Origin: Halorarum halophilum
GTDB lineage: Archaea > Halobacteriota > Halobacteria > Halobacteriales > Haloferacaceae
DNA: 64,000 bases
Reading direction: 5' to 3'
NCBI RefSeq assembly: GCF_013401515.1
Contig: NZ_CP058529.1
Coordinates: 868,001 to 932,000 of the forward strand
The notes under the pieces were generated by a model. It worked only from the letters and a program-made list of their open reading frames with translations, made no database searches and had not been told where the DNA came from. Numbering within the stretch: position 1 is the stretch's first letter; every line of letters begins with the position of its first letter. The translations under genes were made by a program, and so were the position numbers. This document shows positions 1 to 64,000 of the stretch, one piece after another.

Positions 1-898
1 CGAGCTGGCTCGCCTCACGGTCGCCGAGCGCCGCCGGCACCTCGTCCGCGTCGATACCCGGTCCGTTGTCGGCGACGGTGACGAGCACCTGATCACTCCC
101 GAGGTCCGTCTCCACGGACACCTCGACTACGGGCCGATCGACGTCGTTGTGGACGACGGCGTTCTCCAGCACGGCCGACAGGACCTCCGGAATCGCGTCG
201 TCCGCCGCGACGGCCACGGACGGGATCGGATCGGTTCTGAACGTCGCCTCCGGGAACTGCTCGGCCGTACGTTCGACGGCGTCCGGAATCACCTCGTCGA
301 GCGCGACCGGCCCGAGGTCCTCCCCGCCCGCGTCGAGGACGGACTCGAGTCGGCGTGCGGTCTCCGCCCGGTCGAGCAGCGTCCGCACGCGGTGCTCGAC
401 GTACGTGGCCGCCGAGAGCGCCTCGGGGCTGTCAACGTGTTCGCGGAGCAGTTCCAGGTAGCCCAGCACGACGGATGCGTCGTTCCGGAGGTTGTGCCTG
501 AACACCCGCGAGAAGATGTTCAGCGTCTGCTCGTACCGGCGCAGTCGCGTCGCGTCGACGAAGATGCCGAAGTAGCCTACGATCTCCTCGCCGTCCTGGA
601 TCGGCGCGCCGATCCCCTGGCCGTACTTGAATCGCCCGTCCCGCGCCTCCAGTTCGAAGGTGCCGCGCCACGTCTCCCCCGCGGCGAACGCCGAGATCGC
701 CTCCTCGAAGGGCTCCGGGTTCGTGAACAGGACCTCGGGCAGTTTCCCGCGGAGTTCCTCCCGTGAGTAGCCCGTGAACTCGACGCAGGCCTGGTTGGCG
801 TCGACGATGCGGAAGTCGGGGCCGGCGAGGAGGGCTGGGTTCGGCGAGGCGTCGAACAGTTCGACGTAGGCTCGCATCGGCGCCGGCCGATCGTTCAT
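1..898 (-). CDS. PAS-domain sensor histidine kinase (3' end beyond window)
   Basis: This is the N-terminal 299 residues of a signal-transducing histidine kinase; the C-terminus runs off the window. Residues about 10-115 form a PAS sensor domain. It is followed by the haloarchaeal H-box RHNLRN with the phospho-acceptor His at about residue 135. An N-box (ENAVVHND) and the start of the G1 box (ADNGPGID) show the ATP-binding HATPase domain. No membrane segment precedes the PAS domain, so it is probably a cytosolic sensor. The ATG at 896-898 puts the PAS domain at the usual distance from the N-terminus. The ligand and the partner response regulator cannot be read from the sequence. Class assignment is secure; specificity is unknown. 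Confidence 0.9.
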   Translation of the reverse strand, partial: MNDRPAPMRAYVELFDASPNPALLAGPDFRIVDANQACVEFTGYSREELRGKLPEVLFTNPEPFEEAISAFAAGETWRGTFELEARDGRFKYGQGIGAPIQDGEEIVGYFGIFVDATRLRRYEQTLNIFSRVFRHNLRNDASVVLGYLELLREHVDSPEALSAATYVEHRVRTLLDRAETARRLESVLDAGGEDLGPVALDEVIPDAVERTAEQFPEATFRTDPIPSVAVAADDAIPEVLSAVLENAVVHNDVDRPVVEVSVETDLGSDQVLVTVADNGPGIDADEVPAALGDREASQL

Positions 899-1129
899 GG
901 CTTCGCTTCCGAGGCAGAACACAAATCAGTTCCGCGTCGGACAGGATGGATGAACGTCACTTCGAGTGCGAATTATCTACTCGTCTTCAGCTCCGCCTCG
1001 AACCGATTCGAGGTGGAGATACGGTTTCCCAGAGGTAACGGCGTCGCGTCCGCATGAAGCCGTGGTCTACACAGCACTCACACGGACAGTGAGTCCGAGT
1101 GCTGGTCCGTCTCGACCAGCCGGTCCCGG

Positions 1130-1810
1130 TTAGACGAGCCACTCGAACGCATCCCGAACTCGACGTTTCGCGTCGCGTTCGACGATCCGTCCGTGGCCGA
1201 CGATCACGCGCTCGAAGTCCCAGTCGAGGATTCGTTCTACTGACCGGCGTCCAGCCGCCTCGTTCTTCATCGTGTACCGGAGGTCCAGCGGTACGGAGAC
1301 GTCGCCGTACATGCCGAGGAGTCGAGCGAACAGTTGGGTCTTCAGCGGGACTTCGGGGCCGAGGTTGTAACAGACGTCGCCCAGGATCAACGTCCCACTC
1401 GGAACGTGGAAGAACTCGATCTCCGTGAGCCATCGGTGGCCGAGGAACGCCGTCTGATCGAGGACGTCCGCCCACCGCGGGTCCGGACTACTGCCGAGTA
1501 GGCCGTCGAAGGCGAGGTCGGTCCGCCGACGATCCAGGTCGGGCGCGGCGAACAGTTCGACCTCCGGGAAGGTCCGTGCATAGTCCTCCATGTAGAGGTG
1601 GCCGTGCAGTTTGCTCGACGGCGTCACGTATCTGACCGTCCCGAGGTCGTTCAGCGCCTCGATCCGCTCCGCCGTCAACTCCGCGGGGGAGTTCACGAAG
1701 AGGTCTCCGTTCGGGAGGCGGACGACGATCATCTTCCGGCCGATCTGGAACCCGTAGAACGAGAGCGGCTCCGAGAGGACGAACAGGTTCTGCGCGACCT
1801 CGGTGAACAT
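1130..1810 (-). CDS. DUF4336 family protein
   Basis: The 226-aa protein opens with an N-terminal pattern in which an Arg-Leu-Pro-Asn-Gly-Asp segment is followed by an NSPAEL block. A later SSKLHGHLY segment sits where metallo-beta-lactamase folds have metal-binding histidines. This matches DUF4336, an MBL-like family of unknown reaction. A VIVGHGR motif near the C-terminus is also MBL-like. It stands alone, with about 230 bp of unassigned sequence between it and the histidine kinase. I cannot name a substrate. The canonical HxHxDH metal motif of true MBL hydrolases is not present, so the enzymatic state is uncertain. Confidence 0.75.
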   Translation of the reverse strand: MFTEVAQNLFVLSEPLSFYGFQIGRKMIVVRLPNGDLFVNSPAELTAERIEALNDLGTVRYVTPSSKLHGHLYMEDYARTFPEVELFAAPDLDRRRTDLAFDGLLGSSPDPRWADVLDQTAFLGHRWLTEIEFFHVPSGTLILGDVCYNLGPEVPLKTQLFARLLGMYGDVSVPLDLRYTMKNEAAGRRSVERILDWDFERVIVGHGRIVERDAKRRVRDAFEWLV

Positions 1811-1977
1811 AGTTCAGTATGACTGGGACCGACGGTAAGTCGTTTGGCGCTGGACCGTCGTCGAACACGTCGTACTCGTCTGCATCTCGGTTGGGACGGA
1901 TTTGTATCCAGTCCGGAACGCGTCCACACGACTCACCCGTTCGGTCGGTTTCTCACTTCGCTCGAAAACTCGCTCAC

Positions 1978-2029
1978 TGCGCGGGACCGGATTCGAACCG
2001 GCGGACCCCTATGGGACAGCGTCCTAAGC
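1978..2029. repeat. attL: orphan 3' fragment of tRNA-Leu(UAG)
   Basis: These 52 bases are identical to 11427-11478, which forms the discriminator, acceptor 3' strand, T-arm, variable arm and the 3' side of the anticodon arm of tRNA-Leu. The sequence diverges right after the 3' side of the anticodon loop, so no tRNA can be made from this copy. It marks the distal end of the element. Confidence 0.95.
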
Positions 2030-2031
2030 AC

Positions 2032-2052
2032 AACCGTGCCGAAAGCACGGTT
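2032..2052. terminator. Short perfect hairpin next to attL
   Basis: An 8-bp perfect stem (2032-2039 with 2045-2052) encloses a 5-nt loop. It begins 2 bp inside the element after the att repeat. It could end transcription entering from the host side or be an integrase arm site; the sequence alone does not decide. Confidence 0.3.
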
Positions 2053-2376
2053 TAGCGGCCATCTCTGCCCCTTTCAGGCTCTCTTGGCGCGTCTGTTTAA
2101 GTAGTACACCCTCGATAGTATATAAGCTTTCACGGGACAGTGTTAGACGTTATTCCCGTAGAACGGGGAGAGTAGTTCATTGTAGAGTCATTTAATCACC
2201 GACGTTTAACCCGATGATTCGCTCCTTCTCGTAATGGGGAGGTCGGTATTCCTTCCTTCACGGCTTGACAATGCACCGGACTCCGGCGAGAACGCCCGCC
2301 CTGACGGAGGGGGAAGGTGAACGGCGTTACTCAACGTAAGGCCTATCACCGCCTCAATCTTGTTCTGTTACCATAG
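2053..2376. other. AT-rich intergenic region before the methylase gene
   Basis: No convincing gene is seen in these 324 bases. The stretch is AT-rich and holds several TATA-like runs (for example around 2117-2125 and 2188-2193), any of which could promote the downstream methylase gene. No Shine-Dalgarno sequence stands immediately before the ATG at 2377. Confidence 0.4.
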
Positions 2377-3273
2377 ATGGCGAAGCCGGTCTTGAAATGG
2401 GCTGGAGGGAAACGGCAAATCCTCCACAAGCTCCGCGCGTGTATATCGCAAGATTACGACGCATACCATGAGCCGTTCTTCGGAGGAGGTGCCCTCTTTT
2501 TCGATTTAGAACCTGGCAACGGGAGTATAAATGATATTAACCCGCGATTAATGAATTTCTACTCAATCCTCCAGAGTGAAGATTGGCGAGATATGGTCGA
2601 GGAGGCCAAAGAATTAGAGGAAAACCACTCTGAGGAGTTCTACTACGAGTGCAGAGACGAGTTCAATCGCCTCCGTAATCAGCGAGGCCAAATGAGGTAC
2701 GACGAGCGCGTAAAGGAGGCCGCACTTCTTCTCTACCTGAACAGAACCTGCTTCAACGGACTGTACCGAGAGAACCAGAGTGGGGAATTTAACGTGCCGA
2801 TTGGGTCTTACAGCAATCCCGACATCGTTCACCCCGACCAGCTTCAGGAGGCTCACGATGCTCTCCAAGGGATAGACATTATGAACAAAGATTATCGGTA
2901 TATCGGCCACGAAGCCGAAGCTGAAGACTTAGTGTACTTTGACCCTCCATACCAGAAGGGGTCCGGAGAGAACTTTGCAGAATACTTCAGCGACACGTTC
3001 GACGTAGACGACCAAATAGAACTGCTCCACCTCGTATTGGACCTTCACGAACAAGGAGTGGAGGTAGCTATGTCCAATTCCGGTGCTGCGGAGAGGCTTT
3101 ACAAGAAAGAAGACCGCTATCAGGAGTATATTGAAAATGAAGACCTCTTTGTGGTCCCCTTAGAGGCAAGGCGGAGTATCAACAGCGACGGCGAAAACCG
3201 CACCGGGGCAGACGAGATTATTCTCACGTCGGTCCCCGAGCAGAAACGAAAGGAGTCGCTTTCTTCTTATTAA
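2377..3273 (+). CDS. D12-class DNA adenine N6-methyltransferase (Dam-like)
   Basis: The 298-aa protein has the layout of Dam/DpnM-type adenine methylases. These transfer a methyl group from S-adenosylmethionine to N6 of adenine in a short palindrome, often GATC. An N-terminal KWAGGKRQIL segment (residues 7-16) and the SAM-binding EPFFGGGALF loop (about 32-41) precede the catalytic DPPY tetrad at 189-192. Length is typical for a complete enzyme. The gene converges on the Mrr-type nuclease gene with a single base between the stop codons, suggesting a restriction-modification pair. The target sequence cannot be predicted. It may alternatively be a solitary protective methylase of the element. 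Confidence 0.92.
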   Translation: MAKPVLKWAGGKRQILHKLRACISQDYDAYHEPFFGGGALFFDLEPGNGSINDINPRLMNFYSILQSEDWRDMVEEAKELEENHSEEFYYECRDEFNRLRNQRGQMRYDERVKEAALLLYLNRTCFNGLYRENQSGEFNVPIGSYSNPDIVHPDQLQEAHDALQGIDIMNKDYRYIGHEAEAEDLVYFDPPYQKGSGENFAEYFSDTFDVDDQIELLHLVLDLHEQGVEVAMSNSGAAERLYKKEDRYQEYIENEDLFVVPLEARRSINSDGENRTGADEIILTSVPEQKRKESLSSY

Positions 3274-3274
3274 A

Positions 3275-4324
3275 TCACGACCAGTTACCTAAGCCGTCAC
3301 CCACATATTCGTATCTCTGTGGGCCTCCCGTAGTTCGTTTTTGATACTCTGGAAGGTAGTCTATCCACTTTCCACAGGTAGTCGCTCTCCTTGTTATCGT
3401 CGTCCCTGTAACGGCAGACTCCCTATCTATGATTTCCTTTAATTCGGTGTGAGTAATGACCCCTTCTTCCCGTATTTCGGCAGTAATCCGTTCTATCATT
3501 TCGACCCCTCTAATGGCCTCGCAAAGAACCTCTTTCGCAGCTTCGTCTTGTCCAACCTCGACTAACTCAAGGTACTCCTCTCCACGTCGAGTGAGGCCGA
3601 ACTCTCGCTTCTTTTGACCGTTTACCTTCTTCTGAAACCCTTTATGCAGTAGACCCAACATCCATGCGGCGTCGGGGTAGTACAAGCCCTGCCGTTCGAC
3701 ATATGAACTTTCAGCGTTGGTGTCCAAGTACGACTTGATTTCAGGGACGATAGTATAGCCTCTGTCAACTGCTTCAAGAGTTGTCCGAATAATATGGAGA
3801 TGGTCGGCTTGGGGAACCTCGCTGGTTGGGATAATGCCTTCTTCTTCCGGTTTCTCGAACGCCTCCCAAAACTCAATATCCTCATGGTAGGTAGAAGAAT
3901 CGACATATTCTACCCCAATTTCACTATTGAGCATAATTTCAGCCAACCGCTCGCCGTCAATCAGGCGGAGGTAGCTTTGTTCGGCGCTCTCAATCGCGGA
4001 GTCAGTATACCCTGAAGAAGTAATGTACGTACCAATTTGATAGTCAACGTCGAACAGGGCACCTTTGAACCGCTGAATCCCCGACAGGCCAATATTCGAG
4101 CTTTCTTGATACTGCTTGACCTGAACACCCAACCTCGCCCAAAAGAGGTCACGCTCAATTACAGCGTGTACGTCTATACCCCCATCTTGGCGAAACGGCG
4201 TTAACTCAAGCTCCCGTGTTCGCTCTGACCGCTCAAGGACAAGCTTGGATAACTGCTCAAACTGCGTGGGAGTTATCCCCAAGTACTGGTCACGAATATA
4301 GTCCTTGGCAGCCGCCTCCTTCAT
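3275..4324 (-). CDS. Mrr-type restriction endonuclease
   Basis: The 349-aa protein carries an Mrr_cat PD-(D/E)xK nuclease domain in its N-terminal half. The signature is DGGID (residues 47-51) followed by QVKQY (68-72), where D51 and K70 would be catalytic. The C-terminal half is mostly helical and charged, as expected for a DNA-recognition or winged-helix region. It is convergent with the Dam-like methylase gene and ends one base from it. Two functions are possible. It may be a Type II-like nuclease whose site is protected by that methylase, or a Type IV enzyme that cuts foreign modified DNA. The tight pairing favours the first, but this is inference. Confidence 0.85.
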   Translation of the reverse strand: MKEAAAKDYIRDQYLGITPTQFEQLSKLVLERSERTRELELTPFRQDGGIDVHAVIERDLFWARLGVQVKQYQESSNIGLSGIQRFKGALFDVDYQIGTYITSSGYTDSAIESAEQSYLRLIDGERLAEIMLNSEIGVEYVDSSTYHEDIEFWEAFEKPEEEGIIPTSEVPQADHLHIIRTTLEAVDRGYTIVPEIKSYLDTNAESSYVERQGLYYPDAAWMLGLLHKGFQKKVNGQKKREFGLTRRGEEYLELVEVGQDEAAKEVLCEAIRGVEMIERITAEIREEGVITHTELKEIIDRESAVTGTTITRRATTCGKWIDYLPEYQKRTTGGPQRYEYVGDGLGNWS

Positions 4325-4369
4325 TGAGGGTACCCTAGGTCAGACAGAAGTTAAAACCACCAGACAATC

Positions 4370-4591
4370 TCACCGGGGTCGCAAATCCCTCCAACGAAAG
4401 TCTACCTCACCACCCGCTTCAAGTTCGACACGGTAAATTATGGACTCGCGGGCATCACCGGTCAGCGTATCGGCGTCGTCCTCAACGACATTAATGACTG
4501 TCCCGTGGACCCCATGGTAGGCGTCGTGGTCGGGGTCCGTCTCGTCGGGGATGTCTATCCGAACACGGTCGCCCTCCATGAACTGCGGCAT
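4370..4591 (-). CDS. Small acidic SH3/KOW-like protein
   Basis: The 73-aa protein has the alternating pattern of a small beta-barrel: a GDRVRIDIP start, an HGVHGTVINV turn and a terminal VDFRWRDLRP. This resembles KOW or SH3-like nucleic-acid or protein binding folds found on haloarchaeal plasmids and viruses. It is the last of three co-directional small genes (4788-5291, 4639-4785, 4370-4591). No enzyme motif is present. The assignment is by pattern only. Confidence 0.65.
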   Translation of the reverse strand: MPQFMEGDRVRIDIPDETDPDHDAYHGVHGTVINVVEDDADTLTGDARESIIYRVELEAGGEVDFRWRDLRPR

Positions 4592-4638
4592 TGGACAACG
4601 ACGAGAACGAAGGGGGGAGGAAAGTATCTTTCAGTCGG

Positions 4639-4785
4639 CTACTTCACTTCGGTCCACTCGCACCCGCAGGACTTGCAGGTGTAGCACTCCTTGGTGATGG
4701 TCCCTTCCGCCTTCGCGAACATCACCACGTCGCTGGAGTCACCGCACCGGGGACAGGACTCTTTGACCTTCCGGGGGACAGGCAT
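4639..4785 (-). CDS. 48-aa zinc-ribbon protein
   Basis: This short frame starts with an ATG at 4783-4785 and ends at 4639. It encodes two CPxCG-type knuckles, CPRCG near residue 12 and CKSCG near residue 39, about 24 residues apart: a minimal zinc ribbon. The gene starts 2 bp after the stop codon of the SWIM-domain gene, so the two are very likely co-translated. Haloarchaeal genomes encode many such micro zinc-finger proteins, a few with shown roles in adhesion or regulation. The role here is unknown; a partner of the SWIM protein is plausible. Confidence 0.75.
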   Translation of the reverse strand: MPVPRKVKESCPRCGDSSDVVMFAKAEGTITKECYTCKSCGCEWTEVK

Positions 4786-4787
4786 GG

Positions 4788-5291
4788 TTAACGAGCCTCC
4801 CGCTGGTCACAGTAGCAGTCGAAGCAGGGAAGGTCTGAAAGTTCCGCGCACTCCTTACACTCCTCGTTGTCGTCGAGCTTGGCATCCGCGAGAACGCCGC
4901 CGTCCACCGCCAGTAGGTCCGTCCCGGTCTTAACCGCCGGTCTGTCGTCGGTGGCGGGGGCGGGGTTCTCGAAAATGACCGCCGCGTTGAGAACAGTTGG
5001 GCCACCTACGGAAGCAAGTGCTACTTTGTGTTTGCAGTCGGGGTCCCGGTGTACGTCTGCCGGGCACTCACACTCGGCGGGCACTACGATACCCTCACGG
5101 TCCTCAACGCCGACGACGTAAGCGTGCTTGTCCTTCTTGAAACCGTAGCTCGCGTTCGTTACTCGGACTTGGTACGGACCGACCACGGTGAACTCCCACG
5201 ACTCCCAAGCGACACGCTTCGCTGTGCGGGCGTCAAACGATAGGTGGTCAACAGCGGTACGCTTTTCTCCGATTCGGCTTGTAGTTGCCAT
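4788..5291 (-). CDS. SWIM zinc-finger protein
   Basis: The 167-aa protein contains the SWIM signature CxC-x9-CxH (C74, C76, C86, H88), a zinc-binding fold that contacts nucleic acid or protein. The C-terminus adds a Cys-rich tail (CKEC, then CFDCYC), possibly a second metal site. The upstream half (about 10-70) is a beta-rich region typical of haloarchaeal SWIM proteins. It heads the small zinc-protein operon and is divergent from the winged-helix gene at 5464, sharing a 172-bp intergenic region. A GC hairpin at 5321-5338 lies just upstream. Related genes are common on haloarchaeal plasmids, where their function is not settled. Confidence 0.85.
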   Translation of the reverse strand: MATTSRIGEKRTAVDHLSFDARTAKRVAWESWEFTVVGPYQVRVTNASYGFKKDKHAYVVGVEDREGIVVPAECECPADVHRDPDCKHKVALASVGGPTVLNAAVIFENPAPATDDRPAVKTGTDLLAVDGGVLADAKLDDNEECKECAELSDLPCFDCYCDQREAR

Positions 5292-5380
5292 TGGCTTCCA
5301 GTCCTGTGAGAAGCCACGTTCGGGCGCTCCAACGCCCGGACACTTTCACACGTCCCGAGGAACCCGACTTCTCTACCAGT

Positions 5381-5442
5381 AACTCCGGAGTTAGTGGTAT
5401 TAAGCGTTCTCCTTTAACTCCGCAGTCAATGGTGTTATAGCG
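5381..5442 (+). promoter_or_regulatory. Tandem promoter/operator repeats before the winged-helix gene
   Basis: Two similar 26-27-bp units (5381-5406 and 5416-5442) start with the same AACTCCG and end in a TATA-like tract followed by GCG. The second TATA-like element (about 5434-5439) is about 27 bp before the ATG at 5464, right for a leaderless transcript. They look like binding sites embedded in the core promoter, most simply for the adjacent regulator itself. Confidence 0.5.
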
Positions 5443-5463
5443 AAGCCGCTCCCACGCAGACAC

Positions 5464-5706
5464 ATGGGTAGAAAGCGGGATGAGGGCGGGCGCTACACTG
5501 AGCAAATAACACTGAATAGCGTCCTTGACGTCTTCAAGAACGCCGTTGTGCCAGTCCTCACCGCCACCGAGGTAGCCGAGGCATTGGACTGCTCGCGTCC
5601 GTCGGCGTATAACAAACTGGAGGAATTGACCGAACGGGGAGACCTTCACAAGAAAACTGTCGGAGCGGCGGCTGTGGTCTACATCTACCTACCAAATGGA
5701 GTGTGA
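5464..5706 (+). CDS. Small winged-helix DNA-binding protein
   Basis: This 80-aa protein has a helix-turn-helix core (VPVLTATEVAEALDCSRPSA) followed by the recognition-helix and wing pattern YNKLEELTERGDLHKKTVG. This is the MarR/ArsR-like style of archaeal regulators. Length fits a single-domain repressor. It is divergent from the SWIM operon, and tandem repeats cover its promoter, so it may control both directions. An element-maintenance or excision switch is possible but not shown. Confidence 0.8.
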   Translation: MGRKRDEGGRYTEQITLNSVLDVFKNAVVPVLTATEVAEALDCSRPSAYNKLEELTERGDLHKKTVGAAAVVYIYLPNGV

Positions 5707-5960
5707 AGTGGCAAGAACGACGGCGACAGGGAGGACGGTTGCAACACCAGACTATCTCTGTGACCGCGAATAATCGTTAGTCGGTGCGACAATTTTGGTG
5801 ATTTTCCAGACCACCATTAAGCCGTGCTACTACAAGTGTCACGCTAATATTATGCCGTCTCCCACGTATATGCTATTGAGGGAATAAGAGAGCGGTGTTT
5901 TTCGCTCTCAAGTTGGTGGATGCGTAGGTTCCTGCCATCGCCATATCCCTTTGGTGACCT

Positions 5961-6728
5961 ATGATGTACAGTAACAATGCCGCAGAAGAGATTAGAACTG
6001 ACGAGGAACATTTTGCTACTCACACTGCCTCAATGCTTGAAGGAGACGTAAATGAGTATCATTGGACATTTGCCCCCTTCACCCGGAACACGACGTTTCT
6101 CGACGTGAACGACCACGACTATCAAGCGTGGCAGAGGGGACTACCATCAAGTCGTCGCCGCGAAGTTGAGAAAAGAGACCACCGGTTTCAGAGGTACAAC
6201 GCCGGTACGCACAATCTGGCCTGGCATGATAATACGTGGCTCCGGCGTTGCGACGATTGGTACTGGTGTCATGCGATTTCCGACACGTTAGAAATGACTG
6301 AACACCAAAAGCGCCGAGTCTGTAGGCTCTACGACCAGCATATCGATATGCGGGCTTTCCCGTCAGAGAAATACGGTGAGCAATCAAAGTGGCTCGTCGT
6401 CCCGTTCTGTATCTGCGTGCTGGTACACAACGAGAACCAGCAGACGAAGGAGAACGGCGACCGTGACGAGCGGTACGTCTACTATCCGGGGAAGAAGGAT
6501 TTCCCCTCACGGCAGGCTTACGACGGGTCGATTAGGCGAGCCTATGATGCTACGAACGACCGGCATATCCTATTCATGGAGTTCTTGGAAGAACTGCCGT
6601 TAGACACTCCAACCGTCATTTCGTGCTTAGAAAGGGTTCGAGACAGGGTACCGGACTTCAAGCCGATGTATGAACCAGACTTTGTTCGAAATGAGGCGGT
6701 GAATCAAGTCCTCCATGCAGAAGTATGA
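5961..6728 (+). CDS. Unrecognised 255-aa protein of the element
   Basis: I do not recognise this protein. It is rich in Trp, His, Tyr and Arg. The central part (about 95-155) is predicted to be helical and has a weak cyclin-box-like look (SDTLEMTEHQKRRVCRLYDQ followed by a hydrophobic helix), which recalls TFIIB-type folds; that is a tentative reading. The ATGATG start is preceded by GGTGA at 5954-5958, a plausible ribosome site. A hairpin with a 7-bp stem (5888-5894 with 5903-5909) lies upstream. The gene is followed by the iteron-bearing non-coding region, so a replication or transcription role for the element is worth considering. Confidence 0.6.
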   Translation: MMYSNNAAEEIRTDEEHFATHTASMLEGDVNEYHWTFAPFTRNTTFLDVNDHDYQAWQRGLPSSRRREVEKRDHRFQRYNAGTHNLAWHDNTWLRRCDDWYWCHAISDTLEMTEHQKRRVCRLYDQHIDMRAFPSEKYGEQSKWLVVPFCICVLVHNENQQTKENGDRDERYVYYPGKKDFPSRQAYDGSIRRAYDATNDRHILFMEFLEELPLDTPTVISCLERVRDRVPDFKPMYEPDFVRNEAVNQVLHAEV

Positions 6729-6892
6729 GTATATAAATGACCGACCCCCTGTATATACCAAACTCTATTCCTACAAGTGAGAGGAAGTAGGTGAGAGACA
6801 AGGTCTTGAAATCCGCAAGAACGCCGCCGCCCACCGACCCGCCCCGCAGGGGTGGGAGCGGGCCACCGAGCGTTCCTTCCCTTCCAACCCCT

Positions 6893-7132
6893 GGACCGGT
6901 CATGTTGTACCTGTTCACGGAGATGGAGTCGCGGCCGTTCTTGACGATGACCGGTTATCTACGACCGGTCTGTGTCTGAAGGGTGTCCCACTTGAACACA
7001 GTCGTTTGATACAAGTTCTGTATTTCACCGTTCTCGTTGACGACAATGGACCTGTATTCAGTATTAGTATCCCTATTGACCATATCCTGACAAGTGTGAC
7101 CGGTTTCTATTGACCGGCAAATAATGACCGGT
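6893..7132. repeat. Iteron cluster with 14-bp spacing (candidate origin or operator)
   Basis: The octamer YGACCGGT recurs at 6948 and 6962, and then TGACCGGY recurs at 7097, 7111 and 7125. Within each group the starts are exactly 14 bp apart. A further GGACCGGT lies at 6893 and a degenerate TGACCATA at 7077. The whole non-coding interval 6729-7521 holds nothing else convincing. It has an AT-rich stretch around 7053-7085. Regularly spaced short repeats next to an AT-rich segment are typical of plasmid replication origins or of a multi-site repressor region. Confidence 0.6.
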
Positions 7133-7521
7133 ACACTCCGTGTACTGCGGCGTTCTTGACGTTGTCCGGGAAATATGGACAGTGATGAGATGAGCAGGGC
7201 CTCTACAGGTACGCCCATTGGTGTCCCACTGATAGGGTGTCACGCTCATTGCACACCCTCCACGGTCATCAGCTGGCCGTCATTGTGACCAACGTCTACC
7301 CCCCTACGATGGCCCTCAGAGGTCCGGACGAACTCACCACGGGCTTCCGTGAACCACCGAGAGTCTTCCTACGTTGAAGACAAGAAACGCAGTACGGGGG
7401 GTCACCGGGGCTCCTGTTGGATGGGTCACAGCGGCTATCGTTTTTAGGGAGAGTCCCTGTCACTGCGTTCACTAAGTACAGGGAAAGAACTGTACGCTTC
7501 CATCAGTACCATTGCCCACAT

Positions 7522-7746
7522 ATGGGCCGAGAACCATTTTCAGCACCGGAGGAATCATCGCGAGAGAAGCGTCGAAAATCGGCACTTCAAGTTGAGTATT
7601 CACTACTTGGTGCTTTTCTTGGTGCATTAATTGCGACTGCAGATGTGGCAAGCCAAGTGATTGGGGTCATTGCCATGCTTCTTGTTCTCCTGCCGTTCTT
7701 GACAAATCGCTATTGGGACCAAATTTATTCAAATCTCCCTCGATAG
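7522..7746 (+). CDS. Small membrane protein with two transmembrane helices
   Basis: From the ATG at 7522 the frame gives 74 aa. It has a charged N-terminus (about 25 residues, basic at its end) and two hydrophobic helices (about 29-45 and 47-62) separated by a very short turn, ending near NRYWDQIYSN. The frame stays open upstream to a TTG at 7417, but that part has no protein-like character. The gene lies between the iteron region and the first 55-bp direct repeat. Function is unknown; a small hairpin membrane protein could be an effector, holin-like or signal partner. Confidence 0.5.
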   Translation: MGREPFSAPEESSREKRRKSALQVEYSLLGAFLGALIATADVASQVIGVIAMLLVLLPFLTNRYWDQIYSNLPR

Positions 7747-7871
7747 ATTCGCAGACCTATTTTGTGGCTGTTCCAATGGGCTAGTTCTTGAAATGAAGCA
7801 GCTCGCGTTCCGCCGGAAGCCCACCACGACCAATGCCCAATGGCTATTTAAACTGCCGGAAGTATGAGGAT

Positions 7872-7926
7872 TGTCGCCGCCGTTCCTGACGGTTTTAGGT
7901 GGAAATTGAAATACGGTCGTATGGAG
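7872..7926. repeat. Direct repeat A flanking the cargo cassette
   Basis: This 55-bp stretch matches 9872-9926 at 44 of 55 positions in the same orientation; the two start exactly 2,000 bp apart. It lies outside recognised genes, in the 324-bp gap 7747-8070 that otherwise holds nothing I can assign. The pair encloses the genes at 8071-9754. Confidence 0.75.
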
Positions 7927-8070
7927 GATTTGACTTCCCGACTATTGTCCGTGATGGTCGAAAGCACTTCTTCAATATCTTGTTGATGGAGAAGGCTCGC
8001 TCTTGAGAGATAGTAAAAAGGAAGAGTTTCAGCAGAAAGATTCATACTCTGAAAAGTCGGTTAGGGGTTT

Positions 8071-8700
8071 ATGGGTTTTTGGGAAAAGGCGAAAGAGGAG
8101 TTTGAGAAAGGAAAGAAGACAGTAGAAGAAGCAGCATATACTCAAGAATATTCTGTTGAGCAAGCAGAGAAAGTGGCAAACGAAATGCGAAATGAGGTCA
8201 ATCCAGAGACGCTTCGGATGAAGAAGATGGGGAAGGCTCCCTTGGATTGGCTTGACGAAGGAGAAAAACTCGTCTATTTCCTCAACGGATTCGATTTAGA
8301 TATCGATGATAACGATGAGGGGTACAGTAGTCAACTTCTTGTAACGGATAAAAAGGTGATAATGCTGGCCAGTTCCATTACAGGAAAGAGAAGCCAGTAC
8401 ACAGTATTGTTTGAAGATATTATTGGGCTTTCTGTCCAACGACGAGTCCTATCGCATATCCGTATCCAAACGGCTGGGCACTCCTACAAGATTAGCGCGG
8501 GAGGGAGCGCACCTGGCCTTGCAGACGAGGTTGTTGATTATATCCGTCAGAGAAAGGAGGAAATTGGGTCAGAGGGAGATGAATCCTCTGAAGAGAGTGC
8601 ATTGGACAAATTGGAACGTCTTGCCGACCTTCGTGATAGAGGAGTTGTGACTGAGAAAGAGTTTGAGAGGAAGAAGGACAAGCTAATGGAGGAAATCTAA
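8071..8700 (+). CDS. PH-like domain protein with C-terminal SHOCT domain
   Basis: The 209-aa protein begins with a charged helical region (1-60). A beta-rich domain (about 65-160) follows, with the pattern of bacterial/archaeal YokE-type PH domains (LLVTDKKVIM, then FEDIIGLSV, then IRIQTAGHSYKI). After an acidic linker the last 32 residues form a SHOCT domain (LDKLERLADLRDRGVVTEKE), a small module common at the ends of membrane-linked and mobile-element proteins. There is no catalytic motif. It is the first gene of the repeat-flanked cassette, and its AT-rich codons differ sharply from the host. A scaffold or membrane-sensing role is an inference. Confidence 0.75.
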   Translation: MGFWEKAKEEFEKGKKTVEEAAYTQEYSVEQAEKVANEMRNEVNPETLRMKKMGKAPLDWLDEGEKLVYFLNGFDLDIDDNDEGYSSQLLVTDKKVIMLASSITGKRSQYTVLFEDIIGLSVQRRVLSHIRIQTAGHSYKISAGGSAPGLADEVVDYIRQRKEEIGSEGDESSEESALDKLERLADLRDRGVVTEKEFERKKDKLMEEI

Positions 8701-8833
8701 GGATTTAGTTGCTGGAGGTGTCCCGCTTTTCTTATGAGCTGTCCTTTCTCTGCAAAGGCATGCGGCCACCAAATGTCGATGATTGGCAGAGGTTTCCGAT
8801 ACCTTCTTTTGTCCTTGTCGATAGTTACTAACC

Positions 8834-9088
8834 ATGAGTGACGAATCATCTGATTCAAGCAGTGAATCCTCCTCCTCAGAGTCGAGTAGGGAACTCAGCA
8901 AGGAAGTGCCAACGGAGAACAGTCGTTCAAATAGCCGTAGTATAGGAAAAAGTGGTTCCAACAGTGGCGACGGCCCGTCTCGTCAAGAGGCAACCGGACA
9001 CATCCCGCACGATATGCAGGGTAGCGGTGGTAGCAGTAGCGAGGGGAACGGCAGTTCTGGAGAAGGTAGCAGTTCTTCAGACGAATAG
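8834..9088 (+). CDS. Serine-rich low-complexity protein
   Basis: An 84-aa frame is dominated by Ser, Glu, Gly and Asn, with runs such as SSSESSSSESS and GSGGSSSEGNGSSGEGSSSS. It is predicted to be entirely disordered, with no hydrophobic segment and no Cys. It sits in line between the PH-SHOCT gene and the membrane-protein gene, 21 bp before the latter's start. That spacing is the main reason to accept it as a gene. It might be a linker-like or phosphorylatable partner. A chance open frame cannot be excluded. Confidence 0.5.
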   Translation: MSDESSDSSSESSSSESSRELSKEVPTENSRSNSRSIGKSGSNSGDGPSRQEATGHIPHDMQGSGGSSSEGNGSSGEGSSSSDE

Positions 9089-9109
9089 AATCCCGTTTTC
9101 TGATTCTTC

Positions 9110-9754
9110 GTGGTGCCGACGCTCTCGCCCGAATACATACTCCTCGCACTTCTACTAATCACACCGGGATTTATTGCTACGCTAATTGCAATTAGTTTAG
9201 GAGTTGTTGAGAAAGAGGTTACGGATACTGAACTCTTAGGTTTCAGTCTTGTTTCTAGCTTGATAATAGACACAGTATTCATTGCTATTTATCAGATGGC
9301 CGGAGGTACGGTCTCCACTCTCTCATCTACACGAACTATCTTCTTCACACCACAGTTCCGAGCTGATTTGGTTCTCGGCTTGTTAACGGCTTCCGTTGCC
9401 CTCGGAGTCGTCTACGCGGTTGGACTGACATATGATGTCCCAAAACAAATCAGGCGAAGGTTGTGGTCCCGTAACGCGTATTCACGTCACCATCGGCAAC
9501 CGTGGGAGGGAGGACTCGAAAACGCTCATGAGGTGTGTGTAATTACGTCGGACCGAGAACTAGTCAACGGAATATTGAGCGAATACAGCCGGGTGGGAAA
9601 AGAGCGCCAACTGGTTCTTGAAAATCCTTCGTGGCTTAACCGCTCTAGTGGCGAGATGGACAATCATGGCGAACACAGCGTTGTGCTACTGGAAGACGAT
9701 ATTCAGCGTCTCTCCATTATCACAACGAAAAACGACAAATCTGATACAAACTAA
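9110..9754 (+). CDS. DUF6338-like membrane protein
   Basis: This 214-aa protein has three likely transmembrane helices (about 7-30, 42-62 and 87-108). The first contains the LLLITPGFIA pattern typical of DUF6338-like proteins. A soluble C-terminal domain follows with a QPWEGGLE turn and a beta-rich end (VVLLEDDIQRLSI). DUF6338 proteins are often found in variable genome islands; their function is not established. Two tandem GTG codons (9110 and 9113) are possible starts. It is the third gene of the repeat-flanked cassette. A membrane effector of a defence or conflict system is plausible but unproven. Confidence 0.65.
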   Translation: MVPTLSPEYILLALLLITPGFIATLIAISLGVVEKEVTDTELLGFSLVSSLIIDTVFIAIYQMAGGTVSTLSSTRTIFFTPQFRADLVLGLLTASVALGVVYAVGLTYDVPKQIRRRLWSRNAYSRHHRQPWEGGLENAHEVCVITSDRELVNGILSEYSRVGKERQLVLENPSWLNRSSGEMDNHGEHSVVLLEDDIQRLSIITTKNDKSDTN

Positions 9755-9871
9755 ATGTCTCTAATGTGTTCCCGGCGTCGCTCGGCTTTGTCAGCGGATG
9801 ACCCTTTGTCATAGTGTTTCGATAGCACAGCCCCGCTCATATTCACTCGCTCGCCAGTCACATCCTACGGC

Positions 9872-9926
9872 TGTCACCGCCGTTCCTGGGGGTTTCAAGT
9901 GGAAATTAGAATACGGCATTATGGAA
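9872..9926. repeat. Direct repeat B flanking the cargo cassette
   Basis: This copy aligns with 7872-7926 without gaps, 44 of 55 positions identical. The 5' CCGCCGTTCCTG and the central GTGGAAATT blocks are the most conserved. The neighbouring sequence on either side is unrelated between the two copies. Confidence 0.75.
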
Positions 9927-9996
9927 GGTCCGGCGTTCTCGTAGAAGTCGGCCAGACCTGAGTCGGAAAAGGAAACGTGGCAGTATTGACCGTCTA

Positions 9997-10263
9997 TTAG
10001 AGGACTTGGAGGTAGGGCCTCCTAAGTTTCGCTTCGGCCTCCATGTTTTTCGCTTCGACGTTCTCGGTGAGCCACATCCACTCGTCCCGACTGAAGGTCG
10101 CCCAACCGTCCAGACGCCCGTCCTTACCTACTCGCCACACCGTTTCTTTGAGAACTTCACTCTCAATCTCTCGTTCCTGTTCACGGTTGCTGGCGCTCGC
10201 GTACTCCTGCATGAGTTCGGCCAGCCGGTTCTCATCGATTTTAGGTGGATTGTGTTCGTTCAT
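9997..10263 (-). CDS. Small acidic protein co-transcribed with the integrase
   Basis: This 88-aa helical protein starts 2 bp after the integrase stop codon, so it is almost surely on the same transcript. It has an N-terminal charged helical region (LAELMQEYASASNREQ) and a C-terminal part with Trp residues (WRVGKDGRLDGWATFSRDEW). I recognise no domain. Some haloarchaeal tyrosine integrases are followed by small genes that assist recombination, so an accessory or directionality factor is a reasonable hypothesis rather than a call. Confidence 0.65.
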   Translation of the reverse strand: MNEHNPPKIDENRLAELMQEYASASNREQEREIESEVLKETVWRVGKDGRLDGWATFSRDEWMWLTENVEAKNMEAEAKLRRPYLQVL

Positions 10264-10265
10264 GG

Positions 10266-11363
10266 TTACCCCATGCGGTCAAGTGCGTCCCGGCGGTCTT
10301 CGACCGGGACTTGGTCGTACTTCATCGTCGTCTTCGGACACTTGTGACGCAGTTGGGCTTTCGTCGCGGCTAAGTCCCGTTCCTTGGTCATGTACGTTCC
10401 TACGCTATGCCGGATTGTGTACCACGACATTTGCCGGTGCTCATAGTCGATTCCTGCCCTATCACACAATCCATGCAGTAACCGCCGAAGTTCGTTGGCA
10501 CCGTACCTGTTCCCGTGACGGGTTAGCCACAAAGCGTCCGTATCCTCATAGCGAGGGTGGCTTGCCCGCTCCTCAAGCCATCGCTTCAGTGCTGTTGCAG
10601 TGCGGTCGGTAACGCTGACTGTCCAGTTGCCGTCGTTCTTGCTAGATTCCTCGATTGGGATTCGCAGGACTCCGTTATCAGGGTCTACCCATCCGACCTT
10701 GGCCCGCCCCACTTCCACAGGCCGTAGAGCCGCGTCGAGGGACGTCCACACTATTGAGGTAAACTTCCAACTCCCGTCTGTGACAGCGAGCGCGTCCTTG
10801 TCCTCCACACCGTAGGCGGGGTTCCCGTCGAGGCCAAGCGCAGCTTGACGGATAGCACGTCGCTCATCGACGGACAGGAAATCGCGAGGTTGGTTGTTTC
10901 CACCGCCGCTCTTGAACTTCCAGGGGAACGCCCACTGGTCTTGCCCGTGCTGTTCTGACAGCCACTTCGAGTAGCGACGGAGCATTTCTAACTTCTTGCC
11001 CTTCATACAGTCCGAGTCGTCACTAAGTGCCACTTCGTCCATGAAGACCGTCGCGTCCTCCTCCGTCGGGGGAGCTTTGTATCCGCCATTGTGGTCCCAC
11101 ACCCATCGGTCAAACGCGGCGGAGCGGTAGCCGGTCGCGTAGACGGTATACGGAGAGTAGCCTTTCGCCATCTCCGGGTTCTTGCCAAATTTCAGTAACC
11201 ACGTCAGGAACGACTTGCGGTACTCGTAGTAGTCGAGTTGTTCCTTCTCGGTCAGTAGCTCTTCGTTGGGCGTGGGGACGATTCTGATAGACCTGTTCGG
11301 TTCTGTTTCACTTCCATCCATTACGGGACAGCGTTCCAGCGTTTTCGGTCTGTTTTCGGACAT
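10266..11363 (-). CDS. int: Tyrosine recombinase (phage-type integrase)
   Basis: The 365-aa protein has an N-terminal core-binding (SAM-like) domain (about 40-140) and a C-terminal catalytic domain. The likely catalytic residues are R214 (ALRPVEVG), R318 (YTIRHSVGTYM), H340 (LRHKCPKTT) and the nucleophile Y349 (MKYDQ). It should cut and rejoin DNA at the tRNA-Leu att site, integrating or excising the element. The gene ends toward the interior and starts 63 bp from the tRNA. An alternative start (Met15, MDGSETEP) is possible. In the usual HxxR box the first His is replaced by Tyr (Y315), a minor deviation from the canonical set. Confidence 0.92.
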   Translation of the reverse strand: MSENRPKTLERCPVMDGSETEPNRSIRIVPTPNEELLTEKEQLDYYEYRKSFLTWLLKFGKNPEMAKGYSPYTVYATGYRSAAFDRWVWDHNGGYKAPPTEEDATVFMDEVALSDDSDCMKGKKLEMLRRYSKWLSEQHGQDQWAFPWKFKSGGGNNQPRDFLSVDERRAIRQAALGLDGNPAYGVEDKDALAVTDGSWKFTSIVWTSLDAALRPVEVGRAKVGWVDPDNGVLRIPIEESSKNDGNWTVSVTDRTATALKRWLEERASHPRYEDTDALWLTRHGNRYGANELRRLLHGLCDRAGIDYEHRQMSWYTIRHSVGTYMTKERDLAATKAQLRHKCPKTTMKYDQVPVEDRRDALDRMG

Positions 11364-11426
11364 ATTGGGGTCTTTCGTTCTATCTGACGCCCCAAGAAAA
11401 CTGCACGACGCAACGGAGTTGCGGAG

Positions 11427-11478
11427 TGCGCGGGACCGGATTCGAACCGGCGGACCCCTATGGGACAGCGTCCTAAGC
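11427..11478. repeat. attR: 52-bp core within intact tRNA-Leu
   Basis: These bases are identical to 1978-2029. The repeat covers the tRNA from the 3' side of the anticodon loop to the discriminator, so integration preserves a functional tRNA at this end. Confidence 0.95.
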
Positions 11479-11511
11479 GCTGCGCCGTTGGCCTGGCTTG
11501 GCTACCCGCGC
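11427..11511 (-). tRNA. tRNA-Leu (anticodon UAG)
   Basis: The minus strand folds as an 85-nt class II tRNA. The acceptor stem pairs 11505-11511 with 11428-11434, the discriminator is A at 11427, and CCA is not encoded. The anticodon loop CTTAGGA gives TAG, so Leu. A long variable arm fits leucine. A TATA-like element lies about 27-33 bp upstream (about 11538-11544). It is the integration target; its 3' 52 bases are duplicated at 1978-2029. Confidence 0.96.
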
Positions 11512-11594
11512 TCGCACGAACGTACCGGGAATCGCCGTAAGAAGTTGTCGGAGGGCGCCGAGCCGTTAAGTACGGTCGGGTCGTATCCCGGCCC

Positions 11595-11903
11595 ATGTAC
11601 CGGGCCAGCGACGAGGTGCAGAACGAGGAGTGGCTGGCGCGACTCCGCAGGGCCGCGGAGTCGCTCGACCTCTCCGGCGAGGCGCGGTCGAACGCAACGG
11701 ACCTCTTCCTCTCACACGTCCCCGAAGCGGAGCGGTCGAAACCGGCGATGGCCGCGGCGGCGCTCTACGCCGGGGCGCTCATCGCCGGGGACGAACGGTC
11801 ACAGACGCGCGTCGCGGACGCCATGGAGGTGACCCGGCTCTCCGTCCAGCAACACTGGAAGGACATCCTCGAGGACGCGGGGTTCTCGCCGCCGACGTGG
11901 TGA
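11595..11903 (+). CDS. TFIIB-like cyclin-box protein
   Basis: This 102-aa protein consists of a single cyclin-fold repeat related to transcription factor B. The helical pattern KPAMAAAALYAGALIAGDER is followed by a helix-turn-helix-like end (RVADAMEVTRLSVQQHWKD). It lacks the zinc ribbon and the second cyclin repeat of a full TFB, so it cannot by itself act as a general factor. A TATA-like box (about 11564-11572) lies about 27 bp before the ATG, consistent with a leaderless mRNA. A DNA-binding regulator is likely. It is the first host gene beyond the element. Confidence 0.75.
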   Translation: MYRASDEVQNEEWLARLRRAAESLDLSGEARSNATDLFLSHVPEAERSKPAMAAAALYAGALIAGDERSQTRVADAMEVTRLSVQQHWKDILEDAGFSPPTW

Positions 11904-11973
11904 CCGCCCCGCGGAGGGAGGAGGGCGACGATCAGCGACGGTCCCGGACGACGCGCCACGCGAGGGCGACCAG

Positions 11974-12162
11974 TCAAACTATGGCCGCCAGTTGACCGAG
12001 TAATAGCAGCGCCCCGCCGACGTACGCGAGGAGGCTGTCCGGGTCGGTTCCCCCCGCACGGATCAGCGAGAACCCGACGAGCCCGAGTGTCCCGCCCGCG
12101 AGCAGCAGGAGGGTTCCCGACGACCGACGTGCGAGCCACGCCGAGGCGCCGTCCGCCGCCAC
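11974..12162 (-). CDS. Small two-helix membrane protein
   Basis: The 62-aa protein has two hydrophobic helices (about 16-34 and 44-61) and a short acidic loop (GGTDPDS). It lies directly downstream of coaD, separated by a single base, and is probably co-transcribed with it. No family is recognised beyond the general type of short haloarchaeal membrane proteins. Confidence 0.6.
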   Translation of the reverse strand: MAADGASAWLARRSSGTLLLLAGGTLGLVGFSLIRAGGTDPDSLLAYVGGALLLLGQLAAIV

Positions 12163-12163
12163 G

Positions 12164-12658
12164 CTACTCCGGGCGGGCGGTCCCGCGCCCCTCCCGTTCG
12201 GGGGTGAGGTTGCCGTGCTCGTCGATCTCGCCCTTCACGATGCGCGTGGACGAGATGCGTTCGCCGTCCTCGGCTGGGACGTGCTCGACCACCTCGATCC
12301 GGAGCGAGTCGAATCCGCGTTCCTGACGGATCTCGTTGATGCGTTCCCCCCCGGCCCGCGTCTCCGGGGAGACGATGAGCGCGTCGAACTCCGGTTCGGT
12401 TGCGATGCCGGTCGGTTGGGTGAGTTCGCGGACCTCGAACGACCGGTCGTGGTCGGCCGCCAGGGGTTCGAGTTCCGACTCCAGGTCGCGCTTGCGCTCG
12501 TCGAACGGGCGGACCCAGCGGTCCTCGTGGCGGGTCCTCGGGGCGAGTTCGTCGGAGGTGAGCCCGACCGTCACGTCACCGAGTTCGAACGCGCGCTCGA
12601 ACAGCACGCGGTGGCCGTCGTGGATGGGGTCGAATGTCCCGCCCAGCGCGACGTTCAT
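12164..12658 (-). CDS. coaD: Phosphopantetheine adenylyltransferase (archaeal type)
   Basis: The enzyme joins 4'-phosphopantetheine and ATP to form dephospho-CoA, the penultimate step of coenzyme A synthesis, in the cytosol. The 164-aa protein shows the nucleotidyltransferase signature GGTFDPIHDGH at its N-terminus and the ISSTRI motif (about residue 135) that binds ATP phosphates. Size matches archaeal PPAT. The acidic extension after the SSTRI motif is typical for halophiles. The ATG at 12656-12658 starts directly before the conserved motif. It is upstream of the small membrane protein gene. Confidence 0.93.
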   Translation of the reverse strand: MNVALGGTFDPIHDGHRVLFERAFELGDVTVGLTSDELAPRTRHEDRWVRPFDERKRDLESELEPLAADHDRSFEVRELTQPTGIATEPEFDALIVSPETRAGGERINEIRQERGFDSLRIEVVEHVPAEDGERISSTRIVKGEIDEHGNLTPEREGRGTARPE

Positions 12659-12694
12659 ACGGCAGCGTTACTCCGGCGAACCATAAGTGGGGCG

Positions 12695-13300
12695 TTACGG
12701 TTCGTCTTCCTCGTCCACGGCCCCGTCCGGGTCCGTGGTGGCGTCCGCGTCGTCCGCCGGTTCCCCGCCCGAAGCGTCGTCCCCGTCGACCGTCTCGACG
12801 GAGATGGTCACGGGTTCGGTCTCGTCGCTCTCGTCCCTCCCGAGGTGTCGATCGAGGTTGAACACCGTGTTCAGTTCGGACTGGACCTCCTCGACCACGC
12901 CCTCGACGAGCGTCGACGGGGCGATCGCCTCGTACTCGTACGGGTTGTTGCCGGCGCCGGCGGCCTCGCGCTTCCGTCGCGTCACCGTCTCGTCCCCGTG
13001 GAGTTCGGCGAGCGCCTCGCGGACGGTGCTCGGGTAGAGCCCGGTCCCGTCCGCGACTTCCTGGCTGGTGGAGCCGGGGTTCTGTCGGAGGAAGACGTAG
13101 ATGCGGGCGCGCGTCTCCGTGTCGAGGAGCCAGGAGAGCAGGTCAACTGCGCGCTGGTCGAAGCTCTCGGCGACCTCCCCCGCGCCCTCCTCGAGTCGCT
13201 CCCTCGCCCCGCGGAGCTCCTCCCTCGCCCCGTCCGTCCGGGTTCCCTCAGCCCGTTTGCCCGCGTCCCCGAGCTCGTCGGGACCGTCGTCGGAAGCCAT
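12695..13300 (-). CDS. Winged-helix transcription regulator with acidic tails
   Basis: From the ATG at 13298-13300 this gives 201 aa. The central part (about 50-115) is an ArsR-like winged helix (ETRARIYVFLRQNPGSTSQE, then PSTVREALAELH). The N-terminus is a charged helical stretch. The C-terminal 60 residues are an Asp/Glu/Gly-rich disordered tail. A start seven codons upstream is possible but adds only unconserved residues. Single-gene transcription unit; the regulated genes are not evident. Confidence 0.8.
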   Translation of the reverse strand: MASDDGPDELGDAGKRAEGTRTDGAREELRGARERLEEGAGEVAESFDQRAVDLLSWLLDTETRARIYVFLRQNPGSTSQEVADGTGLYPSTVREALAELHGDETVTRRKREAAGAGNNPYEYEAIAPSTLVEGVVEEVQSELNTVFNLDRHLGRDESDETEPVTISVETVDGDDASGGEPADDADATTDPDGAVDEEDEP

Positions 13301-13354
13301 AGTGCGTGAGCCGGTCAACACTCCGCCCGCAAAAACTCGTCGCCCGAACGACGA

Positions 13355-14467
13355 CTAAACGAGCAACGACTGGCAGAGTTCGTCGAGTCCGTCCGCCTCG
13401 TGGATTCGTCGCTGTCGTTGCGCCCCCGACTCGCCGTCGACGAGCGCCCGGAGCCCGTTCACGTCCAGGCGGTCGCACTCGCGGTCCACGACGGTCGGCA
13501 GGTCCACCGTCGACTCGCCGTCCCGGTCGACGAACGACGCGTCGTGGCCGTACCGCATCGCCCGCCACTTGTTCTCGTCGAGGAGTTCCCGACGGAGGCC
13601 ACCGTGCCCGTCGCCGTCGGGCACGACCGCCTCGTCGGTCGGGGCCGACTCGTCCTCGTATCGCTCCGCGAGGTCGACCACCAGCGCGTGGACGAACTCC
13701 ACGAACGCACACACCGCGGCCGGGTCCGACTGGCCGTCGGGGGTCCGCACCTCGACGGTCCCGTGGTCGGTGTGCGGTCGGACGTCGTACCAGAGTTCGC
13801 CGCGGTCGTCGATCGAGCCGTGTTCCACCATCCGCCGTTCGAACCGCTCGAACGCCTCGAAGTCGGCGAACCGGGTCGGCATGCCGGTGTTGGGCAGCCC
13901 CTCGAATATCTTCGCCCGTGCCGAGGCCAGGCCGGTGTCGAACCCGTTCCAGAACGGCGAGTTGGCCGAGAGCGCGAGCAGCGGCGGGAGGTACCAGCGG
14001 AGTTCGTTCGACACCCAGACGGCCTTGTCCGCGTCGTCGACGCCGACGTGGACGTGCAGCCCGGCGGTCGTGTTCCGGTGCTGCGGGTACTGGATTCGGT
14101 CGAGCTGGGACCGGTACCGGGGCTTCTCAGCGTGGTCGAGTTCGCGCCACTTCGCGGCCGGGTGGAGCCCGGCGGCGGCGATGCGATAGCCGTGATCGGC
14201 AGCGTGCTCGACGAGCGCGTCGCGGACGGCGGTCACGTGCCGTTCGACTGTCGCGGGGTCCTCGACGAGGGGCGTCTGCGTCTCGACGGTGAACTTGAAC
14301 AGCTCGTGGTCGATGCGGCCGGCGAGCGGTTCGGGGGGCTCGGCGTCGCCGTACACGAGGTCGTCGATGCCCGAAGTCGGTCGGCCCCCGTCGTCGACGA
14401 CGTAGAACTCCTCCTCGACCCCCAGGGTCCCCAGCCGAGCGAACGACTCCCGCGAACCAGTCTCCAT
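13355..14467 (-). CDS. gshA: Glutamate-cysteine ligase (GCS2/YbdK-like)
   Basis: The enzyme ligates glutamate to cysteine with ATP, giving gamma-glutamylcysteine, the main low-molecular-weight thiol of haloarchaea. The 370-aa protein has the GCS2 family marks: the N-terminal [10 protein letters not shown], the [13 protein letters not shown] block near residue 130-142, [11 protein letters not shown] and the [17 protein letters not shown] block. Length is normal for the family. A TATA box at 14493-14499 lies about 29 bp before the ATG, so the mRNA is probably leaderless. It stands alone between a regulator gene and flpA. Confidence 0.93.
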
Positions 14468-14492
14468 CGGAGCGGGGTTGGGCGCGGGGTAG

Positions 14493-14499
14493 TATATAT
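14493..14499 (-). promoter_or_regulatory. TATA box of gshA
   Basis: The sequence TATATAT is centred about 29 bp upstream of the gshA ATG (14465-14467). That is the position expected of the haloarchaeal core promoter of a leaderless transcript. Confidence 0.65.
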
Positions 14500-14607
14500 C
14501 TCGGGATAGCGGCTCGAGTCGTGCGCTTTCCGCGCACGGGCGGCGCGGGACAACGAAGGTTCAAATAGGGGAACGGGACCAGGGCGCACGGACGTAGAGG
14601 GGTTCCG

Positions 14608-14699
14608 ACTGCGGGGCCGGGACCCGTAGTCCGCGTAGCCGAGAGGCCGAGCAAGGATCCGCAGTTTCGAGGCGGGACGATCACGACGATCGCCTCGAA
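14608..14699. other. Two adjacent inverted repeats between gshA and flpA (candidate structured RNA)
   Basis: A 7-bp stem (14608-14614 with 14659-14665) is followed immediately by a perfect 9-bp stem (14666-14674 with 14691-14699) closing a 16-nt loop. The 246-bp intergenic region 14468-14713 is otherwise empty apart from the gshA TATA box. It could be a terminator for flpA on the minus strand or a small structured RNA. The strand is undecided. Confidence 0.35.
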
Positions 14700-14713
14700 G
14701 CCGTCGACCCGGG

Positions 14714-15346
14714 CTACCGTGGTCGCGCCACGATACCGAGATGGTCGGTATGGAAGCGGTCCAGCCGCGACTCCGCCAGGATCTCGTAGCGCTCCTCCAG
14801 TTCCGAGCGGACCTCGTCAAACACCTCCTCCGGGCGCTCGGCGACGTCCTCGGACCGCGCCTTCACCGCGAGCAGGAGCCGACCGTCCTCCGCGAGGAAC
14901 CGGGCGTTCCGGTTGGCCACGCTCGCCTGACCGCGCGTCGCCACGTCCTGGACCACCACGTCGAGGTTCGCCTCGACGACGTGGGCGTACGTCGCCGGCT
15001 TGCGCGCGTCCTTCAGCAGCGGGAAGAGGTTCGAGCGCGGTTCGGCGGCCTCCAGCAGGTCCCTGACGGGCCGGGCCGCGAACTCGACGGCGTACGTCGG
15101 GCCGGCGAAGTCGGCGACGTGGCTCACCGTCGTCCCGTTCGCGGCGCCGAGATACAGCACCGACTCGCCGCCGGTCAACCCTGTCTCCATCCCCAGCTCC
15201 AGCATCGCGCCGAGCTTCGACCGCGAGGCGTCCCAGACGCGCCAGTCGCCGTCAGTCGGCTCCCCGTATACCGGCCGACCGCGCGTGCAAAGCCGCTCTC
15301 TGCCCTCGACGTCCCGGCGAGTCACTCCGTCGGGTAGGTCACTCAT
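14714..15346 (-). CDS. flpA: Fibrillarin-like 2'-O-methyltransferase
   Basis: Archaeal fibrillarin is the catalytic subunit of the C/D-box RNP. It uses SAM to methylate ribose 2'-OH groups of rRNA and tRNA at sites set by guide RNAs. The 210-aa protein shows the SAM-binding VLYLGAANGTTVSHVADF motif and the downstream VVVQDVA and LLLAVKARSED segments. The ATG at 15344-15346 overlaps the end of nop5 by 8 bp, which argues for this start over one eight codons upstream and for translational coupling. Nop5, the RNP scaffold, is the gene before it. Confidence 0.95.
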   Translation of the reverse strand: MSDLPDGVTRRDVEGRERLCTRGRPVYGEPTDGDWRVWDASRSKLGAMLELGMETGLTGGESVLYLGAANGTTVSHVADFAGPTYAVEFAARPVRDLLEAAEPRSNLFPLLKDARKPATYAHVVEANLDVVVQDVATRGQASVANRNARFLAEDGRLLLAVKARSEDVAERPEEVFDEVRSELEERYEILAESRLDRFHTDHLGIVARPR

Positions 15347-16202
15347 CGTCACCCTCCCCGTCGCCGGCACGCGCCCGAATGGTCCGCATCCGCTCGTCGA
15401 GTTCGGCTTCGAGTTCCGGACGGCGATCTCCGGAATAGTGGTCGATTCTGGCCGCGATGGTTAGCTTGCCCGCAAGCGCGCGTGCGGCCGACCCCCGGTC
15501 CGCCGGCCTGGTTCCGTTGACGTACTCGTGGGTGTAGATGACGCCGTGCTTCGGCGAGGGGGCGTGTCCCCGGAGGTGGGCGAACAGCGCGTCCTCCGCG
15601 CCGAGCACCTGGAGCGTCCCGGACGGCTTCTTTGCCAGCGCCTCCAGCCCGCCGGCCAGCGACACGAGCCGTGCCGCGAGCACCGGGCCGGCCAGGGCGG
15701 CGAGGTTCGGCGCCGCGATCGGTGCCCGTGCCTCGATGAACGACTCCAGCTCCCGCGCCTCGTCCGACAGGTCGACGATGGTGGACGCGAGCGAGACGAC
15801 CCGCTCCTCGACGGGGCCCTCTGGGTCCCGCGCGGCGACGTCGCGGGCGTAGTCGACGCCCGAACCCGACTCGTCGTAGACGCTCCCGGCCCACTCGGCG
15901 AGCCGTTCGGCAAGTTCGTTCGCCGTCCGGTCGGCGTCGTCCATGGCCCGGACACCGTGCTTCAGCTGCTGGTCGTCCGCTCGCTCCCGTTCGCGGACCG
16001 CGGTCTCGGCGGCGGCCACCGTCGCTTCGTGGAGGAGTGCGTAGTACTCACCTTCGTCGGCGACGAAGCCCGCTTCGATCGCCCGTTCGGGCCAATCCGC
16101 CGGGGAGTCGGCGGACCCTGATTCGATCGCGTCACGCGAACCGTCGAGGTCGCCCGGGCGTAACCCTTCGAACCACCCCCCGTCAGTCGTGTTCTCGGCC
16201 AT
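15339..16202 (-). CDS. nop5: Nop5 C/D-box RNP scaffold protein
   Basis: Nop5 bridges fibrillarin and the L7Ae-bound guide RNA. The 287-aa protein has an N-terminal fibrillarin-binding region, a coiled coil (about 65-160) and the C-terminal Nop domain (APNLAALAGPVLAARLVSLA, then LQVLGAEDALFAHLRG and PKHGVIYTHEYV). The basic KKxR tail of other archaea is replaced by an acidic halophilic tail. A TATA-like element at 16226-16232 is about 27 bp before the ATG. It overlaps flpA by 8 bp. Confidence 0.95.
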   Translation of the reverse strand: MAENTTDGGWFEGLRPGDLDGSRDAIESGSADSPADWPERAIEAGFVADEGEYYALLHEATVAAAETAVRERERADDQQLKHGVRAMDDADRTANELAERLAEWAGSVYDESGSGVDYARDVAARDPEGPVEERVVSLASTIVDLSDEARELESFIEARAPIAAPNLAALAGPVLAARLVSLAGGLEALAKKPSGTLQVLGAEDALFAHLRGHAPSPKHGVIYTHEYVNGTRPADRGSAARALAGKLTIAARIDHYSGDRRPELEAELDERMRTIRARAGDGEGDDE

Positions 16203-16441
16203 ACGTCGACCTTAGGCACCCGGCTTGTAAACCCGTTCCCGATACCGGCGTCCGTCTCCCCTACCCCTCGGTCGCCCACAGTATCGAAACCTGCGAGCGT
16301 CTTCCCGAACGGAAGTTAGTCGAACACGTTCCGATCACTTGGAACTCGACGGAATCGTCTGCTCAACAGCTCGATCGGGAAGAACGATGCCAGCCGAAGC
16401 CCACGTGCGCTGCTAGTCGGTCCCGTACCCCCGACGAGAGC

Positions 16442-16840
16442 ATGCGCGCGGCAGACGTGCTCGTCTCCGACTACTCCGGCTCCGTCACCGACTGGCACCA
16501 CACGGGTCGTTCGCTGATCCAACTCACTGACATCGTCGCGGACCGCGAATTGCCGGCCGTCGGCCTCACGACCGATCGGTTGCGTATCGAGACGGTCGAG
16601 CGGCTGTACGCCGAGGGAGTACTCGCCTCGGTCGCGGAACGCCGGGGACGCGTGCTGGATCTGTTCGGGGTCCCGATGGACCGGCGCACTCGCGAGGACG
16701 CCGCCGGGAGAATCATGCAGCTAGCGGATGGCGAACCCGTCCCGGACGAATCGGGAAATCGCCCCGAGGAACTCGCCGATACACGGCCGGTCACTCCCTC
16801 TAGTGAAACGGCCTGTATGCACTCCCCATCGTTGTCGTGA
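16442..16840 (+). pseudogene. Truncated CDP-glycerol glycerophosphotransferase-like gene
   Basis: The frame from the ATG at 16442 encodes 132 aa. Its start, RAADVLVSDYSGSVTDW, followed by HTGRSLIQL, matches the nucleotide-binding C-terminal part of CDP-glycerol glycerophosphotransferase-like proteins. These transfer glycerol phosphate or related groups to cell-surface polymers. A complete enzyme would need roughly 200-300 more residues upstream. The preceding 239 bases (16203-16441) contain nothing similar in any frame, apart from perhaps the few codons before the ATG. The last about 35 residues look non-conserved. It is therefore a decayed or truncated remnant; expression is unlikely to give an active enzyme. 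Confidence 0.65.
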
Positions 16841-16927
16841 CCATCAGCGGCGTCAGCTCTCCGACCTGTCCCGGTCGTCTCGACCGGAAGCGCGGCGTTT
16901 TTGGCCCGGCCTGTATTCGCCACGCAC

Positions 16928-18106
16928 ATGGACCGACCCGAAGTTGATGAACTTACGCCGCCAGACCGAACGCTGATGGGTCCCGGCCCGAGCGACGTTC
17001 ACCCCCGAGTACTCCGCGCGATGTCGACCCCGCTCGTCGGCCACCTCGACCCCGCGTTCGTCGAGATCATGGACGAGACTCAGGAGCTCCTGCGGTACGC
17101 GTTCCGAACCGACAACCAGTGGACCATCCCCGTCTCCGGGACGGGGTCGGCGTCGATGGAGGCGGCCATCGGCAACCTCGTCGAACCCGGCGAGACGATG
17201 CTCGTCCCGACGAACGGCTACTTCGGCGGTCGGATGGCCGACATGGCGCGCCGCGCCGGCGGCGAGGTCGTCGAGGTGGACGCGCCGTGGGGCGAGCCGC
17301 TCGACCCCGCGGACGTGAAGAACGCCTTCGACGAACACCAGCCCGACGTGTTCGGCTTCGTCCACGCCGAGACGTCGACGGGCGTGCGCCAGCCGAGCGT
17401 CCCCGAACTCACGTCGATCGCCCACGACCACGACGCCTACGTGATCGCCGACTGCGTCACGTCGCTCGGCGGCGTCGAACTCAGGGTCGACGACTGGGAC
17501 GTCGACGTGGCGTACTCCGGCCCGCAGAAGTGCCTCTCGTGCCCGCCGGGCGCCTCGCCGCTCACCCTGAACGACCGCGCGATGGACAAGGTCCTGGGGC
17601 GGGAGGAGCCGTCCCGCTCGTGGTACCTCGACCTCTCGCTGCTCGAGGGGTACTGGGGCGACGAGCGCGCGTACCACCACACGGCGCCGATCACGAACGT
17701 GTACGCTCTCCGCGAGTCGCTCCGATTCGTCGCGGAGGAGGGCATCGAACAGCGGTGGGACCGCCACCGCGACGTCGCCGGCGCCCTGAAGGCGGGCGTC
17801 GAGGCGATGGGGCTCGAGATGAACGCCGCGGACGAGTTCTGGCTGCCGAGTCTCAACGCGGTACGCGTCCCTGACGGGGTGACGGACGGCGCCGTCATCG
17901 AGAGCCTGCTGGCGAACTACGACGTCGAGATCGCCGGCGGCCTCGGCGACCTGTCGGGCGACATCTTCCGCATCGGCTGCATGGGTCACTCCGCCCGACC
18001 CGGCAACGTCTCGTTCCTGGTGAGTGCGCTGGGCGAGACGCTCCGCGAACAGGGCGCCGACGTCGACGTGGGCGCGGGGACCGAGACGGTCGCGAGCGAA
18101 CTGTAG
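16928..18106 (+). CDS. Class V aminotransferase (alanine-glyoxylate/serine-pyruvate type)
   Basis: This PLP enzyme should move an amino group between alanine or serine and glyoxylate or pyruvate in the cytosol. The 392-aa protein starts with the family mark LMGPGPSDVHP. It contains SGTGSASMEAA (phosphate-binding region), VIADCVTSLGG (the Asp that contacts the PLP ring) and the Schiff-base lysine in SGPQKCLSCPPG. The C-terminal RIGCMGHSARPGNV is also typical. The ATG at 16928 is preferred to a GTG-type start 27 bp upstream, since the conserved region begins about 16 residues later. Substrate preference cannot be fixed from sequence. Confidence 0.9.
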   Translation: MDRPEVDELTPPDRTLMGPGPSDVHPRVLRAMSTPLVGHLDPAFVEIMDETQELLRYAFRTDNQWTIPVSGTGSASMEAAIGNLVEPGETMLVPTNGYFGGRMADMARRAGGEVVEVDAPWGEPLDPADVKNAFDEHQPDVFGFVHAETSTGVRQPSVPELTSIAHDHDAYVIADCVTSLGGVELRVDDWDVDVAYSGPQKCLSCPPGASPLTLNDRAMDKVLGREEPSRSWYLDLSLLEGYWGDERAYHHTAPITNVYALRESLRFVAEEGIEQRWDRHRDVAGALKAGVEAMGLEMNAADEFWLPSLNAVRVPDGVTDGAVIESLLANYDVEIAGGLGDLSGDIFRIGCMGHSARPGNVSFLVSALGETLREQGADVDVGAGTETVASEL

Positions 18107-18188
18107 CTGGAAGCCCGTCGCCGACACGTTTTTCTGGGTAGTCGAACCGACGCGGACGGAGACGTCCGCCGCGATTTTCCGCTTCAGG

Positions 18189-19493
18189 TCACCACTGTCG
18201 CAGCGCGCCCGCGCCGTGGGTCCGCCAGAGCACCCCGAGGAGCGTGAGCGCGCCGAGGATCGCGAACGCGCCGCCGGCGTAGAACACCGAGTCCATCCCG
18301 ACCTCGGCCATCAGCCAGCCGCCGGCGATCGGCGCCACCACCGACCCGGGGCGCCACACCAGTTCGCGGATGCCGAAACTCGACGCGACGCCGTCGCCGT
18401 CGCTCCCCTCGTCGGCGAACAGCGCCATGCTGGCCGGTTCGCGGAAACTGTCGGCGATGCCCAGCCCGCAGTTGAGCGCGAGCAGGGGGAGGAACGCCGC
18501 CGACACGGCGCCGACGACCGGCAGGGAGCCGGGGAGACCGAGCGACCCTCCGATGACGGGCGTGAACGGGACGAGCAGCGCGACCAGCCCGTAGGCGCCG
18601 CCGCCGGCGAAGACGAACAGGGACCGACCCGCACTGTCAGAGAGCCGGCCGGTGAACGGCTGGAGGAGCATGTTCGTGAACTTCTCGGAGACGGTGATGA
18701 CCGAGACGGCGAACGCCGGATAGCCGAGGCCGCCCTGCGCGAGCGCGAACCCGGCGAACACGGGGACCCAGTTGCGGACGAGCGTCACGGCGACGGCGTA
18801 CTGCGCGCGGAAGGAGGTGAGCGTGAGGATGCGACGGTTCACCGCGAGGTCCGAGAACGGGAACCCGCCGATCCGGGTGTCGTCGGCCGAGAGCAGGAGC
18901 GCGGTCGCGCCGAACGTGACGACGTACAGTCCGGTGATGAGCAGGAACACCTCGTAGGAGCCGCCGAAGTAGTCGTAGAGGAACCCCGCCGAGAGGCCGC
19001 CCAGGATCGACGCCGCGAACGAGGCGGCGTTGGACTTCCCGATGTGGTTCGCGCGCGTCCCGGTCGTGGCGAGTTCGCCGACGAGCGCGAGCGTCATGAG
19101 CCCCATCCCGGTGAAGACGATGCCCTGGAACGCCCGAACGGCCAGCAGTTGCGACTCCGTGGTGACGAAGCCGAACGCCGCGTACGTGACGATCCCGAGC
19201 GCGAGCGTCCCGAGCAGCACCAGCCGCTTGTCGTACCGATCGCCGGCCCAGGCGAGCGGGACGACCGTGGCAGTCTGTGCGAGGGTGTAGGCGGTGTAGA
19301 GGAGCCCGAAACCGACGCCGCCGATTCCGAGTTCGGGGGCGATCTTCGGGATCAGGATGATGAGCGTGATGGACCCGAACCCGCCCGCGAAGCGGGAGAG
19401 GTAGAGCGTCCAGAACTGGAGCGGGGACGGCTGTTCGTCGGGGGGCACACCGGCGCTCCGACGACCGCCGGCAAAGAGGCGTCGAAACCGCAC
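18189..19493 (-). CDS. MFS transporter
   Basis: The 434-aa integral membrane protein has about 12 hydrophobic segments. After a basic N-terminal tail the first helix begins near LQFWTLYLSRFAGG. The loop between helices 2 and 3 carries the MFS motif A variant WAGDRYDKRLVLL. The C-terminal half has a related RLSDSAGRSLFVF loop, the internal pseudo-repeat of the family. It is probably a proton- or sodium-linked drug or metabolite transporter; the substrate is unknown. Convergent with the aminotransferase gene, no obvious partner. Confidence 0.9.
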   Translation of the reverse strand: MRFRRLFAGGRRSAGVPPDEQPSPLQFWTLYLSRFAGGFGSITLIILIPKIAPELGIGGVGFGLLYTAYTLAQTATVVPLAWAGDRYDKRLVLLGTLALGIVTYAAFGFVTTESQLLAVRAFQGIVFTGMGLMTLALVGELATTGTRANHIGKSNAASFAASILGGLSAGFLYDYFGGSYEVFLLITGLYVVTFGATALLLSADDTRIGGFPFSDLAVNRRILTLTSFRAQYAVAVTLVRNWVPVFAGFALAQGGLGYPAFAVSVITVSEKFTNMLLQPFTGRLSDSAGRSLFVFAGGGAYGLVALLVPFTPVIGGSLGLPGSLPVVGAVSAAFLPLLALNCGLGIADSFREPASMALFADEGSDGDGVASSFGIRELVWRPGSVVAPIAGGWLMAEVGMDSVFYAGGAFAILGALTLLGVLWRTHGAGALRQW

Positions 19494-19594
19494 GACCGAG
19501 TCGGCAACTGTCGCCGCGACTCGCCGTTCGAGGTCGCGGTCGTGTCGGGTGGCGAGTGCCGTTGCTTCAAGGCGACACGGCGGGAACGCGGACC

Positions 19595-20038
19595 ATGGTC
19601 ACCCTCGTCGACACGCTCATCGAGAACCGCGAGCGCGTCCAGCCGGACGACACGAACAACTACGACACCGCCCACGGCGGCAACGTCGCGAAGTGGATGG
19701 ACGAGGCCGGCGCGCTGTCCGCGATGCGCCTCGCCGGCGAGTCGTGTGTCACGGCGAGCATCGACCGCCTCGACTTCGAGCGACCGATCCCCCGTGGCGA
19801 CACGTGCGTGATCGAGTCGTACGCGTTCGCCACCGGTCGAACGAGCGTCCGCGTTCGCCTCCGGGCGTTCCGGGAGAACCCGCGGACCGGCGAGCGGGAA
19901 CAGACGACCGCCTCGTACTTCGTGTTCGTCGCCATCGACGAGGATCTGAAGCCCACCTCGGTCCCGGAGCTCGAAGTCGAGACGGAACGGGGCCGTCGGT
20001 TACAGCGAGCGGCGCTCGACGGCGAGCCGGATCGATAG
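19595..20038 (+). CDS. Acyl-CoA thioesterase (hotdog fold)
   Basis: The 147-aa protein has the BACH/YciA-type hotdog pattern. An early HGGNVAKWMDEAGALSAMR helix carries the catalytic Asp/Glu region; SIDRLDFERPI and a VRVRLRAFREN strand follow. It should hydrolyse medium or long acyl-CoA to free acid and CoA. The ATG at 19595 directly precedes the conserved MVTLVDTLIENRERV start; a start 39 bp upstream adds only unconserved residues. The acidic C-terminal tail is halophilic. The partner pathway is not visible in the neighbourhood. Confidence 0.85.
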   Translation: MVTLVDTLIENRERVQPDDTNNYDTAHGGNVAKWMDEAGALSAMRLAGESCVTASIDRLDFERPIPRGDTCVIESYAFATGRTSVRVRLRAFRENPRTGEREQTTASYFVFVAIDEDLKPTSVPELEVETERGRRLQRAALDGEPDR

Positions 20039-20095
20039 CGGGTTTTCGTCCGGGGTGGGCGGCGCCGTTTTGCCCGCGACGTCCGTAACGGAGCC

Positions 20096-20626
20096 ATGAC
20101 AATCCCCCACCGCGTCGTCGACCGTATCGCGGACGCATCCCTCTCGGCGCACCTCGCCACCAGCGTCGACGACCGACCCCACGTCGCCCCCGTCTGGTAC
20201 GCCTACGACGACGGGTCGCTCTGGGTGTCCACCGGCGGGCGGAAGCTCCGGAACCTCCGGCGGAACCCCCGCGTCGCCGTCTCCGTCGAGAGCGCCGACC
20301 GCGCCGGCAACGTCGACTGGAACGCGACGCTGCTCGCCACCGCCCGGATCGTCGAGGACGACGAACGCGAGTCGTGGCTGCTCGAACGGATCGACGAGAA
20401 GTACGGGGGCGATGGCGAGAGTGGGGGAGCCGACGGTGACGCAGCCGACGACGCTGACGCCGACGATGACCCGGATACGGGCGGAGGGACTGTGACCGAC
20501 GGGGGGACGTCCGGCAGTGGAGCCGCCGACGGCGGAGCGGGAGCCCGAGAGGGAGGCGTCGACGATGAAACGTCGAGCGGGCTGGTAGAACTCCGGATCG
20601 CCAGCGCGACCCTATCGACGTACTGA
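20096..20626 (+). CDS. Pyridoxamine 5'-phosphate oxidase-like FMN-binding protein with acidic insert
   Basis: The 176-aa protein has the split-barrel PPOX fold: HLATSVDDRPHVAPVWYAYD, then LWVSTGGRKLRNLRRNPRVAV. This family binds FMN or F420 and includes small reductases. The fold is interrupted after about residue 105 by roughly 55 residues of almost pure Gly/Asp/Ala/Ser/Thr. A final strand, GLVELRIASATLSTY, then completes the barrel. That insert is unusual even for a halophile and probably forms a disordered loop. The true substrate is unknown. Confidence 0.8.
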   Translation: MTIPHRVVDRIADASLSAHLATSVDDRPHVAPVWYAYDDGSLWVSTGGRKLRNLRRNPRVAVSVESADRAGNVDWNATLLATARIVEDDERESWLLERIDEKYGGDGESGGADGDAADDADADDDPDTGGGTVTDGGTSGSGAADGGAGAREGGVDDETSSGLVELRIASATLSTY

Positions 20627-20691
20627 GACGGGGTCACCGGGAACCCCCCGAATCCGTCGCTTAAACCGTGGCTTCAGTCATCTGAGGATAT

Positions 20692-21015
20692 TTGCCACTT
20701 GCCGACTACACTCGCACTAAGAGCGAGGCCACGACCATCAGGCTGACCGACCGCCGCCAGTCGGTGTACGACGCCCTCCAGGAGGCAACGGGGGAGCGCT
20801 CCCGCTCGCAGGCCATCGACGTCGCCACCGAGTACTACTGCTTCATGGCCGGGGACAACCGCCTCCAGCCCGCGAGCGGGCGCGTCGCCCGCCTCCTCCG
20901 CCGGGCGCGCGAGGAGGGGAGCCTCACGGCCGAGCAGATCGCCGAGATCATGGACTGCGAGGAGCTGCCGGTGTCCTACGAGGTCGCGGTGGACTGCGGA
21001 CGCTCGGACGGCTGA
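20692..21015 (+). CDS. Ribbon-helix-helix-type regulator with TTG start
   Basis: This 107-aa protein has an N-terminal beta strand (ATTIRLTDRRQSVYDALQEA) followed by the helix pattern of ribbon-helix-helix proteins (RSRSQAIDVATEYYCFMAGD) and a C-terminal acidic region. Only TTG at 20692 can serve as the start: a stop lies three codons upstream. A TATA-like CTTAAACC about 28 bp before it supports a leaderless message there. DNA binding is likely; targets are unknown. Confidence 0.7.
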   Translation: MPLADYTRTKSEATTIRLTDRRQSVYDALQEATGERSRSQAIDVATEYYCFMAGDNRLQPASGRVARLLRRAREEGSLTAEQIAEIMDCEELPVSYEVAVDCGRSDG

Positions 21016-21120
21016 GTTACGGAGCGCGAGGCGGGGCCGAATCCTCGCCTATCGCGCGCAGGGTAACGAGCGTCTACGTCCACCCGTCCGCGTCGACCCC
21101 GAGGCACTCGGCGAGCGGAT

Positions 21121-21684
21121 TCAGCAGTCCTCCCCGGGAGCGTCCACGGGGTAGACTACCGTCGTCTGGAGTTCCTTCACGTTCGTATCCTCCCCCTTAT
21201 GTCCGTCAGTGAAGTCGGGGCGTTCGAAGTCGAACTCCCCGTTCTCGTTTGTGTCCTCGACGGCCCTCGTCTGGACGATCACTTCCGGAAGCGGGTTCTC
21301 GTCCTCGTCCTCGAACGGGATCGCTTCGGGGAGTTCCAGCACGAGCGTCGCTCGCTCGCCCGGTTCCAGATACCGGCTCTGGGTCACGTCGTAGAACTCG
21401 GTGGCCGTAGCAGCATTGGAAGCGCTGCCGATACTAACCAGGACGAATCCCCCGCGGGGGAAACACGCCGTCACCGGTATCCCCTCGCTCGTCGGCGTGT
21501 CGGCGAACTCGAGTTCCGTCTCGTCGCAGTCGGCGGCCGAAACGTTGGTGTGCAGGTCGTTCGCAGGTCCGTCCGGCGCACTCGCTCCCACTGGCACGCC
21601 CATAGTGAGCGCCGAGCAGAGGAGTACGAGCGTGATGGCGACAGTGCGTATCCGAGGGGAGAATAGATACCGAGTACGAGTCAT
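21121..21684 (-). CDS. Secreted DUF7282-like protein
   Basis: From the ATG at 21682-21684 this gives 187 aa with a clear Sec signal peptide. A basic MTRTRYLFSPRIR is followed by a hydrophobic core and an ALTMGVPVGASA cleavage region. The mature part has the pattern of haloarchaeal DUF7282 domains: GFVLVSIGSAS, SRYLEPGERATLVLELP, then a calcium-like DTNENGEFDF and a final DGHKGEDTNV turn. It is probably an extracellular or surface beta-sandwich protein. The frame remains open for 100 codons upstream, but that segment differs in composition and is described separately. Confidence 0.7.
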   Translation of the reverse strand: MTRTRYLFSPRIRTVAITLVLLCSALTMGVPVGASAPDGPANDLHTNVSAADCDETELEFADTPTSEGIPVTACFPRGGFVLVSIGSASNAATATEFYDVTQSRYLEPGERATLVLELPEAIPFEDEDENPLPEVIVQTRAVEDTNENGEFDFERPDFTDGHKGEDTNVKELQTTVVYPVDAPGEDC

Positions 21685-21984
21685 GATCGAATACTGTTGC
21701 TGCTCTTCCGTAGCGGGCTGTTGATGCTGTTCATACACTAAATTGCACTTGTTATCAATGCTCGTGACTCGATGTAGGCCACATACAAAGCACTTCGCGT
21801 GCTGATGTGGCAGCCATGTGGATTTTAGGGCACAAATTGGACAAGCATCAAACTCAATTCCCTCAAGAGATGTCGTAGAGTGACACTTTTCCAATAGTGG
21901 GATGGGTAGTCCACGCTTATTGGCGCAACGTGACCCCGTATTCAGGTTGTGGAACTCTCGAGGTCCGGGGCTCGCGTACCACAA
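21685..21984 (-). other. AT-rich in-frame segment with a zinc-ribbon-like motif
   Basis: Upstream of and in frame with the secreted-protein gene, 100 codons stay open. They contain a CPIC and a CFVC knuckle 14 residues apart, a spacing compatible with a zinc ribbon. The codons are low-GC, unlike the flanking host genes. It may be a remnant of a mobile gene or a small zinc protein now fused in frame. I cannot show it is translated. From here to tRNA-Lys (21985-22215) I see no gene. Confidence 0.3.
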
Positions 21985-22094
21985 CGACCGAGGAGAATGT
22001 AGACTGGCTCTGCGTGGGACGAATCCCCCGGTGAGCCGTCACAGCGCTACGCGGACTCGTCGTTGACGCTCCCCGCAGTTGTGTCGCGCGGAAA

Positions 22095-22117
22095 ACGGGC
22101 CGGGAGGGATTTGAACC
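22095..22117. repeat. Duplicated 3' end of tRNA-Lys (integration scar)
   Basis: Twenty-three bases are identical to 22215-22237, the 3' end of the neighbouring tRNA-Lys gene (acceptor and most of the T-arm). The copy lies 120 bp beyond the 3' end of the intact tRNA in the same orientation and cannot fold as a tRNA. This is what a lost or shrunken integrative element leaves behind. Confidence 0.6.
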
Positions 22118-22215
22118 ACGCCCGGACGTGCTCACTCCCTTGCGCGCGTCCGGTCTACCCCAAATCCCCCCTACCGGTTCACACGACGGTTCGCTCCGCT
22201 CACCGTCTCGTTGCA

Positions 22216-22289
22216 CGGGCCGGGAGGGATTTGAACCCCCGACCGACGGATTAAGAGTCCGTCGCTCTCCCTAACTGAGCTACCGGCCC
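22216..22289 (-). tRNA. tRNA-Lys (anticodon CUU)
   Basis: The minus strand folds as a 74-nt tRNA. The acceptor stem GGGCCGG (22283-22289) pairs with 22217-22223 and the discriminator is G. The anticodon stem closes the loop CTCTTAA with anticodon CTT (Lys). The T-loop is TTCAAAT and CCA is not encoded. Confidence 0.95.
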
Positions 22290-22401
22290 CGACGCTCGTA
22301 ACTTCCGCCGTCCCTGTAAAATGCCTTCCGCTTCCCGCCCGCTCTCGGTCGTGAACGAACATCACCGCTTAAGTCCCGTGACGCCCGACGGCGAGTCACC
22401 A

Positions 22402-23877
22402 ATGAGTACTGGGGTGACGATTTCCTCGATGTCTACCTACGCGATTCTGGGGTGTGGGAGCGTCGGGCACGCCGTCGCGGACGATCTCACGGAGGAGGGC
22501 AAGGACGTGCTCATCCTCGACAAGGACGAGTCCCGCGTCGAGGCCCTGCGCGACCAGGACCTCAACGCGCAGGTCCAGGACATCGCGGAGGACGACGTCG
22601 CCGGCGTCGTCGCCGACAGGGACGTCATCCTGATCCTCTCGTCGGACGTGGACGCGAACAAGGAGGCCGTCCGGGCCATCCGGGACCGCGACGGCGAGCA
22701 GTACGTCGTCGTCCGTGCGTCGGACCCCGTCAGCCAGGACGAACTCACGCAGCTCGGGGCCGACGTGGTGATCAACCCCTCGACGGTCATCGCCGACTCG
22801 GCGCTACGCGCGCTCGAATCGGGGGAGCTGGAGTACAAGGCGAGACAGCTCGCCGACATCCTCGAGAACACCGACGGCCACCTGGCCATCCTCGCGCACG
22901 ACAACCCCGACCCGGACTCCATCGCCGCGGCCGTCGCGCTGGCCGCCATCGCCGCCGAGTACGACATCGAGGCCGACATCCTCTACGACGGCGAGATCGG
23001 CCACCAGGAGAACCGCGCGTTCGTCAACACGCTCGGCATCGACCTTCGGGCGCGCGAGGACGCCGGCCCGCTGTCGAGCTACGGCGCGCTCGCGCTCGTC
23101 GACTACTCCGAGGCCGGCCAGCTCGACATCGGCGCCGACGTCGACATCTACATCGATCACGAGGAGCCCGACGAGTCGTTCGAGGCGGAGTTCACCGACA
23201 TCCGCCGGAACGTCTCCGCGACCTCGACCATCCTCACGAAGTACATCCAGGAGTTCGACCTCTCGCCGAGCGAGACGGTGGCGACGGCCCTCCTGTACGG
23301 CATCCGTGCGGAGACGGTCGACTTCAAGCGCGACACGACGCCCGCGGATCTCACCGCCGCCGCCTACCTCCACCCGTTCGCCGACCACGACATGCTGGAG
23401 GAGGTCGAGTCGCCCTCGATGTCGCCCGAGACGCTCGACGTGCTCGCCGAGGCCATCCAGAACCGCGAGGTCCAGGGGAGCCACCTCGTCTCGAACGCGG
23501 GGTTCATCCGCGACCGCGAGGCGCTCGCGCAGGCCGCCCAGCAGCTACTCGACCTGGAGGGCATCACAACGTCCGCCGTCTTCGGCATCGCGGACGACAC
23601 CATCTACCTCGCGGCGCGCTCGAAGGACATCCGCATCAACATCGGCAACGTCCTCCAGGACGCCTTCTCGGACATCGGCGAGGCGGCCGGCCACTCGACG
23701 CAGGGGAACGCCGAGATCCCGCTTGGGCTGTTCACCGGCATCGAGGCGAGCGAGTCGAACCGCGACACCCTCCTGAAGCTCTCCGAGGAGGCGGTCCGCA
23801 GGAAGCTGTTCGACGCGATGGGCGTCGAGAGTTCGGGCAGCAGTAGCGGCGGTAGCGAGTCGAGCAACGGGTCCTGA
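22402..23877 (+). CDS. TrkA-N / DHH phosphoesterase fusion protein
   Basis: This 491-aa cytosolic protein fuses two modules. The N-terminus (about 10-130) is an RCK/TrkA-N Rossmann domain (AILGCGSVGHAVADDL) that binds NAD or a similar nucleotide. The rest is a DHH/DHHA1 phosphoesterase, with LAILAHDNPDPDSIAAA as the metal-binding motif, then ALVDYSEAGQ and VDIYIDHEE. DHH proteins of this kind often cleave cyclic dinucleotides, oligonucleotides or pyrophosphates. The ATG at 22402 lies about 29 bp after a CGCTTAAG TATA-like element; an internal ATG at 22429 is the alternative. The C-terminal tail is Ser/Gly-rich. The architecture is known in haloarchaea but the substrate is not. Confidence 0.88.
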   Translation: MSTGVTISSMSTYAILGCGSVGHAVADDLTEEGKDVLILDKDESRVEALRDQDLNAQVQDIAEDDVAGVVADRDVILILSSDVDANKEAVRAIRDRDGEQYVVVRASDPVSQDELTQLGADVVINPSTVIADSALRALESGELEYKARQLADILENTDGHLAILAHDNPDPDSIAAAVALAAIAAEYDIEADILYDGEIGHQENRAFVNTLGIDLRAREDAGPLSSYGALALVDYSEAGQLDIGADVDIYIDHEEPDESFEAEFTDIRRNVSATSTILTKYIQEFDLSPSETVATALLYGIRAETVDFKRDTTPADLTAAAYLHPFADHDMLEEVESPSMSPETLDVLAEAIQNREVQGSHLVSNAGFIRDREALAQAAQQLLDLEGITTSAVFGIADDTIYLAARSKDIRINIGNVLQDAFSDIGEAAGHSTQGNAEIPLGLFTGIEASESNRDTLLKLSEEAVRRKLFDAMGVESSGSSSGGSESSNGS

Positions 23878-23962
23878 CCTGGCCCGACCGCCGCCGGTCC
23901 CGTCTTCCGGTCTTCCTTACGGTCCTGTACTCCGAGATATCGCAGGAAAGGGAGGCCCCCGG

Positions 23963-24256
23963 TTACGCCAGCGCTTCCTCGTGTTCGTCGTCCTTGAGGC
24001 GCTCGATGACGTCGTTGATGAGGATGACGTCGCCGACCGCGCGCACCCAGCGGTACGGCAACATCACGCCCTTCCCGGGTTCGATGCGGCCCGAGAACAG
24101 TTCCCCGTTCAACTCGGTGAGCGCCAGACCGGTGACGACCTGGGTGTCGAGATCGAGCCGAACGTCCTCCACCTCGCCGACGAAGACCCCGTTGTTGGAG
24201 TACACCTCGCGCCCGACGAGCGTGGTGATCTCCTGAGGGGAGCCGTCTGCGTCCAT
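23963..24256 (-). CDS. PRC-barrel domain protein
   Basis: The 97-aa protein is a single PRC-barrel (LVGREVYSNNGVFVGEVEDV, then MLPYRWVRAVGDVILIN), a small beta fold seen in RNA-processing and photosynthetic proteins. In archaea short PRC-barrel proteins occur widely, and some associate with cell-division machinery. No catalytic residues. The ATG at 24254-24256 is followed by an acidic lead. Confidence 0.85.
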   Translation of the reverse strand: MDADGSPQEITTLVGREVYSNNGVFVGEVEDVRLDLDTQVVTGLALTELNGELFSGRIEPGKGVMLPYRWVRAVGDVILINDVIERLKDDEHEEALA

Positions 24257-24320
24257 ACCGACGGAAACGGAGTGGCGGGTCTTAAAAGCGTCCCAACGGA
24301 GGACGGGCGTCAGACGCCCG

Positions 24321-26534
24321 TCAACGCGGGGACGTGTCGGGGGCGATCAGCTCGACCGGGTGGGTCGCGGGTCGCGACAGCAGCGCCTCCAGCTGGTCCA
24401 CGCACGATGTCCCGGACGCGAGCACCCGGCGGCCGTCGTCGCCGAACTGCTCGCGCAGCGGCTCGCCCACGTCCATCGACAGCTCGTAGTACTCCGACTT
24501 GTAGCCGAAACTCCCGGCCATCCCGCAGCACTCGGTGTCGGAGGTCGTCACCTCGTATCCCAGCCGCTCCAGCACGGCGACGGTGTGGGCCGCCAGTCCC
24601 AGCGTCCGCTGCTGGCAGTGGGCGTGGTAGTCGACCGGCTCCTGGTCACCCGCGCGGAGTTCGTTCCCGTCGGCACCGTTCTCCAGCATGCCGAACACGT
24701 ACTCCATCACCTCGAAGCTCGACTCCGACAGCCGCTCGTAGTCGTCGGCGGGGAGGAGCTTCTCGTACTCCCGACGGATCGCCGCCAGGTCGCTCGGCTC
24801 GACGACCACGACGTCGCGGCCGCGGTCGAGTTCGGACGACAGCGCGTCGCGGAACCGTTCGGCCTGCCCCCGCGCCGTCTCGACCATCCCCTGCGAGAGC
24901 GGCGCGCGGCCGCTCCCGACCGCCGCGGAGCGCGGTACGACCACCCGGACGCCGAGCGCCTCGAGCGCTCGGACCGCCGCCTTCCCCCGCTCGACGGCGA
25001 CGTGGTTGGTGTACACGTCCGGGTACAGCACCGCCTCGCGCTCTGCGTCCGCGGCGTCGACGCGACTGCCCCTCGTCTCGAACCAGTCGACGAGCGTCTC
25101 CCGCTGGAACTCGGGGAGGTCGCGCTCGCTGGAAACGCCGATCCAGCGCTCCATAGCCCACCGGGCGGGCGCGCTGCCGGCGATCCAGTTCGACAGCGGC
25201 GCCGTCGCACTCCCCCACTTCGCGAGCGTCTCGAAGTTGCCGAACAGCCGCTTCGCCCGGTCGAGACCGGCCGGTTCGTCGTCGGGCGTCAACCCCTCGA
25301 CGAGGAAGTCGAACTCGCCCTCGCCGTCCATGTGGTTCACCCGGTCCCGGACCGCCGTGTTGATCCACGGGATGTCGATCTTCACCGGGCAGGCGGGCAC
25401 GCATCGGGTACAGCCCGTGCAGAGGTCGTTGAACTCGGCGGCGCTCTCCAGCCCTTCGACGCCCGTCTCCCAGCCGGTGGCGATCCCGCCGGTGTACGTC
25501 TCGCCGCCAAACGCGTGGCCCCCGACCGACTGGAAGTTGCCGCACGAGTTCGCGCACGCGCCGCACCTGATGCAGTACAGCGTCTCCTTCAGGTCGGGGT
25601 CCTCGCGCATCGCGCTCCGGCCGTTGTCGACGAGCACGAGGTGGAACTCCCTCCCCTCCGGGTCGTCAGTCACGGCCTCGTTCGGTCTCTCGAAGTCCAC
25701 CGGCGGCGACGTCAGCGGCGGGGTCAGCAGCGAGTAGTACGAGGGGACGTCCTGGCCGGTCGCCGACTTCCCGATGAGTTCCAGGAACGGCTCGAGATCC
25801 TCGACCGCGGGGATCACCTTCTCGATCCCGGTGATGGCGACGTGCGTGTCGGGGACGAGCGCCGACTTCCGGGCGTTGCCCTCGCTCGTCACGAGCGCGA
25901 CGGTGCCCGAGTCCGCAGTTACGAAGTTGGCCCCGGTGATGCCGACGTCCGCCTCCTCGATGTCGACGAGCAACTGGTCGCGCGCGAACTTCGTCAGCTC
26001 CCGGGGCGTCTCCAGCGGCTCCTCGAGGTCGAACTGCTCGTTGAACAGGTCGGCGATGCCCTCGCTGGACTTGTGTAGCGCCGGCCCGATGAGGTGGGAC
26101 GGTGCCTCGTCGGCGACCTGCAACACCCACTCGCCGAGGTCGGTTTCGGTGACGTCGACGCCGGCCTCCTCCAGCGCCTCGTTCAGTTCGAGCTCCTCGG
26201 TCGTCATCGACTTGCTCTTCACGACCGAGTCGCCGCGGTCGGTCACCACCTCGCGGACGTACCGGTTCGCGTCCGCGGCGTCGTCCGCGACGTACAGGTT
26301 GCCGCCGTTCGCCTCGACGCTGTCGCGAAGCTCCTCGATGAGCTCCGGCAGCCGCTCGATCGCGTCCTCCTTAATCGCCCGCGCCTCGTCCTTCAGCGCC
26401 TCGTAGTCGGCGAGATCGGCCGTCGCCTCGTACCGACCCCGGTTGAACAGGCGCGTGTTCTCCGCCACGGTGTCGCCCTCGGTCTCAAGCAGGTGGTGGA
26501 GCTTCTCGGCCTTCTCCCGGCGCGCCTCGCTCAT
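24321..26534 (-). CDS. LutB-like LUD / 4Fe-4S / CCG-domain oxidoreductase subunit
   Basis: The 737-aa protein combines three parts of lactate-utilisation complexes. A LUD domain spans about 60-300. Two ferredoxin-type cluster motifs follow: CIRCGACANSC at 321-331 and CTGCTRCVPACP at 372-383. The C-terminal third is cysteine-rich (CCG-like), with HCQQRTLG and ECCGMAGSFGY. In bacteria LutA (CCG) and LutB (LUD plus Fe-S) are separate; here they appear fused. It probably passes electrons from L-lactate oxidation to the respiratory chain. The start overlaps the end of the lutC-like gene by 4 bp, so the two are coupled. Divergent from the FAD enzyme at 27242. Confidence 0.88.
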   Translation of the reverse strand: MSEARREKAEKLHHLLETEGDTVAENTRLFNRGRYEATADLADYEALKDEARAIKEDAIERLPELIEELRDSVEANGGNLYVADDAADANRYVREVVTDRGDSVVKSKSMTTEELELNEALEEAGVDVTETDLGEWVLQVADEAPSHLIGPALHKSSEGIADLFNEQFDLEEPLETPRELTKFARDQLLVDIEEADVGITGANFVTADSGTVALVTSEGNARKSALVPDTHVAITGIEKVIPAVEDLEPFLELIGKSATGQDVPSYYSLLTPPLTSPPVDFERPNEAVTDDPEGREFHLVLVDNGRSAMREDPDLKETLYCIRCGACANSCGNFQSVGGHAFGGETYTGGIATGWETGVEGLESAAEFNDLCTGCTRCVPACPVKIDIPWINTAVRDRVNHMDGEGEFDFLVEGLTPDDEPAGLDRAKRLFGNFETLAKWGSATAPLSNWIAGSAPARWAMERWIGVSSERDLPEFQRETLVDWFETRGSRVDAADAEREAVLYPDVYTNHVAVERGKAAVRALEALGVRVVVPRSAAVGSGRAPLSQGMVETARGQAERFRDALSSELDRGRDVVVVEPSDLAAIRREYEKLLPADDYERLSESSFEVMEYVFGMLENGADGNELRAGDQEPVDYHAHCQQRTLGLAAHTVAVLERLGYEVTTSDTECCGMAGSFGYKSEYYELSMDVGEPLREQFGDDGRRVLASGTSCVDQLEALLSRPATHPVELIAPDTSPR

Positions 26535-27118
26535 CGGTCGGCCTCCGCGTCCGTGCCCCCGGCGTCGACCGTTGTGGGGTCGGCTGCGTCGGCGACGTTA
26601 GAATCGCTCCCCGCTTCGTCGCCGTACTCCTCGCCGACGAGGACGACGTCGACGGCCTCCGGGCCGTGTGCCCCGAGCACCAGTTCGCCCATGTCGGCGG
26701 TCGCGCTCGGGCCGGTCGCGAGGATGGCGCTCCCCCCGTCCCGCAGGCGTGGGCCGAGGGTGCCGAGCGCGTCGCCGATGCTCGGGACGACGTCCTCTGT
26801 TCGGAGGAGCGCGACGTGGCGCTCGGGGAACAGCGACGCGGCCTCGCTGGCCGCCGCATCCTGCTCGAGCACGAGGGTGCCGTAGTCGGCGATGCCGAGG
26901 CTGGCGACGGTGACGCCGGTCCGCGCGGCGTCGAGGTCGGCCGGAGACGGGTCGGTCTCGACCGACGACGGGAGGTCGAACCCGGGGGCGACGCCGACCG
27001 CGGGGGGTTCGACGAGGGCGTCGAGCGTCGGGCCGACGTCCGCCGGTGTCACCTCGTGGACGGTCGCGTGGTGTCGCTCGGCGCTCGCGCGGAACGCCGA
27101 TAGCGCGTTCGTTGTCAT
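26531..27118 (-). CDS. LutC-like LUD domain protein
   Basis: From the ATG at 27116-27118 this gives 195 aa with a LUD domain (VASLGIADYGTLVLEQDA, FPERHVALLRTEDVVPS, then GPSATADMGELVLGAHGPE). These are the hallmark segments of LutC/YkgG, a subunit of the iron-sulfur L-lactate oxidation complex. It is the first gene of a two-gene operon; its stop overlaps the start of the lutB-like gene by 4 bp. The acidic C-terminal 40 residues are a halophilic extension. The frame stays open far upstream, antisense to the divergent gene, but that part is not coding. Confidence 0.85.
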   Translation of the reverse strand: MTTNALSAFRASAERHHATVHEVTPADVGPTLDALVEPPAVGVAPGFDLPSSVETDPSPADLDAARTGVTVASLGIADYGTLVLEQDAAASEAASLFPERHVALLRTEDVVPSIGDALGTLGPRLRDGGSAILATGPSATADMGELVLGAHGPEAVDVVLVGEEYGDEAGSDSNVADAADPTTVDAGGTDAEADR

Positions 27119-27241
27119 GTCTACAGCTATCGACCCGCGGCGTTTGTGTGTTGCGCTACCATGGGTCGTTCGCCGGCGACTCCCCCGCCGGCTCTCGCCG
27201 CGTCCACCGCGCTTATGCGACTCCACCACCGAGCCACCCGC

Positions 27242-30200
27242 ATGAGTTCCGACGTGCCGACGCCGGGCGGCGATCCCGAACTGTCCGGCGCGGACTACGA
27301 CTTCGTCTCCGACGACGTCGCCCGACCGGACCTGGTGGACGCGCTGGAGGAGCGCGTGGACGGCGACGTGCGCTTCGACAGCTACTCGCGCCAGATGTAC
27401 GCCACGGACGCGTCGGCGTACGAGGTGACGCCCATCGGGGTCGTCATGCCGAAGTCGACCGCAGACGTCGCCGCGGCGATGGCCTACTGCGCCAACGAGG
27501 GGATCCCGGTACTGCCGCGCGGCGGCGGCACGTCGCTCGCCGGTCAGAGCGTGAACGAGGCGGTCGTCCTCGACTTCTCGCGCTACATGGATGGGATCCG
27601 CGGGATCGACCCCGACGCCGAGCGTGCGACCGTCCAGGCCGGGTGCATCCTGGGGGACCTGAACGAGCTGCTCGCGCCGCACGGCCTGAAGTTCGCGCCC
27701 GACCCGGCCTGGCGCGACAAGTCCGCGATCGGCGGCGCCGTCGGCAACAACTCCACGGGCGCCCACTCGCTGAAGTACGGCAAGACGGACGCCTACGTCG
27801 AGGAGTGCGAGGTCGTGCTGGCGGACGGGAGCGTCGAGACGTTCGGGGAGATCGAGGTCGACGCGCTACGCGAGGAGGGCGACCCGGAGGGGAGCGTCCG
27901 CGACCGAATCTACGCCGAGGTCGCGCGAATCGTCGACGAGGAGGGCGACGCGGTCGCCGAGGCGTTCCCGGACATGAAGCGGAACGTCTCGGGGTACAAC
28001 CTCGATATGCTCGTCGAGGAAGCCCGCGGTGAGCGGGGCGAGGAGGGCGTCGTCAACCTCGGCCGCCTCATGGCCGGCAGCGAGGGGACGCTCGCCATCG
28101 TCACTGAGGTCGAGGTGTCGCTGGTCGAGGTGCCCGAGACGAAGGCGGTCGCGCTGCTCACCTACGACTCGCTCGCCGACGCGATGGAGGACGTGGCCCC
28201 CGTGCTAGAACACGACCCGGCGGCGGTCGAGGTGATGGACGACGTGCTGCTGGGGTTGGCCCGCGAGACGACCGAGTTCGGCCCGGTCGTCGACCTGCTG
28301 CCCGATGGCACGGACTCGCTGCTCCTCGTTGAGTTCTACGCGGAGGACGACGACGAGGGCCGGCGGAAGGTGGCCGACCTCGTCGCCGACCGCTCGCCCA
28401 ACACCGAGACTGAAGCGGAACCGACGAGCGACCGCGTCGAGACCGGGGCGCCGGTTCGCGCGCGGGCTGCCATGGAGGCCCACGACGCCGAGCGGCGGGC
28501 GACGTTCTGGAAGATGCGCAAGGCGGGGCTCCCGATCCTCCTCGGACGCACCTCCGACGCGAAGCACATCTCGTTCATCGAGGACTGCGCGGTCCCGCCC
28601 GAGCACCTCCCGGAGTACGTCGCGGCGTTCGGGGAGATCCTCGCGGACAACGACACGTTCGCGACCTTCTACGCGCACGCCGGTCCAGGCGTGCTCCACG
28701 TCCGGCCGCTCGTCAACACGAAGGACGTCGACGGGGTCTCCGCGATGCGCGACATCGCCGACCGCGCGACCGACCTCGTCGCCGAGTACGGCGGGTCGGT
28801 CTCGGGCGAGCACGGCGACGGCCGCGCGCGGACCCAGTGGAACCGGAAGCTGTACGGCGACGACGTCTGGAACACGTTCCGGTCGCTCAAGACCGCGTTC
28901 GACCCGGACTGGCTGCTCAACCCCGGCAACGTCTGCGGCGACCACGACCTCACCAAGAACCTCCGGTTCGATCCCGACTATGACTTCGACGAGGGGTTCG
29001 ATCCGAAGCTGAACTGGCAGAACGAGAACGGCTTCGAGGGCATGGCGGAGCTGTGTCACGGCTGCGGCGGCTGTCGCGGGAAGCAGTCCACCACCGGCGG
29101 GGTGATGTGCCCGACGTACCGCGCCGCCAACGAGGAAATCCAGTCCACGCGCGGCCGCGCGAACCTCCTCCGGCAGGCCTTCTCGGGCGACCTGCCGGGC
29201 GACCCGTTCACCGACGAGTTCCGCGAGGAGGTGCTGGACATGTGCGTCGGCTGCAAGGGCTGCAAGGTCGACTGTCCCAGCGGGGTGGACATGGCGAAGC
29301 TCAAGGCCGAGGTCGTCCACGAGCACCACCAGCGCGAGGGGGCAAGCCTCCGCGAGCGCATGTTCGCCGAGGTGAACACCCTCAGCAAACTCGGCTCCGC
29401 GCTCGCGCCGCTCTCGAACTGGGCGACCAGCCTGCCCGGTGCGGGCCTCGTGGCCGAGCAGGCGCTCGGCATCGCCCGCGAGCGCGACCTCCCGGCGTTC
29501 CACCGCGAGACGCTCCGCGACTGGTTCGAGGACCGCGGCGGGCCGGCCATCCCCGAAGCCGACGCGACCCGCGTCGCCGTGCTGGTGCCCGACACGTACA
29601 CTAACTACAACCACCCCGACGCCGGCAGGGCGGCCGTCCTCGCGCTGGAGGCGGCCGGCGTCCGCGTGGAACTCGCCGACGTCGAGGACACCGGCCGGCC
29701 GGCGCACTCGCTCGGTTTCATCGACCGCGCGCGCGAGCACCTCGACGAGGCCGTGGCCGACCTGGCCCCGCGGGTCCGGGACGGGCGCGACGTCGTCCTC
29801 GTGGAGCCATCCGAGGCAGTGATGCTCCAGTCCGACCTGCTCGACTTCCGAGGCGAGGTGCACGACGACCCGGACCCGACGAGCGACGAGACGGTCGCCC
29901 CCGACGAGGACGCGGGACTGGTCGCCGCCAACAGCTACGGCGTGATGGAGTACGTCGACACGTTCCGGCTCGACGAGGCGATGCCGTTCCGCGACGGTGA
30001 GGGCGAGTCGCTCACCTACCACGGCCACTGCCACCAGAAGGCGACGAAGAAGGACCACCACGCGGTCGGCGTGCTCCGCCGGGCGGGCTACGACGTGGAC
30101 CCGCTCGACTCCACCTGCTGTGGCATGGCCGGGAGCTTCGGCTACGAGGCGGAGCACTACTCGATGAGCAAGGCGGTCGCGAGCATCCTCTACGAGCAGG

Positions 30201-30340
30201 TCGACGCGAGCCGCGGCGAGGTGGTCGTCGCCCCGGGCGCGTCCTGCCGATCCCAGCTCGAGGACCGCGAGGGCGCCGACGAGCCGCCCCACCCGGTCGA
30301 GAAGCTCGCCGACACGCTCGCGAACCCCCGGTCGGTGTGA
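27242..30340 (+). CDS. FAD-linked D-2-hydroxyacid (D-lactate/glycolate) dehydrogenase fused to Fe-S and CCG domains
   Basis: This 1,032-aa enzyme contains an N-terminal FAD_binding_4 domain (about 40-250; LPRGGGTSLAGQSVNEAV). A FAD-oxidase C domain follows (about 260-570; SVSGEHGDGRART). Two Fe-S cluster motifs (CHGCGGCR near 603, CVGCKGCKVDC near 666) and a C-terminal CCG region (CHQKATKKDHH near 929, TCCGMAGSFGYE near 957) complete it. This is GlcD plus GlcF fused, as in Dld-type D-lactate dehydrogenases. It should oxidise D-lactate or glycolate and feed electrons to quinone. ATG 27242 is chosen because upstream codons show no conservation. Divergent from lutC-lutB, implying one locus for both lactate stereoisomers (inference). 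Confidence 0.9.
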   Translation: MSSDVPTPGGDPELSGADYDFVSDDVARPDLVDALEERVDGDVRFDSYSRQMYATDASAYEVTPIGVVMPKSTADVAAAMAYCANEGIPVLPRGGGTSLAGQSVNEAVVLDFSRYMDGIRGIDPDAERATVQAGCILGDLNELLAPHGLKFAPDPAWRDKSAIGGAVGNNSTGAHSLKYGKTDAYVEECEVVLADGSVETFGEIEVDALREEGDPEGSVRDRIYAEVARIVDEEGDAVAEAFPDMKRNVSGYNLDMLVEEARGERGEEGVVNLGRLMAGSEGTLAIVTEVEVSLVEVPETKAVALLTYDSLADAMEDVAPVLEHDPAAVEVMDDVLLGLARETTEFGPVVDLLPDGTDSLLLVEFYAEDDDEGRRKVADLVADRSPNTETEAEPTSDRVETGAPVRARAAMEAHDAERRATFWKMRKAGLPILLGRTSDAKHISFIEDCAVPPEHLPEYVAAFGEILADNDTFATFYAHAGPGVLHVRPLVNTKDVDGVSAMRDIADRATDLVAEYGGSVSGEHGDGRARTQWNRKLYGDDVWNTFRSLKTAFDPDWLLNPGNVCGDHDLTKNLRFDPDYDFDEGFDPKLNWQNENGFEGMAELCHGCGGCRGKQSTTGGVMCPTYRAANEEIQSTRGRANLLRQAFSGDLPGDPFTDEFREEVLDMCVGCKGCKVDCPSGVDMAKLKAEVVHEHHQREGASLRERMFAEVNTLSKLGSALAPLSNWATSLPGAGLVAEQALGIARERDLPAFHRETLRDWFEDRGGPAIPEADATRVAVLVPDTYTNYNHPDAGRAAVLALEAAGVRVELADVEDTGRPAHSLGFIDRAREHLDEAVADLAPRVRDGRDVVLVEPSEAVMLQSDLLDFRGEVHDDPDPTSDETVAPDEDAGLVAANSYGVMEYVDTFRLDEAMPFRDGEGESLTYHGHCHQKATKKDHHAVGVLRRAGYDVDPLDSTCCGMAGSFGYEAEHYSMSKAVASILYEQVDASRGEVVVAPGASCRSQLEDREGADEPPHPVEKLADTLANPRSV

Positions 30341-30427
30341 CCGGCGGGCTCCACCCGTCACATTCCGTCGGTTACTCGTCACTCCCCCCGTTCGTCAGGT
30401 ACTGCCGCGTCGGGATAGCACCCGCCT

Positions 30428-31552
30428 TCAGAGCCCGTCGAGCACCGAGCCGAGCGCATCCAGCGCCTCCGCGGAGTCGTCCGGACCGTTCCCGAGGGCG
30501 ACCCGGAACCAGTCGCGCTCGCCGAAGAACCGGCCGGGAACGACCAGCACGTCGTCCTCCCAGGCCGCCTCCGCGACGGCGTCGCCGTCGGCAGACTCGT
30601 GGGACAGGAAGGCGAACGGGCAGCCCTCGGCGACGGGACCGATCAGGTCCGACCTGGCATCGGCGAAGTCGGCGAGTAGCTCGTGGTTCGCGGCGCAGTG
30701 GTCCCGCGCCTCGGCCACGAGTTCGTCGCGGTTGGCGAAGAATCGCCGGGCGAGCGCCACGCTCGGGCCCGCGAGCGCGGGGACGTGGTGTCTCACCTGC
30801 TCGGCCCGGCGGGCGAACCGCTCGGGCGCGATCAGCCAGCCGACCCGCAGGCCGGAGAGCCCGTGGAACTTGGTGAGCGACCCGACGGAGACGACGCCGC
30901 GGAGGCCGGCCCCCGTCGGCCCGCCGAAGCCGGCGTCGCCGTCAGCCTCGGCGACGTACGGGGCGTACACCTCGTCGACGATGAGGTAGCCCTCGTTCTC
31001 CCGCGTCACCTTCGCGAGACGCTTCAGTTCGCGACGGGTCGTGAGCGCCCCGGTCGGATTGTGCCGGTTCGTGATCGTCAGGTGCGTGAACTGCCGTTCG
31101 AGCGCGGGCTCGTGGATGGCTGCCTCCACGCGCGCCCTGTCGATGGACGCCTCGGGGAGCGGTCGCCTGAACCGGTCGGCCCGCATCCCGAGCGCGCGCG
31201 GCGTCTCCACGAGCGGTCCGTACCCCGGAACCTCCACCAGCGCGCGCGGCGTCGGGTCGGCGGCGTTACCGCGCTCGACCGCGAGGGCGTGTGCGGTCGC
31301 CGCCGCGAGGAAGTTGGCGTGGGTCGCGCCGGCCGCGAGCACGACCGAGGAGGGGTCCACGTCGTACTCCGCGGCGACGAACTCCACGAGCGGGGTCCCG
31401 TCGTCGGAGACGGGGAGGTCGGCGAGCCTCGGGGGCACGGCGTCGGAAACGGAGTTCGGCTGATCGCGGCGGAGGTCGCTCGAGGTGAGGTCGTGGCGGG
31501 CGGCCGACGGGCGGCCGTCGATCCACTCGAGGTACGGCAGCGGTGGGAACAT
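30428..31552 (-). CDS. Class I/II PLP-dependent aminotransferase
   Basis: The 374-aa protein shows the fold type I aminotransferase features: TNRHNPTGALTTR (the conserved NPTG loop), YLIVDEVYAPYV (PLP-contacting Asp and Tyr) and the Schiff-base lysine in SVGSLTKFHGLSGLRVGW. The C-terminal RVALGN contains the carboxylate-binding Arg. It likely transaminates an amino acid with 2-oxoglutarate; specificity is not evident. Convergent with the FAD dehydrogenase gene. Confidence 0.88.
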   Translation of the reverse strand: MFPPLPYLEWIDGRPSAARHDLTSSDLRRDQPNSVSDAVPPRLADLPVSDDGTPLVEFVAAEYDVDPSSVVLAAGATHANFLAAATAHALAVERGNAADPTPRALVEVPGYGPLVETPRALGMRADRFRRPLPEASIDRARVEAAIHEPALERQFTHLTITNRHNPTGALTTRRELKRLAKVTRENEGYLIVDEVYAPYVAEADGDAGFGGPTGAGLRGVVSVGSLTKFHGLSGLRVGWLIAPERFARRAEQVRHHVPALAGPSVALARRFFANRDELVAEARDHCAANHELLADFADARSDLIGPVAEGCPFAFLSHESADGDAVAEAAWEDDVLVVPGRFFGERDWFRVALGNGPDDSAEALDALGSVLDGL

Positions 31553-31631
31553 ACCACCGCTTCGGCGTCCCGGCCATTAGTTCATCCGTCCCGCTTCGGA
31601 CACGGCCGGCGTGTCCGGGTCGACGCCGGCG

Positions 31632-32048
31632 TTACAGAGACGAGTACGCGTCCCGGACCGCCGAACGGACGGCGTCGACGCCATTGTAGGCGGCCAGGTG
31701 CGAGCGGCAGCCGCAGTCGGACGCGCCGAACCCCTCGACGGGCCCGTCCGCGAGCGCGTCTGCGACGCGGCACTCGACGTCGCGACCGACCGCCCGGACG
31801 ACGTCGACGAGCGCGACCCCGTCGTGGCCGGCGAGGTAGTCGACGTGCCAGTGGCGGACGTCGTGGTCGCCGGCCGCGACGCGGCGGTGACGGTCAATCC
31901 GCGAGAACCCGCCCGGACCGAGCGCACTGCCCGTGTAGGCGTACCCGCCATCCGGGAACCGCCGCGTCCCGAGGGCGCCGACGGTGACCGTGATCGGTTC
32001 GGGAACGGAGAGGACGAGCGTGTACGTGCCGCCGACCGCGTCGCTCAT
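31632..32048 (-). CDS. DUF123 (GIY-YIG-like) protein
   Basis: The 138-aa protein matches DUF123: GGYAYTGSALGPGGFSRIDRH, then RHWHVDYLAGH and the Cys motif SDCGCRSHL. This family is often linked to endonuclease III and is distantly related to GIY-YIG nucleases. Its ATG overlaps the stop of the preceding 71-aa gene by one base (TGATG), showing translational coupling. A DNA-repair accessory role fits the nearby ogt but is unproven. Confidence 0.82.
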   Translation of the reverse strand: MSDAVGGTYTLVLSVPEPITVTVGALGTRRFPDGGYAYTGSALGPGGFSRIDRHRRVAAGDHDVRHWHVDYLAGHDGVALVDVVRAVGRDVECRVADALADGPVEGFGASDCGCRSHLAAYNGVDAVRSAVRDAYSSL

Positions 32049-32263
32049 CAGTCGTGTCGCGTCGCGTTGCCGGGCGGTTCGTCGTGTGCGGCCATGTGCT
32101 CTAGCATCACCAGGGAGGCGCACACCTGTTTCCAGCAGTCCGACTGCGGGAGCGCGGTGCAGAGCAGCGCGAACTTCGCGGCCACGTCCGCGTCGAAGAG
32201 CCGGCGAGCGCGCGAGTGGTCCGGGTTCCCCTCGCGGACGACGAGTTCGACGGTGTCGCTCAC
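32048..32263 (-). CDS. Small conserved-type haloarchaeal protein (GTG start)
   Basis: This 71-aa frame starts with GTG at 32261-32263 and overlaps the DUF123 gene start by one base. It is a compact helical protein (RARRLFDADVAAKFALLCTA, then DCWKQVCASLVMLEHMAAHD) with two Cys, no signal peptide and no recognised domain. The tight coupling to the next gene is the main argument that it is translated. Confidence 0.65.
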   Translation of the reverse strand: MSDTVELVVREGNPDHSRARRLFDADVAAKFALLCTALPQSDCWKQVCASLVMLEHMAAHDEPPGNATRHD

Positions 32264-32313
32264 GGCCGGGGATGTGGCTCCGGCGACTAAAAGGGCGCGT
32301 GCCGTCCAGGCGA

Positions 32314-32727
32314 CTACGCCCCGTCCGCCGGCAGGGCGCCCTCGTGTTCCAGCAGGGCGCGCTTCTGGTCCAGTCCGCCGTCCCCGGAGAACCCCGTGAG
32401 CCCGTCGGCACCGACGACGCGGTGACACGGCACCACGAGCGGGACGGGGTTGCGCCCGCAGCCCCCGCCGACGGCGATCGGGCTGGTCCCGAGGTCCGCC
32501 GCGAGATCGCCGTACGTCCGGGTCTCGCCGTAGGGGATGGCCGCGATCGCCCGCATCACCTCGCCCGTGAAGGAGTCGGGGTAGGCCACGGCCGCATCGA
32601 ACGACGTGCGCTCGCCCGCGGCGTAGTCGGCCGCCTGGTCGCGGACCTCGTCCGGCGAGGCGTCGAGGAACGCGCCGTCGATGGTGAGGGAGCCGCCGGG
32701 AACGTCCACGCTGAACGGTTCGTCCAT
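32314..32727 (-). CDS. ogt: Methylated-DNA-protein-cysteine methyltransferase
   Basis: This suicide repair protein removes alkyl groups from O6-alkylguanine and O4-alkylthymine in DNA. The 137-aa protein has the active-site motif PCHRVV with the acceptor Cys at residue 101. Before it come the helix-turn-helix GETRTYGDLAADLGTSPIAV and the Arg/Asn-containing CGRNP. After it, GFSGDGGLDQKRALLEHEG is the usual C-terminus. A slightly short N-terminal domain is common in archaeal forms. It lies close to the DUF123 pair and the MrfA-like helicase, a loose DNA-repair neighbourhood. Confidence 0.92.
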   Translation of the reverse strand: MDEPFSVDVPGGSLTIDGAFLDASPDEVRDQAADYAAGERTSFDAAVAYPDSFTGEVMRAIAAIPYGETRTYGDLAADLGTSPIAVGGGCGRNPVPLVVPCHRVVGADGLTGFSGDGGLDQKRALLEHEGALPADGA

Positions 32728-32824
32728 GAGAGAGCGGGAGCGCCCGGAGCGCATAACGCCGCGGGTCGGGGCGGAAGTGAACCGACGCCACGGTTTTCCC
32801 GGTGGGCACGAACCTCCACGCGTG

Positions 32825-33544
32825 ATGGGGTCCCACGAGACGCTCGAGACGCTCCCCGACGGGGAACTGGCGGCGTTCCTCGACCGCCTCGGGGCCGCCT
32901 GGCTCGACTGGGACGCGTCGGTCGCCCCGCCGACGCCGGAGGGGACCGTCGAACTCGCGCTCCGCCGCGACGGCGAGGAGGCGATCGTCCGGGTACATCG
33001 GGGCGACGTGGACGAACGCCCCGTCGAGGAGGCGGCGGCGCTCGCCCGTGAGCGCGCGCTCTCGTTCGTCGTCCTCGCCTGCACCGGCGAGCCGACCGAG
33101 GATGCGCGGGATGCGGCCCGGGAGAACGGCGTGGAGCTGTACGACGGGGATGAACTGGTCTCGCTCGCCAGGGAGTCCGGCGTGCGCCTGCCGGGCGACG
33201 TCGGCGACCTGACGGCCTTCCTCGAGGAGCGGGTCGGTGGCTACCCGCCGGGGCTGGCGGACAGGGCGGCCGAGGTCGTGCGCGTCGTCGACGACCTGGC
33301 CGACTTCGACCGACAGGCGGGGTACGGCGACGCGAGCGCGACGCTCGACCTCTCGCTCGGCGGCCGGCGCGTGGCGCGCATCCGGTTCGGGGCGACGAGC
33401 GTGCTAGTGTACGCTGCCGACGGCGACGACCTGGAGACGGTCGCTACCCTGGCGGCACACCGGGAGCGTCAGCCGTCGGTGGCGGAACTAGGGGTCGTCG
33501 AAGCGGTCGAGGAGGCGATCGAGCGAGCGGTCGGGGAGCAGTAG
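32825..33544 (+). CDS. Mrr-like restriction endonuclease-fold protein (possibly inactive)
   Basis: From the ATG at 32825 this is 239 aa. The region from about 45 to 115 resembles the Mrr catalytic fold: VELALRRDGEEAIVRVHRGD, then FVVLACTGEPTEDARDAARE, then VELYDGDELVSLARE. However, the usual QxK catalytic strand is not clear (IVRVHRG), so nuclease activity is doubtful. The C-terminal half contains a second beta domain. It precedes the MrfA-like helicase gene by 219 bp in the same direction. DNA binding in repair or defence is an inference. Confidence 0.6.
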   Translation: MGSHETLETLPDGELAAFLDRLGAAWLDWDASVAPPTPEGTVELALRRDGEEAIVRVHRGDVDERPVEEAAALARERALSFVVLACTGEPTEDARDAARENGVELYDGDELVSLARESGVRLPGDVGDLTAFLEERVGGYPPGLADRAAEVVRVVDDLADFDRQAGYGDASATLDLSLGGRRVARIRFGATSVLVYAADGDDLETVATLAAHRERQPSVAELGVVEAVEEAIERAVGEQ

Positions 33545-33763
33545 GAGGCACCGACCGCGGCTTCGCGCCGGTCGGAACGGTCAGTTCACGCCTCACCGAC
33601 AGGTGCCGTCTTGGCTCTCGAGCCGAGTCGTTGAAGCGCCGGTGTACGTCTCGCCGGCGAGGTTGCTCGTCGAGTGGGGCGCGTCATTCGACTCTCCCTG
33701 CGTGAGGCGGGTTCCGTCGGGGACGACCGGAATCCGTAAGCCGGCGGCTCCCCCACACGAACC

Positions 33764-36112
33764 GTGGACGACACCGTCGCGTGGCTCCGCGACCGCCCGT
33801 ACTACGAGGGGCAGGTCGCGGCCGAGCGGACCCTCCCAGGCCGCGAGGCGGCTTTCGCGGACGTGGATCTCGAGCCGCGGCTGGCCGACGCGCTCGCCGC
33901 GGAGGGTATCGACAGGCTGTACGAGCACCAGGCGGAGGCGGTCGAGGCGATCCGTGACGGCCGCGACGTGGTGCTCGCCACCCGGACCGCGAGCGGGAAG
34001 TCGCTCGCCTACACGGTCCCCGCGTTCGAGAACGCGATGGACCACGGGGGCCGGACGCTGTACCTCGCCCCGCAGAACGCTCTCATCGCGGACCAGTCCG
34101 AGACGCTCTCGGAGCTCGCACGGGGGCTCGGGTTTGGCTCCCGTGTCTCGGTGGACCAGTACACCGGACGGCTCTCGGACGGGGAGAAGCGTGACGTGCG
34201 GAGCCGCCGACCGACGGTCCTCCTCTCGAACCCGGACATGCTGCACTACGCGCTGCTCCCGTGGGCCTATCGGCACTGGGAGTGGTTCTTCTCCTCGCTC
34301 GACCTGGTCGTCGTCGACGAGGTACACGGCTACCGCGGCGTGTTCGGCTCCCAGGTCGCGCTGTTGTTGCGGCGACTGAACCGCATCTGCGAGCGGTACG
34401 GCGCGGACCCGGGGTTCGTCTGCTGCTCGGCCACCATCGGCAACCCGGTCGAGCACGCGAGCCGCGTCACCGGCCAGCCGACCGACGGCTTCATCCTGGT
34501 CGACGAGGACACCTCCGCGCGCGGGCCGCGCAACTGGCTGCTGTGGAACCCGCCCGAGTACACTGGCGGGGTGGCGGACCGGCAGTCGGGACGGCGGCGC
34601 TCCAGTCACACCGAGACCAAACGGCTGTTCTGCGATCTCGTCTCTCGGGGCTACCAGACGCTCGTCTTCACACGCGCGCGGCAGGCGGCCGAACGCTACG
34701 CGACCGACTCCGCCGAGGAACTGCGGAACCGCGGCCGCCACGACCTCGCCGGGAACATCGAGGCGTACCAGGCCGCGCTCACGCACGACCGCCGCCGGGA
34801 GATCGAGGCCGGCCTCCACTCGGGGGACGTCCGGGGCGTGTGGTCGACGAACGCGCTCGAACTCGGCGTCGACGTGGGGGGCCTGGACGCCGTCATCCTC
34901 GACGGCTACCCGGGTACCAGGATGGCGTCGTTCCAGCGGGCCGGCCGGGCCGGGCGGGGGACGGACCCCGCGCTCGTGGTGATGGTCGGCGGCGAGGACC
35001 AGCTCGACCAGTACCTGATGGCGAACCCGGAGGACTTCTTCGCGGGCGAGCCCGAGCGTGCGATGGTCGACCCCGAGAACGACGAACTCCGCCCCCGTCA
35101 CGTCGCCTGCGCGGCCGCGGAGAACTGGCTCTCGCCCGACGACGAGCGGCACTTCGGCGAGGGGTTCCCGGACGTGGTCACGGATCTCGAGGCCGCGGGG
35201 ACGCTCGAACGGCGGACCACCGACGACGGGATCCGCTGGACGCACTCTGGCGACGAGAGCCCCCAGCACGCGATGAGCCTGCGGACCATCGACGAGCGCG
35301 AGGTCGACCTGCTGGACGCCCGGTCGAACGACCGCATCGCGTCGCTGTCGTTCTCCGACGCGCTCCGCGACGCCCACCCCGGCGCGATCTACCACCACCA
35401 GGGCCAGTCGTACGAGGTCGTCGACCTCGACCTCGACCGGGACGCGGCGCGACTCCAGCCGACCTGGGCCGACTACTACACCCGCGTCCTCACGGACAAA
35501 GACGTCACCGTCGAGGCGGACCGGCGGGAGAAGGCGCTGGAGGCACGTCCCGACACGCCCGTCCGGTTCGCCGACGTGACCGTCACCGAGCGGATCACCG
35601 GGTTCGAGCGGCGCGACGGCTCGACCGGGGAGACGCTCGGCAGCGAGGCGCTGGACCTCCCGGAGACGAGCCTCTCGACGACGGCGCTCTACTACACTGT
35701 CCCGGACGACGTGGAGTCGGAGATGCGGACGATCGGCGGCGAGGCGGGGTTCAACGGCGGCATCCACGCGGCCGAACACGGCATGATCTCGCTCATGCCG
35801 CTCTCGCTGCTCTGCGACCGGGCGGACATCGGCGGGCTCTCGACGCCGTACCACCGCCACACCGGCCGGTCGACGGTGTTCATCTACGACGGCTACCCCG
35901 GCGGTGTGGGCCTGACGAGGGCCGCCTACGACTTCGCAGCCGACCTGATGGGCCGGACCGCCCGGCTCATCTCCGGCTGCGGCTGTGCCGACAGCTGCCC
36001 GGCCTGCGTCCAGTCGCCCCACTGCGGCAACGCGAACGACCCGCTCTCGAAACCGGAGGCGGTGACGCTCCTGAACGCGCTCGCCGGTAGCGACGAACTG
36101 ATTCCGTCATAG
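33764..36112 (+). CDS. MrfA/YprA-like DEAD/DEAH helicase with C-terminal metal-binding domain
   Basis: The 782-aa superfamily 2 helicase has motif I ATRTASGKS (73-80), the DEVH Walker B box (about 184-187), CSATIGNP (motif III) and QRAGRAGRG (motif VI). A DUF1998 C-terminal region ends in a cysteine cluster, SGCGCADSCPACVQSP followed by CGN. In Bacillus MrfA such cysteines bind zinc and the protein repairs mitomycin-type lesions by 3'-5' translocation. The GTG start at 33764 is about 27 bp after a CGTAAGCC TATA-like element. The sugar ABC operon follows; no functional link is apparent. Confidence 0.9.
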   Translation: MDDTVAWLRDRPYYEGQVAAERTLPGREAAFADVDLEPRLADALAAEGIDRLYEHQAEAVEAIRDGRDVVLATRTASGKSLAYTVPAFENAMDHGGRTLYLAPQNALIADQSETLSELARGLGFGSRVSVDQYTGRLSDGEKRDVRSRRPTVLLSNPDMLHYALLPWAYRHWEWFFSSLDLVVVDEVHGYRGVFGSQVALLLRRLNRICERYGADPGFVCCSATIGNPVEHASRVTGQPTDGFILVDEDTSARGPRNWLLWNPPEYTGGVADRQSGRRRSSHTETKRLFCDLVSRGYQTLVFTRARQAAERYATDSAEELRNRGRHDLAGNIEAYQAALTHDRRREIEAGLHSGDVRGVWSTNALELGVDVGGLDAVILDGYPGTRMASFQRAGRAGRGTDPALVVMVGGEDQLDQYLMANPEDFFAGEPERAMVDPENDELRPRHVACAAAENWLSPDDERHFGEGFPDVVTDLEAAGTLERRTTDDGIRWTHSGDESPQHAMSLRTIDEREVDLLDARSNDRIASLSFSDALRDAHPGAIYHHQGQSYEVVDLDLDRDAARLQPTWADYYTRVLTDKDVTVEADRREKALEARPDTPVRFADVTVTERITGFERRDGSTGETLGSEALDLPETSLSTTALYYTVPDDVESEMRTIGGEAGFNGGIHAAEHGMISLMPLSLLCDRADIGGLSTPYHRHTGRSTVFIYDGYPGGVGLTRAAYDFAADLMGRTARLISGCGCADSCPACVQSPHCGNANDPLSKPEAVTLLNALAGSDELIPS

Positions 36113-36286
36113 CTGAATCAGCAGCGATTATTCCGCCAAAGCGAACGGTGATCGGGCATGTGGAACGAGAGCCTTTCTTTCCGGTGATTCGCGCCGTGAA
36201 GTTCACTCAGCGAGGAGTTAACTTGAGAAGGGTTAAGTGGCGCCTTGTGGAAGAAGTCGTTAACCTCTGTCATGGAGGGATAAACC

Positions 36287-37564
36287 ATGAAGGACACGGA
36301 ACTCACACGGCGGACGTACCTCAAAGGTGCAGCGGGCGCCGGGGCAGCGGGGCTTACCGGCATCGCTGGCTGCATGGGGATGGGCGGCGGCGGGAACAAC
36401 GAACTCGAGGTCCTGCACGGGTGGACCGGCGGCGACGGCGCGGCGGCCGCCGAGGCGCTCGTCACCGCCTTCGAGGAGGAGTACCCCGACATGCCGACCA
36501 ACTTCAGCCCCATCGGGGGCGGCGGCAACGAGAACCTCGACACCGTCGTCGCGAACCGCCTGAACAGCGGTGACCCGCCGAGTTCCTTCGCCGGCTGGCC
36601 GGGCAAGAACCTCGCGAAGTACGACGGCGCGCTCGGCAACGTCACGGACGTCTGGGAGAACGGCATGCTCGACGCCCACATCCCGGAGGCGGCCGAACTG
36701 TGCAAGTACAACGGCGAGTACCGGGCGATGCCCATCGGCTCGCACCGGCTCAACTGCCTGTTCTACAACGTCGAAGTCGTCGAGGCGGCCGGCGTCAACC
36801 CGGACGACCTCGACTCCGCGGACGCGCTCCTGAGCGCCCTCCAGACCGTCGACGAGCAGACGGACGCGGTCCCGATGGCCCAGGCGATGCAGAGCGCGTG
36901 GACGACGCTCCAGCTCTTCGGGGTCGTGCTGCTCTCGACGGGCGGATACGACGCGTACATGAGCTTCGTCAACGGCGAGGGCGGCCGCGACGCGGTGAAG
37001 ACTGCCTTCGAGACGACGAAGGAAATCCTGGAGAACTACATCAACGACGACGCGTCCTCCACGGACCTCACCGCGGCCAACCAGAAGATCATCAACGGCG
37101 ACGCCGCCTTCATCCACCAGGGCAACTGGGCCGCCGGCGCCTACCGGGGCGCGGAGAACTTCAACTACGACGAGCACTGGGGCCACAAGACGTTCCCCGG
37201 CACGGAGGAGCTCTACACGTTCCACATCGACTCGTTCATCATGCCGGGCGACAACCCGTCGCCGGAGAACACCAAGACGTTCCTCGAGTTCGCCGGCTCG
37301 GAGACGGCGCAGGTGGCGTTCAACCAGCACAAGGGCTCCATCCCGACGCGTACCGGCGTCGACACCAGCGAGTTCGGTCCGTACCTCAAGGAGACCATCG
37401 AGGACTTCGAGAACGCGACCGAACTGCCGCCGACCCTGGCCCACGGCCTCGCGGTCGAGTCCCAGACGATGACGGATCTGGAGAACGTCATCACGAACCA
37501 GTTCACCGGACCGTACAACGTCCAGCAGGCCACGGACGGGTTCATGAACGCGGTTCAGAACTGA
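36287..37564 (+). CDS. CUT1-type sugar ABC transporter, substrate-binding lipoprotein
   Basis: The 425-aa extracellular binding protein carries a Tat signal (RRTYLKGAAGAGAAGLTG) ending in a lipobox with Cys29 (IAGC), so it is folded before export and anchored by lipid. The mature part matches sugar-binding proteins of the glucose/glycerol-3-phosphate/maltose group (LEVLHGWTGGDG, then AFIHQGNWAAGA and FLEFAGSETAQVAFN). A GGAGG ribosome site at 36274-36278 lies 8 bp before the ATG. Upstream are two GTTAAC palindromes (36217-36222, 36259-36264) and a GGTTAAG (36231-36237) that may include the TATA box or a regulator site. First gene of a four-gene operon. A monosaccharide such as glucose is a guess. 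Confidence 0.92.
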   Translation: MKDTELTRRTYLKGAAGAGAAGLTGIAGCMGMGGGGNNELEVLHGWTGGDGAAAAEALVTAFEEEYPDMPTNFSPIGGGGNENLDTVVANRLNSGDPPSSFAGWPGKNLAKYDGALGNVTDVWENGMLDAHIPEAAELCKYNGEYRAMPIGSHRLNCLFYNVEVVEAAGVNPDDLDSADALLSALQTVDEQTDAVPMAQAMQSAWTTLQLFGVVLLSTGGYDAYMSFVNGEGGRDAVKTAFETTKEILENYINDDASSTDLTAANQKIINGDAAFIHQGNWAAGAYRGAENFNYDEHWGHKTFPGTEELYTFHIDSFIMPGDNPSPENTKTFLEFAGSETAQVAFNQHKGSIPTRTGVDTSEFGPYLKETIEDFENATELPPTLAHGLAVESQTMTDLENVITNQFTGPYNVQQATDGFMNAVQN

Positions 37565-37583
37565 GACGGTCACCCAGGCACAA

Positions 37584-38630
37584 ATGGAGCGATTTTTCAC
37601 CAGACTGGTCCGGTCGCTCAGCCTCGGCGCTCGAGGAGGACGCGAGGAAGCCGAACGGACGGGGACCGAAGGGGGCGAACAGGTCGCGACCGACGGGGGT
37701 GTAGCGACGGGAGGCGACGGCGCCGACGACGGCGTCCGGTCGCGGCTGGAGGAGCGGTTCGGGCGCGACTTCGTCGAGTCCGCCCCGTTCTGGCTGCCGC
37801 CGTTCCTCCTGATGGCCTTCTTCGTGTACGGGACCATCGGCTGGAACGTCCTCATCTCGCTGACCGACTTCTCGGGGTTCGGCTCGCCCGACTACTCGAA
37901 CCTGGACCTGGACATGTACGTCAGGGCGGCGAACGACCCGAACGTGGTCCAGGCCGCCGTCAACACGTTCGTCCTCCTCGTGGCGTTCACGATCGTCGCG
38001 CTCGTGTTCGGGATGCTCATCGCCATCCTCGTCGATCGTGGCATCCGGTTCGAGAACACGTTCCGGACGATCTACCTCCTGCCGATGAGCCTGTCGTTCG
38101 TCGTCACCGCCCAGTTCTGGCTGTGGATGTACGACCTCGACAGCGGTATCGTCAACGCCGTGATCGGGCTGGTCGGACTCGGCCCGTACAACTGGATCGG
38201 TAACTCGAGCCTGGTCCTCGGGGCGATCATCTTCGCGCTGGTCTGGCAGTTCAGCGGCTACACGATGGTCGTCTACCTGGCCGCACTGCGGGCGATCCCG
38301 GACGAGCACTTCGAGGCGGCGAAGGTCGACGGCGCGAGCATCCCCCGGATGTACTGGCGGGTCATCGTGCCGCAGCTGAAGAACGCGACCATCAGCGCGA
38401 CGGTCGTGCTGATGGTGTTCGCGCTGAAGGCGTTCGACTTCCTCTACGCGCTCGTCGGCGGGTACCGCCCGCCGAACGGCGCGGACATCCTCGCGACGAA
38501 GATGGTCCGCGAGGCGTACAGCAACACGAACTGGGCGTACGGCGCCGCGATCGCGGTCATCCTGTTCGCGATGGCGCTCGCGGTCGTCGGCCCGTACCTC
38601 TATCACCAGTACACGCGGGACAACCTATGA
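37584..38630 (+). CDS. Sugar ABC transporter permease (MalF/UgpA-like)
   Basis: The 348-aa membrane protein starts with a 65-residue acidic cytosolic tail. About six helices follow, carrying the EAA loop EHFEAAKVDGASIPRMYWRVIVP that contacts the ATPase. It overlaps the next permease gene by 4 bp (ATGA). Together with the second permease it forms the translocation channel of a CUT1 sugar importer. Confidence 0.92.
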   Translation: MERFFTRLVRSLSLGARGGREEAERTGTEGGEQVATDGGVATGGDGADDGVRSRLEERFGRDFVESAPFWLPPFLLMAFFVYGTIGWNVLISLTDFSGFGSPDYSNLDLDMYVRAANDPNVVQAAVNTFVLLVAFTIVALVFGMLIAILVDRGIRFENTFRTIYLLPMSLSFVVTAQFWLWMYDLDSGIVNAVIGLVGLGPYNWIGNSSLVLGAIIFALVWQFSGYTMVVYLAALRAIPDEHFEAAKVDGASIPRMYWRVIVPQLKNATISATVVLMVFALKAFDFLYALVGGYRPPNGADILATKMVREAYSNTNWAYGAAIAVILFAMALAVVGPYLYHQYTRDNL

Positions 38631-39550
38631 GTACGGAGACACACACGCGCGAGGAGTCGTTCCTCGCGTCCCTCACCGGCTACCGCGTCGCGCTGTACGC
38701 GGCGCTCGGACTGCTCGTGGCGTTCTTCCTCGCCCCCATCGAGGCGGGGTTCGTCACGTCACTCAAGACCACCAGCGCTGTCACGGGGACCGCGCCGTAC
38801 GCGCCGCCCGTGTGGCCGTTCACCGAGTTCCCCACGAACGGAGCGACCCTCGGAAAGTACCAGCGGGCGTTCGACACCCTGGCGATCGGCGTGTTCAACA
38901 GCCTCCTGTACGCGATCCCGGCGACGATCCTGTCGGCGCTCATCGGGAGCTTCACCGCCTACGGGCTGACGCTCGTCGACTGGAAGTACCAGGTGCCGGT
39001 GCTCGTGCTGTTCGTCGCCGGCATCTTCATCCCGTACCAGGCGGTACTCGTGCCGCTCTCGCAGGTGTTCTACATCCTCTCGCTCGGTCAGTTGCCGCTT
39101 TGGAACCTGCTCGGCATCTCCTCCGACTACGCCGGCATCATCGAGCTCATCATCGCCCACGTGGCGTACGGGATCCCGATCTGTACGATCCTCTTCCGCT
39201 CGTACTACAAGTCGATGAGCACCGAGATGCTCGAATCCGCGAGGCTCGACGGGGCGACCCTGCGGCGCGTCTACCGCCGCATCGTGTTCCCCCTGTCGAC
39301 GCCGATGTTCGCCGTGGTGCTCATCTACCAGTTCACCCAGATCTGGAACGACCTGCTGTTCGCGCTCATCCTGGTCTCCTCGGCCACGAGCCCGGCCGCT
39401 CCCGTGACGCTCAAGCTGGCCGGGCTCGGAGCGTCGCTCGAAGGCGTCGACTTCGGGCTTCGGATGGCCGGCGCGTTCGTCGCCGCGCTTCCTACGCTCG
39501 TCGTCTACATCGCGTTCGGCGAGCAGTTCGCCGAGGGGGTTGCAACCTGA
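38627..39550 (+). CDS. Sugar ABC transporter permease (MalG/UgpE-like)
   Basis: The 307-aa protein has about six transmembrane segments and the EAA loop MLESARLDGATLRRVYRRIVFP. It is the partner of the preceding permease. The stop is 2 bp before the ATPase gene, completing a compact operon. The C-terminal FGEQFAEGVAT ending is normal for this family. Confidence 0.92.
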   Translation: MSTETHTREESFLASLTGYRVALYAALGLLVAFFLAPIEAGFVTSLKTTSAVTGTAPYAPPVWPFTEFPTNGATLGKYQRAFDTLAIGVFNSLLYAIPATILSALIGSFTAYGLTLVDWKYQVPVLVLFVAGIFIPYQAVLVPLSQVFYILSLGQLPLWNLLGISSDYAGIIELIIAHVAYGIPICTILFRSYYKSMSTEMLESARLDGATLRRVYRRIVFPLSTPMFAVVLIYQFTQIWNDLLFALILVSSATSPAAPVTLKLAGLGASLEGVDFGLRMAGAFVAALPTLVVYIAFGEQFAEGVAT

Positions 39551-39552
39551 TC

Positions 39553-40692
39553 ATGTCACGACTCGCACTCGAACACCTGAGCAAGGTGTTCACCGACGAC
39601 GACGGAAGCGACATCGTCGCGGTCGACGACGTCTCGGTCGACATCGGGGACGGGGAGTTCCTCGTCCTCGTCGGCCCGTCCGGCTGCGGCAAATCCACCA
39701 CCCTGCGGATGGTCGCGGGGCTCGAGACGGTCACCTCCGGGGACATCCTGCTCGGCGACGAGAGCATCGCCGACAAGGGACCCCAGGAGCGGGACATCGC
39801 GATGGTGTTCCAGTCGTACGCGCTCTACCCGCACATGACCGTCCGCGGCAACATGTCCTTCGGGCTCGAGGAGTCCACCGACATGTCCGACGCCGAGATC
39901 CGCGAACTCGTCGAGGAGACCGCAGAGATGCTCGGCATCGAACCGCTGCTCGACAGGAAGCCATCGGAGCTCTCGGGCGGGCAACAGCAGCGCGTCGCGC
40001 TCGGGCGGGCCATCGTCAGGGATCCAGAGGTGTTCCTCATGGACGAGCCGCTGTCGAACCTCGACGCGAAGCTCCGCTCGCAGATGCGAACCGAGCTCCA
40101 GCGACTCCAGGAGGACCTGGACGTGACGACGATGTACGTCACCCACGACCAGACGGAGGCGATGACGATGGGCGACCGCATCGCGGTCCTCGACGACGGC
40201 AGGCTCCAGCAGGCGGGGACGCCACTGGAGTGCTACCACCGTCCGGCGAACAGGTTCGTCGCCGGGTTCATCGGCGAGCCCTCGATGAACTTCTTCGAGA
40301 TGACGGTCGAGGGCGACACCCTCGTCGGCGAGCACTTCACTTACCCACTGAGCGAGGACGCCGCCTCCGCGGTCCGGTCGGCCACCGAAGTCACGCTGGG
40401 CGTCCGCCCGGAGGACGTCGAACTGGTCGACGCCGCGACTGGCGAACACGATTACGAGACGATCGTGGACGTGGTCGAACCGATGGGCAACGAGAACGCG
40501 GTGTACCTCACGTTCGAGGACGACGACCGGACGTTCGTGGCCACGGTCGGCGGGATGCGGACCGTCGAGGCCGGAACCAAGACCGTCGCACGCTTTCCGG
40601 AGGACGCCATCCACCTCTTCGACGGCGACACCGGGGAGGCGCTGAAGAACCGGGTCCTCGAGGACGCCGAGGCGACCGAGCCCCGCGTCTGA
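39553..40692 (+). CDS. Sugar ABC transporter ATPase (UgpC/MalK-like)
   Basis: The 379-aa ATPase has Walker A GPSGCGKSTT, the signature LSGGQQQRVALGRAI, Walker B VFLMDEPLSNLD and the switch His in MYVTHDQTEAM. The C-terminal 130 residues form the OB-like regulatory (TOBE) domain typical of CUT1 ATPases, including GVRPEDVELVDA. It energises uptake through the two permeases. Last gene of the operon. The frame remains open upstream inside the permease gene, but the ATG at 39553 begins the conserved domain. Confidence 0.94.
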   Translation: MSRLALEHLSKVFTDDDGSDIVAVDDVSVDIGDGEFLVLVGPSGCGKSTTLRMVAGLETVTSGDILLGDESIADKGPQERDIAMVFQSYALYPHMTVRGNMSFGLEESTDMSDAEIRELVEETAEMLGIEPLLDRKPSELSGGQQQRVALGRAIVRDPEVFLMDEPLSNLDAKLRSQMRTELQRLQEDLDVTTMYVTHDQTEAMTMGDRIAVLDDGRLQQAGTPLECYHRPANRFVAGFIGEPSMNFFEMTVEGDTLVGEHFTYPLSEDAASAVRSATEVTLGVRPEDVELVDAATGEHDYETIVDVVEPMGNENAVYLTFEDDDRTFVATVGGMRTVEAGTKTVARFPEDAIHLFDGDTGEALKNRVLEDAEATEPRV

Positions 40693-40868
40693 ACGGGCGG
40701 GGGCCCGACGCACTCGATCGTCCGCAGCTCGATTCTCCCGTTTCACCCCTACTGCTTCGGAACCCACCGAATCGGGAGCAAGTGCGTCGATGGTGTTTGA
40801 GCACGGATCGAGGAACTGACCCCGAGTGGACACCCTCCCGCGGCACGCCGGGGCGATCACGCCCCATC

Positions 40869-40955
40869 TCAGAGGACGCTGATGGCGACGCCGACGAGCG
40901 TGAACAGCAGAATCAGCAGCACGATGACGAGGAAGAACCGGTCCGCGCCGTCCAT
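40869..40955 (-). CDS. 28-aa single-helix membrane protein
   Basis: This micro-gene encodes 28 residues. A short MDGADRF head is followed by a hydrophobic helix (LVIVLLILLFTLVGVAISVL). A perfect TTTTAAAA TATA box (about 40975-40982) lies about 25 bp before the ATG, strongly supporting a leaderless mRNA. Single-helix proteins of this size occur in many haloarchaea; the role is unknown. Confidence 0.6.
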   Translation of the reverse strand: MDGADRFFLVIVLLILLFTLVGVAISVL

Positions 40956-41280
40956 AGCGAGTAAGTGCACGCCGATTTTAAAAACGTTCCCCGAGGTATC
41001 GCGTCGTCGCGAGTCGCGCTCGGCTGTCGAAAGCGACCGTCCGCGTGGGACGTTCGCCTGCCGGTCGCGATCTCGACCGAGCCGTCGGAACGGAACGGTA
41101 CACGCCCACGTGACTCAGTTCGTCGGCGCGAACCGCAACGGGGGAACTCGCGTCCGCCACAAAGGCGTGGTGGCCGACCGGGGGTCGTCCGGTCGAAATC
41201 CCCGTACTGCGCGATGTAATCGCACCGATACACCGGTCCGCAGGCGTGGGTTGCGACGGCCGGCGATCCATTCGTGCGGA
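40956..41280. other. Intergenic region with no gene seen
   Basis: Apart from the promoter of the 28-aa gene (TATA about 40975-40982), I find no gene or RNA. Open frames here have no codon bias or domain similarity. Confidence 0.4.
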
Positions 41281-41823
41281 CTACTCGCTACTCACGGTAA
41301 CGTCCCCGTCGAACCCCTGGACAGTGATCCGCGCGTCGGTCGGTTCGTTCTCCCCCACCTCGAATCGAACGAACAGCGTTTCACGGGTCAGCGCCGTCGC
41401 ACCGCCCTCGGCGGTACCGATCGAGATCGACCCCTCGATCCGCTCGCCGACGTCGAGGCGGAGCGACTCCGCGTCGAGGTACCGGGCACCGCTCGAATGT
41501 CGTGCCTGCAGTGCGAGGATCCGGTTCGTTCCGAACGACGTTTCATCGAGGAAGGTGAGGAGGTGCTCACCGTCGTTCTCGCGAAGGAACCCCCGGTTAA
41601 CGTCGTTATCCGACGATGAGCCGACGACGGCGAGGTGATATCGGGTCTCCGAACGCGGCGAGAGACCGCCGACGAGCGGACTCTCCTCCTGCCATCCGAA
41701 CTCGATCAGTTTCTCCGAATCGTGGATTTCACCGGTGGCTCTGCTCGTGGTTCGAGTGCTCGCGCATTCCGGAGTGAGGAGGACGAACGAACCGGCAGCG
41801 AGAAGGAGCCGACGACGATCCAT
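41281..41823 (-). CDS. Exported protein of unknown function
   Basis: From the ATG at 41821-41823 the protein is 180 aa. Its N-terminus MDRRRLLLAAGSFVLLTPEC looks like a short Tat/Sec signal, possibly ending in a lipidated Cys. The rest is beta-rich with paired features (RSETRYHLAVVGSSSDND, then LFVRFEVGENEPTDARITV). No recognised family. It is convergent with no partner and is followed by msrA in the same direction after a gap. Confidence 0.6.
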   Translation of the reverse strand: MDRRRLLLAAGSFVLLTPECASTRTTSRATGEIHDSEKLIEFGWQEESPLVGGLSPRSETRYHLAVVGSSSDNDVNRGFLRENDGEHLLTFLDETSFGTNRILALQARHSSGARYLDAESLRLDVGERIEGSISIGTAEGGATALTRETLFVRFEVGENEPTDARITVQGFDGDVTVSSE

Positions 41824-41944
41824 ATCGGTAGTCACCCCTCTATTAATGAGTGCTTTCCCGGTGCCGGGTGATTGGGCCGCTGGCCGGACACCCGCCAGAG
41901 GACGATCGGACGACGTGTGTTCACGCGAAAAGGCCGCGTGAGCC

Positions 41945-42490
41945 TCAGGCGCTCCGCGTGACCTTGTCCCCGAACTTCTCGCGCACCTTCCGGATCTTGG
42001 GGTCGGCGTTGAACTGGCAGTAGCCGTCGTTCGGGTTCTTGGCGTAGTAGTCCTGGTGGTACTCCTCGGCCTCGTAGAACGCCTCCAGCGGTTCGACCTC
42101 CGTGACGATGGGGTCGTCGTAGGCGTCCTCGGCCTCGAGTTCCTCGATGAACGCCTCGGCCGTCTCCCGCTGGCCGTCGTCGTGGTGGAAGATCGCCGAG
42201 CGGTACGACTCGCCGACGTCCGGTCCCTGCCGGTTCAGGGTCGTCGGGTCGTGGATCGTGAAGAACACGCGGAGGAGATCGGCGTAGGAGATGACGTCCG
42301 GATCGTACTCCACCTGGACGACCTCGGCGTGGCCGGTCGTCTCGCTGCAGACCTCCTCGTAGGACGGGTCCTCGACGTGGCCGCCGGCGTACCCCGACGT
42401 CACCGCGGACACGCCGTCGAGTTCCTTGAACGCCGCCTCGACACACCAGAAGCACCCGCCGGCGAGCGTCGCTCGTTCGTGTTCGCTCAT
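41945..42490 (-). CDS. msrA: Peptide methionine sulfoxide reductase A
   Basis: This enzyme reduces methionine-S-sulfoxide in oxidised proteins, using thioredoxin-type reductants. The 181-aa protein has the catalytic GGCFWC motif (Cys13), then SGYAGGHVEDPSYEEVCSE, VEYDPDVISY and a C-terminal EEYHQDYYAKNP. A CTTATCC TATA-like element about 25 bp upstream of the ATG at 42488-42490 suggests a leaderless message. Single gene. Confidence 0.95.
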   Translation of the reverse strand: MSEHERATLAGGCFWCVEAAFKELDGVSAVTSGYAGGHVEDPSYEEVCSETTGHAEVVQVEYDPDVISYADLLRVFFTIHDPTTLNRQGPDVGESYRSAIFHHDDGQRETAEAFIEELEAEDAYDDPIVTEVEPLEAFYEAEEYHQDYYAKNPNDGYCQFNADPKIRKVREKFGDKVTRSA

Positions 42491-42667
42491 ACCCGATCGA
42501 AGGCGCCCCGCGGGGATAAGACCCACCGTCGAGTGACCCTCCGTTGGGACCCTGGGTCGAATTTCCGTCTCGGGCAGGCGTGGAAGTCGATCTATCCCGG
42601 ATAATTCATTGGCAGAAGCGTGTTATTTTTGAATAGAGTTTTCAGACAGCTGTACTTACACGACGTC

Positions 42668-43588
42668 ATGGACCGCGACGGGGAGACCGAACTCTCCCCG
42701 GAGTCCGCGTTCGCCCTGCTCGGCGAACGGCTTCGGCTCTCGATACTGTTCGCCCTCTACGAAGCCACCGAACGCGGCGACCACAACCGCGGTTCCGTCG
42801 CGTACTCGGAACTCCAGGAGGCCGTCGACGAGCCGGACAGCGGCAAGTTCAACTACCACCTGAGCCGCCTCACCGGGCAGTTCGTCGAGAAGGTCGACGA
42901 GGGGTACGCGATGCGCCAGGCGAGCAAGTCGGTCGTGCGCGCCGTGCTCAGCGGGACGTTCACCGACGACCCGCGGTTCGGACCGGTCACCGTCGACGAG
43001 ACGTGCTTCCTGTGCGGGGAACCAGTCGCCGTCTCGTACGGAAACGAGCACGTGTTCACCCGGTGTCGGGCGTGCGAGGGAACCCTCGCGCTGAACTACA
43101 CCCCGCCCGGGACGCTCTCCGCGCTCGTCTACCCTCCCGCCGGCCTCGACGAGCGCAGTCCGGCCGAGGTCCTCGAACTGGCTCACGCGAGGTTCGAACG
43201 CGAGATCGGAATGCTCGCGGCCGACACCTGCCCGGAGTGCGGTGGGTCGGTCGACGCCGAACTCGTGGTGTGTCTCGATCACGACGCGGGGGAGACGACG
43301 CGGTGTCGCACCTGCGAACTCTCGGTCGGGGCCGTCGCCGAGCTCGGCTGTACGACCTGCGGATACGGCCGCGTAACGCCGCCGTTGCTGGCTCACGTCC
43401 GCGACCCGGAGGTCCTGGATCTACTGAACGTCCGCGGCACGGGGACCGACGCCTGGGAACGGTTCGGGGTCGCGATGACGCGCGAGTACGAGATCGTCGA
43501 CGAGGAGGAGCCCGCGATCGCGTACCGGAACGCAGGCGGGAACCGCCGCCTCCGAATCGGCGCGGACCTGACGCTCGTCGTCGAGTGA
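42668..43588 (+). CDS. Winged-helix regulator with zinc-ribbon C-terminal region
   Basis: The 306-aa protein combines an N-terminal ArsR-like winged helix (ALLGERLRLSILFALYEA, then GKFNYHLSRLTGQFVEK) with two cysteine motifs. CFLCGEP and CRACEG lie near 122-145; CPECGG, CRTCE and CTTCGY lie in the 190-245 region. This is the plan of a haloarchaeal family of regulators whose zinc ribbons may sense metals, redox state or a ligand. The ATG at 42668 is preferred over an upstream GTG because the conserved part starts there. Targets are unknown. Confidence 0.82.
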   Translation: MDRDGETELSPESAFALLGERLRLSILFALYEATERGDHNRGSVAYSELQEAVDEPDSGKFNYHLSRLTGQFVEKVDEGYAMRQASKSVVRAVLSGTFTDDPRFGPVTVDETCFLCGEPVAVSYGNEHVFTRCRACEGTLALNYTPPGTLSALVYPPAGLDERSPAEVLELAHARFEREIGMLAADTCPECGGSVDAELVVCLDHDAGETTRCRTCELSVGAVAELGCTTCGYGRVTPPLLAHVRDPEVLDLLNVRGTGTDAWERFGVAMTREYEIVDEEEPAIAYRNAGGNRRLRIGADLTLVVE

Positions 43589-43654
43589 GTCCGGCCGGCC
43601 GCTCCCGGGAGCGTGGTACCGAACGATCTCGGGATTCTACTCGGCAGACCCGCC

Positions 43655-43936
43655 TCAGACGGGTCGATCGTGGATCTCGACGCGGCCGTTCCCGTCGACG
43701 ACGACGAGGTGGTCGCAGTAGGGGAAGCTGACCTGCCCCGTTCGAGCGCTCCCCTGGAACAGCGCGTCGAGCGCGTCGGTGTCGACGGCGTCGTGGATGG
43801 GGGGGAGTTCCGCGGCGTCGACCCCGCGGACGGAGCCCATCGCGAACGTGACCGTCGTGGCCACCGTTTCGCCCTCATAAACGGTCGTCGATGCAAGCGG
43901 GACGGGACGGGAGTCGGCGACGTTCTGGTTGCTCAC
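43655..43936 (-). CDS. HalOD1 domain protein
   Basis: The 93-aa protein matches the haloarchaeal output domain HalOD1 (FAMGSVRGVDAAELPPIHD, then CDHLVVVDGNGRVEI). It is found alone or fused to signalling proteins and is presumed to pass signals downstream. The GTG at 43934-43936 is chosen. A TATTATT box lies about 28 bp before it, whereas a TTG start 27 bp further upstream would fall on that box. Confidence 0.75.
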   Translation of the reverse strand: MSNQNVADSRPVPLASTTVYEGETVATTVTFAMGSVRGVDAAELPPIHDAVDTDALDALFQGSARTGQVSFPYCDHLVVVDGNGRVEIHDRPV

Positions 43937-44078
43937 GGGGTATCGGATGCGCTCTCGGAACAATAATAGAGGGCTGTTAAACCGTTTCAGAGGGCCGATT
44001 TCGGACGGTACGATGGAGATTTGGAACCGGACACTTCCCCCTGGAACCGACTGCCACTCGAGTGGAACTCGAAGGGAG

Positions 44079-44152
44079 AGCCGGGGGCGGGATTCGAACC
44101 CGCGAAGTCTCGATTACAAGTCGAGTGCATGCACCGCCCATGCTCCCCCGGC
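44079..44152 (-). tRNA. tRNA-Thr (anticodon UGU)
   Basis: The minus strand folds as a 74-nt tRNA. The acceptor GCCGGGG (44146-44152) pairs with 44080-44086. The anticodon stem CTCGA/TCGAG closes the loop CTTGTAA with anticodon TGT (Thr). The T-loop is TTCGAAT, the discriminator is T and no CCA is encoded. Confidence 0.95.
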
Positions 44153-44164
44153 GCGCGTCGGCGA

Positions 44165-44665
44165 TTACTCGCCCTCCCTTGAATCGGTATCGTTTTCGCC
44201 CGCCCCCAGGGGCTTTTCGAGCTCCACGCGGTGTTCCTCGTAGCCGGCGCGCTCGTAGAACTGCCGAGCGTCCTCGTTGTCGGCCATCGCCTCCAGGGAC
44301 GCCACGTCGGCCCCCTCGGCGGCGAGTTCCTCCTCGGCGGCCGCGAGCAGCAGACCGCCCAGCCCGTTTCCGCGGTCCGCCGGCCGGACGTAGAGGTTCC
44401 GGATGACGCCTCGTTCGACGTCCTGCTCGTAGCTCCCCGTTTCCGGTGCGAACATGACGAACCCCTGGATCCCGTCCTCGTCCCTGCCGACGAGGAGCCC
44501 ACCGGTGACGATGTGACGGGCCACCGCGTCCCGGGCGACGGCGCGGTTCTCCTCGGCGCGCAGGGAGGAGCCGTGGGCACGCTGGCCCGCCGCCAGGTCG
44601 ACCCAGAGGTCGGCGAGCCTGTCCGAGTCGTCCATCCTCGCGCGCTCGATCCTCACGCCGTCCAT
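44165..44665 (-). CDS. GNAT family N-acetyltransferase
   Basis: The 166-aa protein has the GNAT acetyl-CoA-binding core (IRNLYVRPADRGNGLGGLLL, the R/Q-x-x-G-x-G/A region) and the C-terminal EAMADNEDARQFYERAGYEE. It transfers an acetyl group to an amine of an unknown small molecule or protein. The ATG at 44663-44665 immediately precedes the conserved VRIERARMDD start. Confidence 0.85.
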   Translation of the reverse strand: MDGVRIERARMDDSDRLADLWVDLAAGQRAHGSSLRAEENRAVARDAVARHIVTGGLLVGRDEDGIQGFVMFAPETGSYEQDVERGVIRNLYVRPADRGNGLGGLLLAAAEEELAAEGADVASLEAMADNEDARQFYERAGYEEHRVELEKPLGAGENDTDSREGE

Positions 44666-44772
44666 CACACACACCGACGGGGGCGCGCCGCTTGGAGTTT
44701 CCGGCGTGGGTTGGGATGGAACGCGAGCACGATCGAACGGCGATGCGAATAATGGTGGTCGCACGCGCGCGT

Positions 44773-44793
44773 GAGGGAACATTTAACTCCCTC
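44773..44793 (+). promoter_or_regulatory. Palindrome spanning the TATA box of the liv operon
   Basis: A perfect 6-bp inverted repeat (GAGGGA at 44773-44778, TCCCTC at 44788-44793) encloses ATTTAAC, the best TATA-like element, about 40 bp before the livH ATG. A repressor bound here would block the basal promoter. The arrangement is seen directly; the regulator is unknown. Confidence 0.5.
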
Positions 44794-44825
44794 AAAGGAC
44801 CCCGAGACTGTGAGAGGGAATCGCA

Positions 44826-45929
44826 ATGGGTATTAGCGAATCGTACGCGCACGGACGCCGCGTCATCGGCGACAGACTTCCCGTCGTCGTGACCGCGGTA
44901 CTCTGTGTGCTCTTGTTCCTGGACCTCCTCCGACAGCTCTCGACCGGCGACATCACCGTCGCTGCCCTGGTCGGGTATCTCTGGGAGGGGCTGGTCGTCG
45001 GCCTGTCGATCGGACTCGCCGGCGTCGGACTGTCCATGACGTACAGCATCCTGAACTTCGCGAACTTCGGCCACGGCGACTACGTGACGAGCGGGGCGTT
45101 CGCCGGCTGGGCGGTGACGTGGGCGATCGCCGGCTTCGGGCAGTTCGACCTCACGACGTTGCTCTTCATCGGACAGCTCTCGACGCGCGAACTCGGCGTC
45201 TCCATCGCGACGTCGCCGTTCGCCATCCTCGTTGGCATCGTCGTCGCCGGCGCGTTCACGGTCGTGCTCTCGCTGCTCATCGACCGTGTCGTCTACAAGC
45301 CGATGCGCGACGAGGAGGGCATCTCGCTGCTCATCGCCTCCATCGGCGTCGCGCTCGTGCTCCGGTACATCATCTTCATCGTGTTCAACCAGCGGACCCG
45401 CGGGCTCACGAACGCGCAGGCAGCCCCCGAGTACGCGTTCGCGGTCGGCAGCGGTACGGTGGACATCGGCGCCCACCAGCTGACGCTCGTGGTCGTGGCT
45501 GCCGGGCTGATGCTCGGGCTCCACCTCCTGCTCCAGCGCACGAAGCTCGGGAAGGCGATGCGCGCGATGGCCGACAACGAGGACCTCGCGCGGATCACCG
45601 GCATCCCGACCGAGCGGGTCGTCCGGTTCACGTGGATCATCGGGGGCGGACTCGCGGGCGCGGGCGGGTTCCTCATCGCGCTCGAACGCGGCACCATGAA
45701 CTTCCAGTTCGGCTGGATCCTGCTGCTGCTCATCTTCGCGGCGGTCATCCTCGGCGGGATCGGCTCCATCTACGGAGCCATGTTCGGCGGGGTCGTCATG
45801 GGGATCGCACAGAACCTCTCGCTGGTCTGGATCCCCAACGAGTTCTCCACCGTCGCCGCGTTCGCCGTGATGATCTTCGTCCTGCTGTTCAAGCCGGAGG
45901 GGATCTTCTCCGGGGTGACGACGGCGTGA
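44826..45929 (+). CDS. livH: Branched-chain amino acid ABC transporter permease LivH-like
   Basis: The 367-aa protein has about eight to nine hydrophobic segments. It carries the LivH-type loop TKLGKAMRAMADNEDLARITGI that contacts the ATPases, and SYSILNFANFGHGD-like text (here MTYSILNFANFGHGD) typical of the family. First gene of livHMGF. A palindrome overlaps its TATA box. Confidence 0.9.
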   Translation: MGISESYAHGRRVIGDRLPVVVTAVLCVLLFLDLLRQLSTGDITVAALVGYLWEGLVVGLSIGLAGVGLSMTYSILNFANFGHGDYVTSGAFAGWAVTWAIAGFGQFDLTTLLFIGQLSTRELGVSIATSPFAILVGIVVAGAFTVVLSLLIDRVVYKPMRDEEGISLLIASIGVALVLRYIIFIVFNQRTRGLTNAQAAPEYAFAVGSGTVDIGAHQLTLVVVAAGLMLGLHLLLQRTKLGKAMRAMADNEDLARITGIPTERVVRFTWIIGGGLAGAGGFLIALERGTMNFQFGWILLLLIFAAVILGGIGSIYGAMFGGVVMGIAQNLSLVWIPNEFSTVAAFAVMIFVLLFKPEGIFSGVTTA

Positions 45930-46032
45930 CCCCGATCGTTTCACCTCACGCTCGCTCGCCGCCTGAGGCGGCTCGCGTGAGCTACCTCGCACGCTGCACG
46001 TGCTCCGACCGAACGACAGGGGGTGTCCGGCC

Positions 46033-47679
46033 GTGACCGATCACGATCGGACGGTGGACCGGGACTCGAACCCCCTCGACGTGGGGGCGTGGAACGAGTA
46101 CCGCGACTGGTTCCGCGAGCAGTGGGCGGAGGGCGGGAGCGTGGCGTGGGCGACGGCGCTCGGCCACCTGTTCGTGGGCCTGCTCGTGTTCTGGGCGGTG
46201 CTCTCGTTCGACCTCGGTTCGCTGCCGATCGGCGGGTCGCTCATCGGCTTCCTCTACACGCTGGTCCTCGCGGGGACGCTGTACCTCGCGGTGGCGCCGC
46301 CGATGGAGCCGTACATCGCGTGGCTCGACGAACGGTGGATGCACTCGGATCTCGACAAACTGCTCATTGTACTCGGCCACGTGTCGATCGGCTTCTTCGT
46401 GTTCGCGGTAGCGCTCGGATACGGGTTCAACGGACTGGTGAACTCGCTCGCCTCGGTGTTCTTCTTCACCGCCGTGTACGCGATGATGGTGCTCGCGCTC
46501 AACCTCCACTGGGGGTACACGGGCGTGTTCAACATCGGCGTCGCCGCCTTCATGGCAGTCGGCGTCTACACGATGGCGATCCTCACCGGGCCGGTCGATC
46601 CCGGCGTCGGCGGCGTTCCGGGGCTCGGGCTCCCGCTGCCTGTCGGCGTCCTTGGCGGGGTACTCGCGGCGTCCTTCGTCGGACTGCTCGCCGCGCTCCC
46701 GGCGCTCAAACTGCGCGCCGACTACTTCGCGATCGTCACGGTCGCGTTCTCCGAGATCGTCAGGCTCACCCTCACCTCGCAGACGTTCCAGGAGTTCACG
46801 ATCCCGCTCGTCGGGATGGAGACGGGGACGGGCGGCGCGGGCGGCATCTCGATGCCCGTGAACCCCGTCAGGCTTCTGTTCTACAGCGGGGGTGACCCGG
46901 CGTTCCTGGGCTCGGTGCTGTTCCCGCTGTTCCGCGACCTCCGGATCGAACTCGTCCCCCCGGGCAGTTCCTGGCTCGGCGTCGTCCCGCTGCCGGCGTT
47001 CACGCTCGACCTCGCGGTGAACCCGCCGGTCATCGTGAGCGTCGCGTACCTGTTCGTGCTCGCGGCGGGTGTCGCGCTGTTCTACGTGCTGCTCGTCCGG
47101 GTGGGGAACTCCCCGTTCGGTCGGGTACTGAAGGCGATCCGCGAGGACGAGCAGGTCGCCGAGGCGCTGGGGAAGGACACCCGGCGGTTCAAGATCGTCG
47201 CGTTCATGTTCGGCTGCGGGCTGATGGGGCTGGGCGGCATCTTCTGGCACGGGAGCCAGGGGTACACGAACCCCGCCGCGTTCCGGCCGATCATCACCTT
47301 CTACGTGTGGGTCGCGCTCATCATCGGCGGCGCGGGTTCGAACACGGGGAGCGTGCTCGGTGGCGCGCTGTTCGCCTCCCTGCTCTGGGAGGGGCCGACG
47401 TACCTCAGGCGCGTGATCTCGAACTACGTCAACCTCGGCCAGGCACCGCCGACGTTCCCGGGGGCGGTCGGTCCGTTCCTCGAGGGGAAGGTGCTGCCGT
47501 TCCTCGCGTTCATGCTCAACAACATCAACGCGCTGCGGTTCATCCTGGTGGGCGCCATCCTCATCTGGCTGATGCAGCGACGGCCGGAGGGGCTGCTCGG
47601 CCACCGGAAGGAGGAGGCCGCCGCGGTGCCGCTCGGCCGCCGTACCGCCGCGACCGACGGGGGTGGCGACGATGAGTGA
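46033..47679 (+). CDS. livM: Branched-chain amino acid ABC transporter permease LivM-like
   Basis: The 548-aa protein has about ten hydrophobic segments and the characteristic NLHWGYTGVFNIGVAAFMAV and FGRVLKAIREDEQVAEALGK motifs. It is longer than most LivM (about 300-420 aa) because of an N-terminal extension with extra helices. GTG at 46033 is taken as the start; another GTG at 46000 is possible. Its last codons overlap the livG start (ATGAGTGA). Confidence 0.9.
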   Translation: MTDHDRTVDRDSNPLDVGAWNEYRDWFREQWAEGGSVAWATALGHLFVGLLVFWAVLSFDLGSLPIGGSLIGFLYTLVLAGTLYLAVAPPMEPYIAWLDERWMHSDLDKLLIVLGHVSIGFFVFAVALGYGFNGLVNSLASVFFFTAVYAMMVLALNLHWGYTGVFNIGVAAFMAVGVYTMAILTGPVDPGVGGVPGLGLPLPVGVLGGVLAASFVGLLAALPALKLRADYFAIVTVAFSEIVRLTLTSQTFQEFTIPLVGMETGTGGAGGISMPVNPVRLLFYSGGDPAFLGSVLFPLFRDLRIELVPPGSSWLGVVPLPAFTLDLAVNPPVIVSVAYLFVLAAGVALFYVLLVRVGNSPFGRVLKAIREDEQVAEALGKDTRRFKIVAFMFGCGLMGLGGIFWHGSQGYTNPAAFRPIITFYVWVALIIGGAGSNTGSVLGGALFASLLWEGPTYLRRVISNYVNLGQAPPTFPGAVGPFLEGKVLPFLAFMLNNINALRFILVGAILIWLMQRRPEGLLGHRKEEAAAVPLGRRTAATDGGGDDE

Positions 47680-48502
47680 GGCGACCGAGGCTCCCCCCGA
47701 GGAGTCGACGGACGCGGTTCCCGGGGAGGACTCCGAGCCGCCCCTCGTCGTCGAGGACCTCCGCAAGACGTTCGGCGGCATCACGGCCGTCGACGGCGCG
47801 AGCTTCTCCGTCGAGGAGGGGACGCTGACGGGGCTCATCGGCCCGAACGGCGCGGGCAAGTCCACGACGTTCAACCTCATCACCGGCGTCCACCGGCCGA
47901 CGAGCGGGACCGTGCGGTTCCACGGCGAAGACATCACCGGGCTGTCGACCCACCGAATCGCGAACCGCGGGCTGGTCCGGACGTTCCAGATCGCCCGTGA
48001 ACTCGAGGAGATGACCGTGCTGGAGAACATGATGCTCGCGCCGAAGGGCCAGGTCGGCGAGCGCTTCTGGCACTCGGTCCTCCCCGGCCTCCGCGGCCAG
48101 GTGATCGAACAGGAGGAGGAGCTCCGCGAGCGTGCCTGGCAGCAGCTGGAGTTCTTCGAGATCGACCACCTGGCGGACGAGTACGCGGGGAACCTCTCGG
48201 GCGGCCAGCGAAAGTTGCTGGAGATGGCCCGAGCGCTGCTGACGGACCCCGAACTCGTCCTGCTGGACGAGCCGCTGGCGGGCGTGAACCCGACGCTGGA
48301 GGAGAAACTGCTCGACCGCGTACACGAACTGCGCGAGCGGGGCAACACGTTCCTGCTCGTCGAACACGACATGGACGTCATCATGGAGAACTGCGAACAC
48401 GTTATCGTCATGCATCAGGGGCAGGTGCTCGCCGAGGGCACGCCCGCGGAGATCACAGGCAACGAGGAGGTCGTCGAGGCGTACCTCGGGGGTGACGTGT
48501 AA
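47672..48502 (+). CDS. livG: Branched-chain amino acid ABC transporter ATPase LivG-like
   Basis: The 276-aa ATPase has Walker A IGPNGAGKST, signature NLSGGQRKLLEMARALL, Walker B LVLLDEPLAGVNP and the switch LLVEHDMDVIM. The FEIDHLADEYAGNLSG segment is typical of LivG. The ATG at 47672 overlaps livM, and the stop overlaps the livF ATG (TAATG), so the genes are translationally coupled. The first 23 residues are acidic and unconserved. Confidence 0.92.
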   Translation: MSEATEAPPEESTDAVPGEDSEPPLVVEDLRKTFGGITAVDGASFSVEEGTLTGLIGPNGAGKSTTFNLITGVHRPTSGTVRFHGEDITGLSTHRIANRGLVRTFQIARELEEMTVLENMMLAPKGQVGERFWHSVLPGLRGQVIEQEEELRERAWQQLEFFEIDHLADEYAGNLSGGQRKLLEMARALLTDPELVLLDEPLAGVNPTLEEKLLDRVHELRERGNTFLLVEHDMDVIMENCEHVIVMHQGQVLAEGTPAEITGNEEVVEAYLGGDV

Positions 48503-49371
48503 TGGGTGACCCGAGTCGGCACTCGGACGCCGGGGAAGTGGACGCCCGAGGCGGTGACGGAAACCCCGCCGAGGTGGACGCCCGAGATGGCGACGGAAGC
48601 CCCGCCGAGGCGTCCCCTTCCGGCGCCTCCGGCGCGACGGCGGCGAGCGAATCCGCGACCGACGGCGACGCCCTGCTCCGGGTGCGGGACCTCGACGCGG
48701 GCTACGGCGACCTCCAGATCCTCCGGGACGTCGACCTCGACGTCGCGGACGGCGAGTACGTCACCATCGTCGGCCCGAACGGGGCCGGCAAGTCGACCGT
48801 GATGAAGTCGGTGTTCGGGCTGACGACCTACATGGGCGGCACGGTGACGTTCGCGGAGGAGGCCATCCACGGCCTGGCGCCCGAGGAGATCATCCACCGG
48901 GGCGTCGGCTACGTCCCGCAGAACGAGAACGTCTTCGAGAGCCTCTCGGTCCGTGAGAACCTGGAGATGGGCGCGTACATCCTCGACGACGTCCCCGAGG
49001 ACCGGATTCGGGAGATCTACGACCGCTTCCCCATCCTGGAAGAGCGCGAGGGGCAGACGGCCGGCACGATGTCGGGCGGACAGCGCCAGATGCTCGCGAT
49101 GGGTCGCGCGCTGATGCTCGACCCGGACCTCCTGCTCCTCGACGAGCCGTCGGCCGGCCTCGCACCGGACCTCGTCGCGGACATGTTCGACCGCATCGAC
49201 AAGATCAACGCGGACGGGACGTCGATCCTCATGGTCGAGCAGAACGCGAAGGAAGCGCTCCGGCGCTGCGACCGCGGCTACGTGCTCGTGAACGGCGAGA
49301 ACGCCTACGTCGACTCCGGCGATGCGCTGCTCGCCGACGAGCAGGTCCGGCAGGACTTCCTGGGCGGCTAA
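48502..49371 (+). CDS. livF: Branched-chain amino acid ABC transporter ATPase LivF-like
   Basis: The 289-aa ATPase has Walker A VGPNGAGKST, signature GTMSGGQRQMLAMGRALM, Walker B LLLLDEPSAGLAP and the switch LMVEQNAKEAL. It has an unusual 50-residue N-terminal extension of Asp/Gly/Ala/Ser built partly from a 36-bp tandem repeat. With LivH, LivM and LivG it completes the importer; no periplasmic-type binding protein is in the window. Confidence 0.92.
   Translation: MGDPSRHSDAGEVDARGGDGNPAEVDARDGDGSPAEASPSGASGATAASESATDGDALLRVRDLDAGYGDLQILRDVDLDVADGEYVTIVGPNGAGKSTVMKSVFGLTTYMGGTVTFAEEAIHGLAPEEIIHRGVGYVPQNENVFESLSVRENLEMGAYILDDVPEDRIREIYDRFPILEEREGQTAGTMSGGQRQMLAMGRALMLDPDLLLLDEPSAGLAPDLVADMFDRIDKINADGTSILMVEQNAKEALRRCDRGYVLVNGENAYVDSGDALLADEQVRQDFLGG
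48535..48606 (+). repeat. Two 36-bp tandem repeats at the start of livF
   Basis: Two adjacent 36-bp units (48535-48570, 48571-48606) encode nearly the same 12 residues, EVDARxGDGxPA. They differ at a few bases and expand a disordered N-terminal tail. Confidence 0.85.
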
Positions 49372-49564
49372 TCGGCTTCACCGGCTCGTTTTTTCCGTGA
49401 TCGGATTCGGTCGCTGGTCGACGGACGAGCGACCGCCTCGAGAGCCCCCGGATGGTCAGTCGAGCGTCGCGGTTGACAACCGTAGCGTACGCGTTCGATA
49501 GCCGGGCCGCGCCACTCGATGGGCGTGAGGGTCACGTGAGCACCAGCAAGCGTGATGGTTCTAG

Positions 49565-49806
49565 ACGGCTACGCCGTTCATCACTCTGCGAATCGGGGAT
49601 TCGCTGAGGCCGCGAGAGCGAAGCGCTCGCCCGCTGCCGAAAAACTCCGATTTTCGTGCACGTCCGAGGAGCTTGCTCCGAGGGAAAGCCCAGCGTGTGG
49701 CGCGCGAGTCTCGTGAACGTCAGCGAACGGGACTTCGGGAGTCGCAGCCCGCATGGTTCGAGACGGCTCTGCCGTCTCGTCATCACGAGAGAGCTTCGCT
49801 CTCTCG
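49565..49806. repeat. Cluster of short perfect hairpins in a non-coding region
   Basis: The 574-bp gap between livF and the next gene (49372-49945) has no believable gene. It does contain at least six tight inverted repeats: 49565-49577, 49588-49604, 49616-49628, 49668-49679, and two perfect 9-bp stems with 3-nt loops at 49759-49779 and 49786-49806. One module (ATGGTTC then AGACGGCT and CGCCGT or TGCCGT) recurs at 49556 and 49753. The cluster resembles a repeated palindromic island rather than a decayed gene. Confidence 0.6.
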
Positions 49807-49945
49807 AACGACAGCGAGCGAAGCGAGCGAGCAGGAACGTCTCCCGTAAGTCGAGAACCACGGGGGCTTCCTGGTAGTTCCTCGCGGTTTCGGATCCCCG
49901 AAGCTCACGTCCTGGAACTTGACCGCACCGACCACCCGATGAGAA

Positions 49946-50191
49946 TCAGTCGAGGACGTACCGGTCGTCGTCCCGCGAGACGAAGCCGCCCTTCCGCAGC
50001 GTCTTCAGGATGCTGTACAGCGAGAGGCGTTTCATGTCGAGCCCCTCACAGAGGTCGTCCTCCGTGACCGCGCCGTGGGTCGCGAGGTAGAGGTAGACCA
50101 GTTTCGCGCGGGGCGAGGAGAGCTCCGCCGGAACTCGCTCCATCGCCGTCTCCGCCTCGCCCGTCGGTCCGGGTCGCGTACGTGCCTGCAT
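49946..50191 (-). CDS. Small winged-helix regulator
   Basis: From the ATG at 50189-50191 the protein is 81 aa with a single winged-helix fold (PRAKLVYLYLATHGAVTEDD, then LSLYSILKTLRKGGFVSRDD), similar to MarR/TrmB-type domains. It lies next to the 3' end of sdhA on the same strand, about 200 bp away, without an obvious link. Confidence 0.78.
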   Translation of the reverse strand: MQARTRPGPTGEAETAMERVPAELSSPRAKLVYLYLATHGAVTEDDLCEGLDMKRLSLYSILKTLRKGGFVSRDDDRYVLD

Positions 50192-50395
50192 GATCGTACC
50201 GACACCATGGCTTCGACACCCGTAAAACCCCCGTACGACTATCGTCGAAATCCCACGGAGAGGGCCTCTGGAGGCCATCGACGGCGACGTGACGGGTTCA
50301 TCGGGTTCCGAGTAAACTGGGCGTCGACGCGTGTCGGACCCGGTCTTCGACTCCTGACGGACCGGTCCGGCAAAACTTTCGAGAGAACAGTGGAG

Positions 50396-52249
50396 TCAGT
50401 ACGACCGGATCTTCGGCTCGTACTTCTTCTCCTCGCCCTCGAGGAGGACCGGTTTGTACCACAGTTCGGGCGTGCCGTCGTTCCACGACAGCATCGTGTG
50501 CTTGAGCCACTCGTCGTCGTTGCGCTCCTGAAACTCCGCGCGCCAGTGGGCGCCGCGGAACTCCTCGCGGGCGAGCGCGCCGAGCGTGATCGCCTCCGCG
50601 AGGTCGAGGACGTTGCGTGTCTCGATCGTCTGGATGAGGTCCGTGTTGAACGTCCGCGATGGGTCCTTCACGAAGACGTCCTGGTACCGTTCACGGGCCT
50701 CGCGGATGTCGCGGAGCGCCTGCTTGAGCCCCGCCTCCTCGCGGAACACGTTGACGTTCGCGGTCATCGACTGCTGGACGGCCGCGCGGATCTCGGCGTG
50801 CTGGACGCCCTCGTCGCGGTCCATCAGCGCCTGGACGCGCTCGCGCTCGGCCTCGACGGTCCGCTCGACGACGTCGCCGGCGGCTGCGTTGCCCGTCTCC
50901 GTCCTGACGCCGCCGTCCGCCGCGGCGTCGTCCCCGGTGCCGGTCGCGCCGACCGCGCCGGGTTCGACCGGCGTGTCGACCTCGCCGAGTTCGTACTCGC
51001 CCTGCTGACCCGTCGTCACCTGGGCCTCGCCGAGGTCCCTGCCCGCGGCGTGCTGGCCGGCGCGCTTGCCGAAGACGATGAGTTCGGGGAGCGCGTTGCC
51101 GCCGAGGCGGTTCGCCCCGTGGACCGACGCGCAGGCGCACTCGCCCGCGGCGTACAGGCCGGTGATGCACGTCTCGCCGTTCTCGTCCGTCTCGATCCCG
51201 CCCATCGCGTAGTGCTGGCCGGGTTTCACGGGCATCGGCTCCTCCAGCCCGTCGACGCCCTCGAAGTCCTCCGCGAGGTGGAGGATGTTCTCCAGTCGGT
51301 CGGTGATGCGGTCCTCGCCGAGGTGGCGCATGTCGAGGTGGACGTACTCGTCCTCGATGCCGCGCCCCGCGTTCACCTCGCTCAGCTCCGCGCGGGCGAC
51401 GACGTCGCGGGAGGCGAGTTCCCCGTCGTTGCTCGCGTAGCCGTACTCGAACATGAAGCGCTCGCCCTCGGCGTTGTAGAGGATGCCGCCCTCGCCGCGC
51501 ACGCCTTCAGAGATGAGCACACCCGTGCTGGGCAGGCTCGTCGGGTGGAACTGGATGAACTCCATGTCCTCCATGGGGACGCCCGCGCGGTAGGCCATCG
51601 CGACGCCGTCGCCGGTGTTGGACACCGCGTTGGTCGTGTGGTCGTACACCTGGCCGGGGCCGCCGGTCGCCAGGATGACGCCGTCGTTCGCCCGGAAGCC
51701 CGAGAGCTCGCCCGACTTGATGTCGTAGGCGACGACGCCGTGGCAGGTGCGGTCCTCTGGTCGCTCCTCGTCGGTGACCGCGAGGTCGGTGACGTACCAC
51801 TCGTCGTAGACGGTGACGCCGCGCTTCACGAGCTGCTCGTACATCGTGTGGAGCAGCTGGTGGCCCGTCTCGGCGCCGGCGTAGGTGGTGCGGGGGAACG
51901 AGAGGCCGCCGAACGGCCGCTGGGAGACACGCCCGTCCTCGTCCCGCGAGAACGCCATCCCCCAGTGTTCGAGCTGGATGGTCTCCTTCGGGCTCTGCTT
52001 GCAGAGGGTCTCGACCACTGGCGCGTCGCCGAGGTAGTCCGAGCCCTTCATCGTGTCGTAGGCGTGGTCCTCCCAGGAGTCGCCGTCGCGCAGCGCGGCG
52101 TTGATCCCGCCCTCGGCCGCGCCCGTGTGGCTCCGCACCGGGTGCAACTTCGAGACGATGGCAACGTCCGCGCCCTCCTCCTGGGCGGCGATGGCCGCGC
52201 GGAGTCCCGCGCCGCCGGCGCCGACCACGATGACGTCGTGTTCGTGCAT
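50396..52249 (-). CDS. sdhA: Succinate dehydrogenase flavoprotein subunit
   Basis: SdhA oxidises succinate to fumarate in the TCA cycle. The 617-aa protein has the FAD-binding VIVVGAGGAGLRAAIAA, the HPVRSHTGAAEGGIN covalent-FAD region, FIQFHPTSL and the GGIETD/RLGGNALPELIVFG motifs. A Gly/Asp/Ala/Thr-rich stretch (about 420-458) interrupts the C-terminal part and is absent from most relatives. Last gene of sdhCDBA; its ATG follows sdhB by about 23 bp. Confidence 0.95.
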   Translation of the reverse strand: MHEHDVIVVGAGGAGLRAAIAAQEEGADVAIVSKLHPVRSHTGAAEGGINAALRDGDSWEDHAYDTMKGSDYLGDAPVVETLCKQSPKETIQLEHWGMAFSRDEDGRVSQRPFGGLSFPRTTYAGAETGHQLLHTMYEQLVKRGVTVYDEWYVTDLAVTDEERPEDRTCHGVVAYDIKSGELSGFRANDGVILATGGPGQVYDHTTNAVSNTGDGVAMAYRAGVPMEDMEFIQFHPTSLPSTGVLISEGVRGEGGILYNAEGERFMFEYGYASNDGELASRDVVARAELSEVNAGRGIEDEYVHLDMRHLGEDRITDRLENILHLAEDFEGVDGLEEPMPVKPGQHYAMGGIETDENGETCITGLYAAGECACASVHGANRLGGNALPELIVFGKRAGQHAAGRDLGEAQVTTGQQGEYELGEVDTPVEPGAVGATGTGDDAAADGGVRTETGNAAAGDVVERTVEAERERVQALMDRDEGVQHAEIRAAVQQSMTANVNVFREEAGLKQALRDIREARERYQDVFVKDPSRTFNTDLIQTIETRNVLDLAEAITLGALAREEFRGAHWRAEFQERNDDEWLKHTMLSWNDGTPELWYKPVLLEGEEKKYEPKIRSY

Positions 52250-52272
52250 GGTTTGTGTAGTGTCGTGTGTCG

Positions 52273-53181
52273 CTACCAGAACTTCAGGTTGCTCTTGACC
52301 GCCTCGCGCTTGAGCTCCTGGATGTGCTTGGTGAGCGGGATGTCCTTCGGACAGACGTTGGTGCAGGAGAACTGGGTCTGGCACCGCCAGACGCCGTGCT
52401 CCTGCTCGATGATGTTCAGCCGGTGCTGCTTGAGGTCCTCGCCCTCGCGCTCGTCCATCGCGAAGCGGTACGCCTTGTTGATGGCCGCCGGCCCGAGGAA
52501 CTCGTTGTCGCCCGCCGCGATGTTACACGAGGACATGCAGGCGGCACACCAGATGCACCGCGTGGACATCTTCACCTTCTCGCGGTTCTCCGGGCTCTGG
52601 CGCTGCTCCTCGAGTTCGTCGTCGGGCAGGTCGTTCGTCTGGAAGAACGGCTCGACCGACTCCATCTGGTCGAAGAAGTGCTCCATGTCGACGACGAGGT
52701 CCTTTCGCACCTCGGCGTGCGGGAGCGGCTCGACGCGGACCGGCTCGTCGAGGTCCGACAGCTGGGTCTTGCAGCCGAGCCGCTGGGAGCCGTTGATGAA
52801 GAACGCGTCCGACCCGCAGATCGCCTGCCGGCAGGAGTGACGGAAGGTGAGCGAGGAGTCGAAGGTGTCCCGCGCGTGGATGAGCGCGTCGAGGACGGTC
52901 ATCCCCTTCTCGAACGGGACGTAGAAGTCGTCGAAGCGGGGCTCCTGCTTCCCCTTCACCTCGGGGTCGTAGCGGAACACCTTGAGGTGGTACGTGTTCT
53001 CGTCCGAGGAGGCCTCCTCCTCGGCCTCCTCGCGGGCGCGCTCCTCGCGATCGGCCCGCTCCTCGGCCTTCCGCTGCAGCCTGGCCTGCTGGGCCGGTGG
53101 GAGCGTCTCCGCCGGGGCCGTCTCCGACTCCGCGCCTTCGCTCTCCGCCTCGGTTTCCGGTTCTGGGATTTGCGTACTCAT
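52273..53181 (-). CDS. sdhB: Succinate dehydrogenase iron-sulfur subunit
   Basis: The 302-aa protein passes electrons from FAD to quinone through three clusters. It has the 2Fe-2S region (SCRQAICGSDAFF, then RLGCKT), CIWCAACMSSC and CQTQFSCTNVCPKDIP. The first 55 residues are an acidic/charged extension (Glu/Ala/Arg rich) not found in bacterial SdhB. It sits between sdhD and sdhA. Confidence 0.95.
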   Translation of the reverse strand: MSTQIPEPETEAESEGAESETAPAETLPPAQQARLQRKAEERADREERAREEAEEEASSDENTYHLKVFRYDPEVKGKQEPRFDDFYVPFEKGMTVLDALIHARDTFDSSLTFRHSCRQAICGSDAFFINGSQRLGCKTQLSDLDEPVRVEPLPHAEVRKDLVVDMEHFFDQMESVEPFFQTNDLPDDELEEQRQSPENREKVKMSTRCIWCAACMSSCNIAAGDNEFLGPAAINKAYRFAMDEREGEDLKQHRLNIIEQEHGVWRCQTQFSCTNVCPKDIPLTKHIQELKREAVKSNLKFW

Positions 53182-53183
53182 GG

Positions 53184-53555
53184 TTAGAACGTCGGGAGGC
53201 CGGCCCACGCGTTCGCGGTGCGGACGCCCTGAACGATCAGGACGAGGCTCGCGAGCACGAGGACGTACTTGACGACCCGTTTCCTGGTACCGGTGAGACC
53301 CTGGTTGACGAGCGCGTTGTATACGCCGTTGACGCCGTGGAACGTCGCCGTGACGAGGAACAGGATCATCAGCGAGTAGTAGGCGAGGTCCCCCATCCGG
53401 ACGCTCGAGGCCATGAACGTGACCTCGTCGGCGTGGTTCACGAAGTGGAGCAGGAAGAAGTGAAACGCGAGCACGACGACGAGGAACGCCGCGGTGATGC
53501 GCTGCCAGAGCCATCCGCGCCCGCCGCGCTCGAACGAGGAGTAGTGCTCGGCCAT
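53184..53555 (-). CDS. sdhD: Succinate dehydrogenase membrane anchor SdhD
   Basis: The 123-aa protein has three transmembrane helices with FHFFLLHFVNHAD after the first and VTATFHGVNGVYN in the second, giving the conserved His for heme/quinone binding. Its ATG overlaps the sdhC stop by one base (TGATG). It holds the catalytic subunits on the membrane. Confidence 0.9.
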   Translation of the reverse strand: MAEHYSSFERGGRGWLWQRITAAFLVVVLAFHFFLLHFVNHADEVTFMASSVRMGDLAYYSLMILFLVTATFHGVNGVYNALVNQGLTGTRKRVVKYVLVLASLVLIVQGVRTANAWAGLPTF

Positions 53556-53950
53556 CAGCCGAACACCCCCGCGAGGAACGTCGGGACGGAGGCCACGACG
53601 ATGGCGCCCGTCAGCACCAGCGACGCGTAGAAGCTCCTGTCCTGCGATCGGAGGCCGACCCCGAGGTCGACGAACAGCAGGCGGAGGCCGTTCAGGATGT
53701 GGAAGACGGCCACCGCCAGCAGCCCGATCTCGAGGAGGCGGACGACGAGTAGCGACTCCAGCGCCTGGATGGTGTTGGTGTACGCCGTCTCGCTGGTCGT
53801 CGCTGTACTCAACACGGCGATGTGGGTGAAGAGGTAGCCCACGAGCACCCAGCCCGTGAACTTGTGGAACACCCACGCCCACATCCCCGCCGAGAACTCC
53901 CGCCACCGGCCGAAGTCCTCCACGAGGCCCCTGTCGTACGACTGGCTCAT
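53555..53950 (-). CDS. sdhC: Succinate dehydrogenase cytochrome b subunit SdhC
   Basis: The 131-aa protein has three transmembrane helices, [18 protein letters not shown] with the first, and [13 protein letters not shown] carrying the heme-ligand His region. It opens the sdhCDBA operon. A TATA-like GGTATAGT (about 53977-53984) lies roughly 30 bp before the ATG at 53948-53950. The first 20 residues contain the SdhC-type [13 protein letters not shown] lead. Confidence 0.92.
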
Positions 53951-54163
53951 GCGTGCTCGTGGCTCGGTCCCATGGGGGTATAGTAGTTACGTGTACGGCA
54001 TGGCGTCGGGGTCGGACGGGGGCACGACGCGGGATCGAATCCCCGAGCGAGACGGGAGGATGGACCCGGCGGCGGTCCCGGTGAATCAGGCTTGGGGACG
54101 AGCCGGGTGAATCGGGATCGACGACGGTTCCGGTGAAGGGGGGCAGGCGGGTGACGACGTGGT

Positions 54164-55012
54164 TCACTCCTCGGGTCGAAGCCGGATCGCGATGCCGTCG
54201 GGGTCCGCGATCTCCACGCCGTCGTCGAGTTCCGCGACTGAACCGCCGCTCGCCTCCACGCGTTCCGCGACGGCGGCGACGGCGTCCCCGTCGGGGAGAA
54301 TCAGTTCGAACCACTCTAGTCCCCGTCCGGCCGCCGGCGTCGAGCGCTGGTGCCACGTGTTGACGGCGACGTGGTGGTGGTAGCCGCCAGCCGAGAGGAA
54401 CAGCGCCGACGGCGCGAGGTCGGTCGTCACGTCGAAGCCGAGCGTCCCGGCGTAGAACTCCCGTGCGGCTTCCGTCGAGGAGACCTCGAGGTGGACGTGT
54501 CCGACGGTCGTACCGGCCGGTGCCCCGGTTCCGCCGATCGCGTCCGTCGCGAGGGCGTCGAGGTCGAGGGGGTCCGACATCCCGCGCAGCCGGCCGTCCT
54601 CACGGAACGGCCAGTCCTCGCGCGGTCGGTCGCGGTAGATCTCGACGCCGTTCCCCTCCGGATCCGCGAGGTAGAGCGCCTCGCTGAAGCCGTGGTCCGA
54701 CGCCCCGTCGAGGTGCCAGTGGTTCCGAATCCGGGCCAGGGCGTCGCCGAGCGCGCCACGGGTGGGAACCCTGAACGCGTTGTGGTAGAGGCCCGTGGCG
54801 GACTCGTCGCGTTCGGGTGCGTCCGCGTCCGCCTCCAGGACGAGGAGCGGCGTCCCGTCGACGCCGAGCGTCGCGGTCGTCCGCTCCCGCGTCAGGACCG
54901 CCAGCCCGACGACGCGCTGGTAGAACGCCGTCGTGCCAGCGAGGTCGGCGACGTGAAGCACGGTCCGGCCGACGCGCGTCGACTCCGGGAGAGGTTCGGT
55001 AGCTCCGGACAT
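54164..55012 (-). CDS. Two-domain VOC (glyoxalase/dioxygenase) protein
   Basis: The 282-aa protein contains two vicinal-oxygen-chelate domains: TVLHVADLAGTTAFYQRVVG at the N-terminus and VGHVHLEVSSTEAAREFYAG in the middle. ADPEGNGVEIY and ADPDGIAIRL are the usual domain ends. This layout is that of CatE-type catechol 2,3-dioxygenase-like proteins. Metal ligands are likely the His/Glu residues of these segments. Substrate unknown. Next to the AstE-like gene on the same strand, 46 bp downstream of it. Confidence 0.85.
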   Translation of the reverse strand: MSGATEPLPESTRVGRTVLHVADLAGTTAFYQRVVGLAVLTRERTTATLGVDGTPLLVLEADADAPERDESATGLYHNAFRVPTRGALGDALARIRNHWHLDGASDHGFSEALYLADPEGNGVEIYRDRPREDWPFREDGRLRGMSDPLDLDALATDAIGGTGAPAGTTVGHVHLEVSSTEAAREFYAGTLGFDVTTDLAPSALFLSAGGYHHHVAVNTWHQRSTPAAGRGLEWFELILPDGDAVAAVAERVEASGGSVAELDDGVEIADPDGIAIRLRPEE

Positions 55013-55058
55013 GTCGTGCCAGTACGGGCGGAGTCGTGATAAGCGGGCGAGGGTCGGG

Positions 55059-56084
55059 TCAGGTCTCGCCGACGCCGTTGGGCGACTGCTCCCGTTCGAC
55101 GACCCGCCTGGTCCGCTCGTCCAGTTCGACGAGGTGACACAGCGGGTTCCCGGGGTAGACGACCGGGTTCTCGAGCACGCCGACGAGCAGCCCCGTGAAC
55201 GGCGCCTCGACCGGGACGTTGTCGTCCTTGAACGGGTTGGTGATGGTGCAGACGATGTCGCCCTCGTGGACGAGCGCGCCGTGGTCGAAGTGCATGTGCA
55301 CGATGCCGCCGGCGTCCGCCCGGAGCCAGGTCTTCTCCTTCGAGTTGGTGATGACGGTGCGCCAGCCGGGCCAGCGCACGGCGTCCCCCAGTTCGAGCCC
55401 GAACTCGGTGAAGACGCTCAGCACGCCCTCCAGCGCCTCGTCGATGAGCGGTCGCTGGAAGCGGTGGGCCTCGCCCATCTCCACGGTGATCGTCGGCGTG
55501 TCCACGGCGGACGCCTCGACCCGCAGCATGCCCGACCCACCCTCGCTGTCGATGACGACGTTGGTCCCGAACGCGCGGGCGACGCGGGCCACCGCGGGGT
55601 CCGACATGTCCGCCCGGACGTGGAGCATGTTGGTCCGTCCCCTGGTCGAGGTGTGGAAGTCCAGCCCCAGATCGCACGGCTCGATGAAGTTCCGGAAGAT
55701 GCGGTCGGCCATCCGCTTTGCGCTCGTCGAGCCGGGCGACCCCGGGAACGATCGGTTCAGGTCGCGGTCGTACACCGGCAGGTAGCGCTGCTGGGCGAGG
55801 AACGCCGGGACGTTCAGCACGGGGAGACAGATGATCGTCCCCGCGAGGTCCGAGAGGTCCCACTCGTGGGCCACCTCGCGGACGACCTCGATGCCGTTGA
55901 GTTCGTCGCCGTGGGCGGCCGCCGAGAGGAACGCCGTCGGCCCGTCCCGTTCACCGTTCACCACGGTAACGGGGATGCGGACCGGGTCGCCGAGGTAGGT
56001 CTCGCTCACCACGAACCGGAGGTTCTCGCGCTCGCCGGGCGCGACAGTTCCCCCATCGTAGGTGAACGCCCCGTCGTCGTTCAT
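55059..56084 (-). CDS. Succinylglutamate desuccinylase/aspartoacylase family hydrolase
   Basis: The 341-aa zinc carboxypeptidase-fold protein has the metal site AAAHGDELNG (H58, E61) and a third ligand in LGLDFHTSTRGR (H144), with YDRDLNRSFPG as the substrate-binding loop. AstE/AspA relatives remove acyl groups from amino acids. It is divergent from the RimK-RimB fusion gene, with TATA boxes for both genes in the 166-bp gap (for this gene, CCTTATACGG about 25 bp upstream). The pairing suggests joined action on an N-acyl or glutamyl compound, which is an inference. Confidence 0.88.
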   Translation of the reverse strand: MNDDGAFTYDGGTVAPGERENLRFVVSETYLGDPVRIPVTVVNGERDGPTAFLSAAAHGDELNGIEVVREVAHEWDLSDLAGTIICLPVLNVPAFLAQQRYLPVYDRDLNRSFPGSPGSTSAKRMADRIFRNFIEPCDLGLDFHTSTRGRTNMLHVRADMSDPAVARVARAFGTNVVIDSEGGSGMLRVEASAVDTPTITVEMGEAHRFQRPLIDEALEGVLSVFTEFGLELGDAVRWPGWRTVITNSKEKTWLRADAGGIVHMHFDHGALVHEGDIVCTITNPFKDDNVPVEAPFTGLLVGVLENPVVYPGNPLCHLVELDERTRRVVEREQSPNGVGET

Positions 56085-56250
56085 ACCCGAGCGTGGGGGT
56101 CGACCCGTATAAGGTTGCGCGGAACGATATCATCGCTGATTCCGGGACGCCCCGGTCAGCGGCCCCGAAGCAGTCCTGACAGCGCCCGAAAACGTCACAG
56201 GCGGCCACGAGGACCGGGAGAACTTTACTCGCGCCGTGGCACGAATCGGT

Positions 56251-57612
56251 ATGAACGAGGATCCGGTTCGCGTGGGCGTGCTCGCGCTCCACACGAGCAA
56301 GGAGTCGAAGGCGATCTGCAACGCCGTGGAGGACCTGGGGCACGACCCCGAGTGGTTGCGCGAGGAGAACGCGTCGGTCAGCATCGAGGAGGGGGAGGTG
56401 AAGATCGAGCCGGACGTCGACGTGATCGCCAACCGGATGCTGCTCTCGAACACGCCGGAGCCCGCAGAGGGCCTGGGGCTTGCGGGAACGTTCGCGCAGG
56501 CGCGGCCGACTCTCAACCCGCCGGAAGCGGTGCTCACGGCCGTCCACAAGTTCGCAACCGCCGTCGCGCTCTCGGAGGCGGGCATCCGCGTTCCCGACGC
56601 GCTCCTTGCGCTCTCGAACGCCGGCCTGAACGAGGGCCGGAGCCGCTTCACGCCCGAGGGAGTCTACAAGACGGCCATCGGCACCCACGGCGGCGGCACC
56701 TGGAAACTGGACCTCCGGGAGCCGGTGAACCCGATGGTCGGCAACCGGCAGGCGTTCCTCCAGGAGCTCATCGACCGCGACGAGGTGCGCCACCACGACC
56801 AGCGGGTGTACGTCGTCGACGGCGAGATCGTCGGCGCGATGAACCGCTACGCGCCAGACGACGACTGGCGGACGAACGTCGCGCTCGGCGGCGACGTCGA
56901 GGACGCGACCGACAGCCTCGACGATGAGGCGAAAGAACTAGCGATCGCGGCCGCAGAGACGATCGGACTGGACTACGCCGGCGTCGACCTCGTGCAGGGG
57001 TTCGACGGCTGGTACGTCCTCGAGGTCAACCCGACGGCGGGGTTCAAGGGACTGTTCAAGGCGACGGGCCGTTCGCCCGCCCCGTACATCGCCAAACTCG
57101 CCATCGAGCGCGCCGGGGGAACCGTGGACGACGACCGCGTGGCGGAACTCGCCACTGTCCTCGACGACTCAGTCCCTTCGTGCATGCCGAGGGGGTCCCA
57201 GCAACGGCCCAAGGACACGCCGCTGATCGGGTACATCGAGGAGGTCGTCGTCGCGGGCACCCGCGGCTCGACGCAGTCGTTCGCGAAGTCGGACACGGGC
57301 GCGACGCGCTCCTCGATCGACACGGAACTCGCAGCCGAGATCGGCGCCGGCCCCATCAAGAGCATGACCCGCGTGAAGTCCGGGAGCATGAAGCGCGGCA
57401 AGGCGCGGCCGGTCGTCGACCTCGTCGTCGGCATCGGCGGCGACCAGCACACCGTCACCGCGAGCGTCGAGGACCGCTCGCACATGGAGTACCCGCTGTT
57501 GCTCGGCCGGGACATCCTCGAGCACTACCAGGTCGACGTGAGGCGGCGCGCCGACGAGACTGTCAGCCAGGAACGCGACGAGGAGGAGGAGGAGGAGTCG
57601 GGCGAGGAGTGA
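56251..57612 (+). CDS. RimK-like ATP-grasp ligase fused to a RimB-like retropepsin-fold protease domain
   Basis: The 453-aa protein has an N-terminal RimK-type ATP-grasp module: about residues 5-295, ATP-contact Lys about 140, and LEVNPTAGF at 257-265 with the metal-binding Glu and Asn. A C-terminal domain (about 322-432) has the protease-like motif SDTGATRSSIDT (347-358) and YPLLLGRDIL (414-423). The latter resembles RimB/aspartyl-type zinc proteases. In bacteria RimK and RimB are separate proteins acting on ribosomal S6 glutamylation; here they are one polypeptide. The ATG at 56251 follows an AACTTTACTC promoter-like box by about 25 bp. Target unknown. Confidence 0.85.
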   Translation: MNEDPVRVGVLALHTSKESKAICNAVEDLGHDPEWLREENASVSIEEGEVKIEPDVDVIANRMLLSNTPEPAEGLGLAGTFAQARPTLNPPEAVLTAVHKFATAVALSEAGIRVPDALLALSNAGLNEGRSRFTPEGVYKTAIGTHGGGTWKLDLREPVNPMVGNRQAFLQELIDRDEVRHHDQRVYVVDGEIVGAMNRYAPDDDWRTNVALGGDVEDATDSLDDEAKELAIAAAETIGLDYAGVDLVQGFDGWYVLEVNPTAGFKGLFKATGRSPAPYIAKLAIERAGGTVDDDRVAELATVLDDSVPSCMPRGSQQRPKDTPLIGYIEEVVVAGTRGSTQSFAKSDTGATRSSIDTELAAEIGAGPIKSMTRVKSGSMKRGKARPVVDLVVGIGGDQHTVTASVEDRSHMEYPLLLGRDILEHYQVDVRRRADETVSQERDEEEEEESGEE

Positions 57613-57685
57613 GGGATGAACCCCGATCCGCGACCGGAGCCGGAGAGTCAGACCTCTTTTCCGTGCAGGGCTCCTCGGGACGAGT

Positions 57686-57892
57686 ATGGGCTTTGGTAGC
57701 TACGACGAATCCGAGCAGGAACGGCAACAGTCCAACGAGGGACCCGGGGACGAGGCGACCGTCGACGCACACGAGAACGAGCACGAGGGCGAGATGACGT
57801 TCGACAGCGGTGCCTCGACCGACGACCTCGTCTCCCGGCTGCAGGAGATGAAGGACGACCCCGACGAGGACGACGACGAGGACGACGCGTAG
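57686..57892 (+). CDS. DUF5786 family protein
   Basis: The 68-aa acidic protein begins MGFGSYDESEQERQ, the sequence mark of DUF5786, a haloarchaeal-only family. The C-terminus is almost purely Asp/Glu. No cofactor motif. A stand-alone small protein of unknown role between the RimK fusion and the glycosylase. Confidence 0.85.
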   Translation: MGFGSYDESEQERQQSNEGPGDEATVDAHENEHEGEMTFDSGASTDDLVSRLQEMKDDPDEDDDEDDA

Positions 57893-58076
57893 CCGCCGAC
57901 AGGATCGTTTTTCAGCGGTAGGTAGGCAGACAGGAAGGTAGGCCGCAGGGTGTCAAGTCAGCTTGAGCACCGGCCAGGCCCCGCGGTCGCCGGTCCGCCG
58001 ACGAACCGCCGCGGCGACAACCGAGAGCCTTTCAGCCGAGCAGCCCCCCGTACCCACCATCGATCGCGATCGAACC

Positions 58077-58667
58077 ATGCACGAAGAAGCCCACTCCGTA
58101 CTGCGACAGGACCCCGTGATGGCGGGACTCATCGACCGACACGACCCGTACTCCGAGCGTGAGTGGTCGGAGTTCGAGCGACTGTGCGTCTCCATCATCA
58201 ACCAGCAGCTCTCGACGGCGAGCGCGGCCGCCGTCAAGGGACGGGTGTTCGACCTCCTGAACAACGAGGTCAACCCCGAGATGGTGCTGGCGGCCGAGGA
58301 ACCGGCGCTCCGCGAGGCCGGCCTCTCCCGGATGAAGGTGGAGTACCTTCGGAACGCGGCGAACGCCTTCCGTGAGGGGGACTTCACCCGCGAGGGGCTG
58401 GCCGCCTACTCCGACGACGAGGTGGTCGACCAACTCACCGAAATCAAGGGCGTCGGCGACTGGACGGCCCGGATGTTCCTGCTGTTCGTCCTCGAGCGGG
58501 AGGACATCCTCCCGCTCGGCGACCTGGCCGTCCGGCGGGGCATCGAACAGCTGTACGGGGAGGGCGCGGAGATGACGCGGGCCGAGATGCGCGAGGTGGC
58601 CGAGCAGTGGCGACCCTACCGATCGGTGGCGACGCGGTACATCTGGGCCGAGTACGAGTCCGAGTAG
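58077..58667 (+). CDS. HhH-GPD DNA glycosylase (AlkA-like)
   Basis: The 196-aa base-excision enzyme has the HhH-GPD fold: INQQLSTASA near the start, the hairpin EIKGVGDWTARMFLLF, and the catalytic Asp (D149) in LPLGDLAVRRG. It resembles 3-methyladenine glycosylase II without the N-terminal TBP-like domain of E. coli AlkA. It removes alkylated bases. The ATG at 58077 is preferred over the upstream open frame, which lacks conservation. Confidence 0.88.
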   Translation: MHEEAHSVLRQDPVMAGLIDRHDPYSEREWSEFERLCVSIINQQLSTASAAAVKGRVFDLLNNEVNPEMVLAAEEPALREAGLSRMKVEYLRNAANAFREGDFTREGLAAYSDDEVVDQLTEIKGVGDWTARMFLLFVLEREDILPLGDLAVRRGIEQLYGEGAEMTRAEMREVAEQWRPYRSVATRYIWAEYESE

Positions 58668-58822
58668 CGGACGTCGCGCCGGGCGGAGTCACGGACGCCG
58701 GAATGGGCTGAGAAACACGCGTCTGCACGTGAGGCGATGAACGGGAACGACGGTGAACGGGAGTTCCGTTCACGCGCGCTCGAGGGGAAACGTTGAATCC
58801 GGGCCCGTTCGACCCGCCTACC

Positions 58823-60799
58823 ATGGACGCATCAGACGTGGAGACGGTGACCGTCCTCGGCGCCGGGAACATGGGTCACGGCATCGCCGAGGTGGCCGCG
58901 CTCGCCGGCTACGAGGTACGGATGCGCGACATCAACGAGGAGTTCGTCGGGAACGGCTACGACCAGATCGAGTGGTCCCTGGGGAAGCTCGCGGAGAAGG
59001 ACCAGATCTCGCAGGGCGACGCGGACGCGGCGCTCGACCGCGTCACGCCCCTCGTCGACGTGGAGGAGGCCGTCGCCGGCACCGACCTCGTCATCGAGGC
59101 GGTGCCCGAGAAGATGGACATCAAGAAGGACGTGTACGCGGACGTCGAGGAATACGCCCCCGCGGACGCCGTCTTCGCCTCGAACACCTCCAGCCTCTCC
59201 ATCACGGAGCTCTCGGAGGTGACCGATCGCCCCGAGCGGTTCTGCGGGATGCACTTCTTCAACCCGCCGGTGCGCATGCAGCTCGTCGAGGTCATCTCCG
59301 GGACCCACACCGCCGACGGCACCCTCGAACTCGTCGAGGACGTGGCGGAACAGATGGGCAAGACGCCCGTCCGCGTCCGGAAGGACTCGCCGGGGTTCAT
59401 CGTGAATCGCGTGCTCGTCCCGCTGATGAACGAGGCGGCGTGGATCGTCCACGAGGGCGACGCGACGGTCGCGGAGGTCGACTCCACGACGAAGTTCGAC
59501 ATCGGCCTCCCGATGGGGAGCTTCGAGCTGGCCGACCAGGTCGGCGTCGACGTGGGCTACCACGTGCTGGAGTACATGCACGAGGTGCTCGGCCCGGCCT
59601 ACGAGCCGTGCCCCCTGCTCGCCGAGAAGGTCGAGAACGAGAAGCTCGGCAAGAAGACCGGCGAGGGGTTCTACGACTACGAGGACGGCGGCGCCGACAT
59701 CCCCTCCGACGCGGGCCGCGAGGACGTTCGCGACCGACTGCTCGCGGTGATGGCCAACGAGGTCGCCGGGCTCGTCGGCAACGACGTGGCCGACGCGGAC
59801 GCCATCGACCGCGCCGTCATGCTCGGCGCCGGCTTCCCTGACGGCCCGGCGAAGATGGCCGACGCCGGCGGGCTCGACACCCTCGTCGAGTCGCTCGACG
59901 ACCTGCACGAGGAGACCGGCGCGGAGCGGTACGAGGTCGTCCCGCTCCTCCGCGAACTCGCCGAGTCGGGCGAGGGGTTCCACGAAGCGAACGGCGACGA
60001 CGGGGAGGGAGCCCCGGAGTTCGACGCCATCCGGCTGGAGCGCGACGGGAACGTCGGCCGCATCGTCCTCGACCGTCCCCATCGGATGAACACCGTCTCC
60101 GCCGAGATGCTCGACGAGCTCTCGACGGCGATCGACCTGCTCGACGCCGACGACGAGGTGCGCGCCGTGCTCGTCACGGGCGAGGGCGACCGCGCCTTCT
60201 CGGCCGGCGCCGACGTCCAGAGCATGGCCGCCGGCGGCGCGGACCCGCTCGGCGCGGTCGAGCTCTCGCGGAAGGGCCAGACGACCTTCGGGAAGTTCGA
60301 GGAGGCCGACGTGCCGGTCGTCGCCGGCATCGACGGCTACTGCCTCGGCGGTGGGATGGAGTTCGCGACCTGTGCGGACCTCCGGGTCGCCTCCGAGCGC
60401 TCGGAACTCGGCCAGCCGGAACACAATCTCGGGCTCCTCCCGGGCTGGGGCGGCACCCAGCGCCTGCGCCACATCGTCGGCGAGGGGCGGGCCAAGGAGA
60501 TCATCTTCACCGCCGAGCGCTACGACGCCGAGACGATGGCGGACTACGGCTTCCTCAACGAGGTCGTCCCGAACGAGCAGCTCGAGGAGCGCGCCCTCGA
60601 ACTCGCCCGCAACCTCGCGGCCGGCCCGCCGGTCGCCCAGCGCTACACGAAGCGCGCGATGCTCCGCGGTCGCGAGGACACCGACGCCGGCCTGGAGATC
60701 GAGGCGCAGGCGTTCGGCCACCTGATGGCGACCGACGACCTGATGGAGGGCGTGACGGCGTTCATGTCCGACGACGAGCCCGAGTTCGAGGGGAAGTAG
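58823..60799 (+). CDS. 3-hydroxyacyl-CoA dehydrogenase / enoyl-CoA hydratase fusion
   Basis: The 658-aa enzyme carries two beta-oxidation activities. Residues about 8-290 form the NAD-dependent 3-hydroxyacyl-CoA dehydrogenase (VLGAGNMGHGIAEVAA, EAVPEKMDIKK, NTSSLSITEL, CGMHFFNPP). Residues about 410-658 form an enoyl-CoA hydratase (SAGADVQSMAAGG, GGGMEFATCADLRVA, QPEHNLGLLPGWGG). This order is the reverse of bacterial FadB and is usual in archaea. It hydrates enoyl-CoA and oxidises the product. An acidic linker joins the halves. The ATG at 58823 is preferred over one 30 bp upstream. Confidence 0.93.
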   Translation: MDASDVETVTVLGAGNMGHGIAEVAALAGYEVRMRDINEEFVGNGYDQIEWSLGKLAEKDQISQGDADAALDRVTPLVDVEEAVAGTDLVIEAVPEKMDIKKDVYADVEEYAPADAVFASNTSSLSITELSEVTDRPERFCGMHFFNPPVRMQLVEVISGTHTADGTLELVEDVAEQMGKTPVRVRKDSPGFIVNRVLVPLMNEAAWIVHEGDATVAEVDSTTKFDIGLPMGSFELADQVGVDVGYHVLEYMHEVLGPAYEPCPLLAEKVENEKLGKKTGEGFYDYEDGGADIPSDAGREDVRDRLLAVMANEVAGLVGNDVADADAIDRAVMLGAGFPDGPAKMADAGGLDTLVESLDDLHEETGAERYEVVPLLRELAESGEGFHEANGDDGEGAPEFDAIRLERDGNVGRIVLDRPHRMNTVSAEMLDELSTAIDLLDADDEVRAVLVTGEGDRAFSAGADVQSMAAGGADPLGAVELSRKGQTTFGKFEEADVPVVAGIDGYCLGGGMEFATCADLRVASERSELGQPEHNLGLLPGWGGTQRLRHIVGEGRAKEIIFTAERYDAETMADYGFLNEVVPNEQLEERALELARNLAAGPPVAQRYTKRAMLRGREDTDAGLEIEAQAFGHLMATDDLMEGVTAFMSDDEPEFEGK

Positions 60800-61042
60800 G
60801 CGCGGACCCGCCGTCCCCCGACCCTGTCGACGACCACGCGGACGCACTCGGGCGCGCTGTCGCCCGCAGTCTGCCTGTCCGACCTGGCGCCGACGATGGT
60901 AATCGGGCTGGATCCGACTTCGTCTCATTTCGAAGGGTTACTGTCGTAGGGCTCTCGCGGACACCCTCGAAGGACGCCCATAAACAGCCCGAGGACACCG
61001 GGGGAACTACTTCCTGCCGTCGGCTCGTATCCGGTTCACGTC

Positions 61043-61279
61043 GTGATTCGGAACGTCGGCGGTCTGGACCGAGTGGTACGGGGCGTACTGGGTAGCTGGT
61101 TGCTCGTCGTCGCCGTCGCCGCGCTACTCGACGGCGAGCGGACCAAGGCTGTCACCGCGGCCCTCGCCGGGGGCGGATTGCTCGTCAACTACCTCACCTG
61201 CTTTTGCGGCGGGAACGCGCTCTTCGGGCTCGATACGACGACGACCGAGTCCGCCGCTGATCGAGGGAGTGTAGACTGA
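61043..61279 (+). CDS. DUF2892-type membrane protein (GTG start)
   Basis: The 78-aa protein starts RNVGGLDRVVRGVLGSWLL and has two transmembrane helices with a GGLLVNYLTCFCGGNALFGL segment, the pattern of DUF2892 (YgaP C-terminal-like). These small proteins sit in the membrane, sometimes beside rhodanese or redox genes; none is here. The Cys pair CFC is notable. Confidence 0.75.
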   Translation: MIRNVGGLDRVVRGVLGSWLLVVAVAALLDGERTKAVTAALAGGGLLVNYLTCFCGGNALFGLDTTTTESAADRGSVD

Positions 61280-61342
61280 CTGGGCAGGGGGAATCGACGG
61301 GGGACCGTCCGCTCGGTTCTCCGCGTTCGGGGACCTCCCGCC

Positions 61343-62164
61343 CTATTCCCGACGCTCCCGATAGTCCGGCAGGGTGTCGTCCTGCAGCACCGCCGTCCGC
61401 CCGCCGTCGACTGTCAGGTTCGCGCCGGTGACGAACCCGGCCTCGTCGCTCGCGAGGAACGCGACCGCGGCGGCGACGTCCTCGGGCCTGCCGATGCGTC
61501 CCGTCGGGTGGATGCTCGCAAGCTCCTCGCGGCGCTCCACGGACATCTCCCCGGTCGTCCGGTCGACCGCGACGAGGCCGGGGTCGACGGAGTTCACGCG
61601 CACGTTCGGCCCGAAGTCGAGCGCCATCGCCCGCGTCATCCCGTCGACGCCGGCCTTGACGGCGTTGTACGGAAACATCCCCGGCGTGGTCGCGTGGGCG
61701 TGGTTCGATGACACGTTCACGATCGCACCCTCGTCGACGTACTCGCGGGCGTGTTTGGCACAGAGCCAGTACGAGCGGAGGTCGGTCTCCAAGACGGACT
61801 CCCAGTCGTCCATGGTCGCCTCGTCGGCAGCAGTGGTCGTCTCCACGCCCGCGTTGTTCACGAGGACGTCCAGCCCGCCATAGCGCTCGGAAGTCGCCTC
61901 GAACAGCGCCGCGATGTCGTCGGGATCGCGCAGGTCCGCCCGGACGAAGACGGCGTCCCCGCCGACGTCCTCGACGTCCTCGACGGTCGCGCGTCCGGAC
62001 TCCTCGGAGCGTCCGGTGACGACGACGTTCGCCCCTTCCGCCGCGAGTCGGCGCGCGATCTCGGCGCCGATGCCGCGGGTCGAGCCGGTGACGACGGCGG
62101 TCCTGTCGCGGAATCGGGAGGGGAGCCGCTTCGCCTCGATGGCTGAGTTGTCGATGCTGGTCAT
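61343..62164 (-). CDS. SDR family oxidoreductase
   Basis: The 273-aa dehydrogenase has TGSTRGIGAEIARRL (NAD(P) binding), NNAG, the Ser of NVSSNHAH and the YxxxK motif YNAVK of classical SDRs. The C-terminus GFVTGANLTVDGGRT is usual. It lies downstream of and parallel to D-galactonate dehydratase. The likely substrate is a sugar or sugar acid (for example an aldose oxidised to a lactone), an inference from context. Confidence 0.88.
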   Translation of the reverse strand: MTSIDNSAIEAKRLPSRFRDRTAVVTGSTRGIGAEIARRLAAEGANVVVTGRSEESGRATVEDVEDVGGDAVFVRADLRDPDDIAALFEATSERYGGLDVLVNNAGVETTTAADEATMDDWESVLETDLRSYWLCAKHAREYVDEGAIVNVSSNHAHATTPGMFPYNAVKAGVDGMTRAMALDFGPNVRVNSVDPGLVAVDRTTGEMSVERREELASIHPTGRIGRPEDVAAAVAFLASDEAGFVTGANLTVDGGRTAVLQDDTLPDYRERRE

Positions 62165-62588
62165 TCGATGTGTTTTCTATCGGTTGCAAGGGACTTCAGG
62201 TCTGGTGCGAATGGGACACTGTCCGTTGGGACGTCGTTATCGCCGATCGGAGCGGTTCGAAAGCCCCCGGCGTCTCGGCTCCTTTCAATCCCGCACCCTG
62301 GACGGTCGGTCGCCATTGCGCCCTGTCCCCAGTCCTCCCGGCGGGCGCGGCTCCCGATGCCTGACGGCGCCGCTCGCGTTCGCGCCCGCCGCATCCCCCT
62401 GACCGTCGATCTGCAAACGCTCAGTGGGGACTACCAGCAGCGTGCACGTTCGGTAGTCGGGGTCGCGTCACTTCGCCGGAATCCGGCAGGGTGGGAATGG
62501 AAGGGGCCGCGGGGGCTTCCACGATCGTCAGCGCGTCAGCGGTCGCAGAGCGAGAAGGAGAAACGCGGGATGCGTCGACGACCCGTAA
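62165..62588. other. Intergenic region between dgoD and the SDR gene
   Basis: In 424 bases I find no gene, RNA or clear repeat. The SDR promoter should lie in it just upstream of 62164, but no strong TATA box is obvious. Confidence 0.4.
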
Positions 62589-63737
62589 TCACCACTCCGT
62601 CACGGACCCATCGGGACGGCGCCACACAGGGTTGTGCCAGTCGTCGTGGCCGTCGCGCTCCTCCAGCACGTCCCGGTCCACCTCGATGCCCAGCCCCGGG
62701 CCGTCGGGAATCGGAACGTAGCCGTCCTCGTACTCGAACACGGAGGGGTCCGCCAGGTAATCGAGCACGTTGCTCGTCTCGTTGTAGTGGATGTCGAGGC
62801 TCTGCTCCTGGATCAGGGCGTTCGGCGCGACGGCGTCGAGCTGGAGGCAGGAGGCGAGCGCGACCGGCCCGAGCGGGCAGTGGGGTGCGACCGACACGTC
62901 GTAGGCGCCCGCCATCGCGGCGATGCGCTGGACCTCGGTGATGCCGCCGGCGTGCGAGAGGTCCGGCTGGATGACGTCCACGGCGTTCTCCTCGAGGATC
63001 CGCTTGAAGTCCGTCCGGTGGAACATCCGCTCGCCGGTGGCGATCGGGATGGAGGTCGACGCGGCGATGTCCGCGAGCGCGTCGTCGTGCTCCGGGAGGA
63101 CCGGCTCCTCGACGAAGAACGGCTCGTACGGTTCGAGGGCGGCGACCAGTTGCTTCGCGGCCGTCTTGGTCGCCCGGCCGTGGAAGTCGACGCCGATGTC
63201 GACCTCGGGACCGACCGCCTCGCGGACCGTCCGGAGGCGCTCGGCGGCCTGTTCGATCGCCGCTGGGGACTCGACGCGCTCCAGTTCCGGCGTCCCGTTC
63301 ATCTTCAGGGCGGTGAAGCCGGCGTCGACCTTCTCGCGGGCCGCCTCGGCGACGCCCTCTGGCCTGTCGCCGCCGACCCACTGGTACACCCGGACCCTGT
63401 CGCGGACCGGCCCGCCGAGGAGCTGGTGGACGGGCGCGCCGAGGTGCTTGCCCTTGATGTCCCACAGCGCCTGGTCGATGCCGGCGATGGCGGACATGAG
63501 CACCGGGCCGCCGCGGTAGAACCCGCCGCGGTAGAGCCGTTCCCAGTGGTCCGCGACGGGGAGGGGGTCCTCGCCGAGCAGGTAGTCGTCCATCAGCTCT
63601 GAGACCGCCTCCTTCACGGTCCGGGCCCGCCCCTCGACGACGGGTTCGCCCCAGCCGACCGTGCCGTCGTCGGTCTCGATGCGGAGGAACAGCCAGCGCG
63701 GCGGCACCGCGTACAGGTCGTAGTCGACGATTCGCAT
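62589..63737 (-). CDS. dgoD: D-galactonate dehydratase
   Basis: This enolase-superfamily enzyme dehydrates D-galactonate to 2-keto-3-deoxy-galactonate. The 382-aa protein equals the E. coli DgoD length and shares its signature blocks: VPPRWLFLRIETDDG, RGGFYRGGPVLMSAIAGID, DFHGRATK (metal ligand D184, catalytic H186), FFVEEPVLPE (E210), GERMF (E236) and APHCPLGP (catalytic H286). The C-terminus NPVWRRPDGSVTEW also matches. Oriented with the SDR gene. 2-Keto-3-deoxy-sugar kinase or aldolase genes are not in the window. Confidence 0.93.
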   Translation of the reverse strand: MRIVDYDLYAVPPRWLFLRIETDDGTVGWGEPVVEGRARTVKEAVSELMDDYLLGEDPLPVADHWERLYRGGFYRGGPVLMSAIAGIDQALWDIKGKHLGAPVHQLLGGPVRDRVRVYQWVGGDRPEGVAEAAREKVDAGFTALKMNGTPELERVESPAAIEQAAERLRTVREAVGPEVDIGVDFHGRATKTAAKQLVAALEPYEPFFVEEPVLPEHDDALADIAASTSIPIATGERMFHRTDFKRILEENAVDVIQPDLSHAGGITEVQRIAAMAGAYDVSVAPHCPLGPVALASCLQLDAVAPNALIQEQSLDIHYNETSNVLDYLADPSVFEYEDGYVPIPDGPGLGIEVDRDVLEERDGHDDWHNPVWRRPDGSVTEW

Positions 63738-63774
63738 ACGCGCCGGGACGGAACCGACCACCAAAAGGCCGCCG

Positions 63775-64000
63775 TCACCGGAACGCGACGCCGACCGCCG
63801 GCGAGGGGTCCGCATCGTCGGCGGTGACGCGTCGGTACCGCGGGTCGTCCCCGCCCCCGCCGGGTTCGACCGCGAACACGCGGATCTCGACAACCAGCCG
63901 ACCGCGGTCCGGGAACGTCGCGCGGACGACCGGCCCGGTCGCGGTCACGACGACGTACGGCGGGGCGGCCACCGGCTCCGCCGGCAACGACGTCCCCAGC
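63775..64000 (-). CDS. Partial CDS of unknown function (5' end beyond window)
   Basis: The frame is open to the window edge and stops at 63775. About 75 residues of its C-terminus are visible. They show a VVVTATGPVVRATF strand pattern followed by a Gly-rich, acidic end. No domain is recognisable. It lies just upstream of dgoD on the same strand, so it may belong to the same operon. Confidence 0.5.
   Translation of the reverse strand, partial: LGTSLPAEPVAAPPYVVVTATGPVVRATFPDRGRLVVEIRVFAVEPGGGGDDPRYRRVTADDADPSPAVGVAFR

Follow-up and report, generated by a model that had tools for sequence, protein, structure and literature searches.

The DNA analysed here (the window, 64,000 nucleotides) is a part of a haloarchaeal chromosome with a GC content of about 0.67 in a genome of 4.28 Mb. 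It contains a low-GC island at 1978-11426, which is a 9.45-kb mobile element inserted in tRNA-Leu(tag). A 52-bp att repeat at 1978-2029 marks the distal end and is identical to the copy at 11427-11478, which lies in the 3' part of the tRNA-Leu gene (11426-11511, minus strand), and a tyrosine integrase is encoded at 10266-11363 on the minus strand (PF00589, E=2e-14). With direct repeats of the tRNA 3' end as its bounds and an integrase of its own, the island qualifies as a tRNA-targeting integrative element. A related element in genome G056 uses the same tRNA-Leu(tag) and has a 65% identical integrase; it also carries the SWIM and wHTH genes and encodes a protein that is related to, but shorter than, the 255-aa protein described below.

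The cargo includes a Dam-type methyltransferase and an Mrr-type nuclease, whose genes are adjacent and arranged tail to tail at 2377-4324, possibly as a restriction-modification system or a methyl-dependent defence. The middle of the element holds, in order, the divergent SWIM and winged-helix (wHTH) genes, a gene for a 255-aa protein (5961-6728, + strand), the non-coding region that is the subject of this report, and small genes, one of which encodes SHOCT/bPH and another DUF6338 domains. A host gene next to the tRNA-Leu target, immediately beyond the end of the element (11595-11903, +), encodes a 102-aa protein with one TFIIB repeat (PF00382, 28.9 bits); such repeats are matched 21 times in the host genome.

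The region directly downstream of the 255-aa gene (6729-7521, 793 bp) contains no ORF with a homologue and no recognisable gene, in agreement with an earlier note on this DNA that had described a non-coding stretch of about 790 bp. A 110-codon open frame at 6781-7110 was rejected as a hidden or decayed gene, since it has neither a start codon nor a homologue; its apparent best match, a sensor-kinase ORF, is weak and was judged to be due to chance. The region carries repeated short boxes on the + strand. Exact copies of the octamer TGACCGGT occupy 6948-6955, 7097-7104 and 7125-7132, and copies with one mismatch occupy 6962-6969 (CGACCGGT), 7111-7118 (TGACCGGC) and 6893-6900 (GGACCGGT, which forms the near-palindrome GGACCGGTCA); a weaker copy, TGACCGAC, starts at 6737. 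As the earlier note had reported, the boxes at 6948/6962 and at 7097/7111/7125 form two groups with steps of exactly 14 bp. The box core, ACCGGT, is palindromic. The three 6-bp spacers (TATCTA, TTCTAT and AAATAA) have A or T at 16 of 18 positions and are mutually dissimilar, which rules out a tandem minisatellite.

The two groups are separated by an AT-richer interval (6970-7096). Measured in 60-bp windows over 6969-7108, the AT content is 57-62%, compared with 46% for the region, a modest enrichment. A perfect 12-bp inverted repeat, CAAGAACGCCGC, at 6816-6827 and 7147-7158 encloses every box except the weak copy at 6737; no target-site duplication was seen by eye at this repeat. The last box overlaps a further palindrome, GTACACTCCGTGTAC (7131-7145). 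TATA-like sequences, TATATAAA (6731) and TATATA, recognised by pattern only, lie at 6730-6757, directly 3' of the 255-aa gene, where they overlap the weak box; there is no strict TATA box inside the array. Farther downstream, a palindrome of the form GTACAG-N8-CTGTAC is located at 7476-7495, just before a frame for a 74-aa membrane protein (7522). Arm-type sites for the integrase were considered as the identity of the array and judged unlikely, since both att ends are over 4 kb away from it.

A second potential regulatory site is found on the other side of the 255-aa gene. The wHTH regulator (80 aa; 5464-5706, +) has weak HTH/TrmB matches in Pfam, is assigned to phrog_18890, and is 65-73% identical to its homologues in related elements. 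The SWIM/wHTH intergenic region contains the palindrome CCAGTAACTCCGGAGTTAGTGG at 5376-5397, followed at 5411-5432 by a second copy with two mismatches. Six related elements have a palindrome of the form CCA-n-TAACY-nCGn-RGTTA-n-TGG, in which the symmetry is largely kept while the bases vary. The palindrome is the probable operator of the wHTH protein. As the conserved palindrome differs from the boxes, the wHTH protein, a candidate that we set aside, is the less likely protein to bind them.

How unusual the array is was assessed with a score that required an octamer with at least three equal-step pairs, allowing at most one mismatch and steps of 9-31 bp. When the 792-bp region was shuffled with its dinucleotides preserved, 8 of 8595 sequences reached the score of the array, or about one in a thousand. 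The region was, however, picked from 64 kb; for about 80 independent slices, the shuffles imply a chance expectation of some 0.08 such arrays, which makes the array in the window unusual without being overwhelming. Real 792-bp slices of the window reach the score in 9 of 160 cases, and two of these (adjacent and overlapping) exceed it. The high-scoring slices other than the array all have CGACGA-like words or steps that are multiples of three, which makes codon periodicity their probable source. Overall, the significance of the array is moderate, with a stacked chance probability for the whole window that has to be reckoned with.

The host genome contains the box pair a single time. Searches of plasmids and of 392 genomes of the order gave no similar sequence, apart from 20-50-bp matches at chance level. 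Bacterial genomes and viral contigs do contain matches to three TGACCGG-N7 units, and these were rejected as counterparts: those listed are minisatellite-like, with 14-bp or 7-bp units, or unrelated GC-rich DNA, and most have spacers that are alike, in contrast to the array in the window.

The 255-aa protein has no match in Pfam or NCBIfam and belongs to the PHROG family phrog_12649 (E=2e-16), with which it shares the conserved positions N-x-T, D-N, L-E-L-T and Y-x-P. By profile search, the family is present in about half of the 392 genomes of the order, and it also occurs in tailed haloviruses of 57-77 kb. In HRTV-25, HRTV-8 and HF2 the family gene is directly followed by a gene for an ERCC4-type nuclease, while on its far side lies a gene for a LAGLIDADG, HNH or other endonuclease.

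Modelled from its own sequence alone, the 255-aa protein gave no usable fold (pLDDT 32), and the fold was therefore taken from homologues that are 24-33% identical. A family core model, built on a provirus member with the window protein among its ten added relatives, reached a mean pLDDT of 76 and consists of a single helical domain with one cyclin box only. Its matches among solved structures are almost exclusively TFIIB, TFB, Brf and cyclins. Foldseek assigns probability 1.00 to TFIIB chains, with no E-value below 0.05, and VIA-align gives Z of about 9-11 (maximum 10.8) at 2.0-2.9 A over about 92 residues, with Z 9.8 for archaeal TFB (1d3u_B). The alignment of the family profile with the TFB repeats of the host is co-linear but weak, and no TFIIB entry of the PDB was matched significantly in a sequence-profile search. 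Although such Z-scores are not proof for helical folds, the consistent list of matches together with the profile alignment points to a predicted TFIIB-like, cyclin-box fold, which is extended to the window protein by homology.

Repeat arrays are also found beside other members of the family. Fixed flanks of 58 phrog_12649 genes were compared with those of control genes of the same loci, counting as an array any chain in which a 9-mer occurs three or more times with at most one mismatch and steps of 10-30 bp. Upstream arrays were present at 14 of the 58 family genes and at 14 of 258 controls (Fisher 6e-5), and in a separate shuffle test 10 of 16 tested upstream regions reached p <=0.04. The signal comes from short, viral-type genes (11 of 14 with an array), a figure that is descriptive, since the grouping was made after the arrays had been noticed. 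The viral-type repeats are 9-12 bp long with steps of 10-30 bp, mostly 12-16 bp, and the repeated word is private to each virus or provirus: TCCTATTCG (five copies) in G428, CTGTGCTGT (five) in G059, AGACTACTC (five) at L249, TTGGTTACA (four) in G351 and TACTCTTAG in HRTV-8.

The best-studied case is that of HF2, where direct repeats 14-15 bp apart are located in a mapped bidirectional promoter at nt 17022-17068 (PMC8707807). According to the HF2 record, the start codon of HrrHF2_215 is 37 bp from this promoter, and HrrHF2_215 matches the phrog_12649 profile (E=4e-46). Thus, the best-studied array next to a gene of this family is a bidirectional promoter.

The window itself does not follow the viral arrangement, as the upstream flank of its 255-aa gene has no array. 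Downstream arrays, of which the window has one, show no enrichment (4 of 58 family genes and 35 of 271 controls), and a family-wide downstream array was accordingly rejected; the downstream repeats in G054 and G117 are looser, with uneven steps. At the closest homologue of the 255-aa gene (L318 in G054), five CATTGAGGG-like repeats with uneven spacing occupy the 0-270 bp downstream of the gene. No equal array follows the gene in the nearest integrated-element relatives. The earlier note had named conservation of the spacing in related elements as a check on function, and on this point the result is unfavourable: related integrated elements do not keep the 14-bp spacing.

Our tentative preference, held with somewhat less than even confidence, is that the boxes are a cis-regulatory array of protein-binding sites that acts as an operator or in promoter control. 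A DNA-binding protein would bind cooperatively to the GACCGG(T) boxes, which follow one another in 14-bp steps and are separated by AT-rich DNA, and the bound array would control transcription in the intergenic stretch that divides the 255-aa gene from the block of genes farther downstream in the tRNA-Leu element. Because viral family members usually adjoin such arrays, the first candidate for the binder would be the TFIIB-like 255-aa protein. What speaks most against this reading is the location of the boxes, which follow their gene where viral arrays precede theirs, and the lack of an equivalent in the nearest elements. The earlier note had suggested a plasmid origin or a cooperative operator. 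The operator half of that suggestion has gained from the TFIIB-like family, the viral upstream arrays and the HF2 promoter, while support for the origin half is indirect, and no known initiator is encoded in the element and no equal array follows the gene in relatives.

Three other explanations have to be weighed against a regulatory array. That the boxes are a chance resemblance, with five to six GACCGG words falling at 14-bp steps in decayed, functionless intergenic DNA, is rather unlikely. The expected number of arrays over the window would allow it, as would the boxes being conserved in no relative and the lack of a regulon, since no strong box sites were found elsewhere in the element; it sits poorly with three exact octamers and three one-mismatch copies set in AT-rich spacers, and with arrays of the same style beside homologues. 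It is improbable that the region encodes a structured non-coding RNA, which would run rightward from TATATAAA at 6731 and in which neighbouring palindromic boxes would pair as hairpins. The TATA-like sequence directly after the 255-aa gene is suitably placed for it, and the RNA folding is more stable than expected (z -2.4, with 1 of 100 shuffles equally stable); however, there is no Rfam match for the array region and no conserved homologue in which covariation could be sought, and hairpins would leave the equal 14-bp steps unexplained.

It is also unlikely that the array is an iteron-type replication origin of the excised element, at which the 255-aa protein or another factor would bind the boxes and open the AT-richer stretch. 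This idea is kept because of two observations. In two sister elements, the slot of the 255-aa gene directly downstream of the wHTH gene is taken by a putative Rep with a DUF1424 match (L104 7871-8746 and L103 7949-8929, both on the minus strand), over the cut-off in G119 (E=3.4e-6) and just below it in G116; and in the betapleolipovirus SNJ2, rep is immediately followed by the replication origin (PMC13107129). An origin would also suit the placement of the box groups on either side of the AT-richer interval, the enclosing inverted repeat, and a single strand that folds better than its shuffles (DNA folding z -2.85). Against it, no Rep or other known initiator family of Pfam, NCBIfam or PHROG was recognised in the element, the viral family members adjoin an ERCC4-type nuclease in large tailed viruses, and the HF2 array is a promoter. 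Transcription is favoured over replication because no initiator is recognised and because of the HF2 parallel. In another element with a SWIM/wHTH pair, a 542-aa protein (L107 10312-11940, +) faintly resembles the small subunit of primase (E=0.001 in NCBIfam, well short of the cut-off).

The weight of the finding for the window itself is modest. Regularly spaced repeats had been described in HF2 without a binder (PMC8707807). The analysis adds the predicted TFIIB-like cyclin-box fold for the adjacent protein family, and the recurrence upstream of its viral members of repeats that have their step, and not their sequence, in common. Protein and site thus form a concrete pair that can be tested. 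If the regulatory reading is true, a virus-borne branch of an archaeal basal-factor fold would serve as a dedicated regulator. A wider conjecture, which we regard as quite unlikely and offer as speculation, is that phrog_12649 proteins are single-box TFIIB relatives that read private repeat arrays, one word per virus or element, as a fast-diverging promoter code, of which the array in the window would be this element's version.

Several known systems resemble parts of this arrangement. Archaeal TFB and TFIIB have the cyclin-box fold predicted for the phrog_12649 core, but the family has one box instead of two, no N-terminal zinc ribbon recognised with Pfam, and no Pfam TFIIB match. Iteron origins of theta-replicating plasmids likewise have regularly spaced direct repeats beside an AT-richer segment, and at least three such repeats are present here, with only a modest AT enrichment; the window differs in having no recognised initiator and a short unit (an 8-bp box and a 14-bp step). 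SNJ2 shares with the window a non-coding region with inverted repeats directly 3' of an element gene. Its origin, however, combines a hairpin with an inverted repeat and is recognised by a DUF7845 protein, Rep-Arvir (PMC13107129), whereas none of the ten element proteins scanned has a Pfam match to DUF7845, and no direct-repeat rule applies here. The HF2 array precedes the family gene in the space between divergent genes, its repeats enclose TATA boxes, and start sites have been mapped there (PMC8707807), while the array in the window has other sequences and lies downstream of the gene. What HF2 and the window have in common is a phrog_12649 gene beside short direct repeats at steps within about 12-16 bp, 14-15 bp in HF2 and exactly 14 bp here.

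Follow-up and report, generated by a model that had tools for sequence, protein, structure and literature searches.

A fused RimK-RimB protein and a divergent AstE-like zinc hydrolase as a candidate polyglutamate cycle of Halobacteria

Why should a glutamate ligase and a protease share one polypeptide chain and face the gene of a metal-dependent hydrolase? This question is raised by a locus in a 64,000-nt stretch of Halorarum halophilum DNA (the window, to which all coordinates refer). An earlier note on this DNA had read the locus as a reversible modification, in which a RimK-type ligase adds what a fused RimB-type retropepsin and an AstE-like deacylase remove. Both the RimK-RimB fusion and its divergent partner were borne out: the fused protein, called RimKB here, scores above the Pfam cut-offs for PF08443 and PF05618, and the opposite open reading frame matches PF24827 (Table 1).

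Table 1. Features of the RimKB/AstE-like locus, in window coordinates
Feature	Position	Strand	Basis
RimKB (RimK-RimB fused protein, 453 aa)	56251..57612	+	ORF, Pfam
RimK-type ATP-grasp alpha-L-glutamate ligase domain (about residues 1-290)	56251..57120	+	PF08443, TIGR00768, PDB matches
RimB-type retropepsin-like domain (about residues 317-435)	57199..57555	+	PF05618, AlphaFold2 model
Catalytic Asp-Thr-Gly motif, residues 348-350	57292..57300	+	invariant in haloarchaeal RimKB
Hypervariable acidic C-terminal tail with Glu-Glu end (residues 436-453) and stop	57556..57612	+	tail counts
AstE/DoeB-fold zinc hydrolase, 341 aa	55059..56084	-	PF24827, AlphaFold2 model
Divergent intergenic region, 166 bp, TATA-like elements	56085..56250		sequence reading; putative function

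The two start codons diverge across 166 bp, and reading of the sequence places a TATA-like element about 25 nt 5' of each. Such a spacing, together with leaderless transcription, is a haloarchaeal feature. Because of this element and its counterpart at the AstE-like gene, the ATG at 56251 is the likely start of RimKB, and not the GTG at 56236 given by a mechanical call. The start-to-start distance is 80-256 bp in 33 of 52 relatives. Furthermore, of the 52 fetched haloarchaeal stretches with both genes, 50 have them in divergent orientation, so this arrangement is far beyond chance.

The RimK family match (PF08443) covers RimKB residues 164-273 with 82.8 bits (cut-off 21), and the PDB matches of the domain are 5zct, 4iwx and 3vpd. 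The TIGR00768 (rimK_fam) score of 141.4 bits is a near miss, below the cut-off of 143.4. Among the curated equivalogs, MptN scores highest (113.9 bits, cut-off 350), followed by LysX (90.3 bits) and the strict S6-modification RimK NF007764 (57.8 bits, cut-off 331); CofF reaches 57.2 bits against a cut-off of 300. The ATP-grasp residues are identical in all 59 haloarchaeal proteins, the window's included. In Pseudomonas RimK, poly-Glu is contacted by S7, R8, S14, R64, S68, R189 and N262 (PMC10092738). We mapped these P. aeruginosa residues onto RimKB by eye through the alignment. The equivalents of R64, S68, R189 and N262 are invariant (59/59), that of S7 is kept in 55 proteins, and the S14 position holds either Ser (11/59) or Thr (48/59). 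The R8 contact is not kept, as 56 of the 59 proteins have Leu there.

The RimB part matches PF05618 (Zn_protease, the RimB family) over residues 370-433 with 37.9 bits (cut-off 27). Its D348-T349-G350 motif is intact, and DTG is present in 59/59 haloarchaeal RimKB proteins, again counting the window's. The AlphaFold2 model of this domain, computed on its own for residues 317-453, has a pLDDT of 83.3, and its best PDB matches are RloA2, RloA and Lpg0085, followed by the retroviral-protease-like domains of Ddi1. The family match, the motif and the model thus point to a retropepsin fold, for which cleavage of poly-Glu is the predicted activity. A joint alignment of separate RimK, separate RimB and fused proteins mis-aligned the domains and was excluded.

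The divergent gene encodes a protein that matches AstE_AspA_cat (PF24827) with 160.4 bits (E 5e-47, cut-off 25). H58, E61, H144 and E202 are near-invariant in 63 aligned sequences and invariant in an alignment of 45. The AlphaFold2 model (pLDDT 91.0) has DoeB (6twm) and then CphZ (8ein) as its nearest folds. The family match and the active-site residues mark the protein as a predicted zinc hydrolase of the AstE/AspA superfamily. All curated cut-offs are missed, those of DoeB (107.2/402.7) and AstE (18.6/305.65) by far and that of aspartoacylase as well (33.4/180), and the name "deacylase", used in the earlier note, therefore describes no more than the fold.

Conservation and linkage of the pair across Halobacteria, which the earlier note had named as its own refutation test, were checked and borne out. 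Both genes are present in 268 of 292 genomes and neither in 19; five have only the AstE-like gene (two of them by weak matches, about 4e-41), and none has only RimKB, which means that none of the 268 RimKB genomes lacks the AstE-like gene. In three genomes an intact AstE-like gene lies beside a short RimKB remnant, another retains an AstE remnant with RimKB gone, and yet another shows a clean excision. Where the order of decay is visible, RimKB was lost before the AstE-like gene. A search for RimKB relatives in viral contigs gave seven pattern matches, none of which is a relative. As a glutamylation target we considered DUF5786, a small acidic protein encoded downstream (57686-57892). It was rejected as a conserved partner, since of 60 stretches only 4 gave a tblastn match at 1e-8 in the neighbourhood of RimKB, although some copies of so short a protein may have been missed.

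In bacteria and a methanogen, RimK, RimB and the AstE-like protein are encoded by separate neighbouring genes. Identity between the RimKs of these triads and the RimK domain of RimKB is only 24-28%. Of 80 AstE-like loci from many phyla, cyanobacteria, planctomycetes and actinobacteria among them, 50 have both RimK and RimB at a distance of no more than 3.5 kb. In a family that belongs to this phylum but not to the Halobacteria, RimB, RimK and AstE stand in a row at all ten loci opened, and the nearest non-haloarchaeal relatives of the AstE-like protein on plasmids adjoin rimK at six of six opened loci (five read by annotation, one by translation). The window's locus fits this module, as the fusion and the divergent gene encode all three functions. 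Neither RimK nor RimB is found within 3.5 kb at 18 of the 80 loci, and hence the AstE-like family can also act elsewhere. An apparent fusion in the same domain order in Vibrio campbellii H14, seen in a hit table, was discarded because its translation gave two same-frame ORFs with a stop between them. Also of note is that homologues of MscS, MgtE or CorA occur near 18 of the 80 loci (one representative of each confirmed by Pfam; antisense ORFs of the triad genes blurred the neighbour clustering). These neighbours of the bacterial triad hint at ionic or osmotic balance.

The C-terminus of RimKB offers a further observation, which is new. Its last residue is Glu in 56 of 58 haloarchaeal proteins and the last two are Glu-Glu in 47, whereas of 50 control acidic tails 15 end in Glu and 6 in Glu-Glu. 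Among the separate proteins, a Glu-Glu end occurs in 0/60 RimK and 3/52 RimB sequences. In a plasmid-borne paralogue the DTG motif is destroyed, and the C-terminus still reads RLEE. The near-constant Glu end suggests that RimKB may build a Glu chain on itself.

The best reading of the domains, the catalytic and poly-Glu contact residues, the co-occurrence, the asymmetric loss and the bacterial and archaeal triad is a haloarchaeal polyglutamate cycle, to which we give an even chance; its acceptor, its physiological role and the substrate of the AstE-like enzyme are what we infer. The ATP-grasp domain would lengthen a C-terminal glutamate acceptor by single L-glutamate residues, the fused retropepsin, as a dimer, would trim chains longer than a few residues, and the AstE-like enzyme would hydrolyse the short oligo-glutamates or residual glutamates left by RimB. 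The ligase and protease chemistry is predicted by analogy with characterised relatives. The putative writer and eraser logic of the earlier note agrees with the conserved catalytic residues and with the biochemistry of separate RimK and RimB proteins (PMC11957791, PMC10092738). Counting against the cycle are the higher score of the RimK domain with MptN than with the S6 ligase, the lost R8 contact, the AstE-like loci without RimK or RimB and the behaviour of a bacterial RimBK hybrid, which did not glutamylate RpsF (PMC11957791).

More tentatively, and with the balance tipped against it, RimKB may be a self-priming machine, whose own Glu-Glu serves as the acceptor, whose own retropepsin sheds the chain and whose AstE-like partner recycles the oligomers. 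Free poly- or oligo-alpha-glutamate would then be released, or the dynamic Glu tail would act as a sensor, and no separate protein substrate would be needed. Self-priming would account for the persistence of the system in archaea that have no bS6, for a Glu-Glu end that is common in the fusion and rare in separate RimK and RimB, and for the finding that the fusion never occurs without the AstE-like gene. The same tail conservation suits inhibition as well as priming. RimKB might modify the C-terminus of one archaeal protein, ribosomal or other, and carry its Glu-Glu as a regulatory pseudo-substrate in the RimK or RimB site, as the ribosomal target of Pseudomonas RimK-RimB (PMC11957791, PMC10092738) and the poly-Glu preference of RimB-family proteases (PMC12239564), set beside the Glu-rich tail, would allow. 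We consider this rather unlikely: a profile search (PF01250) found no bS6 in the organism's own genome, while matching 11 of 14 control genomes, and this analysis found no archaeal target. Moreover, the paralogue with the destroyed DTG, a single case, would not need its RLEE for RimB alone.

The top equivalog score of MptN would fit a ligase that glutamylates a small molecule in the manner of MptN and CofF, for instance the coenzyme F420, folate or a pterin, with the retropepsin and the AstE-like enzyme adjusting or recycling the side chain. This seems improbable, as all equivalog scores, including those of MptN and CofF, are far under their cut-offs, one would not expect a retropepsin that cuts peptides to serve a coenzyme side chain, and cyanobacteria, planctomycetes and actinobacteria have the triad too. 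An N-acylated dipeptide osmolyte, in which RimK would couple Glu with an N-acylated amino acid and from which the AstE-like enzyme would strip the acyl group, is more doubtful still. The fold nearest to DoeB, an N-acetyl-diaminobutyrate deacetylase, the MscS, MgtE or CorA neighbours and the comparable mammalian pair of RimK-like NAAG synthase and aspartoacylase speak for it, but the DoeB cut-off is far missed, the peptide-cutting retropepsin has no role and none of the particular conserved neighbours that were queried is an acyltransferase. Finally, the two genes might be neighbours merely by inheritance of a large block. The conserved gene order does reach the Sdh and HADH genes, with HhH-GPD also often in the block, and proximity alone is for this reason weak evidence of a RimKB-AstE link. 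This explanation is nevertheless largely refuted and has next to no probability left, since the AstE-like gene lies outside the stretch in 6 of 58 full-RimKB stretches and is still present in those genomes, the pair is also found side by side on Halolamina and Halorarius plasmids and is lost together, and it recurs as separate adjoining genes in other phyla.

If the polyglutamate cycle is true, polyglutamylation of a protein or peptide with an on-board eraser is near-universal in Halobacteria, where it is apparently unstudied. The module would connect an uncharacterised zinc hydrolase with the ribosome modification known from bacteria, and would do so in two domains of life. The conserved Glu-Glu makes the question of a target without S6 directly testable. 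In the open-licence literature we found no description of a RimK-RimB module with an AstE member, nothing relevant on a haloarchaeal RimK glutamate ligase or on glutamylation of archaeal ribosomal proteins, and no match for RimK with succinylglutamate desuccinylase; the matches for RimK with aspartoacylase lie, by title, off this module. RimK-protease neighbourhoods may already be described in a 2009 comparative-genomics study of amidoligases by Iyer and colleagues. The words "AstE" and "desuccinyl(ase)" are absent from the RimK/RimB texts searched, among them PMC11957791 and the available part of PMC12239564.

Several known systems share parts of this design. The RimBK hybrid of Desulfotalea psychrophila (DP2392) likewise joins both domains in one chain, and its RimB part cuts polyglutamylated RpsF; it belongs to a survey of 5959 bacterial accessions, whose text lacks the word "archaea" (PMC11957791). 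In the published RimBK hybrids, this one included, RimB is N-terminal, whereas in RimKB it is C-terminal. Pseudomonas RimABK, which polyglutamylates RpsF, also combines an alpha-L-glutamate ligase with a retropepsin-like protease for trimming of the Glu chain. RimB acts on runs of at least five to six Glu (PMC11957791), and about four residues remain after cleavage (PMC10092738). RimABK differs in its separate proteins, its bS6 target and, in the accounts consulted, a RimA phosphodiesterase where the haloarchaeal locus has an AstE-like partner. The RloA/RloB/RloC operon of P. aeruginosa (PMC12239564) shares a RimB-like retropepsin and an ATP-grasp protein, cleaves Glu-rich sequences and has an osmotic phenotype, but its protease is secreted, its partner is an inactive transglutaminase and no AstE-like enzyme is involved. 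The fold and the H..E..H and Glu residues of the AstE-like protein are common to the DoeB/EutE and AstE/ASPA family; the haloarchaeal gene stands in a RimK-RimB context and not in one of ectoine or arginine catabolism. The cyanophycin cycle (CphA/CphB/CphZ) works in a like manner: the ATP-grasp ligase CphA produces a polymer of amino acids, which is cut by a protease, and an AstE-fold enzyme hydrolyses the dipeptide. Our AstE-like model superimposes on CphZ with a TM of 0.73 at 16-17% identity. The polymer and the protease are different, but there too an AstE-fold enzyme finishes the polymer that a ligase has made (PMC12661447).

Both open reading frames described in the earlier note are present at the positions it gave. 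In Pfam, the plus-strand protein (RimKB) combines an N-terminal ATP-grasp domain of RimK type with a PF05618 (RimB) domain after it, which confirms the proposed fusion, and the minus-strand protein falls into AstE_AspA_cat, so the AstE-like assignment is correct at the level of the fold. The Asp-Thr-Gly motif of the RimB domain is intact at residues 348-350. The AlphaFold2 model of RimKB residues 317-453 (mean pLDDT 83.3, pTM 0.72) most closely resembles RloA2, RloA and Lpg0085, followed by the retroviral-protease-like domains of Ddi1. For the AstE-like model (pLDDT 91.0), DoeB is the nearest structure (TM 0.80); CphZ, a cyanophycin dipeptidase, scores 0.73, true AstE and ASPA score about 0.5, and CCP5, a carboxypeptidase, scores 0.45. 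By tblastn, DUF5786 is detected close to RimKB in just 4 of the 60 stretches.

Features of the locus (window coordinates) and of two related plasmid loci (coordinates within L113 and L116)
Feature	Coordinates	Strand	Remarks
Two-domain glyoxalase-fold protein	54164-55012	-	adjoins the AstE-like gene on the side toward the Sdh genes
AstE-like gene, 341 aa	55059-56084	-	
RimKB, 453 aa	56251-57612	+	
RimB domain of RimKB	57292-57555	+	about 20-25 residues shorter than bacterial RimB after the catalytic loop (alignment A5)
DUF5786 small acidic protein	57686-57892	+	PF19099 (79.3 bits); begins 73 bp after the end of RimKB
RimKB paralogue, Natrononativus plasmid (L113)	4001-5308		universal stress proteins annotated nearby
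Stand-alone RimB-like domain, 124 aa, Natrinema thermotolerans plasmid (L116)	3983-4357		annotated 'glutaminyl transferase'; no RimK annotated beside it

We searched for both genes in a single draw of 292 genomes of Halobacteria (E<=1e-40). RimKB was found in 268 genomes (71 of 77 genera), and 273 genomes (72 of 77 genera) have the AstE-like protein; crossing the two lists gave 268 genomes with both, 19 with neither, 5 with the AstE-like protein only and 0 with RimKB only, where four of the 24 RimKB-negative genomes (G236, G253, G269, G286) were assigned by elimination. The pair is thus conserved across the class, a point that the earlier note had asked to be checked. These numbers refer to genomes rather than to independent events, and family and genus labels, used without a tree, give an estimate of about 10 separate losses. 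Among the AstE-like-only genomes, G184, G110 and G168 have strong matches, and the weak ones in G018 and G218 (about 4e-41) are probably paralogues.

Physical linkage was read in 60 stretches of at most 20 kb, mostly one or two per genus, from genomes with given coordinates. The choice of position favours linkage in nine of them: eight stretches (L084-L091) have the AstE-like gene at their centre, and L047 was chosen to span both genes. Full-length RimKB occurs in 58; L091 has just a remnant and L089 lacks it. The AstE-like gene is present as well in 52 of these 58; in the other six (L045, L053, L056, L057, L058, L092) it is elsewhere in the genome. Of these 52 pairs, 50 are divergent and 2 lie on the same strand, kilobases apart; the starts are separated by 80-256 bp in 33 of the 52. 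Gene order alone is weak evidence, because the Sdh and HADH genes around the pair form a conserved block as well. The divergent pair is also found on Halolamina and Halorarius plasmids; for the plasmid RimKB genes of Haladaptatus, Salinirubellus and Natrononativus, the annotation of the 4 kb around them shows no AstE-like gene. Many haloarchaeal plasmids (matches H56-H76) carry an AstE-like relative 45-58% identical to the window protein.

Sdh was located in 24 RimKB-negative genomes and the flanks were read in 20, a set that leaves out G184 (the source of L091), G021, G218 and G286. An intact AstE-like gene stands beside a RimKB remnant in G110 and G168 (residues 2-66 and 16-56, respectively) and likewise in G184. 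In G114, RimKB is absent and only an AstE remnant (residues 262-332) is left, and in G018 SdhC runs directly into HhH-GPD and HADH, both genes being missing. Neither gene was traceable in the stretches read for the other 16 of the 20 flanks, that of G236 stopping early at a contig end. Hence, RimKB seems to have been lost before the AstE-like gene, which fits an AstE-like enzyme dependent on the RimKB product.

The nearest non-haloarchaeal plasmid relatives of the window AstE are RimK-linked, in the orders K-A-B (Vibrio nigripulchritudo), B-K-A (Salinivibrio, Acaryochloris, Phaeobacter) and K-A (Photobacterium), where K, B and A denote RimK, RimB and AstE-like. Five of these AstE sequences (alignment A1) were used to search genome contigs, and the best 80 of 483 relatives were kept. 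Within 3.5 kb of the AstE-like gene, 50 of these 80 have both RimK and RimB, 10 only RimK, 2 only RimB and 18 neither; the last group, several of them near contig ends, is not rare and counts against the reading proposed below, as the AstE-like family can also act elsewhere. The methanogen Methanolobus profundi (L171) is among the best 80 of 483, with order B-K-A, and no K-B fusion was seen among them. PF05618 was matched in 40 of 148 genomes of the window's phylum. In 20 of the 40, which belong to the same order as the window, the matching open frames span 459 to 1068 aa; in the other 20 they span 104-305 aa, a length that cannot accommodate a fusion. At all 10 opened loci of the latter, RimB, RimK and AstE stand in a row, and all are from one family (f13), whose RimK shares 74-77% identity with the bacterial queries; between the haloarchaeal RimK domain and the triad RimKs, identity is only 24-28%. 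MscS, MgtE or CorA homologues occur within about 6 kb at 18 of the best 80 of 483 loci (L118-L197), a hint of ionic or osmotic balance.

The C-termini of 58 fused proteins, the window protein excluded, were compared. Their last 8-25 residues are acidic and hypervariable, and yet 56 of the proteins terminate in Glu, 47 of them in Glu-Glu. Counted from the end, Glu has a frequency of 0.97 (position -1), 0.81 (-2) and 0.38-0.53 (-3 to -8), which falls to less than 0.1 from -13 inward. The two exceptions, L061 (...SK) and L074 (...TAQ), have a Glu run preceding the end. Among 835 other ORFs in 80 stretches, called by an acidity-based heuristic whose start choice does not affect C-terminal residues, a terminal Glu occurs in 125 and a terminal Glu-Glu in 14. 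Fifty of these ORFs have five or more D/E among the last ten residues; 15 of them end in Glu and 6 in Glu-Glu, whereas the corresponding numbers for 50 comparable RimKB tails are 48 and 39 (Fisher p 1.6e-12 and 2.0e-11, relatedness ignored), and all 8 RimKB with less acidic tails terminate in Glu-Glu. In the AstE-like neighbour, Glu is the last residue in 6/54 and Glu-Glu closes the chain in 0/54; at the best 80 of 483 loci, these values are 1/60 and 0/60 for separate RimK, 9/52 and 3/52 for RimB, and 2/78 and 1/78 for AstE. Five plasmid RimKB copies (L108, L111, L112, L113, L115) also end in Glu-Glu, and a sixth (L114) has a longer, different C-terminus. In L113 the retropepsin DTG is destroyed and the C-terminus is still RLEE. 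A regulatory function of the tail, instead of a catalytic one, could also account for this signal.

A genome search found no bS6, the target of bacterial RimK, in Halorarum halophilum, and therefore another acceptor is needed. Another ORF with a variable acidic tail, presumably a proteasome alpha subunit, also ends in Glu-Glu in L033, L034 and L091 and is a possible alternative acceptor. The most economical candidate is RimKB's own conserved C-terminus, to which Glu would be added. Of seven poly-Glu contact residues, four are invariant, one is lost, and the other two are largely retained or show conservative substitutions. Against the polyglutamate reading, the RimK domain misses TIGR00768, narrowly, and scores higher with MptN than with S6 RimK, both far under the cut-offs; the published RimBK hybrid (PMC11957791) is without RpsF ligase activity, which also counts against it.

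According to PMC11957791, RimK adds Glu processively at the RpsF C-terminus, and RimB, a retropepsin, cuts Glu stretches that are at least five or six residues long and stimulates poly-Glu synthesis; about four Glu residues remain after cleavage (PMC10092738). CDC123, a different clade of ATP-grasp proteins, has been proposed to modify itself (PMC4431377). By analogy to CphZ, which completes cyanophycin breakdown (PMC12661447), the AstE-like enzyme might complete breakdown of the polymer. We found no description of an AstE-like partner together with RimK in the literature searched. The new and testable element is the Glu-Glu tail. In summary, the locus holds a genuine haloarchaeal form of the RimK-RimB system, conserved and with the fusion order reversed, and its third, AstE-like partner recurs across domains of life.
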